A stretch of DNA of 64,000 nucleotides, taken from Lachnospiraceae bacterium. GTDB taxonomy: Bacteria; Bacillota; Clostridia; Lachnospirales; Lachnospiraceae. Position 1 is the stretch's first letter. Each line of letters starts with the position of its first letter. Made by a program: the position numbers and the translations under genes. The stretch covers positions 1 to 64,000 of the forward strand of contig JAFZUW010000005.1 of the NCBI GenBank assembly GCA_017618195.1, written 5' to 3'. Shown here one piece after another: positions 1-64,000 of the stretch. The notes below the pieces were generated by a model that saw only the letters and a list, made by a program, of their open reading frames with translations, was not told the DNA's origin and ran no database searches.

Positions 1-21
1 TCGAGGGTAGCTCCAGCCACA

Positions 22-54
22 TTAAAACGAAACCTGGCGCTAATCAACGCCAGG
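22..54 (-). terminator. Probable intrinsic terminator of the leftward antiporter/GLUG operon
   Basis: Arms CCTGGCG (33-39) and CGCCAGG (48-54) form a perfect 7-bp stem with an 8-nt loop. Read leftward, the stem is followed by TTTCGTTTTAAT, a U-rich tail. It lies about 195 bp past the stop of the gene ending at 249. I see no supported gene in 55-248. Confidence 0.5.
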
Positions 55-248
55 CCTCGAAAGATACTTAATTATGTTTCTGCACAGTTTCTATGGGAAC
101 AAGAACTCCAAAACTGTTGCACTTAGTTTGACAAATCACTGTGCATTATTTTATTACCGCCATGCCGTTTACGCGCTGCGGTATACGGCTGTCCGAAGCC
201 GAGCCCGTTCACAGCAGGGGCTGCTCCAAAGCCGGGTCTTCCGTGAAT

Positions 249-1721
249 TTAACGGTTTCTTCTGCTGCGGAGAGCCTTTCCGTGGATATATGCGCGGATT
301 GCGAGAAGCACCGCGATCACGATCAGAAGAACAATCGCCCCGGGAAGAAGGTAACGGCTGATTCCGCCGTCTTCGGAACCGTTTCCGCTCTTTGTGACAT
401 TGTCCGCATCGGAACTGTCGACGGCCGGCTCCGCAGGCACCGGAGTAGGTGTTAACGTAGGCGTCGGGGTCGGTGTGGGAGTCAAAGTCGGAAGAGCTTT
501 ACGGATTGCCGCGCCGCACTCCGTGCAGGTGAACTCGCCGGTTCCCTGCTCGGTCAGAGTCGATTCAATGATAACGTTATAATCTTCCGAAAGAGTATGT
601 GTCGGAAGCGTGTAATTGTCGAAATAGGAGAAGCCGCATGTTTTACAGAGGTGAAGCGTTTTGCCGGGTTCCGTGCAGGTCGGAGGAATCACGGTTTCGG
701 TATATACCGATTCGTTGCAGTCGCCGTGCGGCACGAGCTCGCGGCTGTAATCCTTCCGCTCATCGCGCGTAAAATGGTAAGTGTTTCCGGAATCGGTGAA
801 CATCCAGTCCATGATCTCGCCGCACTGCTTTGCGCAATACGCGCGTCGGTCGGAGTTGTGTTCGAAGAACGTGATGAATCCGTCAAGCACGTTGTTTTTA
901 ATGAAACCGTCACGCTGGAATCGCTTCGGATATACGATGTACATGCCGACCAGTCCGCCGCTGTGTACGTATCCGTGATCGGAGAGGAACCCCTGCAGGT
1001 TGATCGTGCAGCCATCGATATCGGGATAACCGGCAGCGCATACGCCGCCGAGAAACTCCTCATCGCGGTGCGCGGAATCCGTATCGGTATTAATGAGCGT
1101 CAAGTCGGCTTTGCATCCGCGGATCACGCCGTTGCCGTAACCGATGATTCCGCCGACGCCGAACATCTTCGCGGATACGGATAAGCGGACCATCCCGCTC
1201 AGCTCGCAGTTCTCAATCGTGCTTTCCGATGCGAATCCGGCGATTCCGCCGCAGAAGCAGTCTTTATCGATCGTCGTATAGCTGCTGATTCCAAGTAGCC
1301 TTACGTTCTTTACTTCCGCATGCTCGAGGATCGCAAACAGTCCGCAGAATACCGTGTCATAAGTCTTGCGGTTTCCGTCATAAGTAACCCTCGTCTCGGC
1401 GGAGACGGCAGGATTCGTCAGGTTCAGGAGGATGTGACCTTCGCCGTCAAAGGTGCCGGTAAATGTGATCGCGGGCCATTCGACTCCTGCTAAGTCGAGG
1501 TCGCTCTTCAATACGTAATTGCCGGAAGGATTGTCCGCGATCTTGAGAAGATCCTCAACGGTGTAGATTTCCGCCGCGGCGGTACCTGCCGGAGCATCCG
1601 CGGGATCGGCGGCAGCTGCTTGGCCTGCGGACTTCGTTACAAAAGGAATCGCACACACAAGGCATACGGCCAATGCAAAGACAATGAAAAGATGAATGAT
1701 CGGAGTAAGTTTCGTTTTCAC
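249..1721 (-). CDS. Surface-anchored protein with GLUG-type repeats and Thr/Pro-rich stalk
   Basis: About 490 residues. An N-terminal hydrophobic segment (about residues 8-24) serves as signal peptide or anchor. Gly-rich repeats resembling GLUG motifs follow around residues 110-240 (GGIAGFASESTIENC, GGIIGYGNGVIRGC, GGVCAAGYPDIDGC). Two CxxC pairs come next, then a TPTPTPTPTLTPTP stalk and a C-terminal membrane helix (LLPGAIVLLIVIAVLLAI) with a basic tail. I chose the GTG start because AAGGAGG sits just upstream and the signal segment begins there; the longer open frame to 2276 is antisense to the antiporter. It starts 2 bp after the antiporter stop, so the two are probably translationally coupled. 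The ligand is unknown; type I membrane topology on the cell surface is inferred. Confidence 0.72.
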   Translation of the reverse strand: MKTKLTPIIHLFIVFALAVCLVCAIPFVTKSAGQAAAADPADAPAGTAAAEIYTVEDLLKIADNPSGNYVLKSDLDLAGVEWPAITFTGTFDGEGHILLNLTNPAVSAETRVTYDGNRKTYDTVFCGLFAILEHAEVKNVRLLGISSYTTIDKDCFCGGIAGFASESTIENCELSGMVRLSVSAKMFGVGGIIGYGNGVIRGCKADLTLINTDTDSAHRDEEFLGGVCAAGYPDIDGCTINLQGFLSDHGYVHSGGLVGMYIVYPKRFQRDGFIKNNVLDGFITFFEHNSDRRAYCAKQCGEIMDWMFTDSGNTYHFTRDERKDYSRELVPHGDCNESVYTETVIPPTCTEPGKTLHLCKTCGFSYFDNYTLPTHTLSEDYNVIIESTLTEQGTGEFTCTECGAAIRKALPTLTPTPTPTPTLTPTPVPAEPAVDSSDADNVTKSGNGSEDGGISRYLLPGAIVLLIVIAVLLAIRAYIHGKALRSRRNR

Positions 1722-1723
1722 GG

Positions 1724-2962
1724 TCAGCCTCCTTGATTGGATTGCGGTACTGCTTCGGCCGGTACGGCTTCGGCAGTTTCTTCGGGCGCTTCGGGCCACT
1801 TCGTATAAAGGAATTTTAATATAATCGGCGTCGCAATAGAAGAGCAAAGAATCAATAAAATGACCGAAGTGAAATATTTGGCGTCGAGAAGGCCTACATC
1901 GAGACCTTTCTGGGCAACGATCAGGGCAACCTCGCCGCGCGTCATCATGCCGCAGCCGATCTTCAGCGCTTCGGAACGGCGGAACTTCATGCAGCGGGAG
2001 ACAAGGCCGCATCCGATAACCTTGGTAGCCATCGCGACGATCACGAAGAATACGGAGAACCCGAGCAGCGGAACAATCTCCGAAAGCTTGATATCCGTCT
2101 TGATACCGATACTCGCGAAGAATACCGGTCCGAAGAGCATGTAGGAGTTGATGTCCATTTTCCGCGCGATGTATTTCGAGTCGCGCACGTTGCAGAGGAT
2201 GATGCCTGCGGCAAATGCGCCCGTGATGTCGGCGATTCCGAACAGGCGCTCCGCGCAGTAGGCCATCAGCAGACACAGAGCCAGTCCCGCAATCGGGATA
2301 CGTCTCGTGTGCGGATGCTTCGCGTCATACCATTTGAAGATTTTATAAACGACGAAACCGAACAGAAATACCCATGCGAAGAACAAAAGCGTATGCCAGA
2401 TCGTCTGTACGGGCGTAATCGATTCGTCCTTTAATCCGAGGACAAATGTGAGTACGATAATGCCGATGACGTCATCGATGATCGCGGCGCTTAAGATCGT
2501 CGTGCCGATACGCCCGGAAAGATAGCCCATTTCCTTCAGCGATTCGACCGTGATGCCGACGCTTGTCGCGGTCATGATACAGCCGATCATGACGGCATTC
2601 AGAAATCCGGGATCATGGAAGCCGATTCCGTAATAAAGCATATAAAGGGCCGTGCCGCCGGCCATCGGAACGGCTACGCCGAAGCACGCGATGAGAGTCG
2701 CCGCGATGCCGGACTTCGCCAGATCCTTGAGGTCGGTCTCAAGACCGGCCGAGAACATCAGAAGAACGACGCCGATCTCCGCCATGGTCGAAAGGAAATC
2801 GCCCGAGCGGACAAGACCCAACACGGAAGGACCGATCAGAAGTCCCGCGATGATCTCGCCGACAACCTGCGGAACACGGAATTTCCGCACGAGCATGCCG
2901 AGAAATTTCGCCGACATGATGATGATCGCCAGCTCCAGAAATACGATATTACCTTTGTCCAT
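1724..2962 (-). CDS. Cation:proton antiporter, CPA2 family (Kef/NapA-like)
   Basis: A 412-residue polytopic membrane protein with about 12 hydrophobic helices. Family-typical stretches are visible: VGEIIAGLLIGPSVLG near the N-terminus, IGVVLLMFSAGLETD, the ISAAIIDDVIGI-type double-aspartate ion-binding region (here LSAAIIDDVIGIIVL), and GMMTRGEVALIVA. CPA2 members exchange Na+ or K+ for H+. There is no C-terminal TrkA-N/RCK domain, so it is the short form. The start is the ATG after AGGAGGCATTC; the longer frame adds 25 poor residues. First gene of a leftward pair with the GLUG protein. The 359 bp between this start and 3322 contain only the rightward promoter at 3195 that I can support. Confidence 0.88.
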   Translation of the reverse strand: MDKGNIVFLELAIIIMSAKFLGMLVRKFRVPQVVGEIIAGLLIGPSVLGLVRSGDFLSTMAEIGVVLLMFSAGLETDLKDLAKSGIAATLIACFGVAVPMAGGTALYMLYYGIGFHDPGFLNAVMIGCIMTATSVGITVESLKEMGYLSGRIGTTILSAAIIDDVIGIIVLTFVLGLKDESITPVQTIWHTLLFFAWVFLFGFVVYKIFKWYDAKHPHTRRIPIAGLALCLLMAYCAERLFGIADITGAFAAGIILCNVRDSKYIARKMDINSYMLFGPVFFASIGIKTDIKLSEIVPLLGFSVFFVIVAMATKVIGCGLVSRCMKFRRSEALKIGCGMMTRGEVALIVAQKGLDVGLLDAKYFTSVILLILCSSIATPIILKFLYTKWPEAPEETAEAVPAEAVPQSNQGG

Positions 2963-3194
2963 GAATGCCTCCTGAGTGCTTCCGCGCTTTTTATATATCG
3001 GTAAATAAATTTCAGTGAAAATGCCTGTCGCTAACATCTGATTCTAGGTGTCTTATATGGAAAAAGCAATGGGCAAAAGAGCGAATTTAGACGCATTTTC
3101 CTTAGGCGCATTAAGCGATTTGATGAAAAAGTGACGGGTATCCGAGAAAACCGCAAAAAGGGGCGGAGGATTTGCGAAAATCCTGTGGTCTTTG

Positions 3195-3223
3195 TTGACG
3201 GAGTAAACGGATTGTGATATAGT
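3195..3223 (+). promoter_or_regulatory. Sigma-A promoter of the MgsA-like gene
   Basis: TTGACG (3195-3200), a 17-bp spacer, then TATAGT (3218-3223), about 98 bp upstream of the MgsA-like start. Confidence 0.75.
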
Positions 3224-3321
3224 GAAACTGTCTTATTGGGGCAATATGGGGACACCGGAATGTGTGCGCGTAAGACACATTCGAAAACAGAAGAAGGCTC
3301 ACAGGAAAAGGTATAACGGTT

Positions 3322-3720
3322 ATGATTATCGGTTTGATCGCGGACGATACGAGAAAGACGCTGATGCAGAATCTCTGTATCGCATATAAAGGAATTTTAG
3401 GAAAACACGAACTGTACTCCACAGGCGTTACCGGCCGTATGATCGAGGAAGCGACGAACCTCCGGGTTCACAAGTTCCTCGCGGGCAGCCTCGGCGGCGA
3501 GCAGCAGCTTGCCATGATGATCGAGCAGAACCAGATCGATATGGTGATCTTTTTAAGGAATGCCGACAAGACCTTAAGTTACGACGTGCAGTTCAATTAT
3601 GTGATCCCGCTTTGTGATGAATACAGCATTCCTCTCGCGACCAATATCGCAACCGCGGAGATGCTTCTTAAGGGAATGAACAACGGAGATCTCGAGTGGC
3701 GGAATCTGTACCGGCAGTAA
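3322..3720 (+). CDS. Methylglyoxal synthase family protein with substituted active site
   Basis: 132 residues, the full length and order of the MgsA fold. It keeps family landmarks such as ATG-type STGVTG, LAGSLGGEQQ, IDMVIF and IPLATNIATAE. MgsA converts dihydroxyacetone phosphate to methylglyoxal and phosphate. Aligned to E. coli MgsA, however, every catalytic position differs: H19 is D8, D71 is E60, D91 is N80, H98 is Y87 and D101 is Q90. The WDP and HDPD segments are gone. Catalysis is therefore doubtful; a regulatory or phosphate-sensing role is possible. It has its own promoter (3195) and terminator (3756), so it is monocistronic. Automated annotation would probably call it mgsA. Confidence 0.8.
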   Translation: MIIGLIADDTRKTLMQNLCIAYKGILGKHELYSTGVTGRMIEEATNLRVHKFLAGSLGGEQQLAMMIEQNQIDMVIFLRNADKTLSYDVQFNYVIPLCDEYSIPLATNIATAEMLLKGMNNGDLEWRNLYRQ

Positions 3721-3755
3721 GTACCGGCCGCCGCCCGAAATGATGAAAACGATTA

Positions 3756-3797
3756 GCTGCCGTAACGCCGGGCAATCCGCGGACGGCAGCCTTTTTA
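3756..3797 (+). terminator. Intrinsic terminator after the MgsA-like gene
   Basis: GCTGCCGT (3756-3763) pairs with ACGGCAGC (3783-3790), followed by CTTTTTAT. Confidence 0.8.
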
Positions 3798-3872
3798 TAC
3801 CCTCAAAAAGGGCAATTCACACGGAAAATGCCCCGCGCCCTGTCCGTACGCGGCCCGATTGCGAAAAAGTGC

Positions 3873-3901
3873 TTGCCTTTCGCCGGTATCTGTTGTATCA
3901 T
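3873..3901 (+). promoter_or_regulatory. Likely promoter of citrate synthase
   Basis: TTGCCT (3873-3878), a 17-bp spacer, then TATCAT (3896-3901). The start of transcription would fall near 3908, giving a leader of about 100 nt that contains the palindrome at 3925. Confidence 0.5.
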
Positions 3902-3924
3902 ATCCACATTATCGGTATTGCATA

Positions 3925-3936
3925 ATTGTATACAAT
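3925..3936. promoter_or_regulatory. Perfect 12-bp palindrome, candidate GntR-type operator
   Basis: ATTGTATACAAT is a perfect palindrome about 17-28 bp downstream of the predicted transcription start of citrate synthase. TTGTATACAA-like sites are typical of some GntR-family repressors, and the position fits roadblock repression. The cognate regulator is not in this window. Confidence 0.45.
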
Positions 3937-4005
3937 CCCCGGACCGCGGGCGGAAATATATCGGAAAACGGCGCGAAGGGGCAGAACACAGAAGGGGGCA
4001 ATCCC

Positions 4006-5382
4006 ATGGCCAACATGATGGAACTTGATGAAAACCTTGAGAAGGATTTTGAATTCCTGCTTCATGAGTGTATGAAGTCGGGTGTAATCGATCAGAATCT
4101 TTATGTGGAGTATGACGTTAAGAGAGGACTGCGTGACAGTAACGGTGCCGGTGTTTTGACCGGTCTTACCGAGATCAGTGACGTTACCGGCTACAAGATG
4201 ATCGCCGGCAAGAAGGTTCCCGCGGACGGAAAGCTTTACTACCAGGGATATGACGTTCAGGAAATGGTAAAGGGACTTAAGAACCGCCGTTATGCATTTG
4301 AGGAGACGACGTATCTGCTTCTGTTCGGCGAGCTTCCGAGCGAGACGCAGCTGCGTTCCTTTGTCGAGCTGATCACGTCTTTCCAGACGCTTTCCAATAA
4401 ATTTATCCGCGACGTCATCATGAAGGCGGCCGGACCGAACATCATGAACGGTCTTCAGAAGGCGGTTCTTACGCTTTATTCCTATGACGACAAGGCGGAC
4501 GACATTTCCACGGAAAATGTGTTAAAGCAGTCCATGAACCTGATTGCGAAGCTTCCTTTGATCTCGATTTATGCGTACTGGTCGTACCTGCACTTCAAGC
4601 AGGATGAGAGCCTGATCATCCGTAACCCCAATCCGGAATACTCGACCGCCGAGAACATCCTGACGATGCTCCGTGCGGATGGCCGGTTTACCGAACTGGA
4701 GGCGCGCGTACTGGATATCTGCCTCGTGCTTCACGCGGAGCACGGCGGCGGTAACAATTCGACGTTTACGACACACGTTGTTACGAGTGCCGGAACCGAT
4801 ACGTATTCGGCAATGGCAGCAGCCATCGCGTCCCTTAAGGGATTCCGTCACGGCGGTGCCAACATCAAGGCAAGAAAGATGTTCGAAGACCTCGAAGCCA
4901 ACGTCAGCGACTGGAAGAATGAGGACCAGATCCGCGCATATATTCTGAAGCTGGTGAATAAGGAAGCATTTGACCGCACCGGTCTTGTATACGGTATGGG
5001 ACATGCCATTTACACGCTTTCCGATCCGCGTCAGGTCATCTTAAAGGATTACGCGAGAAAGCTCGCGGAAGCCAAGGGACGTACCGACGAAATGGAGCTT
5101 TACGAGACCGTAGAGCGCATCGCAAAAGAAGTGATCGCGGAGAATCGCCATTTGTTCAAACCGATCTGTGCGAATGTTGACTTCTACAGCGGATTTGTGT
5201 ATGATATGCTTGGAATCCCGGAAGAACTGTATACGCCTATTTTCGCGATTTCGCGTATCAGCGGCTGGTCAGCGCACCGGCTTGAAGAAATCATCAATAA
5301 CGGGAAGATCATCCGTCCCGCATACAAGTATGTCGGAACGCACAAAGAATACTATTATATGCCGGAACGCGACTGGGATTGA
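4006..5382 (+). CDS. gltA: Citrate synthase
   Basis: 458 residues. It condenses acetyl-CoA with oxaloacetate to citrate in the cytoplasm, feeding 2-oxoglutarate and glutamate synthesis. Catalytic landmarks are LHAEHGGGNNSTF (about residues 240-252), GMGHAIYTLSDPR (about 329-341, the second catalytic His) and NVDFYSGFVYDMLGIP (about 387-402, the catalytic Asp). The N-terminal extension (FEFLLHECMKSGVID) resembles the larger clostridial and cyanobacterial-like branch. I chose the ATG after GGGGGCAATCCC; an upstream in-frame extension of 49 residues is unconvincing. The leader carries a palindromic operator. No aconitase or isocitrate dehydrogenase gene is adjacent. A 2-methylcitrate synthase activity cannot be excluded. 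Confidence 0.93.
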   Translation: MANMMELDENLEKDFEFLLHECMKSGVIDQNLYVEYDVKRGLRDSNGAGVLTGLTEISDVTGYKMIAGKKVPADGKLYYQGYDVQEMVKGLKNRRYAFEETTYLLLFGELPSETQLRSFVELITSFQTLSNKFIRDVIMKAAGPNIMNGLQKAVLTLYSYDDKADDISTENVLKQSMNLIAKLPLISIYAYWSYLHFKQDESLIIRNPNPEYSTAENILTMLRADGRFTELEARVLDICLVLHAEHGGGNNSTFTTHVVTSAGTDTYSAMAAAIASLKGFRHGGANIKARKMFEDLEANVSDWKNEDQIRAYILKLVNKEAFDRTGLVYGMGHAIYTLSDPRQVILKDYARKLAEAKGRTDEMELYETVERIAKEVIAENRHLFKPICANVDFYSGFVYDMLGIPEELYTPIFAISRISGWSAHRLEEIINNGKIIRPAYKYVGTHKEYYYMPERDWD

Positions 5383-5448
5383 TCGCGGTAAGCCGTCAGA
5401 CGGAATTGTTCCGAAGCGGGCTTTCGGCATGGAGAAGGAGGACTTATT

Positions 5449-6000
5449 ATGGCATTTTTCGGACCCCATAACGCGGAGATCAACCAGTACAACAACCTGA
5501 TTAAGAACGAGAACGGCAAGATTTCCGGTTACCAGTATACTCTCGGAGTTACACTTCTTCGTAAGCTCGACGAGGGAATGACGTTTGATGATGAGATCAT
5601 GGAGCAGTACGCTGCCATCAAAGCATCCCGCGACGCAATCGAAGGTTACAATAACAAGCTTATCGAAATCCAGCAGCTGATCGCGGAAGAGGAAGCTGCA
5701 AAGGCTGCCGAGAAGGAAAGACGCGCCGCTGAGGCTGCGACCCTTCGTGCGGCACGTGCTGCGGAGCTTGCCGCTAAAGCAGGCGGACTGTTCGGAAGAA
5801 ACAACAGCGCACCTGCGGGCGGAGCCGCATGCCCCGGCTGCGGAAACATCGTTGCGCCCGGCATGCTTTTCTGCAACAAGTGCGGAACAAAGCTTCCCGA
5901 AGCTCCGGCTCCGGCTGCCGGAAAGACCTGTCCGAACTGCGGCAATACGGTTGATGACGGCATGGCATTCTGCAATAAGTGCGGAACAAAGCTCGGCTAG
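5449..6000 (+). CDS. Double zinc-ribbon protein with coiled-coil N-terminus
   Basis: 183 residues. Residues 1-80 are helical; residues 80-115 are an Ala/Glu/Arg-rich coiled coil. Two C-terminal zinc ribbons follow: CPGCGNIVAPGMLFCNKCG (about 127-145) and CPNCGNTVDDGMAFCNKCG (about 163-181), each a CxxC pair repeated. No signal peptide, so cytoplasmic. It follows citrate synthase by 66 bp with a strong GAAGGAGG site and ends at a strong terminator, so co-transcription is possible. Such ribbons bind zinc and often mediate protein contacts; the specific role is unknown. Confidence 0.78.
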   Translation: MAFFGPHNAEINQYNNLIKNENGKISGYQYTLGVTLLRKLDEGMTFDDEIMEQYAAIKASRDAIEGYNNKLIEIQQLIAEEEAAKAAEKERRAAEAATLRAARAAELAAKAGGLFGRNNSAPAGGAACPGCGNIVAPGMLFCNKCGTKLPEAPAPAAGKTCPNCGNTVDDGMAFCNKCGTKLG

Positions 6001-6027
6001 ATAGGACATTTTTACTACGAAATGCGG

Positions 6028-6066
6028 ACACCCCGAAAAAGTTTTATTTTCGGGGTGTATTTTTTT
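6028..6066 (+). terminator. Strong intrinsic terminator
   Basis: ACACCCCGAAAA (6028-6039) pairs perfectly with TTTTCGGGGTGT (6047-6058), followed by a run of Ts. Confidence 0.9.
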
Positions 6067-6167
6067 GCGGAAGTATGTTATGATTAACCATGTATGGGCT
6101 TTATTCCGGCTTACAACTGTTTTTGACCGCAATCAGCCTGTCTGAACGCGGAAAAGGAGGCGCCTGA

Positions 6168-7250
6168 ATGGATACCGGAATGGTCCTTTTGGACCGGAAC
6201 AATCTGAAGGAAGAACAATTCGAAAAAGCGGCGGAACTGCTTCGTAACGGCGAGCTGGTCGCCTTTCCGACCGAGACGGTTTACGGACTCGGCGGGAACG
6301 CTCTCGATCCGGGAGCGTCGGCGAAGATCTATGCCGCGAAAGGAAGACCTTCCGACAATCCGCTGATTGTACACATCTGTGATACGGACGCGCTTCCGGT
6401 TCTTGCGAAGAACATTCCCGAAAGCGCATGGAAGCTTGCGGACCGGTTCTGGCCCGGCCCGATGACGATGATTCTTGAAAAGCAGGACATCGTTCCGAAG
6501 GAAACGACCGGAGGGCTTAACACGATTGCAATCCGCATGCCGAGCGACCCGATCGCGGCGATGCTCATAAAGGTAAGCGGCTTATATATTGCGGCGCCGA
6601 GCGCGAATGCCTCGGGACGCCCGAGCACGACCAAGGCGAGCCATGTCTATGAAGACCTGAACGGACGCATCGCGATGATACTGGACGGAGGTTCCGTTCA
6701 GATCGGACTCGAATCCACGATCATCGATCTGACCGGTGAGAAGCCGCTGATCTTAAGACCGGGATACATCACTTTGGAGGACGTCCGAGAGATCCTTCCG
6801 GATGCGGAATACGATCCCGCGGTGTTGCGGCGCGAGCGGAACGACAACATCGTAGCGAAGGCTCCGGGAATGAAATACCGGCATTACGCCCCGAAAGGAC
6901 AGCTTACGATCTTCGAAGGCAATCTTGAGGACGTGGTGAACGCGGTTTACCGGGAAGCGGTGTTAAAGCAGAAGCAGGGCTTCAAAACGGCGGTTCTCGC
7001 AAGCGAGGAAACGAAGGACCGGTATCCGGGGCTTACGGTTCTTTCCGTCGGAAACCGTGAAGATGAAGAAGGAATCGCGGCGTGTCTTTTCGATACGCTC
7101 CGCGAATTTGACCATATGGGTGCGGAGTTCATATTCGGTGAATGCTTCCGCACGGACGGCGTCGGACAGGCCGTCATGAACCGCCTTCTGAAGGCGGCGG
7201 GATACCGTATCGAATCGGCCGGTGATAAGAGCCGGTCTTTGAAGAAGTAA
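6168..7250 (+). CDS. sua5: L-threonylcarbamoyladenylate synthase (Sua5/YwlC family)
   Basis: 360 residues, the long Sua5 type: a YrdC-like catalytic domain (about 15-205) and a C-terminal Sua5 domain (about 225-350). It makes threonylcarbamoyl-AMP from Thr, bicarbonate and ATP for tRNA t6A37 modification. Motifs seen: AFPTETVYGLGGNA, KGRPSDNPL, PGPMTMIL, SANASGRPSTT, LESTIIDL and the linker PGMKYRHYAPKG. The start follows AAGGAGG. rpiB begins 18 bp later and the atp genes follow, an order resembling the B. subtilis ywlC to atp region, so one long transcript is plausible. Confidence 0.93.
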   Translation: MDTGMVLLDRNNLKEEQFEKAAELLRNGELVAFPTETVYGLGGNALDPGASAKIYAAKGRPSDNPLIVHICDTDALPVLAKNIPESAWKLADRFWPGPMTMILEKQDIVPKETTGGLNTIAIRMPSDPIAAMLIKVSGLYIAAPSANASGRPSTTKASHVYEDLNGRIAMILDGGSVQIGLESTIIDLTGEKPLILRPGYITLEDVREILPDAEYDPAVLRRERNDNIVAKAPGMKYRHYAPKGQLTIFEGNLEDVVNAVYREAVLKQKQGFKTAVLASEETKDRYPGLTVLSVGNREDEEGIAACLFDTLREFDHMGAEFIFGECFRTDGVGQAVMNRLLKAAGYRIESAGDKSRSLKK

Positions 7251-7268
7251 CGGAAAGGAGTGTTTCTT

Positions 7269-7697
7269 ATGATAGCGCTAGGTTGTGATCACGGCGGTTA
7301 CGCACTGATGCAGGAAGTAAAAGAGCACCTGAAAGGACAGGGAATCAAGTTCCGCGATTTCGGAACCGATTCACCGGTACCGACCGACTATCCGATTTAC
7401 GCAAAGAAGGTTGCCAAGGCGGTTGCCTCCGGCAAATACGAAAAGGGCATCCTCATCTGCGGAACCGGAATCGGCATTTCCATTACTGCCAACAAGACCA
7501 AAGGAATCCGCTGCGCGCTCTGCCATGACGTATTCAGCGCGGAAGCGACAAGACTTCATAACGACGCCAATATTTTGGCAATGGGCGGCCGTGTCGTAGG
7601 AACCGGCCTCGCTCTCAAGATTGTAGACACGTTCCTTGCAACGCCGTTCTCGCAGGAGGAACGCCACATTAAGCGAATCAGCCAGATTGAAGATTAG
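7269..7697 (+). CDS. rpiB: Ribose-5-phosphate isomerase B
   Basis: 142 residues, normal for RpiB/LacAB isomerases. It interconverts ribose 5-phosphate and ribulose 5-phosphate in the pentose phosphate pathway. Motifs: GCDHGGY at the N-terminus, the phosphate/catalytic loop CGTGIGISI containing the catalytic Cys, and HNDANILAMGGRVVG with the catalytic-base His region. The open frame begins at GTG 7260, but ATG 7269 has ideal spacing from GGAAAGGAG, so I start there. It sits between sua5 and atpZ. Confidence 0.93.
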   Translation: MIALGCDHGGYALMQEVKEHLKGQGIKFRDFGTDSPVPTDYPIYAKKVAKAVASGKYEKGILICGTGIGISITANKTKGIRCALCHDVFSAEATRLHNDANILAMGGRVVGTGLALKIVDTFLATPFSQEERHIKRISQIED

Positions 7698-7712
7698 TCT
7701 GTAAGGAGAGGC

Positions 7713-8045
7713 ATGAAGAAGCGCAAAAGGATCATAAAACCGGACGGAACCGTTTCCACCCTGGTTCTGATCACGCAGATCGGAGTCGGAATGATGACGC
7801 CGATTGCGCTTTGCGCCGTTGCGGGCTATTTTATCGGCCGGTGGACCGGCCTCGAGGCTCCCGCATTCATCGTAATGATGTTCTTCGGAATCGCGGTCGG
7901 ATACCGGAACGTATGGGTCATGGTCCGAAAATATACACAGAACGACACGCCCGAGGAAGTCATCCCCGAGCATGTCAGTGAAGCGGAAGCCGAATTCCGG
8001 AAATGGAAAGAGGAGCGGAACACCGCGGACGGGAGTAAGGAATGA
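7713..8045 (+). CDS. atpZ: AtpZ/AtpI-family small membrane protein
   Basis: 110 residues with two membrane helices (about 17-39 and 47-67) joined by a GRWTG turn, matching the AtpZ family that precedes many Firmicute atp operons. AtpZ-type proteins help F0 assembly and, together with AtpI, have been linked to divalent-cation transport. The basic N-terminus (KKRKRI) fits positive-inside orientation. It starts 15 bp after rpiB and overlaps atpI by 4 nt (ATGA), indicating translational coupling. Confidence 0.8.
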   Translation: MKKRKRIIKPDGTVSTLVLITQIGVGMMTPIALCAVAGYFIGRWTGLEAPAFIVMMFFGIAVGYRNVWVMVRKYTQNDTPEEVIPEHVSEAEAEFRKWKEERNTADGSKE

Positions 8046-8635
8046 GCAGACGTTATCCCGGTCTCGGCGGAATGCTTAAGGAAATGTTCCGCGACAATCC
8101 CGAAGATTACCGTGACCCGGAGGACATTGACCGGGAGACGGAAGCGGAGGAAGACGAACAAAGAGACGGAGAGGATCCGGATGAGGTTGTCGACATCATC
8201 CCCGTCGGGAGCGAACGCGAGAAGGCGGAGATGCGGAATGCCGTAGAGACGCTTTATGACCTGCGGTTCGGCATCCTTGTATTATCCGTATTGATACTTC
8301 CGATTGCGTGCTTTACGGATCCGCCGTGGAAATTCCTTATCGGAACGGCAATCGGCTGCGTGCTTGCGCTGTTCCTCGTGCAGAAGATGTATCAGGGCAT
8401 TTCAAACGCCCTGATGATGGATCCGGCGGGCGCGGTAAGATATACAAGAAAACAGGTTGCCGTAAGGTATTTTCTTACCTTCGGCGTACTGGCTCTTACG
8501 ATGTTTCTCGGAGGCATCGCGATGGGAGCGGGTACGATACTGGCATCCTTCATGATAAAACCGGCGGCGTATTTTCAGCCCTGGTTCCGGAAACTGAGAC
8601 TTTGGTGCATGAAACTATTCAAAAAAGGCGCCTGA
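8042..8635 (+). CDS. atpI: ATP synthase subunit I (AtpI)-like protein
   Basis: 197 residues. The first 70 are very acidic and probably cytoplasmic. Four hydrophobic segments follow (about 79-95, 98-116, 142-160, 163-180), as in the ATP synthase I chain family. AtpI acts as a chaperone for the c-ring. Its place between atpZ and atpB supports the assignment more than sequence similarity does. The acidic N-terminal extension is longer than in typical AtpI. Confidence 0.75.
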   Translation: MSRRYPGLGGMLKEMFRDNPEDYRDPEDIDRETEAEEDEQRDGEDPDEVVDIIPVGSEREKAEMRNAVETLYDLRFGILVLSVLILPIACFTDPPWKFLIGTAIGCVLALFLVQKMYQGISNALMMDPAGAVRYTRKQVAVRYFLTFGVLALTMFLGGIAMGAGTILASFMIKPAAYFQPWFRKLRLWCMKLFKKGA

Positions 8636-8676
8636 GCGGATGTTCCGGATTGATTTTCAGACAGAAAGAGAGGTGA

Positions 8677-9381
8677 ATGACAATGGAGACGGAACTTGAC
8701 CTGGGAATAAACGGATATGCCCGGTTTGAGCTGTTCGGAAAGACATTCTTTCTGACCAACACGCACATCGCGATCATTATCGTTGTTGCGGTGATTACCG
8801 TCCTTGCGGTTCTTGCGAACCGTGTCATTCGAAAAGCGGATCCCTCAAAGGCTCCCGGAAAGGTGCTTAACGTGATCGAGCTTGTGGTGGACGCCATTGA
8901 CGGCATTACGAAGTCCAACATGGGCGAGAAACACTTCCGCGGCTTCTGCAATTATATCGGAACGCTGATGATTTTCCTTGTGATCTCGAACACGATCGGG
9001 ATCTTCGGACTGCGTCCCCCGACAGCCGACTACGGCATCACATTCGGTCTTGCAATCATCACGTTCTTCTTAATCCACATCAACGGATTCCGTTACCAGA
9101 AGATGAAGCACGTGACCGACCTGTTCGACCCGTGGCCGCTTACCCCGATCAACGTGATCGGCGAGCTGGCGACACCGGTTTCGATGTCGCTTCGTCTGTT
9201 CGGTAATATTCTGAGCGGTACCATTATTATGGCTTTGATATACGGCCTTCTTCCGAAGTTCATGCTTCTGTTCTGGCCGGGTGTCCTGCATATCTACTTC
9301 GACCTGTTCTCGGGCGCCATCCAGGCATTTGTATTCAGCATGCTGACGATGGTATTTATCGCCAAGAACTTCGATGACTGA
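8677..9381 (+). CDS. atpB: F0F1 ATP synthase subunit a
   Basis: 234 residues and five to six membrane helices. Subunit a forms the two ion half-channels against the c-ring. The signature SMSLRLFGNILSGTIIM carries the essential Arg at about residue 172. ATG 8677 has an AGAGGTGA site; an alternative ATG lies two codons in. It is separated from atpE by 62 bp holding a UUCG-tetraloop hairpin. Confidence 0.95.
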   Translation: MTMETELDLGINGYARFELFGKTFFLTNTHIAIIIVVAVITVLAVLANRVIRKADPSKAPGKVLNVIELVVDAIDGITKSNMGEKHFRGFCNYIGTLMIFLVISNTIGIFGLRPPTADYGITFGLAIITFFLIHINGFRYQKMKHVTDLFDPWPLTPINVIGELATPVSMSLRLFGNILSGTIIMALIYGLLPKFMLLFWPGVLHIYFDLFSGAIQAFVFSMLTMVFIAKNFDD

Positions 9382-9390
9382 CGTGCCGTG

Positions 9391-9404
9391 CGGCCTTCGG
9401 GCCG
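9391..9404 (+). other. UUCG-tetraloop hairpin between atpB and atpE
   Basis: CGGCC (9391-9395) and GGCCG (9400-9404) enclose the loop TTCG, giving a C(UUCG)G tetraloop, among the most stable small RNA hairpins. No T-run follows, so it is not a terminator. It may protect or separate the atpE message segment. Confidence 0.5.
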
Positions 9405-9431
9405 GTAATTAAATCTGTATATCATTTTTAG

Positions 9432-9701
<270 letters not shown>

Positions 9702-9731
9702 ATTTGGGATCGCAGTAACGGAGGAATGATT

Positions 9732-10313
9732 GTGAGCAATTTGTTGTCATCCGGGCTTCTGTTTTTGGAGCAGTCCGCAGAAGAACCGGAAATGAAAGAC
9801 AAAATATTTGCCCTCGACTGGCAGCTTGTTTTCGACGCCCTCATCGTGGCGGCTGCCGTATTCTTTCTGTTCTTCCTTCTGTCCTACCTGGTATTCAACC
9901 CTGCGCGGGATCTGATGCGCAAGCGTCAGGAAATGATCGCGCAGAACATTGCGGATGCCGATAAGGAGAAGGAGGAGGCGCTTGCCTTCAAGAAAGAGTA
10001 CGACGCGCGTCTTAAGAACGTTGAGACCGAAGCGGACGGAATCCTTGCGGATGCCAGAAGAAGAGCCAAGGGCAGGGAAGAGGCCATTATCAACGCCGCA
10101 CACGAAGAGTCTGCGCGCATCATGGCGCGGACCAAAACCGAGGTTGAGCTTGAGAAGAGCAGGGCAAAGGATGAGATCAAGCAGGAGATCATCGCTGTCG
10201 CAGGCGAAATGGCAGGCCGTTTCATCTCGGAGAAGATGGACGCTTCCAAGCAGGCCTTGATCGTGGACGATGTGATCCGTGAGATGGGAGAAGAAACATG
10301 GCGGCAGGAGTAG
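9732..10313 (+). CDS. atpF: F0F1 ATP synthase subunit b
   Basis: 193 residues: one membrane helix (about 34-55) followed by a long charged helix to the C-terminus. This is the peripheral stalk, joining subunit a to the F1 head through delta. I prefer GTG 9732 because GGAGG (9720-9724) lies 7 nt upstream; ATG 9726 is too close to that site. It overlaps atpH by 16 nt. Confidence 0.92.
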   Translation: MSNLLSSGLLFLEQSAEEPEMKDKIFALDWQLVFDALIVAAAVFFLFFLLSYLVFNPARDLMRKRQEMIAQNIADADKEKEEALAFKKEYDARLKNVETEADGILADARRRAKGREEAIINAAHEESARIMARTKTEVELEKSRAKDEIKQEIIAVAGEMAGRFISEKMDASKQALIVDDVIREMGEETWRQE

Positions 10314-10849
10314 TTTCCGGAACATACGGTCACGCACTCTTTGAGCTGGCCGTGGAACAGAATGAAATCGACAGTCTCATGGGAGAAGCCGAGATCGTGG
10401 AGGAAGTGCTTCGGGAGTGTCCGGAGTTTACGAACCTCTTAGATCACCCGCGGATCGGTGTGGAGCAGAAGACGGCGCTTGTCGAGGAAGCATTCGGCGG
10501 CCGTGTCAGCAGCAACATGACCGGTTTCCTGATCATTCTCGTGAAGAATGACAGACAGCGCGAAATCCGTTCCTCGCTCGCCGAATTTATCGCCGAGGTG
10601 AAGGAATACCGCCGCATCGGCGTGTGCCGCGTCGTGTCCGCGCTTCCGCTTTCCGACGATCAGAAGAAGCGTCTTACCGACCGTCTGATCGAGACGACGT
10701 CGTATCGTGTTTTCGAGATGGATTACCGTGTGGATCCGAAGCTGATCGGCGGTATGACGATACAGATCGGAGACCGCGTACTGGATTCCAGTATCCGTTC
10801 CAAACTGAACGGGCTGAAGAAGACGCTTCAGGCCGTATCCGTTGAATAG
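10298..10849 (+). CDS. atpH: F0F1 ATP synthase subunit delta
   Basis: 183 residues, the OSCP/delta family. N-terminal helical domain from [10 protein letters not shown]-terminal signature [21 protein letters not shown] near residues 148-168. It connects the b stalk to the top of the alpha3beta3 head. It starts within the end of atpF, suggesting translational coupling. Confidence 0.94.
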
Positions 10850-10880
10850 CAGTGATTATCCAGAAAGAAGGTACAAGAAC

Positions 10881-12392
10881 TTGAATTTGAAACCGCAGGA
10901 AATCAGTTCCGTCATCAAGGAACAGATCCGTAGATATAACGCGGTTCTCTCCGTTTCGGATGTCGGTACCGTCATCCAGGTGGCGGACGGAATCGCCCGT
11001 ATTCACGGGTTGGAAAATGCCATGCAGGGCGAACTCTTGGAGTTTCCGGGTGAAGTGTACGGCATGGTCATGAACCTCGAGCAGGACAACGTCGGTGCCG
11101 TTCTTCTCGGTGATTCTTCCGCAATCCGCGAAGGAGATACCGTAAAGACGACGGGCCGCGTGGTAGAGGTTCCCGTCGGCGACTGCATGCTCGGACGTGT
11201 CGTTAACGCACTCGGCCAGCCGATCGACGGCAAAGGACCGATCAACGCGGCGAACTACCGCCAGGTAGAGCGTGTCGCAAGCGGCGTTATCAGCCGTAAG
11301 AGCGTTGACACTCCGCTTCAGACCGGTATTAAGGCAATCGACTCGATGGTTCCGATCGGCCGCGGACAGCGTGAGCTGATCATCGGCGACCGTCAGACCG
11401 GAAAGACCGCGATCGCGATCGATACGATCATCAACCAGAAGGGCCAGGACGTGAACTGCATCTATGTAGCGATCGGCCAGAAGGCTTCCACGGTTGCCGG
11501 TATTGTTAAGACTTTGAATGAATACGGCGCTATGGCGTACACGACCGTCGTTGCGGCGGCCGCGAGCGAACTCGCACCGTTACAGTATATTGCTCCTTAT
11601 GCGGGATGCGCAATGGGAGAAGAATGGATGGAGCAGGGCAAGGACGTGCTGATCATTTACGATGATCTCAGTAAGCACGCGGCGGCATACCGTACACTTT
11701 CCCTTCTTCTTAAGAGACCTCCGGGGCGTGAAGCTTACCCCGGTGACGTATTCTACCTGCACAGCCGTCTGCTGGAGCGTGCCGCGAAGCTTTCCGATAA
11801 GCTCGGCGGCGGTTCCCTGACCGCGCTTCCGATCATCGAGACGCAGGCAGGCGACGTTTCCGCTTACATTCCGACCAACGTAATTTCCATTACGGACGGT
11901 CAGATTTATCTTGAAACCGAAATGTTCAACTCCGGTTTCCGTCCGGCCGTTAACGCCGGCCTTTCCGTATCCCGAGTAGGCGGTGCGGCGCAGATCAAGG
12001 CGATGAAGAAGATTGCCGGACCGATCCGTATCGAGCTCGCACAGTACCGTGAGCTTGCCGCTTTCTCCCAGTTCGGTTCGGACCTCGATGCCGACACGAA
12101 GGAGAAGCTTGCACAGGGCGAACGTATCCGCGAGATCTTAAAGCAGCCGCAGTACAAGCCGATGAGCGTTGCCGAGCAGGTTATCATCATCTATGCGGCA
12201 ACCAAGAAGTATCTGCTGGACATTCCGGTAAGCAGAGTGCTTGAATTCGAGTCCGCGCTTCTGAATCTGATCTATTCGAAGTATGCGGAGATCGAGGAGA
12301 GCATCCGTACGGAAAAGGTGATCACACCCGAGACCGAGAAGCTGCTCGTCAAAGCAATCGAGCAGTGCAAGGCAGACTTTTTGAATGGCTGA
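10881..12392 (+). CDS. atpA: F0F1 ATP synthase subunit alpha
   Basis: 503 residues. The non-catalytic nucleotide-binding subunit of F1. P-loop GDRQTGKT near residues 168-175; the family signature near [13 protein letters not shown] (about 354-366) is also present. I start at TTG 10881 ([16 protein letters not shown]), which has AGAAGG 9 nt upstream and aligns with family N-termini; the frame is open to TTG 10842 inside atpH. Confidence 0.96.
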
Positions 12393-12414
12393 CAGATAGG
12401 AGAGAAACTACGCT

Positions 12415-14711
<2,297 letters not shown>

Positions 14712-14717
14712 GCAATC

Positions 14718-15116
14718 GTGGACGAGAAACACTTAAAACTGAATGTATATTCCCCGACCAGGATCTTCTTCGAAGGTGAGGCGGAGTTCGTGGAATTTGT
14801 CACGACCGAAGGCGAGCTCGGAATCTATCCGAACCATATTCCGCTGACGGCGGTTGTGGCGCCCGGAATCCTGAAGATCACCGAGGACGGCAAGGTCCGT
14901 GAGGCAACGCTTCTCGACGGCTTTGTGACGGTCCTTCCGGACGAGATCACGATCCTTTCGGAAGCGTGCGAATGGCCGGAGGAGATTGATATTCACCGCG
15001 CCGAGGAAGCAAAGATCCGTGCCGAGCGTAAGCTTGCCATGGAGCAGACGGTACGGGATGAGCTCGCACTGCGCAGGGCACTTGTGCGCATGCAGCTTGC
15101 AAGCAAATACAAGTAG
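14718..15116 (+). CDS. atpC: F0F1 ATP synthase subunit epsilon
   Basis: 132 residues: an N-terminal beta sandwich (VTTEGELGIYPNHIPLTA signature region) and C-terminal helices (EEAKIRAERKLAMEQT). It couples and inhibits the rotor. GTG start. Last gene of the atp operon; an inverted repeat follows at 15124. Confidence 0.94.
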   Translation: MDEKHLKLNVYSPTRIFFEGEAEFVEFVTTEGELGIYPNHIPLTAVVAPGILKITEDGKVREATLLDGFVTVLPDEITILSEACEWPEEIDIHRAEEAKIRAERKLAMEQTVRDELALRRALVRMQLASKYK

Positions 15117-15123
15117 TTATGAC

Positions 15124-15149
15124 ATGCCACCTGTGCAAGCAGGTGGCAT
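15124..15149 (+). terminator. Hairpin at the end of the atp operon
   Basis: ATGCCACCTG (15124-15133) pairs perfectly with CAGGTGGCAT (15140-15149) around a 6-nt loop. The following TGGTTATTATTC is only moderately U-rich, so termination may be partial with read-through into rapZ. Confidence 0.55.
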
Positions 15150-15213
15150 ATGGTTATTATTCGGAAGGCATATCCGGCTTGTCCGCCGTGTGCCTGTAAC
15201 GAGGAGGAACAGC

Positions 15214-16083
15214 ATGGCCCTGATAGTTGTGACCGGACTTTCCGGCGCGGGCAAATCGATTGCGATCAATGCGCTCGAGGATATGGGATACTATTGCGTG
15301 GATAACCTGCCGCCGAAGTTTCTCGTGAGTTTTGCGGATCTGTACGGAATGTCGGAGAGCAACCGCGAGAAGAAGATCGCGACGGTAGTTGACATCCGCG
15401 GCATGAGCATGTTCGATGATTTCTTCCAGGCGATGGAAGACCTTAAGCATAAGCGTTATCCGTACCGTATCCTGTTTCTGGATGCGGACACGCAGACGCT
15501 GATCGGCCGGTACAAATACACCCGCAGGCGCCATCCTCTGATGGAGGACGACAATCTGTCGCTTGAGCAGGCAATCGCGAAGGAACGTGATTTCATGAAG
15601 CCGACGAGAGACCGCGCCGATTACATCGTGGATACGTCCGCACTGAAGCCGATGCAGCTTCGTGAGAAGATTGTAAGCCTTGTCGGAGAGCGGCCGGAAG
15701 AGCAGACGATGGTAATCCGGACCGTATCGTTCGGATTTACGAAGGAAGGGCTTCCTTCGGATGCGGACCTCGTATTTGACGTCCGTTGTCTGCCGAATCC
15801 TTATTACGTGGACGAGCTGAAGCACCACACGGGGCTTGAGGAGTGCATTCAGAGCTATGTGATGGGATTTGACGAAAGCAAAGAATACTTTAAGCGCATT
15901 ACCGAGATGATCACGTACCTGCTTCCGTATTACCGGAAGGAAGGAAAGAGCGAACTCGTGGTCGCGTTCGGCTGTACCGGCGGCAGACACCGCTCGGTAT
16001 GCTTCGCGGAGAAGTTCGCGGAATACATGCGCGCGCAGGGGTGCAGGGTACTTGTATCCCATGTCGAGCTCGATAAAAACTGA
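15214..16083 (+). CDS. rapZ: RNase adapter / nucleotide-binding protein RapZ (YvcJ family)
   Basis: 289 residues. P-loop GLSGAGKS (about 8-15), Walker-B-like ILFLDA, and the C-terminal family signature FGCTGGRHRSVCFAEK (about 250-265). In E. coli RapZ senses glucosamine-6-phosphate and guides sRNA decay, controlling GlmS. The basic RNA-binding tail of the enteric protein is absent here, as in other Firmicutes, so the role is likely different. The usual yvcK and whiA neighbours are missing; instead it leads a galE-mtnN-TSCPD-murG run, linking it to UDP-GlcNAc use. Start chosen at ATG after GAGGAGG. Confidence 0.9.
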   Translation: MALIVVTGLSGAGKSIAINALEDMGYYCVDNLPPKFLVSFADLYGMSESNREKKIATVVDIRGMSMFDDFFQAMEDLKHKRYPYRILFLDADTQTLIGRYKYTRRRHPLMEDDNLSLEQAIAKERDFMKPTRDRADYIVDTSALKPMQLREKIVSLVGERPEEQTMVIRTVSFGFTKEGLPSDADLVFDVRCLPNPYYVDELKHHTGLEECIQSYVMGFDESKEYFKRITEMITYLLPYYRKEGKSELVVAFGCTGGRHRSVCFAEKFAEYMRAQGCRVLVSHVELDKN

Positions 16084-16103
16084 TGCAAAAAGGGAGAAGG
16101 AAC

Positions 16104-17135
16104 ATGGCTATTTTACTTGCGGGCGGGGCCGGCTACATCGGTTCCCATACGGCGGTTGAGATGATTGAAGCCGGATACGACGTCGTGATTGTTGACGACT
16201 TTTATAACAGCAGCGCCGAGTCGGTGAGACGCGTTGAGAAGATTACCGGAAAGAAGATTCCGCTGTATGAGGCGGACGTTACCGATGCCGAGGCGCTTCG
16301 GGGCATATTTGCCGCCGAGAAGATCGAGGCGGTCGTACACTTTGCCGGAATGAAGGCGGTCGGCGAGTCGGTAGAGAAGCCGCTAATGTATTACGAGAAC
16401 AACCTCGGAACGACGTTCGCGCTTTTGAAGGTCATGAAGGAATTCGGCTGTCACCGGTTCATCTTCAGTTCGTCCGCGACCGTTTACGGAGATCCGGACA
16501 GCCTTCCGCTTTACGAGACGTCGCCGAAGAAAATGTGCACCAATCCGTACGGCTGGACCAAATGGATGATCGAGCAGATTCTGATGGATGCGGCCAATGC
16601 CGATCCCGAACTGAGCGTCGTGCTGCTCCGGTACTTCAACCCGATCGGAGCGCATCCGAGCGGATTGATCGGAGAGGATCCGAAAGGCATTCCGAACAAC
16701 CTGTTTCCGTTCGTAGCGCAGGTTGCGGTCGGAATCCGCGATCATTTGAACGTGTTCGGAAACGATTATCCGACACCCGACGGAACATGCATCCGCGACT
16801 ATATTCATGTCGTTGATCTCGCGAAGGGACATGTGTGTGCCGTCCGTTATGCGGCGGAACATACCGGAACCGAAATCGTCAACCTCGGAACCGGAAACGG
16901 CTACAGCGTTCTTGAAATGGTGCAGGCGTTTGAACGGGTGAACGGCATCAAGATCCCTTATGTAATCGCACCGCGCCGCCCCGGAGATGCTGCGGTAAGC
17001 TACGCAAATGCGGACAAGGCGCTTAAGCTGTTCGGCTGGAAGGCGGAGCGCACGCTTGAAGATATGTGCAGAGATACCTGGAAGTGGCAGTCACAGAATC
17101 CGAACGGATATGCGGACGCCGGAAAAGGAGAATGA
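16104..17135 (+). CDS. galE: UDP-glucose 4-epimerase
   Basis: 343 residues. Extended short-chain dehydrogenase. NAD-binding GGAGYIGSHTA at the N-terminus, FSSSATVYG with the catalytic Ser/Thr, and the catalytic YxxxK motif in NPYGWTKWMIEQ. It interconverts UDP-glucose/UDP-galactose and, in some forms, the GlcNAc pair. ATG 16104 has a GGGAGAAGG site; the frame begins 7 codons earlier at the rapZ stop. mtnN begins 1 bp after its stop. Confidence 0.94.
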   Translation: MAILLAGGAGYIGSHTAVEMIEAGYDVVIVDDFYNSSAESVRRVEKITGKKIPLYEADVTDAEALRGIFAAEKIEAVVHFAGMKAVGESVEKPLMYYENNLGTTFALLKVMKEFGCHRFIFSSSATVYGDPDSLPLYETSPKKMCTNPYGWTKWMIEQILMDAANADPELSVVLLRYFNPIGAHPSGLIGEDPKGIPNNLFPFVAQVAVGIRDHLNVFGNDYPTPDGTCIRDYIHVVDLAKGHVCAVRYAAEHTGTEIVNLGTGNGYSVLEMVQAFERVNGIKIPYVIAPRRPGDAAVSYANADKALKLFGWKAERTLEDMCRDTWKWQSQNPNGYADAGKGE

Positions 17136-17136
17136 G

Positions 17137-17832
17137 ATGATCGGAATCATCGGAGCAATGGAAGTCGAAGTTGAAAAACTTCGTGACGCAATGGACATTA
17201 CAGGTAAGCAAAATGTAGCGGGAATGGTATTCTACTGCGGTAGAATAAACGATGCCGAAGTCGTTTTGGTCCGTTCCGGCGTAGGAAAGGTCAACGCGGC
17301 GATCTGCACGCAGATCCTGTGTGATCTGTACGGCGTGGATATTGTTTTGAACACCGGAATCGCCGGTTCTCTGTGTGCCGATATCAACATCGGCGACATC
17401 GTAATCTCGACCGATGCCGTTCAGCATGATATGGACGCGAGATATTTCGGCTATGATCCGGGTGTGATCCCGCAGCAGGACGTATCCGTATTTGCTGCGG
17501 ACACGGAACTTGCGGACAAGGCGGAGCAGGCATGCAGACGCGTGAATCCGGAAATCGGTGTATTCCGAGGAAGAGTGCTTTCAGGCGACCAGTTTATCGC
17601 GGAAAAGGCGAAGAAGGAATGGCTCGCGGACACATTTTCCGGACTGTGTACCGAGATGGAAGGAGCGGCAATCGCGCATGCGGCGCACCGCAACGGCGTA
17701 CCGTTTCTGATCATCCGCGCGATATCGGACAAAGCGGATGACTCCGCGACTGAGGATTATGCGACCTTTGAGGCGAAAGCCGTTGATCATATGGTGAAAC
17801 TCACACTGGAATTGCTGAAGGAGGAAGAATAA
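17137..17832 (+). CDS. mtnN: 5'-methylthioadenosine/S-adenosylhomocysteine nucleosidase
   Basis: 231 residues, the usual length. It hydrolyses MTA and SAH to adenine plus the thio-ribose product in methionine salvage and methyl-cycle detoxification. Motifs: GIIGAMEVEVEKL at the N-terminus, NTGIAGSL, FRGRVLSGDQFI, the substrate-binding CTEMEGAAIAHAA with catalytic Glu region, and IRAISDKADD containing the catalytic Asp. Start ATG 17137 follows AAAAGGAG. It overlaps the next gene by one base (TAATG). Confidence 0.94.
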   Translation: MIGIIGAMEVEVEKLRDAMDITGKQNVAGMVFYCGRINDAEVVLVRSGVGKVNAAICTQILCDLYGVDIVLNTGIAGSLCADINIGDIVISTDAVQHDMDARYFGYDPGVIPQQDVSVFAADTELADKAEQACRRVNPEIGVFRGRVLSGDQFIAEKAKKEWLADTFSGLCTEMEGAAIAHAAHRNGVPFLIIRAISDKADDSATEDYATFEAKAVDHMVKLTLELLKEEE

Positions 17833-18080
17833 TGGTTTATACGACATCGGGAACCTGCTCCCGCGAGATTCATTATGACATCGTGGAAGAGAATGGTAAG
17901 AAAGTAGTCAGAAACGTCCGCTACATCGGCGGCTGCAACGGAAACCTGCAGGGCATTTCAAAGCTCGTGGAAGGTCTTCCGGTAGAAGAAGTTGTTGAGA
18001 AACTGAAGGGCATCCGCTGCGGATACAAGTCCACCTCCTGTCCGGACCAGCTGGCACGGGCTCTTTCCCAGGAGTTATAA
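17832..18080 (+). CDS. TSCPD-domain protein, four-cysteine small form
   Basis: 82 residues. Contains TSGTCSREIHYDIV, GGCNGNLQGISKLVEG and the signature STSCPDQLARAL near the C-terminus; cysteines at about 9, 33, 62 and 69 could bind metal. TSCPD domains also occur at the C-terminus of some ribonucleotide reductases, but the stand-alone form has no established function. It is tightly coupled to mtnN and precedes murG by 40 bp. Confidence 0.82.
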   Translation: MVYTTSGTCSREIHYDIVEENGKKVVRNVRYIGGCNGNLQGISKLVEGLPVEEVVEKLKGIRCGYKSTSCPDQLARALSQEL

Positions 18081-18120
18081 AATGCGCCGGAAGGCATGCT
18101 CGTAAAGGAGTACGGACACA

Positions 18121-19182
18121 ATGAAGAAGATTGTTCTGACAGGCGGCGGAACGGCGGGACACGTCACGCCCAATATTGCACTGCTTGACCGCCTTAAGGA
18201 AGAAGGATTTGAAATCAGTTATATCGGTTCGAAGGACGGCATTGAAAAACAGCTGATCGAGAACCTCGGAATCCCCTATTACGGGATTTCGTCGGGCAAA
18301 CTGCGCAGGTATTTTTCGTGGAAGAATTTTACCGACCCGTTTCGGGTTTTGAGCGGCTGCCGGGAGGCGAAGAAGCTGATGAAACAGCTGAAACCGGACA
18401 TCGTCTTTTCAAAAGGCGGTTTCGTGACGGTTCCGGTTGTCCGGGCCGCAGCCAAATGCAAAGTCCCCGTCGTCAGTCACGAGTCGGATATGACACCCGG
18501 TCTTGCCAATAAGATCGGCATGCGTTACGCAACCAAGATCTGCTGCAATTTCCCGGAAACGCTTGCGAAACTCGGCGACAAAGGAATTCATACCGGCACG
18601 CCGATCCGCAGCGAACTGTTCCGCGGAACGAGGGAGGCAGGGCTTAAATATGCGGGATTTCCGGATGATAAGCCGGTTGTTCTCGTAGTAGGCGGAAGCA
18701 CCGGAGCGGTCCGCGTCAACGAAGCGGTGAGAGGCGTTCTGCCGGAGCTGTTGAAAGAATTCCGCGTGATTCATCTGTGCGGCAAAGGAAAGAGCGACCC
18801 TTCTTACGGCGGTATCGACGGATACGTTCAGATCGAGTACTGCGACAAGGAGATGAAGGACGTGCTGGCAGCAGCCGACATTGTCATCTCGCGTGCGGGT
18901 GCCAATGCCATCTGCGAGCTTCTCGCACTGCATAAGCCGAACCTGCTGATCCCGCTTTCGGCGGAAGCAAGCCGCGGCGACCAGATCCTCAATGCTGCTT
19001 CATTTGAGAAGCAGGGCTTCAGTATGGTCCTTGAGGAGCAAAAGACCGACCCTAAGACGCTTCTTGAGGCAGTCCGCAAGCTCTACGCGGAGCGCGAAGA
19101 GTACCGTGCGCGTATGGCGCAGAGCGAAAGTTCGGACGCAACCGAAACAATCGTGAAGCTGCTGTGCAGCCTTGCAAAATAG
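18121..19182 (+). CDS. murG: UDP-GlcNAc:lipid I N-acetylglucosaminyltransferase MurG
   Basis: 353 residues, GT28 family. It makes lipid II at the cytoplasmic membrane face. Motifs: GGGTAGHVTPNIAL at the N-terminus (family GGTGGHxxP with Ala for one Gly), FSKGGFVTVPVV, and the acceptor/nucleotide region SRAGANAICELLALHKPNLLIP (read in two parts around residues 258-279). Usually found in the dcw cluster; here it stands alone behind rapZ-galE-mtnN. A dedicated terminator follows at 19205. Confidence 0.9.
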   Translation: MKKIVLTGGGTAGHVTPNIALLDRLKEEGFEISYIGSKDGIEKQLIENLGIPYYGISSGKLRRYFSWKNFTDPFRVLSGCREAKKLMKQLKPDIVFSKGGFVTVPVVRAAAKCKVPVVSHESDMTPGLANKIGMRYATKICCNFPETLAKLGDKGIHTGTPIRSELFRGTREAGLKYAGFPDDKPVVLVVGGSTGAVRVNEAVRGVLPELLKEFRVIHLCGKGKSDPSYGGIDGYVQIEYCDKEMKDVLAAADIVISRAGANAICELLALHKPNLLIPLSAEASRGDQILNAASFEKQGFSMVLEEQKTDPKTLLEAVRKLYAEREEYRARMAQSESSDATETIVKLLCSLAK

Positions 19183-19204
19183 AACGGAGATAAGATGAAA
19201 ATAA

Positions 19205-19242
19205 GCGCCGACCCGGGATCCCCGACTCGGCGCCTTTTTTTA
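19205..19242 (+). terminator. Intrinsic terminator after murG
   Basis: GCGCCGA (19205-19211) pairs with TCGGCGC (19227-19233); CTTTTTTTATT follows. Confidence 0.85.
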
Positions 19243-19265
19243 TTCTTGTTCTCTGAATGCAGAGT

Positions 19266-20609
19266 TTATTTTAACAGATCTTCATCAAAGAAGAAGGCTG
19301 TCCTTTCGTTGTTCGGTCCTTTTGAGAACTCGATCCATTCATAAACATAATCGGTATTGTTTCTGCTTGCATGGATCAGGTTGCCGTTCTCATCATATTG
19401 AAACGTTTCAGACTCGGTGCCGTTACTGTCCTCAACCTTGAGAAGCCGTCCCTTTTCGTCATAACGGTAGGTAACCGTGTCGTATTTGCTGCCTTTTGCA
19501 TCCTCAGACCAGATGCGGAGATACCGGCCGTCCGCCGCATGCTCCTCAAAGCGTTTCGAGCTGATTACGCCGTCCGCCGAATAATAGGTGGTGGTTTCCA
19601 GGTATCGTCCGGACTCGTCAGCCGGTGACCTTTTCCCGTGCAGCGAAGCGTAGCCTTCGACGGCATAGCTGAAGAATTCAATCCTTTGGTTTTCGGAATC
19701 ATAGATGTTCCGGTCGGTCTCGTGTCCGGTTATGTCGTAAGTGGATTCAATCCGTGATCCGTCATCCAGGTAAGTCACTTTCATATTCAGAAAAGTCTTC
19801 TTTGAGCCGGTACCGGCGGGAGAGTAGATTTCCGTAACCCGGCCCTCGGAATCACGGGGATTGCCTTTTTCATACAGGAGACTGTCCGGTCCGCCGTATG
19901 CTCCTCCGGAAAGATAATTCCAGCTGCCGCTTGTAATGAGGTGACCGAACGGGTCCTTTTTATATACGGTGATCATAGAAGGATCGCCGCTTTTAAGATA
20001 CTCCGTCATTATCAGTCTCTGCCCGTTATCCTCTATATCATACCGATAGTGATATATTATTTCTCCTCCGGGCAGATTCAACCCGTCCCGTAAAGCGAGG
20101 CCTTTGTAGTTGATGCAAACCTCACGGATGCCCGTTCCTTCGGAATTGTAAGACCGGGAAATAAGACTTTTCGTGAGCTGTTTTTCCGTAATAACGGTCG
20201 TGACCGGTTCGCCGTTCTCATAAGAGTAATCGATGGTGATCAGCCGGTCGGAGTCGAGTTTGGACGCAATCCGGACGCACCGCCCGAACTCGTCATAGCC
20301 GTAAGTAACCGTTCCGAGATCCGATTGCTTTTTGGTAAGGACATAAAGCGCAATTTTCTCGGGTTCTCCGGTTATTTCGGGGGTCGGTGTCGGCGTCTCG
20401 CCGGTAGGTTCCGCAGTCGGTGTCGGCGTCTCGCCGGTGGGTTCCGCGGTAGGCGTAATCACCGAAGGCGTTCCGGTAGGATGCGGGGTTTCGTCTGCTT
20501 CCGTGTGCTTTGTATGACCTGGCTTGTTCGTAAGAATTGCGACCGTAACGGCGCCGGTCACAATAAGCGCGGCGCACAAAAAGATGATAAGAAGTTTTCG
20601 ATTGTTCAT
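19266..20609 (-). CDS. Membrane-anchored YD-repeat (RHS-like) surface protein
   Basis: 447 residues. N-terminal hydrophobic anchor (LLIIFLCAALIVTGAVTVAIL), then a Thr/Pro stalk with repeated TAEPTGETPTP units (about 45-80), then a beta-rich ectodomain containing YD-type repeats such as VTYGYDEFGRCVRI, VTYRYDEKGRLLKV and FQYDENGNLIHAS. No toxin or RHS core cleavage motif is visible. ATG 20609 has a CGGAGGGAGA site; the frame extends 12 codons further. It follows the HIT gene on the same strand, with a hairpin between them. Function unknown; likely cell-envelope binding. Confidence 0.72.
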   Translation of the reverse strand: MNNRKLLIIFLCAALIVTGAVTVAILTNKPGHTKHTEADETPHPTGTPSVITPTAEPTGETPTPTAEPTGETPTPTPEITGEPEKIALYVLTKKQSDLGTVTYGYDEFGRCVRIASKLDSDRLITIDYSYENGEPVTTVITEKQLTKSLISRSYNSEGTGIREVCINYKGLALRDGLNLPGGEIIYHYRYDIEDNGQRLIMTEYLKSGDPSMITVYKKDPFGHLITSGSWNYLSGGAYGGPDSLLYEKGNPRDSEGRVTEIYSPAGTGSKKTFLNMKVTYLDDGSRIESTYDITGHETDRNIYDSENQRIEFFSYAVEGYASLHGKRSPADESGRYLETTTYYSADGVISSKRFEEHAADGRYLRIWSEDAKGSKYDTVTYRYDEKGRLLKVEDSNGTESETFQYDENGNLIHASRNNTDYVYEWIEFSKGPNNERTAFFFDEDLLK

Positions 20610-20652
20610 TTCTCCCTCCGATGCCTTCCGAAAGGCATATTTCATACAAGAT

Positions 20653-20675
20653 AAGGGCGGCTTGCTGCCGCCCTT
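20653..20675 (-). terminator. Hairpin between the HIT gene and the YD-repeat gene
   Basis: AAGGGCGGC (20653-20661) pairs with GCCGCCCTT (20667-20675), 9 bp with a 5-nt loop. Read leftward the tail is ATCTTGTATG, weakly U-rich, so it may terminate only partly. Confidence 0.45.
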
Positions 20676-20693
20676 TCGATTTGATGGAAAATA

Positions 20694-21107
20694 CTACAGC
20701 TCCGCACGGATCTTTGCGGCAAGCTCCGCAGCTTCGCCGTCCGCGTAGCTGCCCTGCGGCCATACGGGAAGGATTCCGTCTCCCTCAAAACGGGGAACGA
20801 CGTGAACGTGCAGGTGGAATACGGTCTGCCCGGCCGCGGTCCCGTTGTTCTGCAGAATGTTGATGCCGTCACAGCCGGTCGTCTTCTTAACGGCAGCGGC
20901 AACCTTCTTCACTACGGGCATGAGCTTTTCGGCAACGTTCTCGGGAAGTGAGAAGAGATTGTCGGCATGCTCCTTCGGAAGGATGATCACGTGTCCCTTA
21001 TGTGCGGGAGCGATATCCAGAATGGCGCGGAACAGGTCGTCCTCATATACGGTTGCGGACGGAATGATACCGTTCGCGATCTTACAGAAAATACAATTAT
21101 CGTTCAT
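20694..21107 (-). CDS. HIT-family nucleotide-binding protein
   Basis: 137 residues. N-terminal zinc-type CIFCKIANGIIPS, central KGHVIILPKEHADN, and the histidine triad in FHLHVHVVPRF with the catalytic middle His. HIT hydrolases cleave nucleoside phosphoramidates or adenylates; the exact substrate cannot be assigned. Start ATG has GGAGGTATTTTTC upstream. Transcribed leftward, divergent from the large gene at 21375. Confidence 0.92.
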   Translation of the reverse strand: MNDNCIFCKIANGIIPSATVYEDDLFRAILDIAPAHKGHVIILPKEHADNLFSLPENVAEKLMPVVKKVAAAVKKTTGCDGINILQNNGTAAGQTVFHLHVHVVPRFEGDGILPVWPQGSYADGEAAELAAKIRAEL

Positions 21108-21163
21108 GAAAAATACCTCCTTGATCGGATGTTCCGCCGCAGCGCGGCAGATTCTTCGCGTCC

Positions 21164-21172
21164 ATTGTATCA
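21164..21172 (-). promoter_or_regulatory. Extended -10 promoter of the HIT gene
   Basis: Leftward TGATACAAT is an extended -10 (TGnTACAAT) about 57 bp upstream of the HIT start. No good -35 is visible, as expected for extended -10 promoters. Confidence 0.45.
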
Positions 21173-21177
21173 CAGTT

Positions 21178-21244
21178 TTTTCAAAATCGGAACAGTAATC
21201 TTAGGCGGAAGCGAACAGCTTTTCAAAAACGGAACCGTAATCTT
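21178..21244. repeat. Two 25-bp direct repeats with 42-bp period between divergent genes
   Basis: Copies at 21178-21202 and 21220-21244 differ at 2 of 25 positions (core CGGAACnGTAATCTT). The 42-bp period equals four helical turns, so both copies face the same side of the DNA. They lie between the HIT promoter and the promoter at 21300. A regulator-binding pair is possible; the remnant of a small duplication is the alternative. Confidence 0.6.
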
Positions 21245-21299
21245 CAGCGGGCCCGGAACCTCTTTTCCCGAATGTAAACCCGCATTCTTCAGGAAAGAA

Positions 21300-21328
21300 T
21301 TGCATAAGACGGCCAAAAAAGGTATAAT
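21300..21328 (+). promoter_or_regulatory. Sigma-A promoter of the 21375-25849 operon
   Basis: TTGCAT (21300-21305), a 17-bp spacer, then a perfect TATAAT (21323-21328), 46 bp before the start codon. Confidence 0.85.
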
Positions 21329-21374
21329 ATACTCGGCTTCGTCTGCAAAGGCGGAACGGATTTGAGAGGAACTT

Positions 21375-23945
21375 ATGAAACTTCGTTATTTCAGATATCG
21401 TACATTGATCATTCTCGGGGTCTTTATCATATCGTTCGCGATATTTTACGGGACCCTCGGAAATCATGTTCATACAAATGAATTCTACACGGTAAGGTCG
21501 ATGGATGCGACCTTGCCTGTGATCTCTTTTTATACGCAGGACGCGGAGATCAACCGCACGCTCGGATACACGTTTATCCCGATTGAGGCCAAGGTGCGTA
21601 CGAGTATTACGCCCGTATCGGGAACAACGAAAACATTTGCCGTGCGGATCGATGAGAAAGAGAGCAACGTCCGTAAGATGAACTGTACGGTCATGGAAGT
21701 CGCGACCGGAACGGTGCTTGACAGCATTGACCTGATGTCTTTAAAGCGGGAGAGCGACGGAAGGCTTTCGGGACAGTTTTTCTTAACGGCCAACTATGCT
21801 TCCAATACCGAATACACGCTCCGCATCACGCTTACGACCGGTGAAGGAAAGAACGTGTATTATTACACGCGTCTGTTCATGCCGACATACGGAAATCTGA
21901 AGCGGGAAGTGACGTTCCTCGAAGATTTCCATGACACGATCTTAAATGATGAGCGCCGTACCGAAGTCGAGAAATACCTCGAGACCGAGGAGAGCTACAC
22001 CGGTGCGGATTTCAGCCGTATCACGCACCGTGACGACGTTCTTTCGGTCGGATACGGTCAGATGGAACCCAAGGAGATCGAGGACTTCGTTCCGCGCATC
22101 GTGGAGTACACGACTTCCTTTGTCGCCGCCGAGAAGAATTTTTATATTCAGGCATATTCGAACGACGGTCTTGAGACCTATGAGTGCGTGGAGCATTACC
22201 GTTTCCAGACCGCGGCCAAGACGAACTACCTCTATTCGTTTGAACGTAAGATGGAGGTTGTCTTCGAACCGACCTTCTTCAACATGAACCAGGGCCAGAT
22301 GAAGCTCGGCATCACCGGCGAGCAGACGCTGAACGCGCAGATCAGCGATAACAACAAGTACCTCGTATTTGTCCGCGACGGCGACCTTTGGGAATATGAC
22401 ATGAAGGAAAATGTGATGTACCCGCTCTTCTCCTTTGACCGCGAGGGAGGAGACCGCGAGCGTTATCACAACAAGGAGCACGACTATAAAATCCTCAGTG
22501 TGGATGACAGCGGAAACGTGGATTTCGTATTTTACGGATACATTATCCGGGGCGAATACGAAGGCCGTGTCGGCATCCTGTTCTACCGCTATTATGCGGA
22601 GGAGAAGCGTGTCGAGGAATTGATGTTCGCGCCCGTAACCGTGCCGTATGACATCCTCAAGGAGGATTTCGGCGGCGTGTGCTACATGAACCATTTCGAC
22701 GAGTTTTATTTTACGCTGTACGGAACGCTTTACCAGTACCGTACGCTTTTGCATGACAGCACAATCCTTGCCGATCCGCTCGAGAGACCTTACTACCAGT
22801 ACGGAAGCATTCTCGTGTATCAGGAAAAGCCCGGCGAGGACAATACCAGGATCGTGTTCTTCGATATGGAGACCAACACCGCGACCTACAAGGATGCGGC
22901 CGAGGGCGACCGGATTCTGTTCCTCGGATCGATCGACGGCGATCTGATTTACGGCGACGTGCATGCGGACGACGTGACGTTCAAAGATAACGGGCAGGCA
23001 CATCTGCCGATGTACCGGATCCGGATCGAGACGACCGAAGGCGAGGAAGTCAAGGAATACCACCGTGAGCGCGAGGATGAGTACCTGCTGGATGCATCAA
23101 TCGAGAACAACGGTATCGCCATCAACATTAACCGCAAAACGGGCATCGTGTCGGGTATTCGGGAGGATGGAACCGCTTACTCGCACGCGACTTACGAAGA
23201 CATCGGAACATACAACATCTTAAAGAGCAGCAAGACGCAGAAGGAACGCATCACGCTCAGCACCAAATACGCCGAGCCGATGCGCCGGGAGTATTACCTG
23301 AACCTTCCGACGTCGTTTAACTTAAAGAAGGTGCCGGCCGGAGGCGAGATTACGCTGACGCAGGGAAGCGGACGTACGCCCGTGCGTCTCGGGGAGCGAA
23401 CAAGAGCGACTTACTATGTGCAGGCGTTCGGACACGTGATCATGATGTCCGACAATCTTGCCGAGTGCGTATCGAAGGCAAATGCGAACTACGGCGGCGT
23501 TTTGGATGAAAAAGGACAGATGGTATGGCTTCGAGGAAGACGTGCCAATACGATCAAGCTGCGTAACGTGACGCCGACCTATTCAAACGACGTTGTCTCC
23601 GAGCGCGAGGCGATCCTGCAGATGTTCTTAAGCTACAAGGGAGCGGTCAGGACCGCGTCGCAGTGCGACCTGAACGCAAAGGGTATGCTTACCTGGATCG
23701 ATGAGAACATTCCGGGTACGGCGGTCGATCTGACCGGTATTACCATGATGGAAGCGCTCTCATTTTCCTCGGACGGACACCTCGTGGCGACCGTATTCCA
23801 GGGCGAATGGATGGTGATCACGGCCTATACGGCGAACCTGGTGTACGCGATCGTACCGGCCGAAGGAAGAACGAAGACGATTTCTCTCAGCAGAATGCGG
23901 AACGAGCTTGATAACCGCGGACTGTTTTACACTTATATCGATTAG
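21375..23945 (+). CDS. Large exported propeller-like protein with peptidase-C39-like C-terminus (unknown function)
   Basis: 856 residues. One N-terminal membrane helix (about 9-28), then a long extracytoplasmic beta-rich region with repeated blade-like segments (DGDLWEYDMKENVMYPLFSF, TRIVFFDMETNTATY, DGDLIYGDVHADDV), suggesting a degenerate propeller at about 320-600. The last 130 residues (EREAILQMFLSYKGA, then GTAVDLTGITMMEALS and LVYAIVPA) resemble in layout a C39-like or transglutaminase-fold domain. I cannot see a confident Cys-His pair, so activity is uncertain. Leads an operon with deoB and a HAD phosphatase (33 bp and 50 bp gaps) although no functional link is obvious. Confidence 0.7.
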   Translation: MKLRYFRYRTLIILGVFIISFAIFYGTLGNHVHTNEFYTVRSMDATLPVISFYTQDAEINRTLGYTFIPIEAKVRTSITPVSGTTKTFAVRIDEKESNVRKMNCTVMEVATGTVLDSIDLMSLKRESDGRLSGQFFLTANYASNTEYTLRITLTTGEGKNVYYYTRLFMPTYGNLKREVTFLEDFHDTILNDERRTEVEKYLETEESYTGADFSRITHRDDVLSVGYGQMEPKEIEDFVPRIVEYTTSFVAAEKNFYIQAYSNDGLETYECVEHYRFQTAAKTNYLYSFERKMEVVFEPTFFNMNQGQMKLGITGEQTLNAQISDNNKYLVFVRDGDLWEYDMKENVMYPLFSFDREGGDRERYHNKEHDYKILSVDDSGNVDFVFYGYIIRGEYEGRVGILFYRYYAEEKRVEELMFAPVTVPYDILKEDFGGVCYMNHFDEFYFTLYGTLYQYRTLLHDSTILADPLERPYYQYGSILVYQEKPGEDNTRIVFFDMETNTATYKDAAEGDRILFLGSIDGDLIYGDVHADDVTFKDNGQAHLPMYRIRIETTEGEEVKEYHREREDEYLLDASIENNGIAININRKTGIVSGIREDGTAYSHATYEDIGTYNILKSSKTQKERITLSTKYAEPMRREYYLNLPTSFNLKKVPAGGEITLTQGSGRTPVRLGERTRATYYVQAFGHVIMMSDNLAECVSKANANYGGVLDEKGQMVWLRGRRANTIKLRNVTPTYSNDVVSEREAILQMFLSYKGAVRTASQCDLNAKGMLTWIDENIPGTAVDLTGITMMEALSFSSDGHLVATVFQGEWMVITAYTANLVYAIVPAEGRTKTISLSRMRNELDNRGLFYTYID

Positions 23946-23978
23946 GACCGGAGATTCCGGACCGGAAAAGGAGAGGGT

Positions 23979-25160
23979 ATGAAAAGAGTATTTCTGATCG
24001 TATTGGACAGCTGCGGCGTTGGGGAACTGCCGGATGCGGCCGACTTCGGCGACGTAGGAAGCTTTACCCTTCGGAGCGCGGCGAAAGACAAAGGATTTTC
24101 CATGCCGAACATGGAAAAACTCGGACTGTTTCATATCGACGGCGTACGTGACGTCGTGAACGGCAGCGGACTCGGCAAAGCCCGCCGCAAGACGTTCAGG
24201 GGATCGGTATGTAAGCTTGCGGAGAGATCGCTCGGTAAGGACACGACGACCGGACACTGGGAAATCGGCGGAGTCGTCAGCAGATACCCGATGCCGACGT
24301 TCCCGGACGGTTTTCCGAAGGAACTGATCGATGAACTGTCAAAAAGAACCGGACGCGGAATCCTCTGCAATAAGCCGTATTCGGGCACGGACGTAATCCG
24401 CGACTACGGAAAGCAGCAGCTTGAAACAGGGGATCTGATCGTATATACTTCCGCGGACAGCGTGCTGCAGATTGCGGCGCATGACGCGCTTATCCCGACG
24501 GAACAGCTGTATGAGTACTGTAAGATCGCAAGAGAGATCTGTCAGGGACCATGGGGCGTAGGGCGTATCATTGCCCGCCCGTTTACGGGCGAGTGGCCGT
24601 ACACGCGGACCCCGCTCCGACACGATTTCTCGCTTGTTCCGCCGCCGACCATGCTGAACGTTTTGAGCGAAGCCGGTTATGCGGTTCATTCGGTCGGAAA
24701 GATCATCGACATCTTCGCGGAAAGCGGAATCACGGAATATGTACGTACGCAGAACAATGCGGAAGGAATCGAGAGAACGATCGAAGAACTCGATAAGGAT
24801 TTCGAGGGTCTCTGTTTTACGAACCTCGTGGATTTCGATATGCAGTACGGGCACCGTAACGACGTGCCGGGCTATGCCGCGGCGCTGTCCTATTTCGACA
24901 GCCGGCTGCCTGAGATTCTAGGGAAAATGCGTGACGAAGACATTCTTATGGTGACCGCCGACCACGGCTGCGATCCGGCGACGCCTTCGACCGACCATTC
25001 GAGAGAATACATTCCGCTTGTGGCATTCGGAAAGCCCGTTGCCGCGAACCGCAATTTCGGAACGCGCGAATGCTTTTCCGATATCGCGCAGACAATCCTT
25101 TCGTATTTCGGCGTAAGCAATACGTTAGAGGGAACCGCAATCGAAGGTCTCGTAAAATAG
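23979..25160 (+). CDS. deoB: Phosphopentomutase
   Basis: 393 residues, alkaline-phosphatase superfamily. It moves phosphate between C1 and C5 of ribose or deoxyribose in nucleoside salvage. N-terminal metal motif FLIVLDSCGVGELPDA, TTGHWEIGG, the second metal set in DMQYGHRND, and DHGCDPATPSTDHSREYIPL. RBS AAAGGAGAGG. It fits functionally with rpiB elsewhere in the window. Located between the large exported protein and a HAD phosphatase in one operon. Confidence 0.96.
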   Translation: MKRVFLIVLDSCGVGELPDAADFGDVGSFTLRSAAKDKGFSMPNMEKLGLFHIDGVRDVVNGSGLGKARRKTFRGSVCKLAERSLGKDTTTGHWEIGGVVSRYPMPTFPDGFPKELIDELSKRTGRGILCNKPYSGTDVIRDYGKQQLETGDLIVYTSADSVLQIAAHDALIPTEQLYEYCKIAREICQGPWGVGRIIARPFTGEWPYTRTPLRHDFSLVPPPTMLNVLSEAGYAVHSVGKIIDIFAESGITEYVRTQNNAEGIERTIEELDKDFEGLCFTNLVDFDMQYGHRNDVPGYAAALSYFDSRLPEILGKMRDEDILMVTADHGCDPATPSTDHSREYIPLVAFGKPVAANRNFGTRECFSDIAQTILSYFGVSNTLEGTAIEGLVK

Positions 25161-25210
25161 ATAACGAAGAAAACGGAGCCTCCCCGAGTCGGGAGGACGG
25201 AACGGAACAC

Positions 25211-25849
25211 ATGATAAAAGCAGTACTGTTTGATATGGACGGAACGCTGATCGACACCGAGCGGTATTTCCGGGTATTCTGGCCGAAAGCGATGGCGGAA
25301 TTCGGATTTACGATGAGTGACGAGCAGGCGCTTCAGATGAGAAGCTTAGGCAGGCCTTTCGCCCCGGCAAAGCTAAAAGAGTGGTTCGGAGAAACGGTCG
25401 ATTATCCGACGATCCGTGCTCGCCGGACCAAGATGATGGAAGCGGAGTTCGCGAAGGACGGACTGCAGCTGAAAGCGGGTGCCGAGGAGATTTTAGAGGA
25501 ACTTCAAAGAAGAGGCATACCCGCATATGTCGTAACCGCGTCGCCGATTGAGCGGACCGAGCGGTATCTCACGCAGGTCGGGATACGGAAGTATTTTCCG
25601 AGGATCATCAGCGCGACCGAAGTGAAGCAGGGGAAGCCCGCTCCCGACGTGTACGAATACGCCTGCAGGGAGATCGGGCTCGAACCTTCCGAGTGTGCCG
25701 CGGTTGAGGATTCCCCGAACGGCGTGCTGTCCGCGTACCGCGCAGGCTGCAAAGTCATCATGGTGCCGGACCAGTCCGATGCCGAAGAGATGAGAGAGTA
25801 CCTGTACGCAGTCGCGCCGACGCTTAAGGAAATCGGAGAATTACTGTAA
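25211..25849 (+). CDS. HAD-superfamily hydrolase, beta-phosphoglucomutase-like
   Basis: 212 residues. Motif I DMDGTLIDTE with both catalytic aspartates, motif II VVTASP, motif III Lys in QGKPAPDVYEYA, motif IV VEDSPNGVLSAYRAGC. A helical cap lies at about 15-85. It dephosphorylates, or mutates, a small sugar phosphate; the substrate is not assignable. Neighbour deoB suggests a pentose or deoxyribose phosphate. ATG after GGGAGGACGG. Confidence 0.88.
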   Translation: MIKAVLFDMDGTLIDTERYFRVFWPKAMAEFGFTMSDEQALQMRSLGRPFAPAKLKEWFGETVDYPTIRARRTKMMEAEFAKDGLQLKAGAEEILEELQRRGIPAYVVTASPIERTERYLTQVGIRKYFPRIISATEVKQGKPAPDVYEYACREIGLEPSECAAVEDSPNGVLSAYRAGCKVIMVPDQSDAEEMREYLYAVAPTLKEIGELL

Positions 25850-25936
25850 GTCCTTTGCAAAGCCGGACTGAGGACCGGTCAGCCTGCGAGCACAGATATG
25901 GTTTCGAAACAGACAACATAAGCTGAAAAAGGAAAG

Positions 25937-25968
25937 CACCCTGCAGAATGACTCTGCAGGGTGTTTTT
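25937..25968 (+). terminator. Intrinsic terminator after the HAD gene
   Basis: CACCCTGCAGA (25937-25947) pairs perfectly with TCTGCAGGGTG (25953-25963); TTTTTAT follows. Leftward it is also followed by a T-rich stretch, so it may serve the DUF4097 operon as well. Confidence 0.88.
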
Positions 25969-25988
25969 ATGGAAACAGTCGATAACGT

Positions 25989-26951
25989 CTACTTGATGCT
26001 GAGCTTGATGTTTCCGGTATCGGTTTCGATACTGCAGCGGCCGCCGGTGAGTGTCTGCGGAATTTCAATCTTTCCGGTATCGCTCTTAGCATAGAAGATC
26101 TTCTCGGAAAGAAGCGTGCCTTTTACGCTTCCTGTGTCGGTCTTTACGCTGATCTCGCCGGCATCCGAACCGTTAAAGCTTACATTGCCGGTGCTTCTCT
26201 TAATCTTGAGAAGTCCGCTCACGATCACATTTTCCATCGAGATGTTGCCGGTGCTGCCGGTCGAATCGATGCTGTCGCAGGAGACGTTTTTCAGAACCGA
26301 TTTACCGGTGCTAACCTTCATGGTCAAAGCTCCCGTCTTAACATCCGTAAGGTTCATCTTACCGGTTGTGGTGGTAAGTTTCATAGCAGCAGCCGACATA
26401 TCCTTTAAGGAGAAGTCACCGGTGGAGAGACTGATCTCAAGCGTTCCGGTTACGGCAGCGGAGCATTCGACATCGCCGGTGGTTGCCTTGATGCTGATGC
26501 TTCCGAATGTGAAATCTTTCGGGATTACGATGTCTCCGGTATGCTCCCTTACGGTCAGTTTTTTGTATTCCGGCTCCGGCAGAAATACCGTAATCTTCGG
26601 CGTCGTCGTAGTGAACAGCGCAATCTTTTCATACCATTCGCGGTTATCCTTATAGGTGATGCTCAGTGTACCGTCCTTGACGGTAACGATATGCTTTTCC
26701 TTCTGCGACTCGTAGCATTCCACTTTGCATTGATTGCCGGATGTCTCGGCAAATGTGATGTCCGCGGTGTCGGTATTAAACGAGATTTCCGTGATGTTAT
26801 CCGTAAACTCGTGTGTGTTGGTTTCGAATTTCCGGCCGTCAAGCGTGGAGAAGTTCCAGTGTTTCATGCCGAGTGCGACAACGACAAGGCCGATGCCGAC
26901 CGCAACGAGAACGGCCGATATGGTTAATAAAACTCTCGTAGAGGTTTTCAT
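25989..26951 (-). CDS. DUF4097-type beta-strand repeat protein, membrane anchored
   Basis: 320 residues. One N-terminal membrane helix (about 8-29), then a repetitive beta-solenoid-like domain made of short units with TGD/TGN/TGK turns (KATTGDVECSA, SLSTGDFSLKD, TTTTGKMNLTD, VSTGKSVLKN, GSTGNISMEN, KTDTGSVKG, ETDTGNIKL). This is the DUF4097 (adhesin-like) pattern. It is the last gene of a padR-DUF1700-DUF4097 operon, a recurrent Firmicute arrangement linked with envelope responses, and overlaps the DUF1700 gene by 4 nt. Confidence 0.85.
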   Translation of the reverse strand: MKTSTRVLLTISAVLVAVGIGLVVVALGMKHWNFSTLDGRKFETNTHEFTDNITEISFNTDTADITFAETSGNQCKVECYESQKEKHIVTVKDGTLSITYKDNREWYEKIALFTTTTPKITVFLPEPEYKKLTVREHTGDIVIPKDFTFGSISIKATTGDVECSAAVTGTLEISLSTGDFSLKDMSAAAMKLTTTTGKMNLTDVKTGALTMKVSTGKSVLKNVSCDSIDSTGSTGNISMENVIVSGLLKIKRSTGNVSFNGSDAGEISVKTDTGSVKGTLLSEKIFYAKSDTGKIEIPQTLTGGRCSIETDTGNIKLSIK

Positions 26952-27550
26952 TCCGTGCGCTCCTTTCTGATAAACATGGCCTTAATGCCTGCGGCGATCT
27001 TCTTCGTAAGGAATACCGAGAATCTCGTGTATGCCTTGCAGACGAAGTAAAATGCGATCGCGAATCCGAGGCTCATAACGGCAAATCCGATTTGCGCGAT
27101 GCCGGTCGAGACATTGCCTTTTAAGATCATGATCGATCCGATAAAGCTTCCGCCGAGAGCGACGGCGATAAAGGCTGCTTCTATTGCCCAGACGGATACG
27201 ACGAGCGACCAGATGACTGCGTAAATGCTGATCACGATCGCGAAGAACGCGATCAGAAGCGAAAGCCAGATCGGAGAACCGAGTGCCAGAAGCACGATCT
27301 CCCAGGCGCGCAGACGCCGCTTCGGCTTAACGCGCTCACACATGAGTTTCGGCAGCGGAATCTCCGCAATCGTCTGCGCGACAATCTCATCGACGTCGCC
27401 GACTCCGGCAACGGCTTCTTCTTCGCTCAGGCCGTCTTCCATACGGTCCGAGATCATTTCATTGTAGAAATTCAGACGTTCGTCTATATCTTCCTGCGGA
27501 AGTCCGGCAAGTCCCTGCTGCAGCCGGACGAGAAATTCCGTTTTATTCAT
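26948..27550 (-). CDS. DUF1700 family membrane protein
   Basis: 200 residues. N-terminal cytoplasmic helical domain with the family pattern KTEFLVRLQQGLAGLPQEDI and ERLNFYNEMISDRMEDG, then four hydrophobic segments (about 76-170) and a basic tail. DUF1700 proteins occur with PadR regulators and are thought to be envelope-associated; the biochemistry is unknown. ATG at 27550 follows AAGGAGGATCACGGAA. It overlaps the padR gene by 8 nt and the DUF4097 gene by 4 nt, so expression is coupled. Confidence 0.85.
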   Translation of the reverse strand: MNKTEFLVRLQQGLAGLPQEDIDERLNFYNEMISDRMEDGLSEEEAVAGVGDVDEIVAQTIAEIPLPKLMCERVKPKRRLRAWEIVLLALGSPIWLSLLIAFFAIVISIYAVIWSLVVSVWAIEAAFIAVALGGSFIGSIMILKGNVSTGIAQIGFAVMSLGFAIAFYFVCKAYTRFSVFLTKKIAAGIKAMFIRKERTE

Positions 27551-27863
27551 TTCCGTGATCCTCCTTGGTAACAAACTGATAGATCGACATAATCTCTTTC
27601 CATTCCTCCTTGAACTCTTCAATACGCCGCAATCCCACATCGGTTATGTGGTAATATTTCCGGAGCCTGCCGCCGTGTTCCGCGCTTCGAACCGTAAGCA
27701 TATCTGCCATTTCCAACCGCTTTAAAATGGTATATAAGGTTGACTCGGAGAGTTCAATATAAGGACTCATATCTTTGATAATCTTATAACCGTAGGAGTC
27801 TTCGTCTTTGATCGCGGCGAGTACGCACACATCGAGAAGACCTCGTTTTAACTGGATGTCCAT
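27543..27863 (-). CDS. PadR-family transcriptional regulator
   Basis: 106 residues, the short PadR-s2 type. A winged helix (about 5-75) with the typical GLLDVCVLAAIKDEDSYGY, LSESTLYTILKRLE and GGRLRKYYHITDVG segments, and a short C-terminal dimerisation helix. It represses target genes until a ligand or stress relieves it. It is the first gene of its operon, and a near-perfect 23-bp inverted repeat overlaps the promoter -10, so autorepression is likely. Start follows GAAAGGAGG. Confidence 0.92.
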   Translation of the reverse strand: MDIQLKRGLLDVCVLAAIKDEDSYGYKIIKDMSPYIELSESTLYTILKRLEMADMLTVRSAEHGGRLRKYYHITDVGLRRIEEFKEEWKEIMSIYQFVTKEDHGNE

Positions 27864-27882
27864 GCGATACCTCCTTTCATGG

Positions 27883-27916
27883 AATACATCGTAACACGAA
27901 GTATTGCAGATGTCAA
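27883..27916 (-). promoter_or_regulatory. padR operon promoter with overlapping operator
   Basis: Leftward TTGACA (27911-27916), a 17-bp spacer, then TACGAT (27888-27893). An inverted repeat at 27883-27905 reads AATACTTCGT-GTT-ACGATGTATT on the minus strand, with 9 of 10 arm positions matching. It covers the -10, as expected for a PadR operator. Confidence 0.75.
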
Positions 27917-28120
27917 CATCGATTTTTCGGAAAATGTCACATTTTCCTCCGCAACCCGTCCGAAAAAGCCTTTTCGCCGCCGGAGCGGTTGACGGTCGCC
28001 TTTTCCGCGAATATACTTGTAATAAGGGCATTCCGCGGGAATCCGCATGCCCGCGGACGGGGGAGTCCGGGCGCTTCCCGGAGGACAACAAAACAAAATA
28101 AAAGTTTTTTCAAAAACAAA

Positions 28121-28138
28121 TGAACCTTTTCGCGGTTC
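28121..28138 (+). promoter_or_regulatory. Candidate control element upstream of the ECF sigma operon
   Basis: TGAACCTTTT resembles an ECF -35 (TGAAAC-like), and GAACC-N7-GGTTC forms an inverted repeat (28122-28138), about 45 bp upstream of the sigma gene. The -10 is unclear: TATATAAG follows at about 28146. Weak evidence; autoregulation is only inferred. Confidence 0.3.
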
Positions 28139-28180
28139 GTGACAATATATAAGTGAAAGCAGCAAAGAGGGGACCCCAAC

Positions 28181-28717
28181 ATGACCAAGAATGAACTGGA
28201 ACAGCTGATTGAATTGCACGGGAACGATATCTATCGTTTCTGTTATCATTTGACCGGCTGCCGGGACGATGCGGACGACCTGTATCAGGATACGCTCTGC
28301 AAAGTTTATGAAATCGGAAAACGGATTAAAAAGACGGAAGACGGTCCGCTGCTTGAGAAGGAACGGAACTATTGCCTTGGGATCGCCGTCCGGCTGTATA
28401 AAAATTCTTACCGCAAAAAGACAAAACAGGCGGAAGAATCTCTGGATGACGAACTTAAGAAATTCAGTGAAGAACCCGTTTCGGAACTGAGGACAGAGGA
28501 AATCGTAGAAAAAAAGGAAATGCAACTGAAGGTCAGAAACAGTATCCGGCTCCTTCCGCTGAAACAGAGAACGGTAATATACTTGTTCTATTATGCGGAA
28601 CTGTCGATCAAAGACATAAGCGCTCTTTTGCGGATCCCGTCCGGCACGGTGAAAAGCAGATTGAATAAGGCGAAGAGCAGTTTAAAGAATGAATTGGAGG
28701 AAATCTGGTATGAATAA
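28181..28717 (+). CDS. ECF-type RNA polymerase sigma factor
   Basis: 178 residues. Region 2 at about 10-75 (GNDIYRFCYHLTGCRDDADDLYQDT, given in part, with the DADDLYQD promoter-melting helix). Region 4 at about 120-170 (LPLKQRTVIYLFYYAELSIKD, SALLRIPSGTVKSRLNKAK) with a helix-turn-helix. It overlaps by 8 nt with a membrane protein likely to be its anti-sigma factor, and heads a run of six co-directional genes ending in an ABC transporter. It is probably held at the membrane until an envelope signal arrives. Confidence 0.9.
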   Translation: MTKNELEQLIELHGNDIYRFCYHLTGCRDDADDLYQDTLCKVYEIGKRIKKTEDGPLLEKERNYCLGIAVRLYKNSYRKKTKQAEESLDDELKKFSEEPVSELRTEEIVEKKEMQLKVRNSIRLLPLKQRTVIYLFYYAELSIKDISALLRIPSGTVKSRLNKAKSSLKNELEEIWYE

Positions 28718-29612
28718 CAGAGAAGATGAGTTTATTCGTGAAGCTTTAAAACTGGATATTACCGTATCGGATGGATTAAACAGCAGAATACTGCGGGCGG
28801 TTGACCGGAAGAAACGCAGCAGCGCGTTTATGCGGACGGCTGTGACGGCAGCGGTATGTTTCCTGATCTTCCTCGGAATGGGAGCGATTGTAAAGGCTAC
28901 CTCGGGAGTGTCGATTACCGAACTCATGAAAGAAAAAATCGAAAACTGGTCCTATGTTTATGAAAACGGAAGCGATGTGAAACGGGAAATCGTACGAGAG
29001 GACGGTGAGGTGTTTGAGGAAATAACGTTTGTCAAAGAGAAAGTGGTTGTCAGACACGCTATTTCGGATGAGGAAACGAATTACTGGCTGTACCTTAAGG
29101 TGACGGACGCGAAAGGCTACAATTATTTTATCGAATTGGATGCGGCAGTCGATAAAACGGCGCCGCTTCGAGATCTGTATTATACGATCCGCGGAGGTTT
29201 CCGCAGTTTGCTTGAGTATCATCACGGGGCAAATGAGAAACGCCAGATACTGGAAGGCTTGCGTGAGGCAGCGGAACACACGCAAATGACGGTTGTGAGA
29301 AACGCATTGCTGGATCTCGCTTCCGATTATGAAAACGACCGCAGGATTTATTATGAATATCTGCCCGGAAAATACTGGGGAGTCGGCGGAGAGGTGATCT
29401 ATTTTGAGGATTTATCGGATCTTCCGACGGGAGATTCATACATCATTATCGATCCGGTCAACGACAAGCAGCTGCCATTTATCTGCTCCGTACATATCGA
29501 AGACGGCAGACAGATCGTATTATTCACTACAGCGGAAGTTTATAGCGAAGAGAACTTAAAGGAGGCAGAGGAAAGCGGTTTGCCGGTTTATGATTTAAGA
29601 AGAGACAAATAA
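28710..29612 (+). CDS. Probable anti-sigma factor, single-pass membrane protein
   Basis: 300 residues. A 35-residue cytoplasmic N-terminus ends in a basic patch (DRKKRSS), then one membrane helix (about 39-61) and a 235-residue extracytoplasmic domain with no family I recognise. It lacks a zinc HxxxCxxC motif. The call rests on the 8-nt overlap with the sigma gene and the topology. RBS GGAGG lies inside the sigma gene. The ectodomain may sense the signal. Confidence 0.65.
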   Translation: MNNREDEFIREALKLDITVSDGLNSRILRAVDRKKRSSAFMRTAVTAAVCFLIFLGMGAIVKATSGVSITELMKEKIENWSYVYENGSDVKREIVREDGEVFEEITFVKEKVVVRHAISDEETNYWLYLKVTDAKGYNYFIELDAAVDKTAPLRDLYYTIRGGFRSLLEYHHGANEKRQILEGLREAAEHTQMTVVRNALLDLASDYENDRRIYYEYLPGKYWGVGGEVIYFEDLSDLPTGDSYIIIDPVNDKQLPFICSVHIEDGRQIVLFTTAEVYSEENLKEAEESGLPVYDLRRDK

Positions 29613-29647
29613 AGCAGCCGCGTGAAGCGGACAGAAGGGGGGAGTTT

Positions 29648-30874
29648 ATGAATAAAACGGTAAAAAGACTGCTGATCGGCATACCGGCAGCCGCCGCGGT
29701 TTGTGCACTGATCTTTTTCCTGCAGGGCCGGAATCGGAAGAAGGATTCACCGGATGCCGGAAACGAAGAATACCGGTACGACATCGTCGATAATACACAG
29801 AATTATTCCGAGCATTCGGTGCTTTATCTCGATGATTCGAAAAGGCTGCACATGATTGATACGGCTACCGGAAAGGATATGATCTATTGCGATAAGCCGA
29901 ACTGTACGCATGAAGGATATTCGCGTAAGAATCTGAATCCGTCATGCCCGGCAGCTTTCCAGGGCCTGAACTGCTGCGGAACGGTACTTCATAACAGGCA
30001 TTTGTATTTCATCGGGAACATGGCGGATGAAGATCTGAGAACGAAGTATCTCTACGTAATGGACGCAAACGGAGAGAACCGCAGGAAGACGGCAAAGCTG
30101 GAAGGGGTAGAGAGGATTCCGTATGTGCTCTACCGGGATCATTATGTTGTGGGTTCCTACGATAATGTTTGCGAACTTACCGAGGACGGACAGGTTATAA
30201 GCAACGACAAATACGAAACCGGGATATTTGTCATCGATCTTGACGATTACAGCGTGCAGATGGGAAACAAGATCACGGACGGTCAGCCGGTCATTACGGG
30301 AATTCATTACGAAAACGGGTCCGTGTATTATCTGGCCGTTCATTACGGTGAAGGCATCACGGATCAGATGGTCAGCGAAGCTTTTACGGGCGACTTTGAG
30401 GCGTTTTACAATGAACACCTGGAGTATGACCTGTACCGGTATGACATTGCTGAGAAAGAGACCGTTCTTGTAAAGACGTTAAAACATGTGAAGAGTCCGC
30501 AGATGGCGGAAAGCGATGTTTACTTTTTCACGGAAGACGGATTGTTCGCATATGACGGAAAGAGCGGTGAAACAAAACAGATCCCGATTGCAAATGCTTC
30601 GGGACAGATGCAGAAGGCGAAAGACGCCGCGTACATCGGCGCTTACTCGGATGACCGGAGCGAACGCATTTACTATCGCGTGAAAAACGGTCAGATTGAG
30701 GAACTGATGAGACGTCCGAGTGACGACTCGTTTATAATCGCAGCTATATGTGGGGAATCGGTGTATATCGATTATACGGAGAACGGACAATATTGGCTCT
30801 GTGTGTTAAGTATGGATGATTTTAATCACAACAGATTCAATCCGAGAAAGTTGAGGAACTATGATGAAGAATAA
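29648..30874 (+). CDS. Membrane-anchored propeller-like surface protein (unknown function)
   Basis: 408 residues. N-terminal membrane helix (about 7-26). The ectodomain has regular blade-like repeats (SVLYLDDSKRLHMIDTATGK, LYFIGNMADEDLRTKYLYVM, DVYFFTEDGLFAYDGKSG), a DUF5050-like propeller pattern. Near residue 80 the cysteine cluster CDKPNCTHEGYSRKN continues to CPAAF and CC, a cysteine-rich motif I associate with clostridial surface proteins. Fourth-gene context: sigma, anti-sigma, this, solute-binding-like, ABC. Probably part of the sensing or binding side. Overlaps the next gene by 14 nt. Confidence 0.65.
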   Translation: MNKTVKRLLIGIPAAAAVCALIFFLQGRNRKKDSPDAGNEEYRYDIVDNTQNYSEHSVLYLDDSKRLHMIDTATGKDMIYCDKPNCTHEGYSRKNLNPSCPAAFQGLNCCGTVLHNRHLYFIGNMADEDLRTKYLYVMDANGENRRKTAKLEGVERIPYVLYRDHYVVGSYDNVCELTEDGQVISNDKYETGIFVIDLDDYSVQMGNKITDGQPVITGIHYENGSVYYLAVHYGEGITDQMVSEAFTGDFEAFYNEHLEYDLYRYDIAEKETVLVKTLKHVKSPQMAESDVYFFTEDGLFAYDGKSGETKQIPIANASGQMQKAKDAAYIGAYSDDRSERIYYRVKNGQIEELMRRPSDDSFIIAAICGESVYIDYTENGQYWLCVLSMDDFNHNRFNPRKLRNYDEE

Positions 30875-32408
30875 GATTATTACGGCAGTATGTATTGTAC
30901 TGGCCTTGGTTATCGCGGCTTCCGCGGTGGCAGTGTATAAAAAGACGCATAAACCGGACCCGTCCGGCACAAAAGAAAACGAGCTGAACGCAACGGACGA
31001 TCCGGACGGATCAAACGAATACAAGCCGGCCGCCGCACCGGCGGATGCGAAGGTTATCACGTTTATCATGCCCGCAGGCAGCTTCGCGACCGTTAACCAG
31101 CGGAATCTGGATCTTTTTAATGAAGCGCTTTATAAAGACGGCCATAAATACTGGCTCAAGATCAAGTACTGTGATTTTGAAAACTATCAAGAGCATGTCA
31201 TGAACGAATTCAAGTACGGAAGAGCCGATGTAGCTTCTTTGGGCTTCCGGGAAGAGCGGGGGGGCAATGAAATTTATGATGTGATCAAATCAGGCGTTGT
31301 TCTCAGGCTTGACGACATTCTTTCGAAGGGAAGAGGCGAAGTACTTTACAGGTCATTCCCCAAGCAGCTCTGGGAAGCCGTAAAATGCGACAACGGTATT
31401 TATTCCATTCCGACGGTTGCCGGCAGCGAAATAGAAGTATCGGCCGCATTTAACCGGAAGTATCTTTCGGATGCCGCCATCGCGAACTGGGACGGAACCA
31501 TTGAAGGAATTTATGAAATGATCAAGGATGTGGAGTGGGATGACAGTAAGAACCCGCGCTTCCAATATCTGATGGACTATACAGACTTTGATGATATGAT
31601 CGGATGCGAAATCACAACCGGCTTGTTATATGATTACGAAACGATGTCCGTTGAAAATCCGCTGGAATCCGAGAAGCTTATCGGATATCTGAAGGTCCTC
31701 GATCAAATGAAAGAAGAAGGATTCCTGTCTTTAACCGGATCATACATTTACGATAATGACTTTGATCCGAAAAAGTACCGCGAAGAAGTGGAGGACCGCG
31801 TAAAGGCAGGCAAATTCGTGGCGGCTTTGGGGATCGATGTCAATGAGGAGGATTATCCCGAGGAGTTCATTACGGTAAAGAGAGTAAAACCGTATCTTTC
31901 GTCGAGACTGGCCTTATCCGTTGCAATCTCGAAGAACACGGATGATGTCGCCGCGGTAGTGGATTTTCTCTGCCTTCTGTATGCGGACGGGAAATACGCC
32001 AACCTCCTTGCTTTCGGTGAGGAAGGCAAGGACTACAAACTCATTGACGGTGTTGTATATCACGCAGACGGATCCGAATGGGGGGACGATGATATCTTGG
32101 TAAGGAGATTGCTGAATCTGTACATCAGTGTGTATCCCATCAGCGGCGAGGCTTTCCGGACTGATCGTAAGAACCGGATCTTTGATTACTATGATAAGCT
32201 GCAGTTGTCTCCGTTTATCGGCTTCGAACCGGACACGGCGAAGTACAACAGAATCGGGGACATCATGACCGAGTTCTACCGTGAAGTCGGTCAGATGAAC
32301 AAACCTACGGCGGAAGTCATTGCGGCAGCGCAGCAGGAACTGAAAGCCGCAGGCTATGACGAATACCTTGACAGCATCAGAAACCAGTGGGAGGAATTTC
32401 GGAAATGA
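30861..32408 (+). CDS. Membrane-anchored extracellular solute-binding-like protein
   Basis: 515 residues. Instead of a lipobox it has an N-terminal membrane helix (about 6-26). The body has the type-1 solute-binding layout: VITFIMPAGSFATVNQRN, GRADVASLGFREE, GIYSIPTVAGSEIEVSAAFNR, and a C-terminal helical region resembling LipO/DUF3502 proteins (FDYYDKLQLSPFIGFEP). It lies directly before an ABC ATPase and an ABC-2 permease, which normally export, so it may present a ligand rather than feed import. Overlaps its neighbours by 14 and 4 nt. Confidence 0.75.
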   Translation: MMKNKIITAVCIVLALVIAASAVAVYKKTHKPDPSGTKENELNATDDPDGSNEYKPAAAPADAKVITFIMPAGSFATVNQRNLDLFNEALYKDGHKYWLKIKYCDFENYQEHVMNEFKYGRADVASLGFREERGGNEIYDVIKSGVVLRLDDILSKGRGEVLYRSFPKQLWEAVKCDNGIYSIPTVAGSEIEVSAAFNRKYLSDAAIANWDGTIEGIYEMIKDVEWDDSKNPRFQYLMDYTDFDDMIGCEITTGLLYDYETMSVENPLESEKLIGYLKVLDQMKEEGFLSLTGSYIYDNDFDPKKYREEVEDRVKAGKFVAALGIDVNEEDYPEEFITVKRVKPYLSSRLALSVAISKNTDDVAAVVDFLCLLYADGKYANLLAFGEEGKDYKLIDGVVYHADGSEWGDDDILVRRLLNLYISVYPISGEAFRTDRKNRIFDYYDKLQLSPFIGFEPDTAKYNRIGDIMTEFYREVGQMNKPTAEVIAAAQQELKAAGYDEYLDSIRNQWEEFRK

Positions 32409-33268
32409 CGCTTGGTTTGGAGGGTCTCACGAAGATCTATAAAGACAAAGTCGCGCTTTGTGATATCACATTTTCCTTCACGCCGGGGATCTACGGTCTT
32501 TTGGGACCGAACGGCGCCGGCAAATCAACGATGATGAATCTGATCACGGACAATCTGACTCCGACCAAGGGGCGGGTTCTGTTAGACGGAAAGGGCATCG
32601 ATGAACTCGGAAGGGAATACCGGAAACTGCTTGGGTATATGCCCCAGCAGCAGAATATCTATCCGGAACTCAGTCTCAGACGATTTCTGTTCTTTATGGC
32701 TTCCCTGAAAGGACTCGGGAAAAGTGAGGCTGAAAACGATATCCGTCATTACGTAAAAATGGTTAATCTGGAGGACGTCCTCGGCAAAAAGCTGGGGGCG
32801 TTCTCCGGCGGAATGAAGCAGAGAACTCTGATCGCGCAGGCATTGATCGGGAACCCCGGCATTCTGGTTTTGGACGAACCGACTGCCGGGCTTGACCCCA
32901 AGGAGAGAATCCGCGTGCGCAATCTGATCTCGGAGGCTGCCCGCGATAAGATTGTCATCATCGCGACGCATGTTGTCACGGACGTGGAATTTATCGCAAA
33001 AGAAATCATCATGCTGAACGGCGGGAAGATTTTACGGAGCGGTTCTCCGTCCGCGCTTCTTAAGGAGTTAGAAGGAAAGGTGTGGAACATTTCCGTTAAA
33101 GACGAAGACCTGCCTTTGGTAAACGAGCGGTATAAAGTGAGCAATATTTCAAGAGATGAGGACGGCGTGATCGCGCGCATTATCGCGGACTCGTATGAGG
33201 ACGTCTGGAAGAAGGAAGCGGTACGGCCGAATCTCGAGGATCTGTATCTGTATCTTAACGGAGCTTGA
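32405..33268 (+). CDS. ABC transporter ATP-binding protein
   Basis: 287 residues. Walker A GPNGAGKST (about 35-43), Q-loop YMPQQQNIYPELS, signature FSGGMKQRTLIAQAL, Walker B ILVLDEPTAG, H-loop ATH. A C-terminal extension of about 75 residues (KVWNISVKDEDLPLVNERY) resembles drug or antibiotic exporter ATPases. ATGA overlap with the solute-binding-like gene and near-overlap with the permease gene show one unit. The substrate is unknown. Confidence 0.93.
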   Translation: MTLGLEGLTKIYKDKVALCDITFSFTPGIYGLLGPNGAGKSTMMNLITDNLTPTKGRVLLDGKGIDELGREYRKLLGYMPQQQNIYPELSLRRFLFFMASLKGLGKSEAENDIRHYVKMVNLEDVLGKKLGAFSGGMKQRTLIAQALIGNPGILVLDEPTAGLDPKERIRVRNLISEAARDKIVIIATHVVTDVEFIAKEIIMLNGGKILRSGSPSALLKELEGKVWNISVKDEDLPLVNERYKVSNISRDEDGVIARIIADSYEDVWKKEAVRPNLEDLYLYLNGA

Positions 33269-33270
33269 AA

Positions 33271-35379
33271 ATGGCTATCTTGAAAAACGAATTATGTAAA
33301 CTGTTTACGAAGAAAACGGTGCTGATCCTGCTTCTTCTGATCGTGATCAATCCGTTGCTTCAAATGTATACGATCAAGACTCCGGGGGAAGATTTTTATA
33401 CGCTTACGGATTACAGCGCTCTGTACCGGGAAGTCAGCGGGTATGATGCGGACAAGATTCCCGGGGTATTGGAGGAGAGGGAAGCGGACGCGGCGTCCTA
33501 CGGCGAATTCAATCTCTGCAGAAGGGTTCGGGAGGAAGTTAAGGCATGTCTTTCCTACGACGAATATCTCCGTTCCGTCGATGAAAAAGCCGCTGAGATC
33601 GCCATCATGCACAGGTTTGTGGATGACGGCGGATACGCGTTGAAAAATGCCGAAAAGACGAGCGGCGTATACCGGAAGCTTCAGGGGACGGTCCCGAAAG
33701 TACAGGATCCGATGCCCCTTCTTAATATCACGGACAATGATCTTACCGACTGGCTGGCGGTGATCATGATCTTTATCATATCGCTGAATCTTGTCTTTTA
33801 CGAAAAGAACGAGGATCAGCTGAGTCTTTTACGGACGGCGGCCGACGGCCGGCGCAAACTGATGGCGGCCAAAACCGCTGCCATGTTTATTTCCGTTCTT
33901 CTTGTTCTTGTGTCCCTCTATGCGGTCAATGCCGCAGTCGGCAGATGCATCTTCGGACCCATGGAGCTCGGAAGTCCGATCCAGAGTTTATATCAATATC
34001 GGACGAGCCCGTTTTCGATCAGTATCGGACAGTATCTCGGGCTTTGGTTCCCGGCGAAAGTCCTGACCTGCTTTTTACTCGGAATCTTCTTCATGCTGAC
34101 GGGCGCGGTATTCGGAAGCATCATCTTCGTATTTGCCGTATCGGCGGTAACGGTGCTGGCGGAGATCCTTCTCTTTACGAAGATCCCCGGAACGCATTTC
34201 CTCGCGCTGCTTCGGTACCTGAACATTACTTACGGGATCCGGACCGGCGGCATGTTCTCGGATTACGTGAACCTGAATCTGTTCGGAACACCCGTCAATA
34301 CGCTTGTTCTTTATTGGGGACTGTGGATTGTACTGACCGCTTTGATCTTCTGGGCAGTCGTAAACTATCTTGAAGCAACACATGAAGCAAAGGCAATGCG
34401 CGTGAGAAAACGGAGCCTGCTCGGGTTTTTGGAAAGTCATACCTCCTTGTTTTTCCATGAAGCGCATAAGTTTCTTCTGCCCGGAAAATGCCTGATCGTC
34501 CTGATCCTTTTCTGCATTTTCGCGGTGTGGTGGAATCCCGCCGAGAGGATTCGGTTCGATTCGGTAGACGAGCTCTATTACAAAGAATACATGGACCGCT
34601 TCCAAGGACCTTTGGATTCCGAACGATGGAAGATGCTCGGCGCGGAACAGGCAAAGTATGAGAAGATTACAAACGAAATCAACGCCGCTTATGAAGAAGG
34701 AAAAAGCCTGCTTTATCTAAGCGTTGTATACGGGGAGGATTTAGACCGTCAGAAAGCATTTGAAAATGTCATGACACATGCGCAATACCTTCTGAACGTA
34801 AAAGACGGAGAACTGTTTTTTGACAAAGGTTACGATATCCTTACGAATGAGCAGAACCGTGCGAACAGAGACGTCATGCAGGCATTTGTCTATGTCATCA
34901 TGCTGATCGCCATGGCGTTCGGAATCTACGGACTTGATTACAGAAACTCGGAAGTGCGGATCCTGAGATCGACTTACCTCGGAAGGGGAAGGCTCAGATG
35001 CGTCAAATGCTTCCTCGGATTCCTATGCGTGCTGGCGGCATTTTCCATGACCTATCTCTTATTTACGCGGAATATCTTAAGGGCGTACGGTACCGTCGGG
35101 ATTCATGCTCCGGCGGCGAGCGTGGAGAATCTTGCGAAGGTTCCGCAGAATCTGTCCGTACTGCAGTATCTGCTTCTTATTATGCTGATGCGGTTCATCG
35201 CGGGGCTTCTGATCACTGCGGCAGTATCGCTTCTGTTTAAGGTTCTCCGAAACGGTATTTCCGTAATCATCGCGTGTGTTTTGATCTTTCTCATTCCGCT
35301 GCTTCTTGTGAGCCTGCATGTGCCGAACGCGCAGTACGTTTTGTTTAACCCGATGTTACTCGGAAACGTGTTCGTGTGA
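33271..35379 (+). CDS. ABC-2-type transporter permease, long form
   Basis: 702 residues with about 12 hydrophobic helices in two blocks: helices at about 11-30, 160-178, 190-215, 255-330, 345-370, then 405-425, 525-545 and five near the C-terminus. Between the blocks lie extracytoplasmic segments rich in charged residues. ABC-2 permeases usually handle lipids, peptides or antibiotics. The size suggests a duplicated six-helix permease in one chain. I start at ATG 33271 because GGAG lies 7 nt upstream; TTG 33265 overlaps the ATPase stop. Confidence 0.82.
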   Translation: MAILKNELCKLFTKKTVLILLLLIVINPLLQMYTIKTPGEDFYTLTDYSALYREVSGYDADKIPGVLEEREADAASYGEFNLCRRVREEVKACLSYDEYLRSVDEKAAEIAIMHRFVDDGGYALKNAEKTSGVYRKLQGTVPKVQDPMPLLNITDNDLTDWLAVIMIFIISLNLVFYEKNEDQLSLLRTAADGRRKLMAAKTAAMFISVLLVLVSLYAVNAAVGRCIFGPMELGSPIQSLYQYRTSPFSISIGQYLGLWFPAKVLTCFLLGIFFMLTGAVFGSIIFVFAVSAVTVLAEILLFTKIPGTHFLALLRYLNITYGIRTGGMFSDYVNLNLFGTPVNTLVLYWGLWIVLTALIFWAVVNYLEATHEAKAMRVRKRSLLGFLESHTSLFFHEAHKFLLPGKCLIVLILFCIFAVWWNPAERIRFDSVDELYYKEYMDRFQGPLDSERWKMLGAEQAKYEKITNEINAAYEEGKSLLYLSVVYGEDLDRQKAFENVMTHAQYLLNVKDGELFFDKGYDILTNEQNRANRDVMQAFVYVIMLIAMAFGIYGLDYRNSEVRILRSTYLGRGRLRCVKCFLGFLCVLAAFSMTYLLFTRNILRAYGTVGIHAPAASVENLAKVPQNLSVLQYLLLIMLMRFIAGLLITAAVSLLFKVLRNGISVIIACVLIFLIPLLLVSLHVPNAQYVLFNPMLLGNVFV

Positions 35380-35393
35380 CGGAAACCTCTCAA

Positions 35394-35422
35394 TTGACAC
35401 TTACGCTGTGACAGGGTACAAT
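35394..35422 (+). promoter_or_regulatory. Sigma-A promoter of the LiaF-like gene
   Basis: TTGACA (35394-35399), a 17-bp spacer, then TACAAT (35417-35422), 60 bp before the start codon and just after the ABC permease stop. Confidence 0.85.
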
Positions 35423-35482
35423 AACAGGTAAGAACCGGAGCGGAACGCATTTCCGTCCGGAAAGGAAGAGGAGGAATTCACA

Positions 35483-35944
35483 ATGGAAGAGAAGAAACAA
35501 GGTTCCGTTATTAAAGTCATTCTGGCTGCAGTCGGTGCGGTTGCGGTGTTCATCGGCGCGGTTACCGCAACGATGTTTGCGCTGCTCCGCAGAAACATCC
35601 GTAAGATCGGTGCGGGAGAGAATCAGAACAACCGGATTTCTTCGTATGGACTCGGAAAGTCCAAGGCGATGATCGAGCCGGAGGTGGACAATGCATTTTA
35701 CTCCTGTGTTGCGGGTGCGCTGACGATTTCCTGGGCTGAGGCGCCGAAGAAGGACGTCGTTTTGGATCTGACCGGTATCTGCAGCGCAATCACGGTAGTA
35801 ATCCCGGACGGTGTAAAGGTATCGCTTGAAATGGATGTGAAGAATGCCAACGAGAACATTGAAGAGATCGAGCTTCCGGAAGATGCTCCGACGCTTACGA
35901 TCACCGGTAAGGCGGTTCTCAGCAAAGTAAACTTCTATCGTTAA
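35483..35944 (+). CDS. Small membrane-anchored protein with LiaF-like beta domain
   Basis: 153 residues. One membrane helix (about 10-33) followed by a basic stretch and a beta-rich C-terminal domain (about 65-150) whose tail (LDLTGICSAITVVIPDGVKV, PTLTITGKAVLSKVNF) resembles the cell-wall-active antibiotic response domain of LiaF or YvqF C-termini. Function is inferred only by fold resemblance. It is transcribed from its own strong promoter, next to a putative envelope-stress cassette. RBS GAGGAGG. Confidence 0.6.
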   Translation: MEEKKQGSVIKVILAAVGAVAVFIGAVTATMFALLRRNIRKIGAGENQNNRISSYGLGKSKAMIEPEVDNAFYSCVAGALTISWAEAPKKDVVLDLTGICSAITVVIPDGVKVSLEMDVKNANENIEEIELPEDAPTLTITGKAVLSKVNFYR

Positions 35945-35991
35945 ATCCGCGCCGCGAGACGGCCTGAGGAAACGGACGAAGGAGCATATAT

Positions 35992-36753
35992 ATGGCATTT
36001 GAGGACGGAGTATGGATTATGCGCGGTCTTCCCCGGAATGATCCGGGGAGAGTCCGCTCTTATAAACAATTGACGGATTACGTGGAGGAGGTAGGTTTCC
36101 TACCTCTTTTTGCGAACGGCATAAAAGGGTTCTCGGCGGAGGAACACTGTTCGGCAGACTACTGGTGGACCGGCATCCGAGAGGAAGACCCATGGGAATG
36201 GAGAGAGATCATCGCTGCCGAGAAGCGTGTCGCCTACGGCAAATTCTTTGATAAGAAGGCAGGCTTCATAAGCCTTTCGTGGCTTCCGTATTTTGTGAAT
36301 TACCGGAGAGACGGATACGATTTCGATTCCCGGTGGGAGGACGGTCTTGCGGACCGCCGCGAGAAGAAAATCATGGACCTTCTGACGGAGCGGGACAAGG
36401 ACGGAGACACCGTTTATTCCGATATCCGCATTCTTTCGACGGAGCTTAAGAAGACGGCAGGCTTCGGCAAAGGAAACGATAAGAATTTTCCGGGCATCAT
36501 GACCGGACTGCAGATGCAGACTTACCTTGTGATCACCGGGTTCCGCTGCCGCGAGAACAAGAGAGGCGCGCAGTTCGGCATGCCGGTATCGATTCCGCAG
36601 CCGCCTGAAGCCGTATGGGGCTATGACGCGGTAACGGCCGCCTACAATGAAACTCCGAACGAATCCAGGGCGCGTATCGTGAGCCGCGTGAAGGAACTGT
36701 TTCCGTCGGCCGACGATGCCCTGATTACGAAGCTGATTGGAAAAGAGCGATGA
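35992..36753 (+). CDS. AlkZ-related protein
   Basis: 253 residues. It shows the pattern of a family annotated as AlkZ-related: LTDYVEEVGFLPLFANGIKG, EEHCSADYWWTG, DPWEWREIIAA, AYGKFFDKKAGFISLSWLPY and QMQTYLVITGFRCR. Some relatives of AlkZ glycosylases unhook DNA crosslinks, but no catalytic QxQ-type motif is clear here, so repair activity is unproven. It overlaps the patatin gene by 4 nt (ATGA). Cytoplasmic; no signal peptide. Confidence 0.65.
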   Translation: MAFEDGVWIMRGLPRNDPGRVRSYKQLTDYVEEVGFLPLFANGIKGFSAEEHCSADYWWTGIREEDPWEWREIIAAEKRVAYGKFFDKKAGFISLSWLPYFVNYRRDGYDFDSRWEDGLADRREKKIMDLLTERDKDGDTVYSDIRILSTELKKTAGFGKGNDKNFPGIMTGLQMQTYLVITGFRCRENKRGAQFGMPVSIPQPPEAVWGYDAVTAAYNETPNESRARIVSRVKELFPSADDALITKLIGKER

Positions 36754-37652
36754 ATAAACAGACGTTTGAAGGTTTACATCAGATACCGAAAGGGAAGGCG
36801 GGCAGTCGCATCACGGAAGGATGTCTCGTGCTTGAAGGCGGAGCCTTCCGGGGCCTTTATACGCAGGGATTTTTAGACGCGCTGATGCTTCATGACATCA
36901 ATTTCCGTTGTGTGATCGGAGTGTCCGCGGGTGCGCTTGCCGGTATGAATTATGTGTCCGGACAGATCGGACGCTCGGCACGGATTAACATCGGATCAAG
37001 AAATGACAGCCGTTTCGTCGGCTGGAAGGCGGTTCTGCATGCCCACAGCATATTGGACGTCGGATTTGTCACCGAAGAGAGAGGAATCTTAGAGCCGTTT
37101 GATCATGAGACGTTTCTGAATCCCGAGAGGAGGTTCCTCGCGGTTTCTTCGAACTGCATGACGGGAGAGGCCGATTATTTCGAAAAGGGCGTGTGTGACG
37201 ATATCATGCTGGCAATCCGTGCATCCTCGACGCTGCCGTTTGTTTCGCCGACCGTGATGATCGGGGGAGCACCGCATCTCGACGGCTGCTGTACCTGTCA
37301 CATTCCGTACCGGTGGGCAATCGACGAAGGATACGAAAAGATCGTCGTGATCAAAACGAGACAGCCGGATTTTCGTGTTCCCGAGGAAGAAACAAAAGGC
37401 GCCCGGACGTTCTACCGCCGCTATCCGAAGCTGGCGGAAAGTCTGGCAAAAGCGACTTTTCAATATAACCGGCAGTATGAAGAAATCGAGGCGCTCCATA
37501 ACGAAGGACGGATTCTGCGTTTCGCTCCGTCCGAACCGGTTACGGTCACGCGCCTTGAAAAGGATACGGACAAGCTTTGGAGCCTGTATGAACTGGGAAG
37601 ACGGGACTGCCTGAACGGACTCGAAACGCTGAAGGCTTATCTGGATGCTTAG
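36750..37652 (+). CDS. Patatin-like phospholipase
   Basis: 300 residues, YjjU-like. Oxyanion motif GGAFRGLYTQG (about 31-41), nucleophile elbow GVSAGALAG with Ser about residue 54, and the partner Asp in LDGCCT (about 178-183), where the family usually has DGG or DGA. It hydrolyses acyl esters of lipids. No signal peptide, so cytoplasmic. Translationally coupled to the AlkZ-related gene upstream, an unexpected pairing. Confidence 0.87.
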   Translation: MNKQTFEGLHQIPKGKAGSRITEGCLVLEGGAFRGLYTQGFLDALMLHDINFRCVIGVSAGALAGMNYVSGQIGRSARINIGSRNDSRFVGWKAVLHAHSILDVGFVTEERGILEPFDHETFLNPERRFLAVSSNCMTGEADYFEKGVCDDIMLAIRASSTLPFVSPTVMIGGAPHLDGCCTCHIPYRWAIDEGYEKIVVIKTRQPDFRVPEEETKGARTFYRRYPKLAESLAKATFQYNRQYEEIEALHNEGRILRFAPSEPVTVTRLEKDTDKLWSLYELGRRDCLNGLETLKAYLDA

Positions 37653-37754
37653 TTCGGCGGCAGACGAACCGGAAGCATCGGTACCAACCGCGCTAAGATG
37701 CGGACCGGACGCACCGACGGAACTTCTTAAGAGCGGAAGGCGCAGAGAAAACAG

Positions 37755-37783
37755 TTGACACTTTGTAAGAAAGATGATATTAT
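37755..37783 (+). promoter_or_regulatory. Promoter of tRNA-Leu
   Basis: TTGACA (37755-37760), a 17-bp spacer, then TATTAT (37778-37783), 11 bp before the tRNA 5' end. Confidence 0.9.
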
Positions 37784-37794
37784 AACCCTTGCTT

Positions 37795-37878
37795 GCAGTT
37801 GTGGCGGAATTGGCATACGCGCATGATTCAGGTTCATGTCCATGTACTTGGGTGTGGGTTCAAGTCCCATCAACTGCA
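37795..37878 (+). tRNA. tRNA-Leu, anticodon CAG
   Basis: 84 nt. Acceptor arms GCAGTTG (37795-37801) and CAACTGC (37871-37877) with discriminator A. Anticodon stem CATGA/TCATG encloses loop TTCAGGT, anticodon CAG, reading CUG. The variable arm has the long type II form expected for Leu, and GGTTCAAGTCC is the T arm. The 3' CCA is not encoded. Flanked by its own promoter and terminator. Confidence 0.93.
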
Positions 37879-37880
37879 GA

Positions 37881-37915
37881 AGAGCTGTTGCATATAATGC
37901 AGCAGCTCTTTTTTG
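37881..37915 (+). terminator. Terminator of tRNA-Leu
   Basis: AGAGCTGTTGCAT (37881-37893) pairs with ATGCAGCAGCTCT (37897-37909), one G-U pair; TTTTTT follows. Confidence 0.9.
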
Positions 37916-37942
37916 CGTTTTGACGAGTATTTGACATTGTGA

Positions 37943-38986
37943 TTAATCTTCGTGTTTGATCACCGCAAGCAGACGGTCTCGAACGCCGTCCATCCGTGCA
38001 TCGGAGATGCCGAAATCCATTCTGCGGTAGCTCCACGCGGCGGAACCGATCGCATAGCGGCGCATCGTTTTATGGAAGGCGCGGTACCAAAGCAGAGCCT
38101 CCTCCGGATCCACACGGTCGATTACGCCGTATTCGCCGCAATAGAGCGGAACGTTGCGCTCTTCGGCAACGGCGATGGCATCATGAAACAGCGCTTCAAA
38201 ATAATTCTCGTCGGGTACGGCGTTTTGATCGAAGCGGTCGAAGGACGCGGAAAATGCGGCGCCGAGCTGCTCGACACTCTTCTTTGCGTATTCGGAGTAA
38301 GGCATCTCAAACGGGCAGCGGAACGACGGATCCATCGATGCGATCCAAGTAGCGCCCTGATGCGTAAACAAAAGCGGCTCGTAGCAATGGAAGTTGTAAA
38401 TGATGTGCTCGTCCTGCGGAGCGGCAAGGTCGCGAACGGCTTCAACGCTGTTGTTGTAATATCCGCCGACAAGAACGGAAATGTCGGGAGCAATCTTTCG
38501 GATTCTCCTGATGCATGTGTCCGCGATGCGGTTCCATGCTTCGCAGTACTCCTTGGCGGTAACCTCGTTCAGAAGCTCGAACGCGAGGCAGTCCTTTTCC
38601 TTTCCGTAACGCTTCGCGAGTTCGTCCCAGATCCGGTAGAAGGTTTCCTGGCACTCCGGAAGTTCGAACAGACCGTTTTCTTTTACGCCCGGGTCAAATG
38701 AAAAACCGGGCGTCCGGTGCAGATCAAGGATCATGTTCAGTCCATTTGCCTTACACTGCGCAATTGCAAAATCGATGTATCCGAAGCCGGATTCGCGGAA
38801 CGAACCGTCAGCGGAAAGAAACAGATCGTAATCCACGGGAACGCGGACGTGATCAAGCCCCCATGCGGCAACCTGACGGAAATCGTCCGGGCCGATAAAG
38901 GTGTCATAATGCTCGGTCGTGTGGCGGCACTGAGAAAGCCATCCGCCGAAATTAATGCCGTGCTCAAATCCTAACCAATGTCTCAT
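37943..38986 (-). CDS. Glycoside hydrolase family 5 (cytosolic cellulase or beta-glucosidase type)
   Basis: 347 residues. A GH5 TIM barrel: GINFGGWLSQCR at the N-terminus, NMILDLHRTPG, acid/base Glu141 in AFELLNEV (NEP is more common), HCYEPLLFTHQG, and nucleophile Glu285 in LYCGEYGV. No signal peptide or carbohydrate-binding module, so it likely acts on imported oligosaccharides. Such proteins cleave beta-1,4 or beta-1,3 glucosides; specificity is not clear. Monocistronic and leftward; RBS GAGAGGAT. Confidence 0.9.
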   Translation of the reverse strand: MRHWLGFEHGINFGGWLSQCRHTTEHYDTFIGPDDFRQVAAWGLDHVRVPVDYDLFLSADGSFRESGFGYIDFAIAQCKANGLNMILDLHRTPGFSFDPGVKENGLFELPECQETFYRIWDELAKRYGKEKDCLAFELLNEVTAKEYCEAWNRIADTCIRRIRKIAPDISVLVGGYYNNSVEAVRDLAAPQDEHIIYNFHCYEPLLFTHQGATWIASMDPSFRCPFEMPYSEYAKKSVEQLGAAFSASFDRFDQNAVPDENYFEALFHDAIAVAEERNVPLYCGEYGVIDRVDPEEALLWYRAFHKTMRRYAIGSAAWSYRRMDFGISDARMDGVRDRLLAVIKHED

Positions 38987-39128
38987 AAAAATATCCTCTC
39001 TATTACGAAATGGGGCAGCCGTTCCGGATCTTCCGAAGGCGCCCGGACGTTACCGTATAGGAAACGCCTTATGTACAAATGTTATCAAATCCGAAGGGGG
39101 AATGCAAGCGAAACGGAAGGAATACGCG

Positions 39129-39157
39129 TTGAATTATCCGCCCCGGATTGCTATAAT
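39129..39157 (+). promoter_or_regulatory. Sigma-A promoter of the 113-residue hypothetical
   Basis: TTGAAT (39129-39134), a 17-bp spacer, then a perfect TATAAT (39152-39157), 38 bp before the start codon. Confidence 0.85.
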
Positions 39158-39195
39158 GAAGAAAGAAACAAAATCCGATCCGGAGGGAATGAAAT

Positions 39196-39537
39196 ATGGC
39201 AACCGTAAACGTATATGAACAATATTTCGAAGCATCCTGCGAGTATAACGGAGTCCCCAGAAAAGCCGCACTTGTCATGCTGGTTTCGGACTCGTGCGAC
39301 GGCATGATCCGCTACAATGCGGCGGTTACGTTCTTCCCGCACCGGGACGAGGAAGACTATGCGGTTTCTTATGACGCATATTTCGAAAAGACCGTCTATG
39401 AAGGAAAAGGACGCCGCTCCAAAAAGCGCGAGCAGGTGCTTCTTTGCGGCTTCCGCGAAGCCATTGACGAGCTTTCCCACGCGCAGAATGCGGAAGTATT
39501 TTGGGACCGCCCGCTTCGGGAGGAAAGAAGAGGATAA
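39196..39537 (+). CDS. Hypothetical protein (113 aa)
   Basis: I do not recognise this family. 113 residues, mixed alpha/beta, no signal peptide, cytoplasmic. Conserved-looking features are YNGVPRKAALVMLVSDSC, FFPHRDEEDYAVSYDA and a basic stretch GKGRRSKKREQ. It is supported as a gene by a perfect promoter 38 bp upstream and an RBS (CGGAGGGAA). Monocistronic or followed by the membrane protein at 39636. Confidence 0.7.
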   Translation: MATVNVYEQYFEASCEYNGVPRKAALVMLVSDSCDGMIRYNAAVTFFPHRDEEDYAVSYDAYFEKTVYEGKGRRSKKREQVLLCGFREAIDELSHAQNAEVFWDRPLREERRG

Positions 39538-39635
39538 CATTTATTGAAGAACCCATCGGCTTGTAAACATTGTTCAAGTTTGGTAAAATGACAGAAAAGC
39601 ATTCTTTCAGATCCGAAAGGGGAAAGGACGTATCT

Positions 39636-40193
39636 ATGAAGGACCACGAAAAAGAACCTAAAAAAGGCAGCCCCAAGCCGCGCAGAGAAAGATATGAGAA
39701 AACCTCGGGCGGCAAATTATGCTTCATTGTGTTTATGTTCTGGCTTCTCGCTGTCGGCGCGGCATTTCTCGGCAGTCTGATCCAGTTTCAGGACCTGAAG
39801 CCCACCGGAGTGGTGAAGAGCGGGTCTCTCTTCAGCGGCGAATACTATGATTTTGAAGGCCTCAATTATATCCTCGGCGCGGCGGTATTTCTGATCCTGT
39901 TCGGAATCCTCTGGTTCCTGATCATGAGGGGAATGTTCCGTCCCATCCGCAGGTCCTCCAAGTTTGTCCAGTTCCTGTGTGTTGTGATCTCCCTTGCCGG
40001 CGTGGTAGGAATTTTCTTCGTTACGCTTTGGGTGGATCTGCAGCATTTGGGATTGTCGGACGGTATCAGGCATCAGGTTTTTGAGGCGTTTACCCTGTTT
40101 GGATGGAGCGTAGTCGCATTTGTCCGCGCATGTGTCGGCGGAGTGATGGGAATCCGCGAAGAAAAACGTGCGAAATTCGGTAAGCCGCAATAA
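39636..40193 (+). CDS. Hypothetical four-helix membrane protein
   Basis: 185 residues. Basic, charged N-terminus (about 1-25), then four hydrophobic segments (about 23-45, 70-92, 105-127, 145-165) and a short basic tail. No recognised family. I start at ATG 39636 because GAAAGGGGAAAGG precedes it and the protein begins MKDHEKEPKKGS; upstream in-frame starts lack a good site. A weak hairpin follows at 40232. Confidence 0.65.
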   Translation: MKDHEKEPKKGSPKPRRERYEKTSGGKLCFIVFMFWLLAVGAAFLGSLIQFQDLKPTGVVKSGSLFSGEYYDFEGLNYILGAAVFLILFGILWFLIMRGMFRPIRRSSKFVQFLCVVISLAGVVGIFFVTLWVDLQHLGLSDGIRHQVFEAFTLFGWSVVAFVRACVGGVMGIREEKRAKFGKPQ

Positions 40194-40231
40194 GAGTAAT
40201 GCTTGCGGTATTCGTTTATGATAGCGGTTTG

Positions 40232-40256
40232 CGGCCCTGTTGATCGTACAGGGCCG
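40232..40256 (+). terminator. Weak terminator-like hairpin
   Basis: CGGCCCTGT (40232-40240) pairs with ACAGGGCCG (40248-40256), 9 bp; the tail TTACTATG is only partly U-rich. Confidence 0.4.
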
Positions 40257-40295
40257 TTACTATGTTAAGCAAATGTAAAATCGTAAAAACATATG

Positions 40296-40322
40296 GTAAA
40301 TGTCGTTTACATGTGATATACT
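40296..40322 (+). promoter_or_regulatory. Possible promoter with inverted repeat, DUF3137 operon
   Basis: TATACT (40317-40322) is a good -10, but the -35 is weak (TGGTAA at 17 bp). The inverted repeat GTAAA-N5-TTTAC (40296-40310) overlaps the spacer and may be an operator. Confidence 0.35.
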
Positions 40323-40376
40323 ATGCCTCACAGGTAAAAGATTGAACGGAATTCGGAAGGAACGGAGGTGATCGGC

Positions 40377-41288
40377 ATGAAGAAGAAAGGTCAGTCGTGG
40401 GAAGATTTAAATAAATGCGATAAGGCGCAGAATTCCAACATCAGTCTGGCGTATATGGGCATGACTTTTGCGATCATGCTGATTGTTGCCGGAATGACTG
40501 AGATTATCGGGAAGGATAATAATTCGTCATATGTATGGGGACCGATTCTCCTGATTCTGTCGCTGATTGCTTTTTGCGTTTCCTGCATCGTTGTTTCGAG
40601 TTCGGCGAGAAAAAAGAAGAATCTTCTGTATAAGGAACTCGTCGCAGATGAGGCGGCGCGGAAAATGTTCGAAGAGTATGAGTTTTATCCGGACATCGGT
40701 TTTTCGGAAGCAAGCGTGATTGAAAAGGGAATACTGGATTCGCATGTGAATTTTGTAAGCGAGGATCTGCTTAGGGGCAAATGCCGCGGAGTCGCATTTA
40801 CCAGAGCGGAAGTGCGGTGCGGATTCTTTAAGGGAGAGTTTATCGTTTTCAAGACGGACGAGGATTATTCCGATAAGATTCGGATCGTGAGCAGGGACCT
40901 TACGAATGCGACAGAACGCGGAACGGAAAAGGATGATGAGCATCTTACTAAGGTGGAAACCGGAGACGCGTCGTTTGATGAAATATTCCGGTGTTTCGGC
41001 GAGGATGCGGTTTCCGTCCGTGTGATGCTGTCGAAAGAGACGAAGGAAATGCTCCTGAAGATCAGGAAGAAACTGGGGTATCCGTTTTCGATTCTGTTCG
41101 ACGGAAATGAAGTGACGGTGGCAATTGAAACCGGTGAGAATCAAACGGAGATGCCCAAACATCTTATGGACGAAAAGACGGAAACGAAAGAAGCTCGGAA
41201 AGATTTTGTGCCGATTCAGATGTTTGCGGAATTTGTGATCCGCGACCGCGCGATCATGCCGGAAATGCCCGTCCGAACAATGCGGTAA
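40377..41288 (+). CDS. DUF3137 domain-containing membrane protein, copy 1
   Basis: 303 residues. Two N-terminal membrane helices (about 25-45 and 55-75), then a soluble DUF3137-type domain with the pattern HVNFVSEDLLRGKCRGVAFT, RAEVRCGFFKGEFIVFKT and a C-terminal helical part. The family often accompanies LemA; no LemA gene is here. The tandem copy at 41307 shares the domain order. ATG 40377 has CGGAGG upstream. Confidence 0.78.
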   Translation: MKKKGQSWEDLNKCDKAQNSNISLAYMGMTFAIMLIVAGMTEIIGKDNNSSYVWGPILLILSLIAFCVSCIVVSSSARKKKNLLYKELVADEAARKMFEEYEFYPDIGFSEASVIEKGILDSHVNFVSEDLLRGKCRGVAFTRAEVRCGFFKGEFIVFKTDEDYSDKIRIVSRDLTNATERGTEKDDEHLTKVETGDASFDEIFRCFGEDAVSVRVMLSKETKEMLLKIRKKLGYPFSILFDGNEVTVAIETGENQTEMPKHLMDEKTETKEARKDFVPIQMFAEFVIRDRAIMPEMPVRTMR

Positions 41289-41306
41289 CAGAAAGGAGGA
41301 TACGTT

Positions 41307-42224
41307 ATGACCTGGGAAGAAATCAAACAATATAAGATAAGACTGATGATTCTGGCGGTAGTTGCGGTACTGTTTATGCTCATCGCCATGTTTTCGCCGT
41401 TCGTTATTCTTGCAACACGGACAACTTACATGAATCCGATGCTGTGGATGCTCGGCGGAATTCTCTGCGCGGGAATCACTTTCTTATTCTTCTACAAGAT
41501 GTACAAGCGGTACCGCACAGCGTACAAAGACAAGGTTGTCAACCGCGCCGCGGAGACGCTTTTCGACAGCTTTTCTTATTACTCGGATTACGGATTTACA
41601 CGCGATGAAATCGCGGCAACCGGAATTATGAGCATGGGCAACCGCTTCCACAGCGAAGATATGGTGGAAGGCACGTATAAGGGCGTTCCGTTCCGCCGTG
41701 CGGATCTGTATATCGCCCAGCACACTTCGTCCGGAAAGAGCAGCCATACGACCGTATATATTCGCGGAACGTGGATCGTGTTCCGGTACAATAAGAACTT
41801 TGAAGCAGACCTGCAGGTTTCTTCCAAAGATTTTTCATATGAGAGAAATAATGCGAGCCGTCTCTTCGTGAGAAGTTCGGAACGCTGGAATACGATTCAG
41901 ACCGAGGACATGGAATTCAACAGAATGTTCGACGCGAGATGCCAGAATGAAGTGGAAGCTTTTTATCTGCTGACGCCCCGCGTAATGCAGATGCTGAAGT
42001 TCTTAAGATCCGAGCTCGGTGCGCCGATCATGGTCGGATTTGTCCACAACATGCTGCATGTCGCAATTTCATCCGGAAAGAATCACATGGAGCCTCCGCT
42101 TTTCGGGGAGATCAACCCCGAGCTAGACGTAATGAAGATTCGTACGGAATTGAAATCCATCTGCAACATTATCGATGCGCTGTCCATGGACCGTGAGATT
42201 TTCCGCGGTGACTCGGAGTGGTAA
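41307..42224 (+). CDS. DUF3137 domain-containing membrane protein, copy 2
   Basis: 305 residues, paralogue of the preceding protein. Two membrane helices (about 12-34 and 45-65), then matching soluble segments: FSYYSDYGFTRDEIAATGI, SEDMVEGTYKGVPFRRADLY, RGTWIVFRYNKNFEADLQV, FNRMFDARCQNEVEAFYLLT. Divergent from copy 1, so they may form a heteromer. RBS AAAGGAGG. A strong terminator follows. Confidence 0.8.
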   Translation: MTWEEIKQYKIRLMILAVVAVLFMLIAMFSPFVILATRTTYMNPMLWMLGGILCAGITFLFFYKMYKRYRTAYKDKVVNRAAETLFDSFSYYSDYGFTRDEIAATGIMSMGNRFHSEDMVEGTYKGVPFRRADLYIAQHTSSGKSSHTTVYIRGTWIVFRYNKNFEADLQVSSKDFSYERNNASRLFVRSSERWNTIQTEDMEFNRMFDARCQNEVEAFYLLTPRVMQMLKFLRSELGAPIMVGFVHNMLHVAISSGKNHMEPPLFGEINPELDVMKIRTELKSICNIIDALSMDREIFRGDSEW

Positions 42225-42250
42225 GCAGAAACAATCAAACAAGATATCAG

Positions 42251-42283
42251 AACGGAACCGTTCACAAGACGGTTCCGTTTTTT
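42251..42283 (+). terminator. Intrinsic terminator of the DUF3137 operon
   Basis: AACGGAACCGT (42251-42261) pairs perfectly with ACGGTTCCGTT (42269-42279); Ts follow. The 195 bp to 42479 are clearly A/T-rich, with TATAAT at 42428-42433 as a possible -10 for the protease gene. Confidence 0.88.
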
Positions 42284-42478
42284 ATGTTTCTGAATGGGAA
42301 AATGCAGTAAAATCCACACTTCGCGATGAATATATTGAAAGAATCACTCGATTTTACTGGTACCAAAGAAGTAAAAAATGTGCAGAAAAATCAATAATTA
42401 TTTATCAAAACGGAAGATCATCTGTGTTATAATATTTGAAACCGGTTCAATGGTTTAAAATTTTTAAGGAGGGAAGAT

Positions 42479-43300
42479 ATGTTTTCATTATGGGGAAAAC
42501 AAAAAGCCGCATTATTGATCGTCTTTTCAATGATTGCAGGGCTGCTCTGTCATTATTCGTCTTTGACGGACAGAGATGCAAAAGGCAGCAGAAGCGTAGA
42601 CCTTTTGCGGAATTGGTACAAAGTGTACCAGACGGAGGGAAATCCGATTGCTGCGGATGCAGCAGGTCCCGGCGGTGAATACAGCGGGTGTGATTCATTG
42701 AATCCCGGCTCCCAGATATGGGTGATAAAGGGAGTAAAAAACCGGAGAATGGTTGCCTGCCGTGTGAGCATAGGGTACCGGGCATATAAGGTCTTCAACG
42801 GAGTTCGCGCCAATGGGTTTGTTACCGTAGGACATGGTGTCAGAGAGGCCAGAGACAGCTATGTCTATCGCACTTCGGGCGGAAGCGGTATTATCGGCAG
42901 GATTGAGGTATGCAAATACTCCAATCAAGCCGACGCGTCTTTTATATCCTTGTTAAACCAGAATACCGTGACACAGAAAACACCAAACGGAATATCAATC
43001 AGCTCAAATGTGTATAAGGTTAAAAACCATGACAGAGTTTGTATGTATGGGGGAGTGTCCGGGTACATTCCGAATGTAGAAGTATGCGGTTTTGAAGACG
43101 CTGAGTATGACGGCATTACGTTGAAGGATACAATCGTAACCGAGCTGATGTCTGTTAAAGGTGACAGCGGATCGCCGGTATTCTATAAAAGCGGGTCAAC
43201 TTATCGGCTGGTCGGTATCGTGGTGGCTGATAATGATATATCGACCGCTATTGAACCGGAATCCAGGATCAGGTCCGCCATCGGAGCCATTCCGTATTAA
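42479..43300 (+). CDS. Secreted chymotrypsin-fold (S1) serine protease, copy 1
   Basis: 273 residues. N-terminal signal segment (about 8-26). The catalytic triad is visible: His119 in FVTVGHGV, Asp152 in ADASFISL, Ser230 in KGDSGSPVF. The arrangement resembles alpha-lytic/streptogrisin proteases. A stretch of about 80 residues before the catalytic domain may be a propeptide. Cys94 (VACRVS) is shared with copy 2. The upstream region is A/T-rich, and the gene has lower GC than its neighbours, suggesting transfer. RBS GGAGGG. Confidence 0.85.
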   Translation: MFSLWGKQKAALLIVFSMIAGLLCHYSSLTDRDAKGSRSVDLLRNWYKVYQTEGNPIAADAAGPGGEYSGCDSLNPGSQIWVIKGVKNRRMVACRVSIGYRAYKVFNGVRANGFVTVGHGVREARDSYVYRTSGGSGIIGRIEVCKYSNQADASFISLLNQNTVTQKTPNGISISSNVYKVKNHDRVCMYGGVSGYIPNVEVCGFEDAEYDGITLKDTIVTELMSVKGDSGSPVFYKSGSTYRLVGIVVADNDISTAIEPESRIRSAIGAIPY

Positions 43301-43395
43301 CCGGAACGGCTGCTGAACAGTCGGTCAGGTTTATGTGTAAGGTTTCCGTTCTCGGGTAAAACAATCGTCAAGTGTTGAACGAGAAAGGAGTAAAA

Positions 43396-44226
43396 ATGCA
43401 AAGAAATAACAAAAAGAGAGTTACCTCTTTAATTCTTACCTTTTCACTGGTACTGGGGCTGCTTGGAACATTGACTGCACTTAAGGCAGGAGGAAAGAAT
43501 TCCGCCGACAGTCTGAATGTTTTGCAGAAATGGTATTCGGAGTATTCCCAAACAGGAAATACCGGAGATGATATTAATCCCGATGCGGACGGAATTGTCC
43601 GCCAGCAAAGGACATACTATTTAGGAAACACGGTATGGGTAGTTCAAGGAGTGAAGAACAAGAGACTGGTGTGCGCCCGTGTAAGTATCGGCTACCGTGC
43701 CTACAAGGTTTTCCACGGAAACCGCGCAAACGGTTTTGTAACTGTTGCGCATGCTGTGAAGGATTCTTCAGACAATTATCTGTACAGGACTTCGGGAAGA
43801 ACGGACCAAGTGGGTCGAATTGAAGCATGGAGATATGATAGTTACGCGGATGTATCATTTATTTCCGTTAACAGTCAGAAAAACACCATATCGACCAAAA
43901 CTGCCGGCGGTGTGACCATCAGCCCGACGATCAAAACGGTTAAAGCAGGCGATAAAGTCTCGACTTGCGGAGGCGTTTCCGGAACCGTCAATAATAAGAT
44001 CGTTTATGATGCCAGCAAATCCGCAACTGTGGACGGTCTTTATATGACGGATCTCATCAGAACCGCATGCATGTCCAAGGCAGGCGACAGCGGTGCTCCG
44101 GTATACTACAAGAACGGTTCCAAATATCTGTTGGTCGGCATTATAGTAGGCGGTGATCTGCGGGATTACACATTTGTCGAGAAAGCAGCAAATCTTAAGA
44201 GCAGATTCGGTGTAACGCCTTACTGA
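43396..44226 (+). CDS. Secreted chymotrypsin-fold (S1) serine protease, copy 2
   Basis: 276 residues, paralogue of the previous gene with matching motif positions. Signal segment (about 8-28). Triad His119 (FVTVAHAV), Asp152 (ADVSFIS), Ser232 (AGDSGAPVY). Shared blocks: VSIGYRAYKVFHGNRANGF and YLYRTSGRTDQVGRIEAW. Likely a duplication. ATG 43396 with GAAAGGAG; 95 bp separate the two. A trigger-factor-like lipoprotein follows after 40 bp and may assist folding. Confidence 0.85.
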   Translation: MQRNNKKRVTSLILTFSLVLGLLGTLTALKAGGKNSADSLNVLQKWYSEYSQTGNTGDDINPDADGIVRQQRTYYLGNTVWVVQGVKNKRLVCARVSIGYRAYKVFHGNRANGFVTVAHAVKDSSDNYLYRTSGRTDQVGRIEAWRYDSYADVSFISVNSQKNTISTKTAGGVTISPTIKTVKAGDKVSTCGGVSGTVNNKIVYDASKSATVDGLYMTDLIRTACMSKAGDSGAPVYYKNGSKYLLVGIIVGGDLRDYTFVEKAANLKSRFGVTPY

Positions 44227-44266
44227 TCTCACTATAAAACGGAAAAAAACGGGAATGGGAAACCTT

Positions 44267-44965
44267 ATGCGAAAGAAACTTTTAATATTATTAATTGTAT
44301 CGGCGGCGCTTGCCGTAACCCTTACGGGATGCGGAAAGAAGGCACTGAAAGTATCCGGGATTATTTCCGAGATACTGAACAAGGAAGGAATCAAAAAGAG
44401 CTCCGTTGTATCGGTCGGAGATTATAAGAAGTTCAAAAGAAACTTTTCGGAAATTGTATTCCGGGAGGACGAATTTGACCGCTATATTGAAGAAAACTTC
44501 GGCAAATACGGAGAATTGTCCGATGAACTTGTAAGCGAAGAATTCGGATTTGATTCTCTTGAGGAGTTCTATGAAGCAAAGAAGGAAGAGTATCTGAATC
44601 ATCTGGAAATCGAGCAGATTCTGGAGGCCCGGGATGAAACCATCAATTATCTGATTTCCATCGCGGAGTTTGAGCTCGATGATGAAGAGGTCGCGAACTA
44701 TTCAAAGCAATTCGTATACAGCGAACAGAATTATTCGCTCCTATTCGGGTACGATTCTTTTGACGAATACCTGAAAGAAGAACGCGGAATGTCGGAAGAA
44801 GCGTTCCTGCAGGAATGCATCGAAAACGGGACGCGGGAATTGAAAAAGGTGCTGATCATCGGCGCGGTTTCTTATAAAGAAAACCTTGAAGAAGGAATCG
44901 ATACAAGTGATGATATGCGCTTTCAGGATCTCGAGAATAATTTCTATGATTTCTTTTTTGAGTAG
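44267..44965 (+). CDS. Lipoprotein with trigger-factor C-terminal-like chaperone domain
   Basis: 232 residues. Signal peptide with lipobox LTGC, Cys22 the lipidation site. Residues about 85-210 (SLEEFYEAKKEEYLNHLEIE, ARDETINYLISIAEFELDDE, DSFDEYLKEERGMSEEAFL) match in pattern the helical arms of trigger factor C-domains. No ribosome-binding or PPIase domain. It could chaperone secreted proteins at the outer face of the membrane, such as the S1 proteases just upstream. The start at 44255 (ATG) is also possible. Terminator follows. Confidence 0.72.
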   Translation: MRKKLLILLIVSAALAVTLTGCGKKALKVSGIISEILNKEGIKKSSVVSVGDYKKFKRNFSEIVFREDEFDRYIEENFGKYGELSDELVSEEFGFDSLEEFYEAKKEEYLNHLEIEQILEARDETINYLISIAEFELDDEEVANYSKQFVYSEQNYSLLFGYDSFDEYLKEERGMSEEAFLQECIENGTRELKKVLIIGAVSYKENLEEGIDTSDDMRFQDLENNFYDFFFE

Positions 44966-44977
44966 CACGGAGGAAAG

Positions 44978-45016
44978 GGGAGCATTTTCCGCGGGAAAAT
45001 GCTCCCGCGCTTTTTC
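44978..45016 (+). terminator. Intrinsic terminator of the protease/lipoprotein group
   Basis: GGGAGCATTTTCC (44978-44990) pairs perfectly with GGAAAATGCTCCC (44994-45006); GCGCTTTTTC follows. Confidence 0.85.
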
Positions 45017-45114
45017 TCCCGGAAGAAAAATGTTACGCATCCGGACGCTTGCGGACACGAAAGATGTCAGTCGGATAAAGTATCCGAGCGTAATATCTTA
45101 CGCAAAAAATACGG

Positions 45115-45143
45115 TTGACATTCCTAATAAAAGGATTTATAAT
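45115..45143 (+). promoter_or_regulatory. Consensus sigma-A promoter of the T-box leader
   Basis: Perfect TTGACA (45115-45120), a 17-bp spacer and perfect TATAAT (45138-45143). Transcription would start near 45150. Confidence 0.92.
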
Positions 45144-45149
45144 GTGCCT

Positions 45150-45440
45150 AATTTACAACTTCATATCGTTCAAAGGCTGTGACGAAGACGGTCTCGCGAA
45201 TGCACTTTCAGAGAGTCGGTGGCTGGTGTGAACCGACATTGCGGAACGAATCGACCTATCCCTTCCGAGCTGAAGGTCTGAACTTCGAAAGAAAAGTAGG
45301 AACTTCCGTATTTGCCGCGTCAAGGCATAGGATTTGTTGGAATCCGAAGAGTGGCGTACAGTGTACGCAAGTTGAGTGGTACCGCGGGTGAAAGGCTCGT
45401 CTCAAACAATCGTTTGGGACGGGCATTTTTTATTGTCCGG
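45150..45440 (+). ncRNA. T-box leader riboswitch controlling the acyl-CoA ligase gene
   Basis: Contains the stem I landmark CAGAGAGTCGGTGG with GGTGTGAACCGAC, and the T-box core AGTGGTACCGCGGG (45375-45388), followed by CTCGTC and a terminator (45395-45432). These are hallmark T-box elements, which sense uncharged tRNA. UGGU in the core pairs with a tRNA whose discriminator is A. The specifier region is GGAACGAATCGACC (45243-45256). Reading ATC (Ile, 45250-45252) fits the A discriminator and the metabolic context; TCG (Ser) fits the GAA-NNN-ACC pattern but Ser tRNAs carry G73. Amino-acid identity is therefore uncertain. The exact 5' end is inferred from the promoter. Confidence 0.9.
45395..45432 (+). 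terminator. Regulated terminator inside the T-box leader
   Basis: GCTCGTCTCAAAC (45395-45407) pairs with GTTTGGGACGGGC (45412-45424, with G-U pairs), followed by ATTTTTTATT. It is expected to compete with the antiterminator containing the T-box core. Confidence 0.88.
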
Positions 45441-45524
45441 GCGCGGACGGACCGGAATACCGGACCGGAACCGCAGCCGATCGATTACAGCCTTTCAATA
45501 ATACACCAAAGGAGTAAAAGATTT

Positions 45525-47792
45525 ATGAGCGACAACATGGACCTGAAATTGCAGGAAGTTGCATCACGTATCCGCGAGATGCGTGAGATCGCAGGATTCA
45601 CCGAAGGTGAGATGGCGGAGAAGACCGATGTCAGCACGGAAGAGTACGCAATGTACGAAGCCGGAAAAACCGATATGCCGTTCACCTTTATTCACAAGTG
45701 CGCGCTCGCATTCGGCGTTGAAATGTCCGCGCTTCTTGAAGGACATACGGCCAAACTGACGAGTTACACGGTTACGAGAAAAGGACAGGGACAGATCACT
45801 TCCGAAGAGGAAGGCATCCTGATCAAGAACCTGGCGGCTAATTTCAAGAAGAGACTGGCGGAGCCGTATTGGGTACGCTATGAGTATTCGGCAGAGCAGC
45901 AGAAGAAGCCGATTCATCTTACGAAGCACAGCGGCCAGGAATTCGATATCGTCATGAAGGGCTGCTTGAAGGTTCAGGTCGGCGAGCATGTGGAAATCCT
46001 TCATGAAGGCGACAGCATCTTCTATAACAGTTCGACGCCTCACGGCATGATCGCGATCAACGATCAGGACTGCACGTTTATCGCAGTTGTACTGCCCGGC
46101 GAGGACGTTGCCGAGCAGGAAATCGTCGATACGCTTGTGGAAGGCCGTACCGCGAAGCGCAGCTTCGTCTGCGACAAATTCATCAAAACCGTTGAGGACG
46201 AGAAGGGCCGCCTGAAGTCCATCGATTTCGTAAACGAAGAAAAATTCAACTTCGCATACGATGTGGTTGACGCAATCGCGAAGAAGAATCCCGAGAAGCT
46301 TGCGATGGTTCATCTGGACCGCGATAAGAACGAGCGCCGTTTCACGTTCCTTGACATGAGTAAGAAGAGCGGCCAGTGCGCAAACTACTTTAAGTCCCTC
46401 GGCATTGAGCCCGGCGACCGCGTAATGCTCGTATTGAAGCGTCATTACCAGTTCTGGATATGCATGCTTGCACTGCATAAGCTCGGTGCGATCGCGATTC
46501 CCGCAACGTATCAGCTTCAGGAGCATGACTTTGAGTACCGCTTTAAGTCTGCCGGAGTAAAGGCCATCGTATGTACCGGTGACGGCGATACCGCCAACCA
46601 GGTTGACCTTGCGGCACCGCGCTGTGATACTTTGATCCACAAGATCGTAGTCGGCGCTCCGAGAGAGGGCTGGCGCAATTTCGATGAAGAGTATGTAATG
46701 TACAGCTCTCATTTCGACCGCGTCGCGAACAGCCCGTGCGGTTCGGACCGTTTCATCATGTTCTTCACTTCCGGTACGACCGGATATCCGAAGATTGCAT
46801 GTCATTCCTATAAATACGCCCTCGGTCATTATGTAACCGCGAAGTACTGGCATCAGGTTGATCCCGACGGACTGCACCTGACCATTTCCGATACCGGCTG
46901 GGGTAAGGCACTCTGGGGCAAGCTGTACGGCCAGTGGCTGTGCGAAGCACCCGTATTTGTCTACGACTTTGACCGCTTCCATGCGGAGGACATTCTGCCG
47001 CTGTTCGCGCAGTATCATATCACGACGTTCTGCGCACCGCCCACAATGTACCGCATGCTTATTAAGGAAGATATCAGCAAATACGACCTCAGCTCGATCG
47101 TTCACGCAACGACCGCAGGCGAGGCTCTTAACCCCGAGGTTTACAACGTATTCAAGGAGAAGACCGGACTCCGTATCCACGAAGGTTTCGGTCAGACTGA
47201 GACAACGCTTGTTATCGGTAACCTGTACGGCGAGAAGCGTAAGCTCGGCTCCATGGGTAAGCCTACGCCGCAGTATCATGTAGACATCCTCGATCCTGAC
47301 GGAAAGCCCGTACCGGTCGGCGAAAACGGCGAGATCTGCATCTACACGAATGAAAAGACGCCTTGCGGATTGTTCCGCGGCTACTATAACGATCCCGAGC
47401 GTACGAAGGAAGCATGGCACGACGGAATCTACCACACCGGCGACGTCGCATGGAAGGATGAGGACGGCTTCTACTGGTATGTCGGTCGTATCGATGACGT
47501 TATCAAATCGTCCGGCTACCGTATCGGACCGTTCGAAATCGAAAGTGTTATCATGGAACTTCCGTACGTTCTCGAGTGCGGTGTCAGCGCAGCTCCCGAT
47601 CCGATCCGCGGACAGGTTGTTAAGGCAAGCATCGTTCTGACGAAGGGCACCCAGCCGTCCGAGGAACTCAAGAAAGAGATCCAGGACTACGTAAAGAAGC
47701 ATACGGCACCTTACAAGTATCCTCGTATCGTAGTCTTCATGGACGAACTTCCGAAGACCATCAGCGGAAAGATTCAGAGAAACAAGTTGTAA
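45525..47792 (+). CDS. XRE-cupin-AMP-dependent acyl-CoA ligase fusion
   Basis: 755 residues. An XRE-type helix-turn-helix (about 7-65, VASRIREMREIAGFTEGEMA), a cupin (about 105-190, KHSGQEFDIVMKG, GDSIFYNSSTPHGM), then an acyl-CoA synthetase: P-loop FFTSGTTGYPK (about 412-422), GFGQTETT, TGDVAWKDEDGFYWYVGR (about 637-654), and catalytic Lys in KTISGKIQRNKL. It activates a carboxylic acid to acyl-CoA with ATP; branched-chain or aromatic acids are likely given vor downstream. The regulator-like front end suggests ligand sensing. Start ATG after GGAG. Its expression is governed by the T-box. Confidence 0.9.
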   Translation: MSDNMDLKLQEVASRIREMREIAGFTEGEMAEKTDVSTEEYAMYEAGKTDMPFTFIHKCALAFGVEMSALLEGHTAKLTSYTVTRKGQGQITSEEEGILIKNLAANFKKRLAEPYWVRYEYSAEQQKKPIHLTKHSGQEFDIVMKGCLKVQVGEHVEILHEGDSIFYNSSTPHGMIAINDQDCTFIAVVLPGEDVAEQEIVDTLVEGRTAKRSFVCDKFIKTVEDEKGRLKSIDFVNEEKFNFAYDVVDAIAKKNPEKLAMVHLDRDKNERRFTFLDMSKKSGQCANYFKSLGIEPGDRVMLVLKRHYQFWICMLALHKLGAIAIPATYQLQEHDFEYRFKSAGVKAIVCTGDGDTANQVDLAAPRCDTLIHKIVVGAPREGWRNFDEEYVMYSSHFDRVANSPCGSDRFIMFFTSGTTGYPKIACHSYKYALGHYVTAKYWHQVDPDGLHLTISDTGWGKALWGKLYGQWLCEAPVFVYDFDRFHAEDILPLFAQYHITTFCAPPTMYRMLIKEDISKYDLSSIVHATTAGEALNPEVYNVFKEKTGLRIHEGFGQTETTLVIGNLYGEKRKLGSMGKPTPQYHVDILDPDGKPVPVGENGEICIYTNEKTPCGLFRGYYNDPERTKEAWHDGIYHTGDVAWKDEDGFYWYVGRIDDVIKSSGYRIGPFEIESVIMELPYVLECGVSAAPDPIRGQVVKASIVLTKGTQPSEELKKEIQDYVKKHTAPYKYPRIVVFMDELPKTISGKIQRNKL

Positions 47793-47806
47793 TTAAAGGT
47801 ACACTG

Positions 47807-47963
47807 CCAAACCCGCGTTTTGTCACGATTGCCGGGAGCGCGTGAAAGCTTGCTTTCAACGCCTTCCGCAATCGTGGCAAAACAGGGCGGTGACGACAGT
47901 TACCGCCCGCCCATGAGCAAAAATGGGACCGAAGGGGAGCATTTTTGCGAATGGCGGGTTTGG
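47807..47963 (+). other. Multibranched inverted-repeat element (possible structured RNA or MITE-like repeat)
   Basis: A 157-bp four-helix junction. P1: CCAAACCCGC (47807-47816) with GCGGGTTTGG (47954-47963). P2: 47817-47883, a long hairpin whose outer 16 bp pair fully (one G-U) and which continues through GGGAG/CTTCC and GCGTGAAAGC/GCTTTCAACGC. P3: GGGCGGT (47885-47891) with ACCGCCC (47902-47908). P4: GCAAAAATG (47917-47925) with CATTTTTGC (47940-47948). Joining segments are 0, 1, 8 and 5 nt. No T-run follows any hairpin, so it is not an ordinary terminator. No coding content is supported. No clear target-site duplication flanks P1. Confidence 0.65.
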
Positions 47964-48019
47964 AAGACCTAAAAGAAACAAATGTTGATACTATAGAGGA
48001 CCTGTTCCGGCGGCGCGCC

Positions 48020-48068
48020 CGGGAGCAGGCACAGAGGGGCTTTCCCGCCCCGGTTGTGCCTGCTCCCG
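48020..48068 (+). other. Long hairpin upstream of the ATPase/vor promoter
   Basis: CGGGAGCAGGCACA (48020-48033) pairs perfectly with TGTGCCTGCTCCCG (48055-48068), with an inner GGGGC/GCCCC stem. It lies 57 bp after the multibranched element and 52 bp before the promoter at 48120. Confidence 0.6.
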
Positions 48069-48119
48069 AGGCAGCCGTTGTCAGCTTGCTTCCGTATGGC
48101 TGTTCAGAGACACTTTCTC

Positions 48120-48148
48120 TTGCATTTTCCGGTAGTAAGGGTTATATT
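48120..48148 (+). promoter_or_regulatory. Promoter of the ATPase/vor operon
   Basis: TTGCAT (48120-48125), a 17-bp spacer, then TATATT (48143-48148), 20 bp before the ATPase start codon. The vor genes may therefore be expressed independently of the T-box. Confidence 0.65.
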
Positions 48149-48168
48149 TATTAGAATAGGGTGATACG

Positions 48169-48840
48169 ATGGATTTTAAGCGTTTGGTGCTCTTTGCGGG
48201 GCATTACGGCAGCGGTAAAACGAATATTGCGGTCAATATGGCAATCGACCTCAAAAAAGAGGGGAAGAATGTCGTCATTGCGGATCTCGATATCGTGAAT
48301 CCGTACTACCGGACGAAGGACAGCGAGCAGGAACTTGAGGCGGCGGGAATTCCGCTGATCAGTTCCGAATACGCGAATTCGAACGTCGATGTGCCGGCGC
48401 TTCCGCAGGCCCTTTATTCCCTGGTCGATCAGAAGGATCGTTACGGGATCATGGATATCGGCGGTGACGACCGCGGCGCTCTGGCGCTCGGGAGGTATGC
48501 TCCGGCAATTCTTGAGGAGAACAACTACGAAATGCTCCTCGTCATCAACAAGTATCGTCCGCTGACTCCGGATGCGGCAAGCACTCTGGAGGTCATGCGT
48601 GAGATAGAAATCGCGGGCGGGATTCCGTTCACCGGGATTGTGAACAACTCAAATCTCGGAAGGGAGACGACCGCGGAAGATGTTATCAAAACCCATGCCT
48701 ACGCCATGGAAATGGCTGAGGACACGGGGCTGCCGCTTCGGATGACGACCGTCAGGGACGACATCGCGGAAGAGGTGGCCAAAGTAATTCCGAATGTCGT
48801 ACCGTTACGGTTGCAGAACAAACGGCTTTGGAATGACTGA
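48169..48840 (+). CDS. SIMIBI-class P-loop ATPase linked to the Vor genes
   Basis: 223 residues. Walker A GHYGSGKTN (about 11-19), Walker-B-like IADLDIVNPYYRTKD (about 38-52) and IMDIGGDDRGALALGRYAP (about 95-113). The fold is MinD/ParA/CooC-like, but the deviant ParA-type Lys (KGG) is missing. Relatives insert metal or Fe-S cofactors into oxidoreductases; a maturation role for the Vor complex immediately downstream is plausible but inferred. Cytoplasmic. Own promoter at 48120. Confidence 0.8.
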   Translation: MDFKRLVLFAGHYGSGKTNIAVNMAIDLKKEGKNVVIADLDIVNPYYRTKDSEQELEAAGIPLISSEYANSNVDVPALPQALYSLVDQKDRYGIMDIGGDDRGALALGRYAPAILEENNYEMLLVINKYRPLTPDAASTLEVMREIEIAGGIPFTGIVNNSNLGRETTAEDVIKTHAYAMEMAEDTGLPLRMTTVRDDIAEEVAKVIPNVVPLRLQNKRLWND

Positions 48841-48901
48841 GACGTACATGCATGGCATTTTCCATTGCGGAAGATGTGATTTAAGTTACAGGAGGTAGGA
48901 A

Positions 48902-49111
48902 ATGAACAAAGTAACGTTCAACACGGACCTTTGTAAAGGCTGCGGCCTCTGCGTAGCAGCCTGCCCGAAGAAGATTCTTCGGATGTCGGAGACGGTCATC
49001 AATGCGAAGGGCCATCATCCGGCGGAAATGACCGACCAGTCCCAGTGTATCGCGTGTGCTTTCTGCGCCACGATGTGCCCGGATTGCGTTATTACGGTGG
49101 AAAGGGGTTAA
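48902..49111 (+). CDS. vorD: 2[4Fe-4S] ferredoxin subunit of 2-oxoacid oxidoreductase
   Basis: 69 residues. Two classical clusters: CKGCGLCVAACPKKIL (about 11-26) and CIACAFCATMCPDCVI (about 49-64). This is the delta subunit that passes electrons from the TPP subunit to soluble ferredoxin. RBS ACAGGAGG. It precedes vorB by 4 bp. Confidence 0.93.
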   Translation: MNKVTFNTDLCKGCGLCVAACPKKILRMSETVINAKGHHPAEMTDQSQCIACAFCATMCPDCVITVERG

Positions 49112-49115
49112 GAGC

Positions 49116-50183
49116 ATGGCAGATAAAGTATTAATGAAGGGCAATGAAGCCATTGCCGAAGCTGCCATTATGGCAGGCTGCCGATTCTATTTCGGCTATC
49201 CGATTACGCCCCAGACCGAAGTTGCCGCTTACATGGCAAAGCGTATGCCCAAGATCGGCGGAACCTTCCTTCAGGCGGAGAGCGAAATTGCAGCGATCAA
49301 TATGTGTATCGGTGTCGCTTCGACCGGTAAGAGAGTTATGACGAGTTCCAGTAGCCCCGGAATCTCTCTTAAGGAAGAGGGCATCAGCTACATGGCAGGC
49401 TGCGATCTTCCGGCACTGATTGTTAACGTTGAGCGAGGCGGCCCGGGTCTCGGCGGTATTCAGCCGTCCCAGTCCGATTATTTCCAGGCAACCCGCGGCG
49501 GCGGACATGGTGACTATCACCTCTTCGTTGTTGCTCCGGCAAGCGTACAGGAAATGGTAAGCCTTACCGCTCACGCATTTAACGTAGCGGAGAAATACCG
49601 CGTTCCCGCAATGCTTCTTGCCGACGGTACGCTCGGTCAGATGATGGAGCCCGTTTCCATCGAAGGAATCGTTGTCGAGGATCATGACAAGTCCTGGGCA
49701 CTCACCGGAACGGACTGCAAGAGAAAGCACAACATTATCAACTCCCTGTCTCTGCTTCCCGAGGAACTCGAGCAGTGGAACCTGGAGCGTTACAAGAGAT
49801 ACGAGAAGATCGAAGAGAACGAGCCCATGTGGGAAGAGTACATGATGGATGACGCAGACGTCTGCGTTGTTGCATTCGGTATCGCATCCCGCGTAAGCCG
49901 TAACGCCATCAAGGCTGCACGTGCGCAGGGCATCAAGGTCGGCATGATCCGTCCGATCACCCTGTGGCCGTTCCCGAAGAAGCCTCTCGCAGCTGCTGCG
50001 GACAAGGTTAAGTCCTTCGTAACCGTTGAACTTAATATGGGCCAGATGGTTGAGGACGTTGAGCTTGCTACCCGCTGCAAGAAGCCGGTTCTTATGGCTA
50101 ACCGCGTAGGCGGATGTATCCCGACTCCCGAGCAGGTACTTGCTCAGATTGTCGAAGCCAATAAGTTAGGAGGTGCACAGTAA
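49116..50183 (+). CDS. vorB: 3-methyl-2-oxobutanoate:ferredoxin oxidoreductase subunit VorB
   Basis: 355 residues, the alpha-type subunit. N-terminal pyrimidine-binding region (GNEAIAEAAIMAGCRFYFGY, PITPQTEVAAYMA), QAESEIAAINMCIGVASTGK, TSSSSPGISLKEEGISYMAG, RGGPGLGGIQPSQSDYFQ. The complex converts branched-chain 2-oxoacids plus CoA to acyl-CoA, CO2 and reduced ferredoxin, or the reverse (reductive carboxylation). Substrate specificity may be broader (2-oxoglutarate, aromatic). ATG after AAAGGGG; overlaps vorA by 1 nt. Confidence 0.92.
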   Translation: MADKVLMKGNEAIAEAAIMAGCRFYFGYPITPQTEVAAYMAKRMPKIGGTFLQAESEIAAINMCIGVASTGKRVMTSSSSPGISLKEEGISYMAGCDLPALIVNVERGGPGLGGIQPSQSDYFQATRGGGHGDYHLFVVAPASVQEMVSLTAHAFNVAEKYRVPAMLLADGTLGQMMEPVSIEGIVVEDHDKSWALTGTDCKRKHNIINSLSLLPEELEQWNLERYKRYEKIEENEPMWEEYMMDDADVCVVAFGIASRVSRNAIKAARAQGIKVGMIRPITLWPFPKKPLAAAADKVKSFVTVELNMGQMVEDVELATRCKKPVLMANRVGGCIPTPEQVLAQIVEANKLGGAQ

Positions 50184-50941
50184 TGGGTGAGATCGTATTT
50201 CAGAAACCGAAGTCACTGTGTGACGTTCCGCTTCATTATTGTCCCGGCTGCACGCACGGTATCGTGCATCGTCTCGTTGCGGAAGCAATCGACGAGCTCG
50301 GCATTGAGGGCAAGACCATCGGCGTAGCCAGCGTAGGCTGCTCCGTATTTACCTACAACTATTTTGAGTGTGATATGGTTCAGGCCGCACACGGACGTGC
50401 TCCGGCAGTTGCTACCGGCGTAAAGAGAAGCGATCCCTCTAAGATCGTATTCACGTACCAGGGCGACGGCGACCTTGCTTCCATCGGTACCGCAGAGACC
50501 GTTCATTCGGCTGCACGTAACGAGAACATCACCATTATCTTCATCAACAACGCGATTTACGGTATGACCGGCGGACAGATGGCGCCCACCTCCCTTCCGG
50601 GACAGGTAACCCAGACCTCTCCTTACGGCCGTGACGTTAACACCGTAGGTTATCCGGTACGCATCTGTGAGATGCTTTCCCAGCTGGAAGGACCGACCTA
50701 CCTTGAGCGTGTTGCCGTTAACAACGTAAAGAACGTTAAGGCTGCCAAGAAGGCCATCAAGAAGGCCTTCCAGAATCAGGTAGAGGGCAAGGGCTTCTCC
50801 CTGATCGAAGTTGTTTCCACCTGCCCGACCAACTGGGGTAAGACTCCCGAGAAGGCTATGGAGTGGCTTGAAGAGAACATGCTTCCTTACTATCCGCTCG
50901 GCGTTTACAAGGATAAGACTGCGGCAAAGGAGGACAAATAA
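50183..50941 (+). CDS. vorA: 2-oxoacid:ferredoxin oxidoreductase TPP-binding (beta) subunit
   Basis: 252 residues. N-terminal HYCPGCTHGIVHRL, [4Fe-4S]-adjacent VASVGCSVFTYNYFECD, and the TPP/Mg signature GDGDLASIGTAE ending in NNAIYGMTGGQ. Catalyses decarboxylation on thiamine diphosphate. The TAATG overlap with vorB indicates coupling. Named by position; naming of vor subunits varies between genomes. Confidence 0.92.
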   Translation: MGEIVFQKPKSLCDVPLHYCPGCTHGIVHRLVAEAIDELGIEGKTIGVASVGCSVFTYNYFECDMVQAAHGRAPAVATGVKRSDPSKIVFTYQGDGDLASIGTAETVHSAARNENITIIFINNAIYGMTGGQMAPTSLPGQVTQTSPYGRDVNTVGYPVRICEMLSQLEGPTYLERVAVNNVKNVKAAKKAIKKAFQNQVEGKGFSLIEVVSTCPTNWGKTPEKAMEWLEENMLPYYPLGVYKDKTAAKEDK

Positions 50942-50942
50942 T

Positions 50943-51482
50943 ATGGCACAGACCGGTATGCTTTTTGCAGGTTTCGGCGGACAGGGTATCCTCTTCTCCG
51001 GCAAATTCTGCGCTTACGACGGACTGATCTCCGATAAGCAGGTCAGCTGGCTTCCTTCCTACGGCCCCGAGATGCGCGGAGGTACCGCAAGCTGCAGCGT
51101 TGTATTCAGTGATGAGATCATCGGTTCCCCGATCGTTACGAATCCTGACATCCTCGTTGTCATGAACCTTCCTTCTTTGGACAAATACGAATCCTCGGTA
51201 GTTCCCGGCGGAAAAATCTTCTACGATTCGACGCTGATCGGCCGCAAGGTTGAAAGAACCGACGTAACGGCTTACGCAGTTCCGGCAACGAAGCTTGCCG
51301 CGGACAACGGAATGCCTACCCTTGCCAACATGATCCTCGTAGGAAAGATGATCAAGGAAACCGGTATCATCTCGACCGAGAACATCGACAAGATCATTGA
51401 CAAGATCGTAAGCGCCCGTCATCAGGACCTCAAGGAACTGAATGCGAAAGCAATCAAGATGGGATTTGACTACGCTGAGTAA
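50943..51482 (+). CDS. vorC: 2-oxoacid:ferredoxin oxidoreductase gamma subunit
   Basis: 179 residues. Signature [15 protein letters not shown] (about 8-22), [28 protein letters not shown]. Forms the CoA-side subunit of the complex. ATG 50943 starts 1 bp after the vorA stop; the long open frame into vorA is a shadow. Terminator follows at 51504. Confidence 0.93.
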
Positions 51483-51503
51483 CCACGTATCATAAAGACT
51501 GAC

Positions 51504-51537
51504 ACAGACCGGAGGGAATTCCTCCGGTCTGTTTTTA
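51504..51537 (+). terminator. Intrinsic terminator of the vor operon
   Basis: ACAGACCGGAGG (51504-51515) pairs perfectly with CCTCCGGTCTGT (51521-51532), then TTTT. Confidence 0.93.
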
Positions 51538-51579
51538 TGTCTCTTTTTACGAGGAACGCCGGCGATTGAGTAAATATAA

Positions 51580-51608
51580 TTGACATTTGGCGGAAAATGT
51601 GGTACGCT
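51580..51608 (+). promoter_or_regulatory. Promoter of the BI-1 gene
   Basis: TTGACA (51580-51585), a 17-bp spacer, then TACGCT (51603-51608), about 98 bp before the start. Confidence 0.65.
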
Positions 51609-51705
51609 TCCATTAAGCACAACGGAGCATATCGGTATGCAGTCAGTCTATCGTCATGCGCCCCGAAGAGAGTGTGCGGATCTCATCGGGAGAAAGGATT
51701 TTGTA

Positions 51706-52404
51706 ATGTCAAGCTTTGCAAGTTCAAGAAGAGAAGAGAGACTTTTAAACATTTTTTCACCTGAGGAATTGATTACCGGAAGAATGTACAATATGGTTCT
51801 CTGCGGAACCGTTCTCTACGGAATTGTCGTGAATTTCTTCCTGTGTGTTACTGTCGGAGATATCGGACGGTACATGAATCCGATTGCGTTCCTGCTGCTG
51901 TATGTTGTATGCTGCATCGCGGGCATAATCATGTCCTCAAAGTCCTCCAATCCGGTAATATCCTTTATCGGATACAATCTGATCGTAATCCCGATCGGAC
52001 TGGTTATATCCACGGTTGTGGAAGCATACGCGAAGACATTCGGCGTGGGTATCGTTATCGAGGCATTCCTGATCACGATGTGCATAACCGCGGCAATGAC
52101 CGCATTTGCCTGTCTGAAGCCGGATCTCTGCGCGAAGTTCGGATACCTGCTGCTTCCGTGTCTTATCGGTCTTGTCGTTGCCGAGCTTCTGATGCTTATC
52201 CTCGGATACAGCAACAACGCTTTTGCATGGATCGGAGCGGTTCTGTTCAGCCTTTATATCGCCTATGACGTATATCGTTCGCAGCAGTTTGCATTTACCG
52301 TGGACAACGCAATAGACAGCGCGGTGGACATTTATCTTGATATCGCAAATCTGTTTTTGAGAATCCTTCAGATCCTCGGCAGAAGAGCGTCGAGAAGCAG
52401 ATAA
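51706..52404 (+). CDS. Bax inhibitor-1 (BI-1/YccA) family membrane protein
   Basis: 232 residues with seven hydrophobic segments. The C-terminal signature region (IAYDVYRSQQFAFTVDN, AIDSAVDIYLDIANLFLRIL) is characteristic of BI-1 proteins, including the paired aspartates thought to gate pH-sensitive Ca2+ leak in bacterial YetJ. ATG 51706 has AGAAAGG upstream. Monocistronic, with own promoter and a downstream bidirectional terminator. Confidence 0.85.
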   Translation: MSSFASSRREERLLNIFSPEELITGRMYNMVLCGTVLYGIVVNFFLCVTVGDIGRYMNPIAFLLLYVVCCIAGIIMSSKSSNPVISFIGYNLIVIPIGLVISTVVEAYAKTFGVGIVIEAFLITMCITAAMTAFACLKPDLCAKFGYLLLPCLIGLVVAELLMLILGYSNNAFAWIGAVLFSLYIAYDVYRSQQFAFTVDNAIDSAVDIYLDIANLFLRILQILGRRASRSR

Positions 52405-52513
52405 AGCGGGAACGGCGCAGCGTGAAGAACGTGTGGACACGAGAAAGGAAAAGCGTGAAGAACATGTAAGACCGGCGAGAAACCGGCAATGATAAAAACA
52501 TGCAGACAATAAG

Positions 52514-52549
52514 AAAACCTCCCGGGGGTAACCCTTCGGGAGGTTTTTT
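52514..52549. terminator. Bidirectional terminator between BI-1 and ktrA
   Basis: AAAACCTCCCG (52514-52524) pairs with CGGGAGGTTTT (52537-52547); T-runs lie on both outer sides. Confidence 0.85.
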
Positions 52550-52554
52550 CATGT

Positions 52555-53202
52555 CTATAAACGGAAGCATCTTTGGATCGACCGCTGGTCTCCGAGGACG
52601 AGCAATGTCTTGGTATCGTCAAGAACCAAATCCGGGGTGACCGTCAGATTCATCTGTCCGTTCTCCTTGATCGCCATAATGTTGATGCCGTATTTCTTAC
52701 GGATGTCGAGGTGGCCGATGCTCTTGCCTTCCCAGTCCTTCGGAACCGGAACTTCGAAAATCGCATGGTCATCGTCGAGCTTGATATAGTCGAGAATGTG
52801 ATTGGAAGCGTAGCGGATGGCTGCCCATTCGGCGATCTGTTTCTCGGGGTTGATGACTTCGTCGGCACCGTTACGGAGAAGGAATTTGGCCTGCACTTCG
52901 CGGTCCGCGCGGGACACGACCAATTTGGCTCCGAGTTCCTTTAGAAGAGAAGTCGTTTCAAGAGAACTCTGGAAATCTCCGCCGATCGTTACGATGCACA
53001 CGTCGTAGTTGCTGACGCCGAGAGAGCGGAGGAAAGTTTCGTTCGTGCTGTCGCCGATCTGCGCGCCGGTGACGAGCGGCAGAATGCTGTTAATGCGGTC
53101 CTCGCTCCGGTCGACCGCCATGACCTGGTGACCGAGATCGTGAAGCTGCTGCGCAAGGAGCGAACCGAAACGGTTCAAACCGATCAATAAAATGGTTTTC
53201 AT
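52555..53202 (-). CDS. ktrA: Ktr/Trk K+ uptake regulatory subunit (RCK domain)
   Basis: 215 residues. RCK_N (about 1-120): Rossmann start ILLIGLNRFGSLLAQQL (GxNxxG rather than GxGxxG), Asp/Glu loop VDRSEDRI, GDSTNETFL. RCK_C (about 135-215): IFEVPVPKDWEGKSIGHLDI. Binds ATP/ADP and c-di-AMP-type ligands in relatives and gates the KtrB channel. Leftward, 15 bp after ktrB. Confidence 0.92.
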   Translation of the reverse strand: MKTILLIGLNRFGSLLAQQLHDLGHQVMAVDRSEDRINSILPLVTGAQIGDSTNETFLRSLGVSNYDVCIVTIGGDFQSSLETTSLLKELGAKLVVSRADREVQAKFLLRNGADEVINPEKQIAEWAAIRYASNHILDYIKLDDDHAIFEVPVPKDWEGKSIGHLDIRKKYGINIMAIKENGQMNLTVTPDLVLDDTKTLLVLGDQRSIQRCFRL

Positions 53203-53217
53203 AAGCTGTTCCTTTCT

Positions 53218-54552
53218 TTAACCGACGTTGATCTTCTCAACCGGGTATTGGGATACTTCAACGCCCTTCGTACTGATCGCGGCGAAAAGAATGGTCAGTC
53301 CGCCGACTCGTCCGAAGAACATCATGAGCATCAGAATAATATGCGACACCAATCCGAGCGAAGGCGTCATGCCGAGCGAAAGTCCTACGGTACCTACCGC
53401 AGAGGTTGTCTCAAACAGACACGTGGTGACCGGAGCGCCTTCCAAAAGACTTATCACGCCGGCGCCTCCGATCGCAAGGAAAAGGTACATCATAAGCAGC
53501 GCGCCCGCAGTACGTACGGCACCGTCTTCGATACGGCGGCCGAACATCTCGGCGCTTTTCTTTTTGCGAACAACGGAAGTCATATTGGCAAATAAAACGG
53601 CAACGGTTGTCGTCTTCAGACCGCCGGCCGTCGAACCGGGCGAACCGCCGATCAGCATCAACACAATGATCACGGTTCTTGCCGTTCCGGTCATCGTCAT
53701 GAAATCGGTTGTGTTAAAACCCGCGGTGCGGGGTGTAACCGCCTGAAACAGGGCGAGGCAGAGCCGTTCCTTCATCGGATAGGAAGTAAAATCATTAAAG
53801 AAGAACAGAATCGCCGGAAGGACGATCAGAACCGCACTCGTTACAAGAATCGCCTTGCTCTGCATCTTGTAGCGCTTCAGCCGGAAGCCGTGAAGCTTCA
53901 TATCTTCCCAGGTCAGAAATCCGATGCCGCCGAAAACGATCAGAAAGCAGATCGGAATGATGATTCCCGGATGCGCCGCAAAATGTGAGAGAGAGGAAAA
54001 CTGTCCCGATCTCGACCCCATCAGATCAAAGCCCGCGTTACAGAATGCGGAGATGGAGTGGAAGAACGCCATCCAGATTCCCGATGCACCGAATTCCTTA
54101 CAGAACCACGGGAGCATAACAAGCGCTCCGGCAAGCTCGGTCAGGAAAGCAACTTTAAATACGAAGGAGGTCATGTGTACGATACCGCCGATCTGATGCG
54201 CGGAAATACTGTCCTGAAGCATGCTGCGCTGCAGAAGGGAAATCTTCCGGCCGGACACGTTGGCGATGAAGACCGTTACGGAAATAACGCCGAGGCCTCC
54301 GATCTGGATCAGCAGAAGAATGACCGCCTGTCCGAAATAAGACCAGTAGGTTGCGGTATCTTTCACGATCAGGCCGGTAACACAGACGGCCGACGTGGAT
54401 GTAAACAGTGTATGTTCAAAAGAAGTCCATTGACCGCTTTGGGACGAAATCGGAAGCATCAGAAGAAAGCTTCCGACCAATATCACGCCTAAGAAGCCGC
54501 AGATGATGATCCGGAAAGATGACATTTTCTCCCCCTTGTGTCGTTCTTTCAT
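53218..54552 (-). CDS. ktrB: Ktr/Trk K+ transporter membrane subunit
   Basis: 444 residues, four M1-P-M2 repeats. Selectivity-filter glycines are in TSAVCVTGL, SISAFCNAGF, VTPRTAGFN and TSAVGTVGLS. Moves K+, commonly Na+-coupled, across the membrane. ATG 54552 has CGGAGGTTCCAC; an internal ATG nine codons in (MSSFRII) also has a GGGGGAG site. Paired with ktrA, likely one transcript from the promoter at 54580. Confidence 0.93.
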   Translation of the reverse strand: MKERHKGEKMSSFRIIICGFLGVILVGSFLLMLPISSQSGQWTSFEHTLFTSTSAVCVTGLIVKDTATYWSYFGQAVILLLIQIGGLGVISVTVFIANVSGRKISLLQRSMLQDSISAHQIGGIVHMTSFVFKVAFLTELAGALVMLPWFCKEFGASGIWMAFFHSISAFCNAGFDLMGSRSGQFSSLSHFAAHPGIIIPICFLIVFGGIGFLTWEDMKLHGFRLKRYKMQSKAILVTSAVLIVLPAILFFFNDFTSYPMKERLCLALFQAVTPRTAGFNTTDFMTMTGTARTVIIVLMLIGGSPGSTAGGLKTTTVAVLFANMTSVVRKKKSAEMFGRRIEDGAVRTAGALLMMYLFLAIGGAGVISLLEGAPVTTCLFETTSAVGTVGLSLGMTPSLGLVSHIILMLMMFFGRVGGLTILFAAISTKGVEVSQYPVEKINVG

Positions 54553-54579
54553 GTGGAACCTCCGTAAATTGCTTTAACT

Positions 54580-54588
54580 ATTATACCA
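54580..54588 (-). promoter_or_regulatory. Extended -10 promoter of ktrBA
   Basis: Leftward TGGTATAAT (TGnTATAAT), 28 bp before the ktrB start. The -35 is poor, as is typical of extended -10 promoters. Confidence 0.7.
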
Positions 54589-54625
54589 CAAAATCCGCGA
54601 AAAGGAAATATCAGTTTACAAGGAT

Positions 54626-54655
54626 GCAAAAACCGCTGCCGACGGGCAACGGTTC
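54626..54655 (-). terminator. Terminator of the GH9 gene
   Basis: Leftward AACCGTTGCC and GGCAGCGGTT pair (one G-U) around CGTC; TTTTTGC follows. It lies 28 bp after the GH9 stop codon. Confidence 0.75.
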
Positions 54656-54682
54656 CTTGCGTAGAGAAAGATGTAATAAAAC

Positions 54683-56287
54683 TTATGCGAAGTAAGCAAA
54701 TACAAGTGCCGTGATGGAGTTCCAATAAATCGCGATCTCGTTGGTGGAGAAGGATTCCACTTCATCAAGGTGGCACAGAAGCGGCGGCGTTCCTTCGGGA
54801 ATCGCAGCCTTGGCCGGAGGATCGTAGACGCGAGCGCTCGGTCCGCCGGAAACAAGTCCCGGGAACGGTTCGTCCACGCCGTCGCTGGCGGTCGGACGAT
54901 TGTGCGGGTTCCGGAACGGATGGGAACCGTGTCCGGTAATGTAGCTCCGGTTCAGCGGGTTGCGACCGAGCAGATAGTGCACATTTTCCTCAGCCGCCGA
55001 CGCATATGCGGGGTTGCCGGTAAGGAAGGAGGCAACAAGCAGCGCCGCGGAGCAGTCCATGACAACCATGTTGCTTCCCCATACAAAGCCGTCAAGAGGC
55101 ATTGCAAGACGGTAGCCGTTCTCCGAGGTAAGAGCCATTAAGGAATCAGCGCGCTTGCGGAATGCATCCGAGAAAGCAATAAAGAGTTCGTCCGGGAACG
55201 TATCGGAGGGGGCAAATAACACGCTCAGACCGGCAAAGCCGCCGACCTGCCCCCAGCCGAGAGTCGTCTTGTCGATATCGGTCGCGGCAAGTTTCGTGAG
55301 TTCCGCCAGATCACGCACGTCACCGTTCAGACGGTAGAGCTCTGCGTACATCCACATGCGTTCGTCACGGTCGTCTCTGTCCCAGTAACCGCCGGTGTAA
55401 TTTCCGGGAGGATTGCGGAAATCAATCAGGTCCGGATGAGCATATAAAAATTCTCTCGCGGAAAGTGCCGCAGCGCGCAGTCTGGCGGCAAATGCGGAAT
55501 CGTAACGCCGGAAAATCCGAGATGCGAGTGCCGTTACAGCGGCAAAGTCGGCCGTCGCCATGGAGGAGATCGGATAGAGGATCATCTGGTCCTTGTCCTC
55601 CTCGGGCATAACGAACCCGGCGAATCGTTCGGTAGTAAGTTTGTGATAGACGCTTCCGTCGGAAGCCTGCATCTTAAGGAGCCACTCGAGTTCGTAGCGG
55701 CATTCGTTTAATATATCGGGAACGCCGTTGCCGCTCTCGGGAATGAGGAGCGTGGGGCATTTGACCGAGAATAATTCATAAGTATAAAGAAGGTGACCGA
55801 GGGTAACGGCGCCCGGAGTCGTATAGCGGCCGTAGTCGCCGGCATCGTGCCAGCCGCCCGTCATCGGCGGGAGCATCGCCTGATCGTCATAGCGGAGTGT
55901 CTTTCCGGCGTGGCAGCAGCGGTGATGATAAGGACCCGCATACTTCTCGGGAAGCTCGCAGCCGCAGCGCATGAAATAAAACATGTGGACCAGATCTTCG
56001 AAAACTTTACGGTAAACGGTCGGAGAAATAAGGAAGGAATCCGAACGGCTACAATCGTAGTATTCGATAAAATATAGGCCTTCCTCGGAAACCTTGCTGA
56101 AATCGGCCGAATAGAGCGTCTCACCGGAGTAAGAATCCTTACCAAACGCGGAAACAGACAGTTCTACTCTTGTAGAATCGGATTCTTTCACAAGATAAAC
56201 GGGGCCGTTGACGGGTTCGTCGCCGGCCAGAATTGCAACTTTGACGTCATCGGGGCGATACCCGAGCTGATCGACATGAATCTTCAT
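54683..56287 (-). CDS. Glycoside hydrolase family 9 cellodextrinase/endoglucanase
   Basis: 534 residues. An N-terminal immunoglobulin-like CelD_N domain (about 1-88), then a GH9 (alpha/alpha)6 barrel. Catalytic motif GGWHDAGDYGRY (Asp148 and Asp151), NPHNRPTASDG near residue 460, and the acid Glu517 in STNEIAIYWNS. No signal peptide, dockerin or binding module, so it acts inside the cell on cello-oligosaccharides. RBS AAAGGAGG. Its pairing with GH5 (37943) suggests cellobiose/cellodextrin use. Confidence 0.93.
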   Translation of the reverse strand: MKIHVDQLGYRPDDVKVAILAGDEPVNGPVYLVKESDSTRVELSVSAFGKDSYSGETLYSADFSKVSEEGLYFIEYYDCSRSDSFLISPTVYRKVFEDLVHMFYFMRCGCELPEKYAGPYHHRCCHAGKTLRYDDQAMLPPMTGGWHDAGDYGRYTTPGAVTLGHLLYTYELFSVKCPTLLIPESGNGVPDILNECRYELEWLLKMQASDGSVYHKLTTERFAGFVMPEEDKDQMILYPISSMATADFAAVTALASRIFRRYDSAFAARLRAAALSAREFLYAHPDLIDFRNPPGNYTGGYWDRDDRDERMWMYAELYRLNGDVRDLAELTKLAATDIDKTTLGWGQVGGFAGLSVLFAPSDTFPDELFIAFSDAFRKRADSLMALTSENGYRLAMPLDGFVWGSNMVVMDCSAALLVASFLTGNPAYASAAEENVHYLLGRNPLNRSYITGHGSHPFRNPHNRPTASDGVDEPFPGLVSGGPSARVYDPPAKAAIPEGTPPLLCHLDEVESFSTNEIAIYWNSITALVFAYFA

Positions 56288-56388
56288 TGCAAACGTAACC
56301 TCCTTTAAGAGTCATTTAGAGTATATCAGACAATTCCGTGATGCGACATAGATTTTCTTATCATTTTCCGGAAAGAAGTATTCTTTTC

Positions 56389-56417
56389 TTGTCCTCAAGG
56401 AGCGGATGTGATATGAT
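56389..56417 (+). promoter_or_regulatory. Promoter of the 1148-residue repeat protein
   Basis: TTGTCC (56389-56394), a 17-bp spacer, then TATGAT (56412-56417), 52 bp before the start. Confidence 0.65.
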
Positions 56418-56424
56418 ACTTATA

Positions 56425-56437
56425 ATAGTATTACTAT
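56425..56437. promoter_or_regulatory. Palindrome at the predicted transcription start
   Basis: ATAGTA-T-TACTAT, a perfect 6-1-6 palindrome immediately downstream of the -10 at 56412. A repressor site is possible but the cognate regulator is unknown. Confidence 0.4.
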
Positions 56438-56468
56438 ATCTATGTATATCTGTGCGGAGGAATGGATT

Positions 56469-59400
56469 ATGATCAAGTCCAAACTTCAAATACGACAGGA
56501 ATCCCTGATACCGTATGTCGCCGGGCTTTTCGCCATGGTGGCGGCATTTATGATGTTTGCGGATTGCACCGTTGCGGCAGGCGGGGCCTCAAAAATGGCA
56601 ATGGACAGTTCTCTTCAGGGAGAATCCCTGGAGAAATTCGGATGGATCCTGCAGGTCTTCGGAGCCATCTCCATGATTGTGATCCTGTTCGCCATGGTTA
56701 AGAAATCGCTGATGCAGCTGGCCATTCCGATCGGACTCAGTGCACTCGGACTTTTGTTCCGGACGCTGGCGGACGGAAAGTACTGGGTGGCACTCGGAAT
56801 CGTCATTCTGACCGGCTGGTGCTTTGTAATGTCAATCGATGCGGGACAATCGGCGTTCAAAACGATTACGATTGTGCTTTGTGTCGCATCCCTTGTCCTG
56901 ACAATCCTTTTGTGTATGCCGGGGGCCAATGAAACAATCACCGGTATCAGTTCAAGATACCGCGCGCTGTTCTGCTACCGCACGGAGGCAGCCGGGGAAG
57001 GCGCCGCGGCAGTTTGGAACTGGAACATTTCTTATATCGTATATATCATTTCGTATTTGTCCGTAATGCTCTTAATCCTGTTCGCATCGACGACGCAGTT
57101 TGTTGCGGAGACCGGCGAAGAGAAGGAAGAGAAGAAAGAGAAGAACGAGAAGAGCGGTGATGCTGCCAAGTCCGGCGATCCGTTCGAGGCAATGAAGAAT
57201 CTTTATAAGCTTAACAGCGGAGCGGAGGGCCAAGTGAAGAAGGACAAGGAACAGAAGGCACCCGAGAAGATTGTGGTTGAAAAAACCGAACCCGTTACGC
57301 CCGAGTCGGAAGTGGTTTCGGGAAAGACGGCGGCACAGACGGTGGAAACCGAGCCTGTGTATACCGTTCCGGTAAGCGGTTCGAGACTGCAGAAGTCCCT
57401 GAAGGAAGAAATCGTTTACGACCGCGATCAGAAGCTGGAGCACAGAAACGTCGTGAGGTCATTTTCCGTAATCGGAATGATCGTCAGCTTCCTGATGCTG
57501 GTTGCAGGCGTGCTGTTCTTTACGAACGTGATTGAAATCCAGTACGCACAGCCGAGCGGCATTCTTATGATCGTGTTCGGCATCGGATTGTTCTGTGTAT
57601 TCGGAAACAATCTTACTTATAAAGAGTACTACATGAAGACGATTGTAACCGAGCGTAAGGTTGTTCATGAAGAGAGCAACTGGGAAGAGGTTCTTGCAAA
57701 TCGTCTTGAGGAAGATGAGAGAAGCATCGCGAGCCTGACCGAGACATATGCCCGCATGACGGACATGTACGCGAAACTGCTTGCATCCACCGCGGAACTA
57801 TCCAACAGCGTCAAGGCGCTCGGAATGCGTACGACGCAGGAACTGCCCGGCGGCGACAGCGAGACGCGTACGGCGGATGTTGAGAGTGCTTCCGTTACTC
57901 CGGATGTCGATACGGATGAGGAAACGAAGCGTATTGAGGAAGAACTGAGAGCGATCGAAGAAGAGGCCGAGAGACAGCGTGCCGAGGCCGAGCGGATCGC
58001 CCGTGAACAGGCGGAACGCAGAAGAGCCGAAGAAGAACGCATTGCAAAAGAAGCAGCTGAGAGACTCGCAAGAGAGAACGAAGAGCGGATCGCAAGAGAA
58101 GCAGAAGAAAGACTCGCCAGAGAAGAACAGGAAAGGCTGGCAAGAGAAGAGCAGGAAAGACTGGCTAAGGAAGCCGAAGAGAGACTTGCAAGAGAGGCCG
58201 AAGAGCGGATCGCTAAAGAAGCCGAAGAAAGACTTGCCAAAGAAGCGCGGGAAAGACTTGCAAAGGAAGCCGAGGAACGGCTTGCAAGAGAAGCTGAGGA
58301 CGATGCGAGAAAGCATCTGGCGGAAGCATTCGGAGACGAGTTCGGTGCCGATGAAGTGGCTAAGGCTTATGAGGCTGCAATGGCTGAAGGACTTTCTTCT
58401 AAAGAAATCGCAGACAGTTTCCGTAAGGAATCCGCGGCATATAAGCAGGCGGAAGCGGCACCGGTTATCGAAGTACCGGCTGAGCCTGTAGAGGAAAAGG
58501 TTGAAGAGATTGCCGAAGCAATCGAAGAGCCTGTAACGGAAGTCGTTGAAGAAGTAACCGAGGCAGCGGAAGAGATTCCTGCAGCGCTTGAAGAAACAGT
58601 TGAGGAAGCGACCGAAGCGGTTGAAGAGATCCCTGAAGCTGTAGAAGAAAAGATCGAAGAGGTTGCGGAATCAATCGAAGAGCCTGCAGCGGAAGTTATT
58701 GAAGAAGTAACCGAAGCAGCGGAAGAAATTCCCGCAGCATTTGAAGAAAAGGCAGAAGAGATTGCAGAAACAATCGAAGAGCCTGCAGCGGAAATTGTTG
58801 AAGAAGTAACCGAAGCGGCGGAAGAAGTTCCCGCAGCATTGGAAGAAAAGGCAGAAGAGATTGCAGAAACAATCGAAGAGCCTGCAGCGGAAATTGTTGA
58901 AGAAGTAACCGAAGCAGTTGAAGAGATTCCCGCAGCGGTTGAGGCCGCAGCTGAGAAGGCCGAGGAAGAGATTGATGACGGTGTTCCGGAACTTCAGCCG
59001 GTTGCCGATAACGCAGCAATCCTTGACCAGATCGGAGCAGGACTTTACAAGCCCGCATATGAAGAAGCACCTGCGTCGAATCAGGATTGGTTCATGGGCA
59101 GCCGGGCGGACGATTCGTCCGACCGTGACAGCAGCCCCGCATTCAGCTTCTTCGGCGGATTGGGACTTCGTGAAGACGATTCGGAGAAATCTTCCGAATC
59201 CGCTTTCGGATTGAACGATGAAGAGCCTGCTGATGAGAATCCGGTTGTTGAAGGTGCATATCCGTATTTCGGAAACAGCATCTTCGGAGCGGATAATCAG
59301 GAAGAGACTTCCGCAGATCAGGAAGCTCCCGTTGAAGACAATCCTTACGGGCAGGAGCCGGTAAGTACGGAGCGCGAGATTATTGAAGATTTTGTTCTTC

Positions 59401-59915
59401 CGACATTCCACGGATCGGGATTTGAATCGGCCGAGGACAGCGATGAAGCCCAGAATCTTGAAGATGATTTCTATAAGCCCGGATATAAGATAAAATCCTT
59501 CACCAAGAAGAATACTTCCTGGCTCGAAGATGAGGAAGACGATTTCGGCACACCGGTAGGACCGGGCGGAATCAGCGCACCGGAAACGGCGCTTCCGATG
59601 GATGAAGAGCCGGGCGTTCCGATGGATGATGAACCGGAGCTTCCGATGGATGAAGAGCCGGAGCTTCCGATGGACGAGGAACCGGAGCTTCCGATGGATG
59701 AAGAACCCGACATTCCGATGGATGAGGAACCCGAGCTTCCTGCCGAGGAAGAAGCGGAAAAGTCTGAGGAAGAAAAGCCCGCAGAAGAAGCCGTAGAAGA
59801 GAAGAAGGAAGATACCGACCGCATCAGCCGTCTGCAGCAGAAACTCGCGGAAATCCGCAAGCGTAACGGCGAGAAGTACGGCGGAGACATCTTCATCGGA
59901 GATGACGATTTCTAA
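56469..59915 (+). CDS. Giant membrane-anchored coiled-coil repeat protein
   Basis: 1148 residues. Six or seven membrane helices near the N-terminus (about 15-35, 60-78, 85-100, 105-120, 130-150, 190-210) and two more (about 325-345 and 355-370). A highly charged Glu/Arg/Lys coiled coil follows (about 480-630, repeats like RLAREAEERIAKEAEE). Then 33-residue hendecad-type repeats at about 675-825, an acidic, phenylalanine-containing region, and seven 8-residue PELPMDEE-like repeats near residues 1040-1100. I recognise no domain; it may be an envelope or division scaffold. Its own promoter and a palindrome lie upstream. RBS CGGAGG; start ATG 56469. Confidence 0.8.
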   Translation: MIKSKLQIRQESLIPYVAGLFAMVAAFMMFADCTVAAGGASKMAMDSSLQGESLEKFGWILQVFGAISMIVILFAMVKKSLMQLAIPIGLSALGLLFRTLADGKYWVALGIVILTGWCFVMSIDAGQSAFKTITIVLCVASLVLTILLCMPGANETITGISSRYRALFCYRTEAAGEGAAAVWNWNISYIVYIISYLSVMLLILFASTTQFVAETGEEKEEKKEKNEKSGDAAKSGDPFEAMKNLYKLNSGAEGQVKKDKEQKAPEKIVVEKTEPVTPESEVVSGKTAAQTVETEPVYTVPVSGSRLQKSLKEEIVYDRDQKLEHRNVVRSFSVIGMIVSFLMLVAGVLFFTNVIEIQYAQPSGILMIVFGIGLFCVFGNNLTYKEYYMKTIVTERKVVHEESNWEEVLANRLEEDERSIASLTETYARMTDMYAKLLASTAELSNSVKALGMRTTQELPGGDSETRTADVESASVTPDVDTDEETKRIEEELRAIEEEAERQRAEAERIAREQAERRRAEEERIAKEAAERLARENEERIAREAEERLAREEQERLAREEQERLAKEAEERLAREAEERIAKEAEERLAKEARERLAKEAEERLAREAEDDARKHLAEAFGDEFGADEVAKAYEAAMAEGLSSKEIADSFRKESAAYKQAEAAPVIEVPAEPVEEKVEEIAEAIEEPVTEVVEEVTEAAEEIPAALEETVEEATEAVEEIPEAVEEKIEEVAESIEEPAAEVIEEVTEAAEEIPAAFEEKAEEIAETIEEPAAEIVEEVTEAAEEVPAALEEKAEEIAETIEEPAAEIVEEVTEAVEEIPAAVEAAAEKAEEEIDDGVPELQPVADNAAILDQIGAGLYKPAYEEAPASNQDWFMGSRADDSSDRDSSPAFSFFGGLGLREDDSEKSSESAFGLNDEEPADENPVVEGAYPYFGNSIFGADNQEETSADQEAPVEDNPYGQEPVSTEREIIEDFVLPTFHGSGFESAEDSDEAQNLEDDFYKPGYKIKSFTKKNTSWLEDEEDDFGTPVGPGGISAPETALPMDEEPGVPMDDEPELPMDEEPELPMDEEPELPMDEEPDIPMDEEPELPAEEEAEKSEEEKPAEEAVEEKKEDTDRISRLQQKLAEIRKRNGEKYGGDIFIGDDDF
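58491..58940 (+). repeat. Coding hendecad repeats, 33-residue units
   Basis: Four full 99-bp units and one 54-bp partial unit encode EEKAEEIAETIEEPAAEIVE-type segments. The 33-residue period is three 11-residue turns, typical of hendecad coiled coils. Units 4 and 5 are nearly identical, suggesting recent duplication. Confidence 0.85.
59592..59735 (+). repeat. Coding 24-bp tandem repeat (LPMDEEPE)
   Basis: Six near-exact 24-bp units encode L/V/IPMDEEPE, followed by one degenerate unit to 59759. Candidate for slippage-based length variation. Confidence 0.85.
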
Positions 59916-59933
59916 GACTTAATGATACAAATT

Positions 59934-59969
59934 AAAGAACCGACAGGAAATTCCTGCCGGTTCTTTTTT
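59934..59969. terminator. Bidirectional terminator
   Basis: AAAGAACCG (59934-59942) pairs with CGGTTCTTT (59958-59966), with further CAGGAA/TTCCTG pairing inside; a T-run follows on the plus strand and its minus-strand counterpart follows on the other side. Confidence 0.85.
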
Positions 59970-59979
59970 ATGGTGCGTA

Positions 59980-60330
59980 TCAGTTGAAATCGGTATAAAT
60001 CGTATCCAGATCGCCGTCGCCGGTTGTGTCGGTAAGAACGGTATCAACTTCGCCGTCGCCGGTCGTGTCGAGAAGCACCGTGTCAATCTTGCCGTCGCCG
60101 GTCGTGTCGAGCATGAACGTATCAACGTTGCCGTCCCCGGAGCGGTCAGACACATAAACGGGAGTCTCGGAATCAATGTCGGTCTCTTCCTCGAAAAGGT
60201 CCTCATTGTCTTTGTCGTCCTCTTCAAAAACCTGCTCCTTGAAACGCTTCCGATTGATGAGACGGATTACCGCGAACAATCCGACAATCACTGCAACAGC
60301 GCCGCAAACATAGCCGATAAATTTCTTCAT
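59980..60330 (-). CDS. Small membrane-anchored protein with tandem DxxGDGxxD repeats
   Basis: 116 residues. N-terminal membrane helix (about 4-24), a basic then acidic linker, and four 13-residue repeats at the C-terminus (SDRSGDGNVDTFM, LDTTGDGKIDTVL, LDTTGDGEVDTVL, TDTTGDGDLDTIY). Each resembles an EF-hand/TSP3-type Ca2+-binding loop (D-x-x-G-D-G-x-x-D). Likely an extracellular calcium-binding surface protein. RBS GAAGGAGGG. Own promoter at 60372; convergent with the 1148-residue gene. Confidence 0.75.
   Translation of the reverse strand: MKKFIGYVCGAVAVIVGLFAVIRLINRKRFKEQVFEEDDKDNEDLFEEETDIDSETPVYVSDRSGDGNVDTFMLDTTGDGKIDTVLLDTTGDGEVDTVLTDTTGDGDLDTIYTDFN
59995..60150 (-). repeat. Four 39-bp coding repeats
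   Basis: Four tandem 39-bp units encoding the 13-residue GDG repeats; the middle units are nearly identical at the DNA level. Confidence 0.85.
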
Positions 60331-60371
60331 GAAAACCCTCCTTCTGCATTTATCACGCTTGTAATAGAGAA

Positions 60372-60400
60372 ATTATACCAAAGGAAGAAGGAAAATGCAA
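60372..60400 (-). promoter_or_regulatory. Sigma-A promoter of the GDG-repeat gene
   Basis: Leftward TTGCAT (60395-60400), a 17-bp spacer ending in TGG, and TATAAT (60372-60377), so it is also extended -10. Confidence 0.88.
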
Positions 60401-60440
60401 TGAATTTCCCTTCCGCAAATGAAAACGGTATCATTTTTCC

Positions 60441-60469
60441 TTGCGAAAACTTCCCGGCGCGGATATAAT
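60441..60469 (+). promoter_or_regulatory. Sigma-A promoter of the two-TM protein gene
   Basis: TTGCGA (60441-60446), a 17-bp spacer, then a perfect TATAAT (60464-60469), 53 bp before the start. Confidence 0.85.
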
Positions 60470-60522
60470 GAACTCTGTAGTGATTTTATATTTTGCGCAT
60501 AAATTTGAATTCGGAGGATTGT

Positions 60523-61413
60523 ATGAGAAATAAGAATGCATGGACCGGAGTTATTTTGTTCACGCTGATCGGCGCCATAATGCTGTTCATGGGTCTGAAG
60601 GACTATATCGGACTGAAAAATGCCAAGGATATCACGAAGATGAAAGTCGAGGATATCAAACCCGGCGCATCGCTTCGCGGTAAGACCGGCATCGTTTTGG
60701 ATTACTACTGTTATGAGACTAATGACGGTAACGAGACGTACCGCTGGTATCTCGTTCCCGCAGGCGACGATCTTACGCTAAAATATATCGGAGTTAAGGT
60801 AAATGCAAAACTGTTCCCTTCCTATGAAGCCGTATGCCAGAGCACATGGGACTATATGGAGCAGAAGAGCGATCACCTGACGAAGACAATTTCCTACCAG
60901 GGAACCGTTTCAAAGGCAAAGGATGAAGTTAAGAAAAACCTTGATGAGTGGGCAAGAAAGTCCGGCATCAAGAATCAGGACGAAGTACTTCTTCCTTATG
61001 TTATTGAGCTCAAGACAACCAAGGCATCCATCAGCAGTTCCATTGTCGGTGCGGTATGCCTTCTGATCGCGATTTTGATCTTCGTATTTGCAATACGCAG
61101 AGAGAAGACAGACAAGAAGACGGAAGAGGCGGCATTTGCCCAGATCAAGGTCAATCCCTGGATGACCGGCTACAAGCTTGACAGCAATGAACTGGACAGC
61201 CTTGCATCCGGTAATGTCGGCGGAGCTGCGGAAAAGCCGAAGCAGGAGAAAGTTCCGGATGAGCTGTTCGCGGCAGCGGACAATCTGAGCGATTCTTTCA
61301 AGTCGGCCGAAACCGAAGTGAAGGACGCAGCGGAGACGGTTCAGAGCGAGGTTTCCGACGCCGTTGAGAGCGTTAAGGATGAAATTGTAGCGGACAAGAT
61401 CGACGTGCTGTAA
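60523..61413 (+). CDS. Hypothetical two-TM membrane protein
   Basis: 296 residues. Membrane helices at about 7-26 and 168-190 bracket a 140-residue extracytoplasmic domain (KMKVEDIKPGASLRGKTGIV, NETYRWYLVPAGDD). The cytoplasmic C-terminal tail (about 190-296) ends in an amphipathic, Ala/Glu/Val-rich stretch (LSDSFKSAETEVKDAAETVQ). No recognised family. ATG 60523 follows TCGGAGG. Confidence 0.75.
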   Translation: MRNKNAWTGVILFTLIGAIMLFMGLKDYIGLKNAKDITKMKVEDIKPGASLRGKTGIVLDYYCYETNDGNETYRWYLVPAGDDLTLKYIGVKVNAKLFPSYEAVCQSTWDYMEQKSDHLTKTISYQGTVSKAKDEVKKNLDEWARKSGIKNQDEVLLPYVIELKTTKASISSSIVGAVCLLIAILIFVFAIRREKTDKKTEEAAFAQIKVNPWMTGYKLDSNELDSLASGNVGGAAEKPKQEKVPDELFAAADNLSDSFKSAETEVKDAAETVQSEVSDAVESVKDEIVADKIDVL

Positions 61414-61487
61414 AGCATACAAGGTTTTGTAAGATATCATGTCCTGCCGGAGTGTGTCCGGTTTGTGACAGTTTCAGGAGAAGGAAA

Positions 61488-62375
61488 ATGTATCGTATTA
61501 TTTCGAAAGAAGAGCCCGCAGCCAACATCTTCACGATGGTTGTGGAAGCGCCCCGTGTGGCGAAGAACTGCCTTCCGGGACAGTTCATTATCCTGCGTGT
61601 CGATGAGGAAGGCGAGCGTATTCCGCTTACCATTTGCGACTATGACCGCGAAGCCGGAACCATCACGATCGTATTTCAGATTGTCGGAGCGACGAGCCTT
61701 CGTCTTTCCGAGCTGAACGAGGGTGATGAGCTGGCGGATTTCGTAGGACCTCTCGGCAAGCCGTCCGAGTTCTGCGAGACCCCGATTGAAGAACTGAAGA
61801 AGAAAAGCATTCTCTTCGTGGCAGGAGGCGTCGGAACCGCTCCCGTATATCCGCAGGTCAAATGGCTGAAGGAGCAGGGGGTTCCGTCGGAAGTCATCAT
61901 CGGAGCGAAGAATAAGAGCTTCGTCATTCTCGAGGAAGAGATGAAGAAGGTTGCTGCCGAAGTTTACGTAACGACCGATGACGGATCGTACGGCCGGAGC
62001 GGCATGGTTACGAAGTGCATCGAGGATCTGATTGCCGAAGGAAAGCATTATGATGTGTGTGTTGCGATCGGACCGATGATCATGATGAAATTCTGCGCGC
62101 TGACGACCAAGAAGTACGGGATCAAGACGGTAGTGTCGATGAACCCGATCATGGTCGACGGAACGGGCATGTGCGGCGGATGCCGGCTGATGGTCGGCGG
62201 CGAGGTGAAATTTGCCTGCGTGGACGGACCGGAGTTCGACGGACATCTCGTGGACTTTGACCAGGCCATGAAGCGTTCCGCACAGTACAAGACTGCGGAA
62301 GGCCGCGCATATCTGAAGGAACAGGAAGGCAATACGCACCACGGCGGCTGCGGAAACTGCGGAGGTGACAAGTGA
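61488..62375 (+). CDS. nfnA: NADH-dependent reduced ferredoxin:NADP+ oxidoreductase subunit A
   Basis: 295 residues. Ferredoxin-NADP reductase type: FAD-binding and NAD-binding domains (LFVAGGVGTAPVYPQVK near residues 105-121), and a [2Fe-2S] site in CGGCRLMVGGEVKFAC (about 227-242). NfnAB bifurcates electrons between NADPH, NAD and ferredoxin, balancing the Vor-derived ferredoxin pool. The extreme C-terminus HHGGCGNCGGDK is unusual and Cys/His-rich. RBS AGGAGAAGG. Overlaps nfnB by 1 nt. Confidence 0.93.
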   Translation: MYRIISKEEPAANIFTMVVEAPRVAKNCLPGQFIILRVDEEGERIPLTICDYDREAGTITIVFQIVGATSLRLSELNEGDELADFVGPLGKPSEFCETPIEELKKKSILFVAGGVGTAPVYPQVKWLKEQGVPSEVIIGAKNKSFVILEEEMKKVAAEVYVTTDDGSYGRSGMVTKCIEDLIAEGKHYDVCVAIGPMIMMKFCALTTKKYGIKTVVSMNPIMVDGTGMCGGCRLMVGGEVKFACVDGPEFDGHLVDFDQAMKRSAQYKTAEGRAYLKEQEGNTHHGGCGNCGGDK

Positions 62376-63766
62376 TGGGTGATCCGATGAAGAAGGTTCC
62401 GGTTCGGGAACAGGACGCGAAAGAGCGTGCGAAGAATTTCCGCGAGGTTTGTCTCGGATATAACGCCGAAGAAGCCGTCAATGAAGCACAGCGATGCCTC
62501 ACCTGTAAGAAGCCTCTCTGCGTGGAAGGCTGTCCGGTTAACATCAACATCCCCGGTTTCATTTCCTACGTAAAGACCGGTGAGTTTGATAAGGCATATG
62601 CCGTGATCAGTCAGTCGAGTTCGCTGCCGTCGGTATGCGGCCGAGTATGTCCGCAGGAGCGTCAGTGCGAAGGCAAATGTATCCGCGGCATCAAAGGCGA
62701 GTCGATTGCCATCGGTAAGCTCGAGCGGTTCGTCGGGGATACCGCAAGAGCGGAAGGTTGGACGCCTTCTACAGAAGTAGAACCAAATGGACACAAGGTT
62801 GCCGTGATCGGCTCCGGACCTGCCGGACTGACCTGCGCGGGCGATCTTGCGAAGCTCGGATACAGCGTGACGATATTCGAAGCGCTCCATAAACCGGGCG
62901 GAGTACTCGTATACGGTATCCCGGAATTCCGTCTTCCGAAGGATGACGTCGTTATTCCGGAGATTGAAAATATCAAGAAGCTCGGCGTGAAGATCGAGAC
63001 CAATGTCATCGTCGGAAAGTCCGTAACCATCGACCAGCTCATCAATGACGAAGGCTTCGAAGCCGTATTTGTCGGCTCGGGTGCCGGACTTCCGAAGTTC
63101 ATGGGCATTCCGGGAGAGCAGGCGAACGGCGTATTTTCCGCCAATGAGTACTTGACGAGAAGCAACCTGATGAAGGCATATCAGGATGATTCCGATACGC
63201 CGATCATGCGCGCTAAATGTGTTGCCGTAATCGGCGGCGGAAACGTGGCGATGGATGCCGCGAGAACCGCGCTTCGTCTCGGTGCCGAGACACACATCGT
63301 TTACAGAAGAAGCGAAGCCGAACTTCCCGCACGTGCCGAAGAAGTGCACCACGCGAAAGAGGAAGGCATCATCTTCGATCTGCTGTGCAATCCCGAGGAG
63401 ATTCTTGTGGATGAGACCGGCTGGGTAAGCGGAATCCGCTGCGTACGGATGGAACTCGGCGAGCCCGACGCGTCCGGCCGCCGCAGACCGGTTGAGATTC
63501 CCGGCTCCCAGTTCGTAATCGACGTCGACATGGTGATTATGGCGCTCGGAACGAGCCCGAACCCGCTTCTTGTAAGCACGACCAAGGGCATGGATGTGAA
63601 CCGCCACGGCGGACTCATCATCAACGAGGAGTCGTGCATGACGACGAGAGACGGCGTATTTGCCGGCGGCGATGCCGTTACCGGCGCAGCAACCGTAATC
63701 CTCGCGATGGGCGCGGGCAAAGCCGCCGCGAAGGGCATCGACGAGTACCTGAAGGCGAAGGCGTGA
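62375..63766 (+). CDS. nfnB: NADH-dependent reduced ferredoxin:NADP+ oxidoreductase subunit B
   Basis: 463 residues, glutamate synthase small-subunit-like. Two [4Fe-4S] sites: CLTCKKPLCVEGCPVN (about 41-56) and CGRVCPQERQCEGKC (about 88-102). FAD-binding GSGPAGLTCAGDLAK and NADPH-binding IGGGNVAMDAARTAL, then VFAGGDAVTGAATVI near the C-terminus. Electron bifurcation site. Start ATG 62375, with GGAGG 9 nt upstream; a GTG one codon earlier is less likely. Operon ends at terminator 63833. Confidence 0.94.
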   Translation: MGDPMKKVPVREQDAKERAKNFREVCLGYNAEEAVNEAQRCLTCKKPLCVEGCPVNINIPGFISYVKTGEFDKAYAVISQSSSLPSVCGRVCPQERQCEGKCIRGIKGESIAIGKLERFVGDTARAEGWTPSTEVEPNGHKVAVIGSGPAGLTCAGDLAKLGYSVTIFEALHKPGGVLVYGIPEFRLPKDDVVIPEIENIKKLGVKIETNVIVGKSVTIDQLINDEGFEAVFVGSGAGLPKFMGIPGEQANGVFSANEYLTRSNLMKAYQDDSDTPIMRAKCVAVIGGGNVAMDAARTALRLGAETHIVYRRSEAELPARAEEVHHAKEEGIIFDLLCNPEEILVDETGWVSGIRCVRMELGEPDASGRRRPVEIPGSQFVIDVDMVIMALGTSPNPLLVSTTKGMDVNRHGGLIINEESCMTTRDGVFAGGDAVTGAATVILAMGAGKAAAKGIDEYLKAKA

Positions 63767-63832
63767 GGGGTTTGAAAAGACTTCTTTTTTGAAAAATAAA
63801 TGTGAGCCATGTTAATCTCTGCACGAATAAGT

Positions 63833-63869
63833 GCCCTCTTTACCGGTCAGCCGGTAAGGAGGGCTTTTT
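63833..63869 (+). terminator. Intrinsic terminator of nfnAB
   Basis: GCCCTCTTTACCGG (63833-63846) pairs with CCGGTAAGGAGGGC (63851-63864), 14 bp with one G-T; TTTTTATT follows. Confidence 0.92.
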
Positions 63870-63902
63870 ATTATTTCAGAATAATGCGATTGTCTGATTT
63901 TT

Positions 63903-63925
63903 GATTGAATAATCCATGTTCAATC
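63903..63925. promoter_or_regulatory. Inverted repeat upstream of the right-edge gene
   Basis: GATTGAA (63903-63909) and TTCAATC (63919-63925), perfect arms, N9 spacer. A -10-like TACAAT (63940-63945) lies 15 bp downstream; the -35 would fall inside the right arm (TGTTCA). A repressor site is possible. Confidence 0.45.
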
Positions 63926-63978
63926 CCGCTCCCTTCCGTTACAATGAACTTATCTTGAAGGAAAATGGGGTGACAGCA

Positions 63979-64000
63979 ATGAAGAAAGAAGCTCTTTTCA
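63979..64000 (+). CDS. Partial gene start at the window edge
   Basis: ATG 63979 preceded by GGGGTGACAGCA, beginning MKKEALF; truncated by the window end. Supported by the promoter-like and inverted-repeat sequences at 63903-63945. Product unknown. Confidence 0.5.

Follow-up and report, generated by a model that had tools for sequence, protein, structure and literature searches.

What is the strongly folded stretch of DNA which separates an acyl-CoA ligase gene from an ATPase gene in a genome of a Lachnospiraceae bacterium? The window analysed here (the whole stretch of 64,000 nucleotides) holds an inverted-repeat element for which an earlier note, made from the sequence alone, suggested two identities, a structured RNA or a short non-autonomous repeat with an RNA-like fold. 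Our analysis supports this description, of which the repeat is the better half, with signs that the fold has been selected. We consider it probable that the element belongs to a family of small, MITE-like structured repeats carried by many gut-dwelling Lachnospiraceae, kin of the Rfam class Clostridiales-1, that are moved by an IS66-type transposase and reside in host messengers as co-transcribed RNA domains; the same explanation, at the same strength, includes that the window element is an old and probably immobile copy of this family.

The fold and its gene neighbourhood

RNA folding of the + strand places a four-helix junction at 47807-47963, with coordinates exact to the base. The outer stem P1 pairs CCAAACCCGC (47807-47816) with GCGGGTTTGG (47954-47963) over 10 bp and encloses three hairpins, as had been claimed. 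The first of them, H1 (47817-47883), is the hairpin of 67 nt that was described as pairing almost end to end, and it carries an apical CUUG tetraloop with a G-C closing pair. H2 (GGGCGGTGACGACAGTTACCGCCC) occupies 47885-47908, and H3 (CATGAGCAAAAA...TTTTTGCGAATG), the most conserved part of the element, 47912-47953, with a symmetric GA/GA internal loop formed by 47915-47916 and 47949-47950. The joining segments of 0, 1, 8 and 5 nt given in the earlier note hold if CATGA and GAATG are left unpaired, but the predicted fold pairs CAT with ATG around the GA/GA internal loop, and the joins then become 0, 1, 3 and 0 nt. The whole fold reaches 47797-47970 through a short outer stem, in which 47797-47806 (AGGT, ACA, CT and G) folds onto 47964-47970 (A, AG and ACCT as folded); the left side of this stem contains GTACACTG, a possible decayed left end comparable to the GTAACTG of some same-genus copies. 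Folded with its flanks (47790-47980), the RNA reaches -104.1 kcal/mol (z of -10.5), which none of 200 shuffles equalled, and the complement strand gives a weaker RNA fold (-84.5, z of -7.4).

The gene upstream (45312-47792, + strand) is an open reading frame with matches to HTH, cupin and AMP-binding domains, of the acyl-CoA ligase type, whose stop codon (47790-47792) lies 14 nt ahead of 47807. A T-box leader was found ahead of it at 45170-45407 (101.2 bits); the note had called the ligase T-box-controlled. Downstream, on the same strand, a CbiA/ParA-type P-loop ATPase is encoded at 48169-48840, about 200 bp behind the 3' edge of the fold; this gene served to locate the orthologous site in other genomes. 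An open reading frame of 69 amino acids (47945-48154) overlaps the element and has no Pfam match, which rules out a known coding family and upholds, as far as tested, the view that the element is not coding sequence. A second strong hairpin, GGGAGCAGGCACAG...CTGTGCCTGCTCCC at 48005-48083, follows the element ahead of the ATPase gene and likewise lacks a T-run; its first arm occurs in 3 of 423 loci, all of them copies of the same site.

A very stable structure between a stop codon and the following gene could serve to terminate or attenuate transcription at the end of the ligase unit, ahead of the vor-type genes, and such a role would suit the promoter-like stretch that by eye precedes the ATPase gene both in the window and in one related genome (G009). 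In the window this stretch reads TTGCAT...TATATT and was missed by the sigma-70-type scan: over 47700-48250 we found neither a terminator-like nor a sigma-70-like site (shuffles give 0.7 and 0.5). As had been noted before, the stem is not followed by a T-run, and an ordinary intrinsic terminator was ruled out for the window copy on these grounds. Moreover, the copies of relatives lie between codirectional genes, by eye gyrB-gyrA, purB-guaA and pgk-tpiA, where termination would be costly if these pairs are operons. A terminating or attenuating role thus appears improbable.

Conservation, spread and kinship of the element

The window class was characterized within its genus. From the genus loci 32 full elements were extracted and 27 kept; the five discarded ones were a duplicate and four elements mis-paired within tandems. 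These 27 copies align over their full length, H1-top, H2 and H3 well and the remainder poorly, and folding gives three branches on P1 in 26 of them. Ten of the 25 counted pairs changed on both sides and 96.6% of the cells pair; the covariation score of 0.194 was matched by none of 500 shuffles (mean 0.083) and by no slid control, 14 of the 500 shuffles had at least as many further pair types, and these P-values are optimistic because copies in one genome or at one site are not independent. Compensatory changes beyond both kinds of control are located in H1-top and H2, with four of five pairs changed on both sides in the apical H1 helix and five of nine in H2. Covariation next to a conserved junction, which the earlier note had proposed to look for, is therefore present within the genus. 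H3 is nearly invariant, so that its support comes from conservation and the GA/GA motif rather than from covariation: a near-invariant core, CATGAGCAAAA...TTTTGCGAATG, holds the symmetric GA/GA loop, and in the few variants found elsewhere GAG...CGA is kept, by eye, while the flanking pairs differ. Of 38 H3 sequences obtained, 36 were used for alignment A1; model R1, built from 36 sequences with that of the window among them, matches the window at 47912-47953 with 41 bits. The sequence of P1 varies among loci and its pairing is kept (145 elements, 134 non-redundant, 117 with a P1 of 8 or more); comparing the pairing of own and other P1 arms is biased, as P1 was selected by pairing, and a fairer null gives a median of 11 versus 7. 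The statistics of H1 come from the 112 elements that have it, 70 of which carry the CTTG loop.

The element is widely dispersed. A 16-base form of the core was found in 84 of 250 genomes of the same family, with up to 69 copies each, against 2 of 250 for the reversed control, some of the matches looking like chance. A stricter pattern, CATGAGCAAAAN{8,38}TTTTGCGAATG, occurs in at least 119 stretches of GTDB contigs; among the 80 titles listed, 77 name Lachnospiraceae or a genus that belongs there, two name Eubacterium (E. ramulus among them) and one gives no more than "bacterium". The strict pattern had no match in viral contigs, which ruled out phage cargo. Within the order, model R1 matched at least 8 of 196 genomes, and two of these (f8 and f11) lie outside the family; as no more than a portion of the first-look candidates went on to scoring, the R1 counts are minimum values. 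The window's own genome has two copies, that of the window and one ahead of a guaA-like gene (named by eye), and across the set the neighbour genes, named by eye from their translations, are unrelated. Palindromes arisen by chance and devoid of biological meaning would require no more than G+C-rich DNA able to fold, and have no other support; the z of -10.5, the 84 genomes against 2 for the control and the covariation make this explanation close to negligible.

Several loci carry tandem arrays, in which H3, H2 plus H3 or whole units are repeated (L012 in G008, L024 in G003, L014 in G002, L052 in G014, and L283, L287 and L288 in G377). Their periods are about 70, 81, 117, 144 and 150 bp, and such growth by modules is similar to that of BOX elements.

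The closest known relative is the Rfam class RF01699, Clostridiales-1, for which the source is Weinberg et al. 2010 (PMC2864571). A permissive Rfam scan of the window gave one full-length match to it, at 21.1 bits against a cut-off of 48; this alignment sets H3 against the wrong RF01699 hairpin, and by eye the likeness is to the second. MicroRNA names returned by the Rfam scans were ruled out, their hairpins being below cut-off. Both groups have P1, an H1 with a GCUUGC loop, and the AUGAGCA...UGCGAAU hairpin around a symmetric GA/GA loop; Clostridiales-1 is, like the window class, multi-copy, sometimes tandem and found in the same bacterial family. They differ in the order of the hairpins. In RF01699, P1 and H1 are followed by the AUGAGC hairpin in second place and by the GAUUGCGGGAGUGC..GCAC..GCAAUC hairpin in third, whereas in the window the GGYRAC..GTYRCC hairpin is second and the AUGAGC hairpin third, so that the window departs from the RF01699 succession of P1, H1, AUGAGC and GAUUGCGGGAG hairpin. 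None of 20 loci of the window class reached the RF01699 cut-off, and two of 12 wider-family loci picked by the core pattern did, one of them (L169) with the ends GATAACTATTCAGAGCC...TCTGAATAGTTA. The window element is thus kin of Clostridiales-1 and, by the curated test, no member of it; among wider-family copies there is overlap between the two groups. RF01699 scored over its cut-off in 25 of the 80 genomes searched, 49 of which are in the family; two of the 25 (G076 and G081) are outside it. Together with the R1 matches in f8 and f11, this indicates that the superfamily is not confined to the Lachnospiraceae. We found no paper on the mobility of Clostridiales-1 in the literature searched.

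Mobility and history of the copies

The earlier note had proposed that many copies with target-site duplications would indicate a mobile repeat, and this is what the wider family displays. Its copies have sharp ends, GTAACTATTCAG...CTGAATAGTTAC, outside of which conservation drops to background. When left and right flanks of 72 copies with TTCA-type anchors were compared (the tandem locus L147 enters twice, and some of the rows come from the genus of the window), 11 showed a perfect 8-bp target duplication (0.15 expected) and 6 a duplication at 7 of 8 positions (0.26 expected), and among repeat lengths of 5 to 12 only 8 stands out (z of 8.4). A second, partly overlapping set of 25 copies bounded by terminal inverted repeats gave 10 with at least 7 of 8. 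The family is MITE-like.

A candidate mover was found through these ends. Of six genomes searched, five contain a 15-base form of the end, and the genome GAM79 has 43 exact GTAACTATTCAGARC ends. We took 40 stretches around ends lacking a near partner; GAM79 supplied 25, which are all that it has, and two further genomes the other 15. GAM79 contains two identical elements of 1,817 bp with the family ends on both sides and 8-bp duplications that are perfect by eye, one of them of low complexity. The long open reading frame of these elements matches PF03050 (E of 1.2e-42) and the IS66 transposase model NF033517 (263 bits, cut-off 180). A third pair of ends in this genome (L439) was rejected as a copy of the IS66 element. 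ISDge4, a published IS66 element of the ISBst12 group (PMC12898284), has the ends GTGACTACTCAGCA/GTAACTGCTCAGCA, near-identical to those of the family, and an 8-bp repeat. From the shared ends and the 8-bp duplications, an IS66-type transposase is the likely mover, and the sequences suggest that it probably moves the wider family. The P1 complementarity could itself stem from a transposase needing two like ends.

The wider family resembles MITEs as would be moved by ISBst12-group IS66 elements such as ISDge4 in its GTAAC(T/A)..TCAG ends and 8-bp duplication, and also in that a genome can hold a full-length IS66 element bearing these ends alongside the copies, as seen in GAM79. What sets it apart is its interior, a conserved multi-helix fold, and the window copy no longer has recognisable ends. 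The BOX elements of Streptococcus pneumoniae, likened here by their description in PMC3049150, are also small, dispersed and folded, with tandem middle parts, co-transcribed and thought to be moved in trans; they differ in their hosts and in their proposed mobiliser, ISSpn2 instead of IS66.

Other searches around the mover concerned TnpB and the ends. PF05717 (TnpB) had matches in 6 of 12 carrier genomes, over cut-off in 4, and none in the window's genome; the TnpB gene is absent from single-ORF IS66 elements, which makes it the wrong marker. No GTAA-type inverted pair was seen in the loci of about 3.2 kb around five PF05717 genes, and the 27 matches of the terminal-repeat pattern in viral contigs are presumed to be chance.

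One mechanism may not cover the entire superfamily, since the RF01699-type copies of four genomes (G403, G370, G382 and G377) have ends that differ from those of the wider family and, with 6 to 8 copies each, no convincing duplication; the best of about 1,440 combinations of offset and length reached at most 5.1 (G382), which we did not count as signal. At ten RF01699-type loci of G403 (L269-L278), TTAC stands directly ahead of the left end in eight; one locus (L273) has two copies and most carry a further hairpin behind P1, possibly pointing to another mover. Among the loci of G370 and G382 (L237-L268), the 5' side is truncated or H1 missing in several copies, which retain the 3' part with the AUGAGC hairpin. 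At five further loci (L413, L418, L444, L454 and L456), palindromes of 43-60 bp are made of GTAACTATTCAG ends with little between them; they are probable remnants without the inner hairpins.

For the window copy itself, no target duplication was seen by eye, and it is presumed eroded. Its ends match the GTAAC consensus at 7 of 12 positions on each side; over the 27 genus copies the left end averages 7.3, versus 6.9 when shuffled, the GTAAC left end being kept in only some of them and as a mere trace in the window. As there is no duplication and only this trace, arrival of the window copy by the same IS66 route may be proposed by analogy with its kin.

Orthologous sites give a view of its history. 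The ATPase gene was recovered in 15 of 22 genus genomes: the element lies ahead of it in four (G000, G008, G002 and G009), a short element-free gap in eight (G004, G006, G007, G010, G011, G012, G016 and G017) and a different upstream gene in three (G001, G005 and G019). The guaA-like gene was found in 19 of the 22; ahead of it we read one full copy (G000), seven remnants which keep P1, one with H1 only and three empty sites, the other seven being unclear or in a different neighbourhood. Six gyrA loci, for which the start motif was not found, were left out of the comparison of orthologous sites. With full, remnant and empty states at orthologous sites, the copies seem to be long-lived and to decay as their inner hairpins are lost.

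Strand, orientation and the proposed RNA domain

Two kinds of evidence distinguish the strands. With symmetric scoring, G-U mismatches outnumber A-C mismatches by 117 to 54 in H1, 59 to 37 in P1 and 12 to 7 in the H3 extension; a palindrome that decays neutrally should show both kinds about equally often. The orientation of the copies, counted with the gene-end distances on 93 elements of named loci, follows that of the genes: between codirectional genes, 45 are sense and 12 antisense (an earlier count of 50 to 15 agrees, and earlier gene-end distances, biased by masking, were replaced). In the genus the ratio is 16 to 1, and 16 of the 18 copies with a called sense upstream gene begin P1 4 to 20 nt after its stop codon, both counts being less independent than they appear because of orthologous copies. 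In the wider family, 28 of the 55 sense cases have a stop codon at -5 to +10 nt relative to P1; for antisense copies, gene ends abut the other end of the element, within the same limits, in 7 of 22. The TAA of GTAAC can itself serve as stop codon on either side.

By these signs the fold looks selected on the + strand while single-stranded, with mRNA as the simplest form of it. They fall short of proving the RNA form, because folding as DNA gives the same preference (-58.3 kcal/mol for the + strand versus -50.1 for the other). It is accordingly conceivable, and in our estimation unlikely, that the conserved strand acts as single-stranded DNA during transposition, replication or recombination, with the GA/GA pairs and CNNG-loop hairpins as working parts and the RNA fold as a by-product. 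The stability of tandem G.A pairs and G-CNNG-C loops extends to DNA, and the existence of remnants without inner hairpins would fit such a role. The orientation of the copies speaks for RNA instead, since it tracks transcription of the neighbour genes, in the wider set as in the genus, and no DDE-type IS66 transposase is known to need single-stranded hairpins.

The frequent placement behind stop codons in the genus, where H2, H3 and the junction are also strongly conserved, and the Rfam classification of the relative as a gene-type sRNA could also indicate a sister of Clostridiales-1 that is a genuine noncoding RNA, regulatory or acting in trans, with a cellular role, whose mobility would be incidental. 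For a host RNA, however, one would have to accept a pattern copy number ranging from 0 to 69 across family genomes, orthologous sites which, among related species, may hold a full copy, an eroded one or none, and neighbour genes, named by eye, that are unrelated; we find this reading somewhat less likely still than the one based on single-stranded DNA.

The explanation which we favour, a mobile repeat carrying an RNA domain, may be pictured as follows. A single-ORF IS66-type transposase, acting in trans, would recognise the GTAAC(T/A)(A/G)TTCAG ends and make 8-bp target duplications, insertion often occurring at or right behind a stop codon. The inserted copy would probably be transcribed along with the upstream gene, and the transcript would fold into a self-contained domain of four helices, P1, H1 with CUUG, H2 and H3 with GA/GA; in the window, this domain would form the 3' part of the ligase mRNA. 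Such a fold may let the copy be tolerated in the host mRNA, or may insulate or stabilise it. That RNA is the form under selection is thus what the model proposes.

A broader reading, which we advance tentatively and hold to be possible though short of probable, is that the Lachnospiraceae harbour a large superfamily of transposons, moved by IS66, in which the entire body has been selected as an RNA domain of four helices working in host mRNA, and which land at stop codons, can bring their own stop through the TAA of GTAAC and lie mostly in sense. If true, the Rfam orphan Clostridiales-1 would be a branch of mobile elements and not a host regulator. The analysis as it stands offers an unexplained Rfam RNA a likely origin, a mobile element, together with a candidate mover in the IS66-type transposase. 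It also brings to light a bacterial MITE family in which interior fold, strand and position behind the stop codon all look selected, and raises the testable question whether RNA structure evolves in short transposons as a means of being tolerated, or put to use, within operons. More generally, it warns that multi-copy structured motifs obtained by comparative genomics can be transposons.

Finally, some variants bounded by terminal inverted repeats are without AUGAGCA (L104 at 2239-2382, L107 at 203-367 and L164 at 1556-1730), and these have GAG...CGA symmetric loops in other helices.
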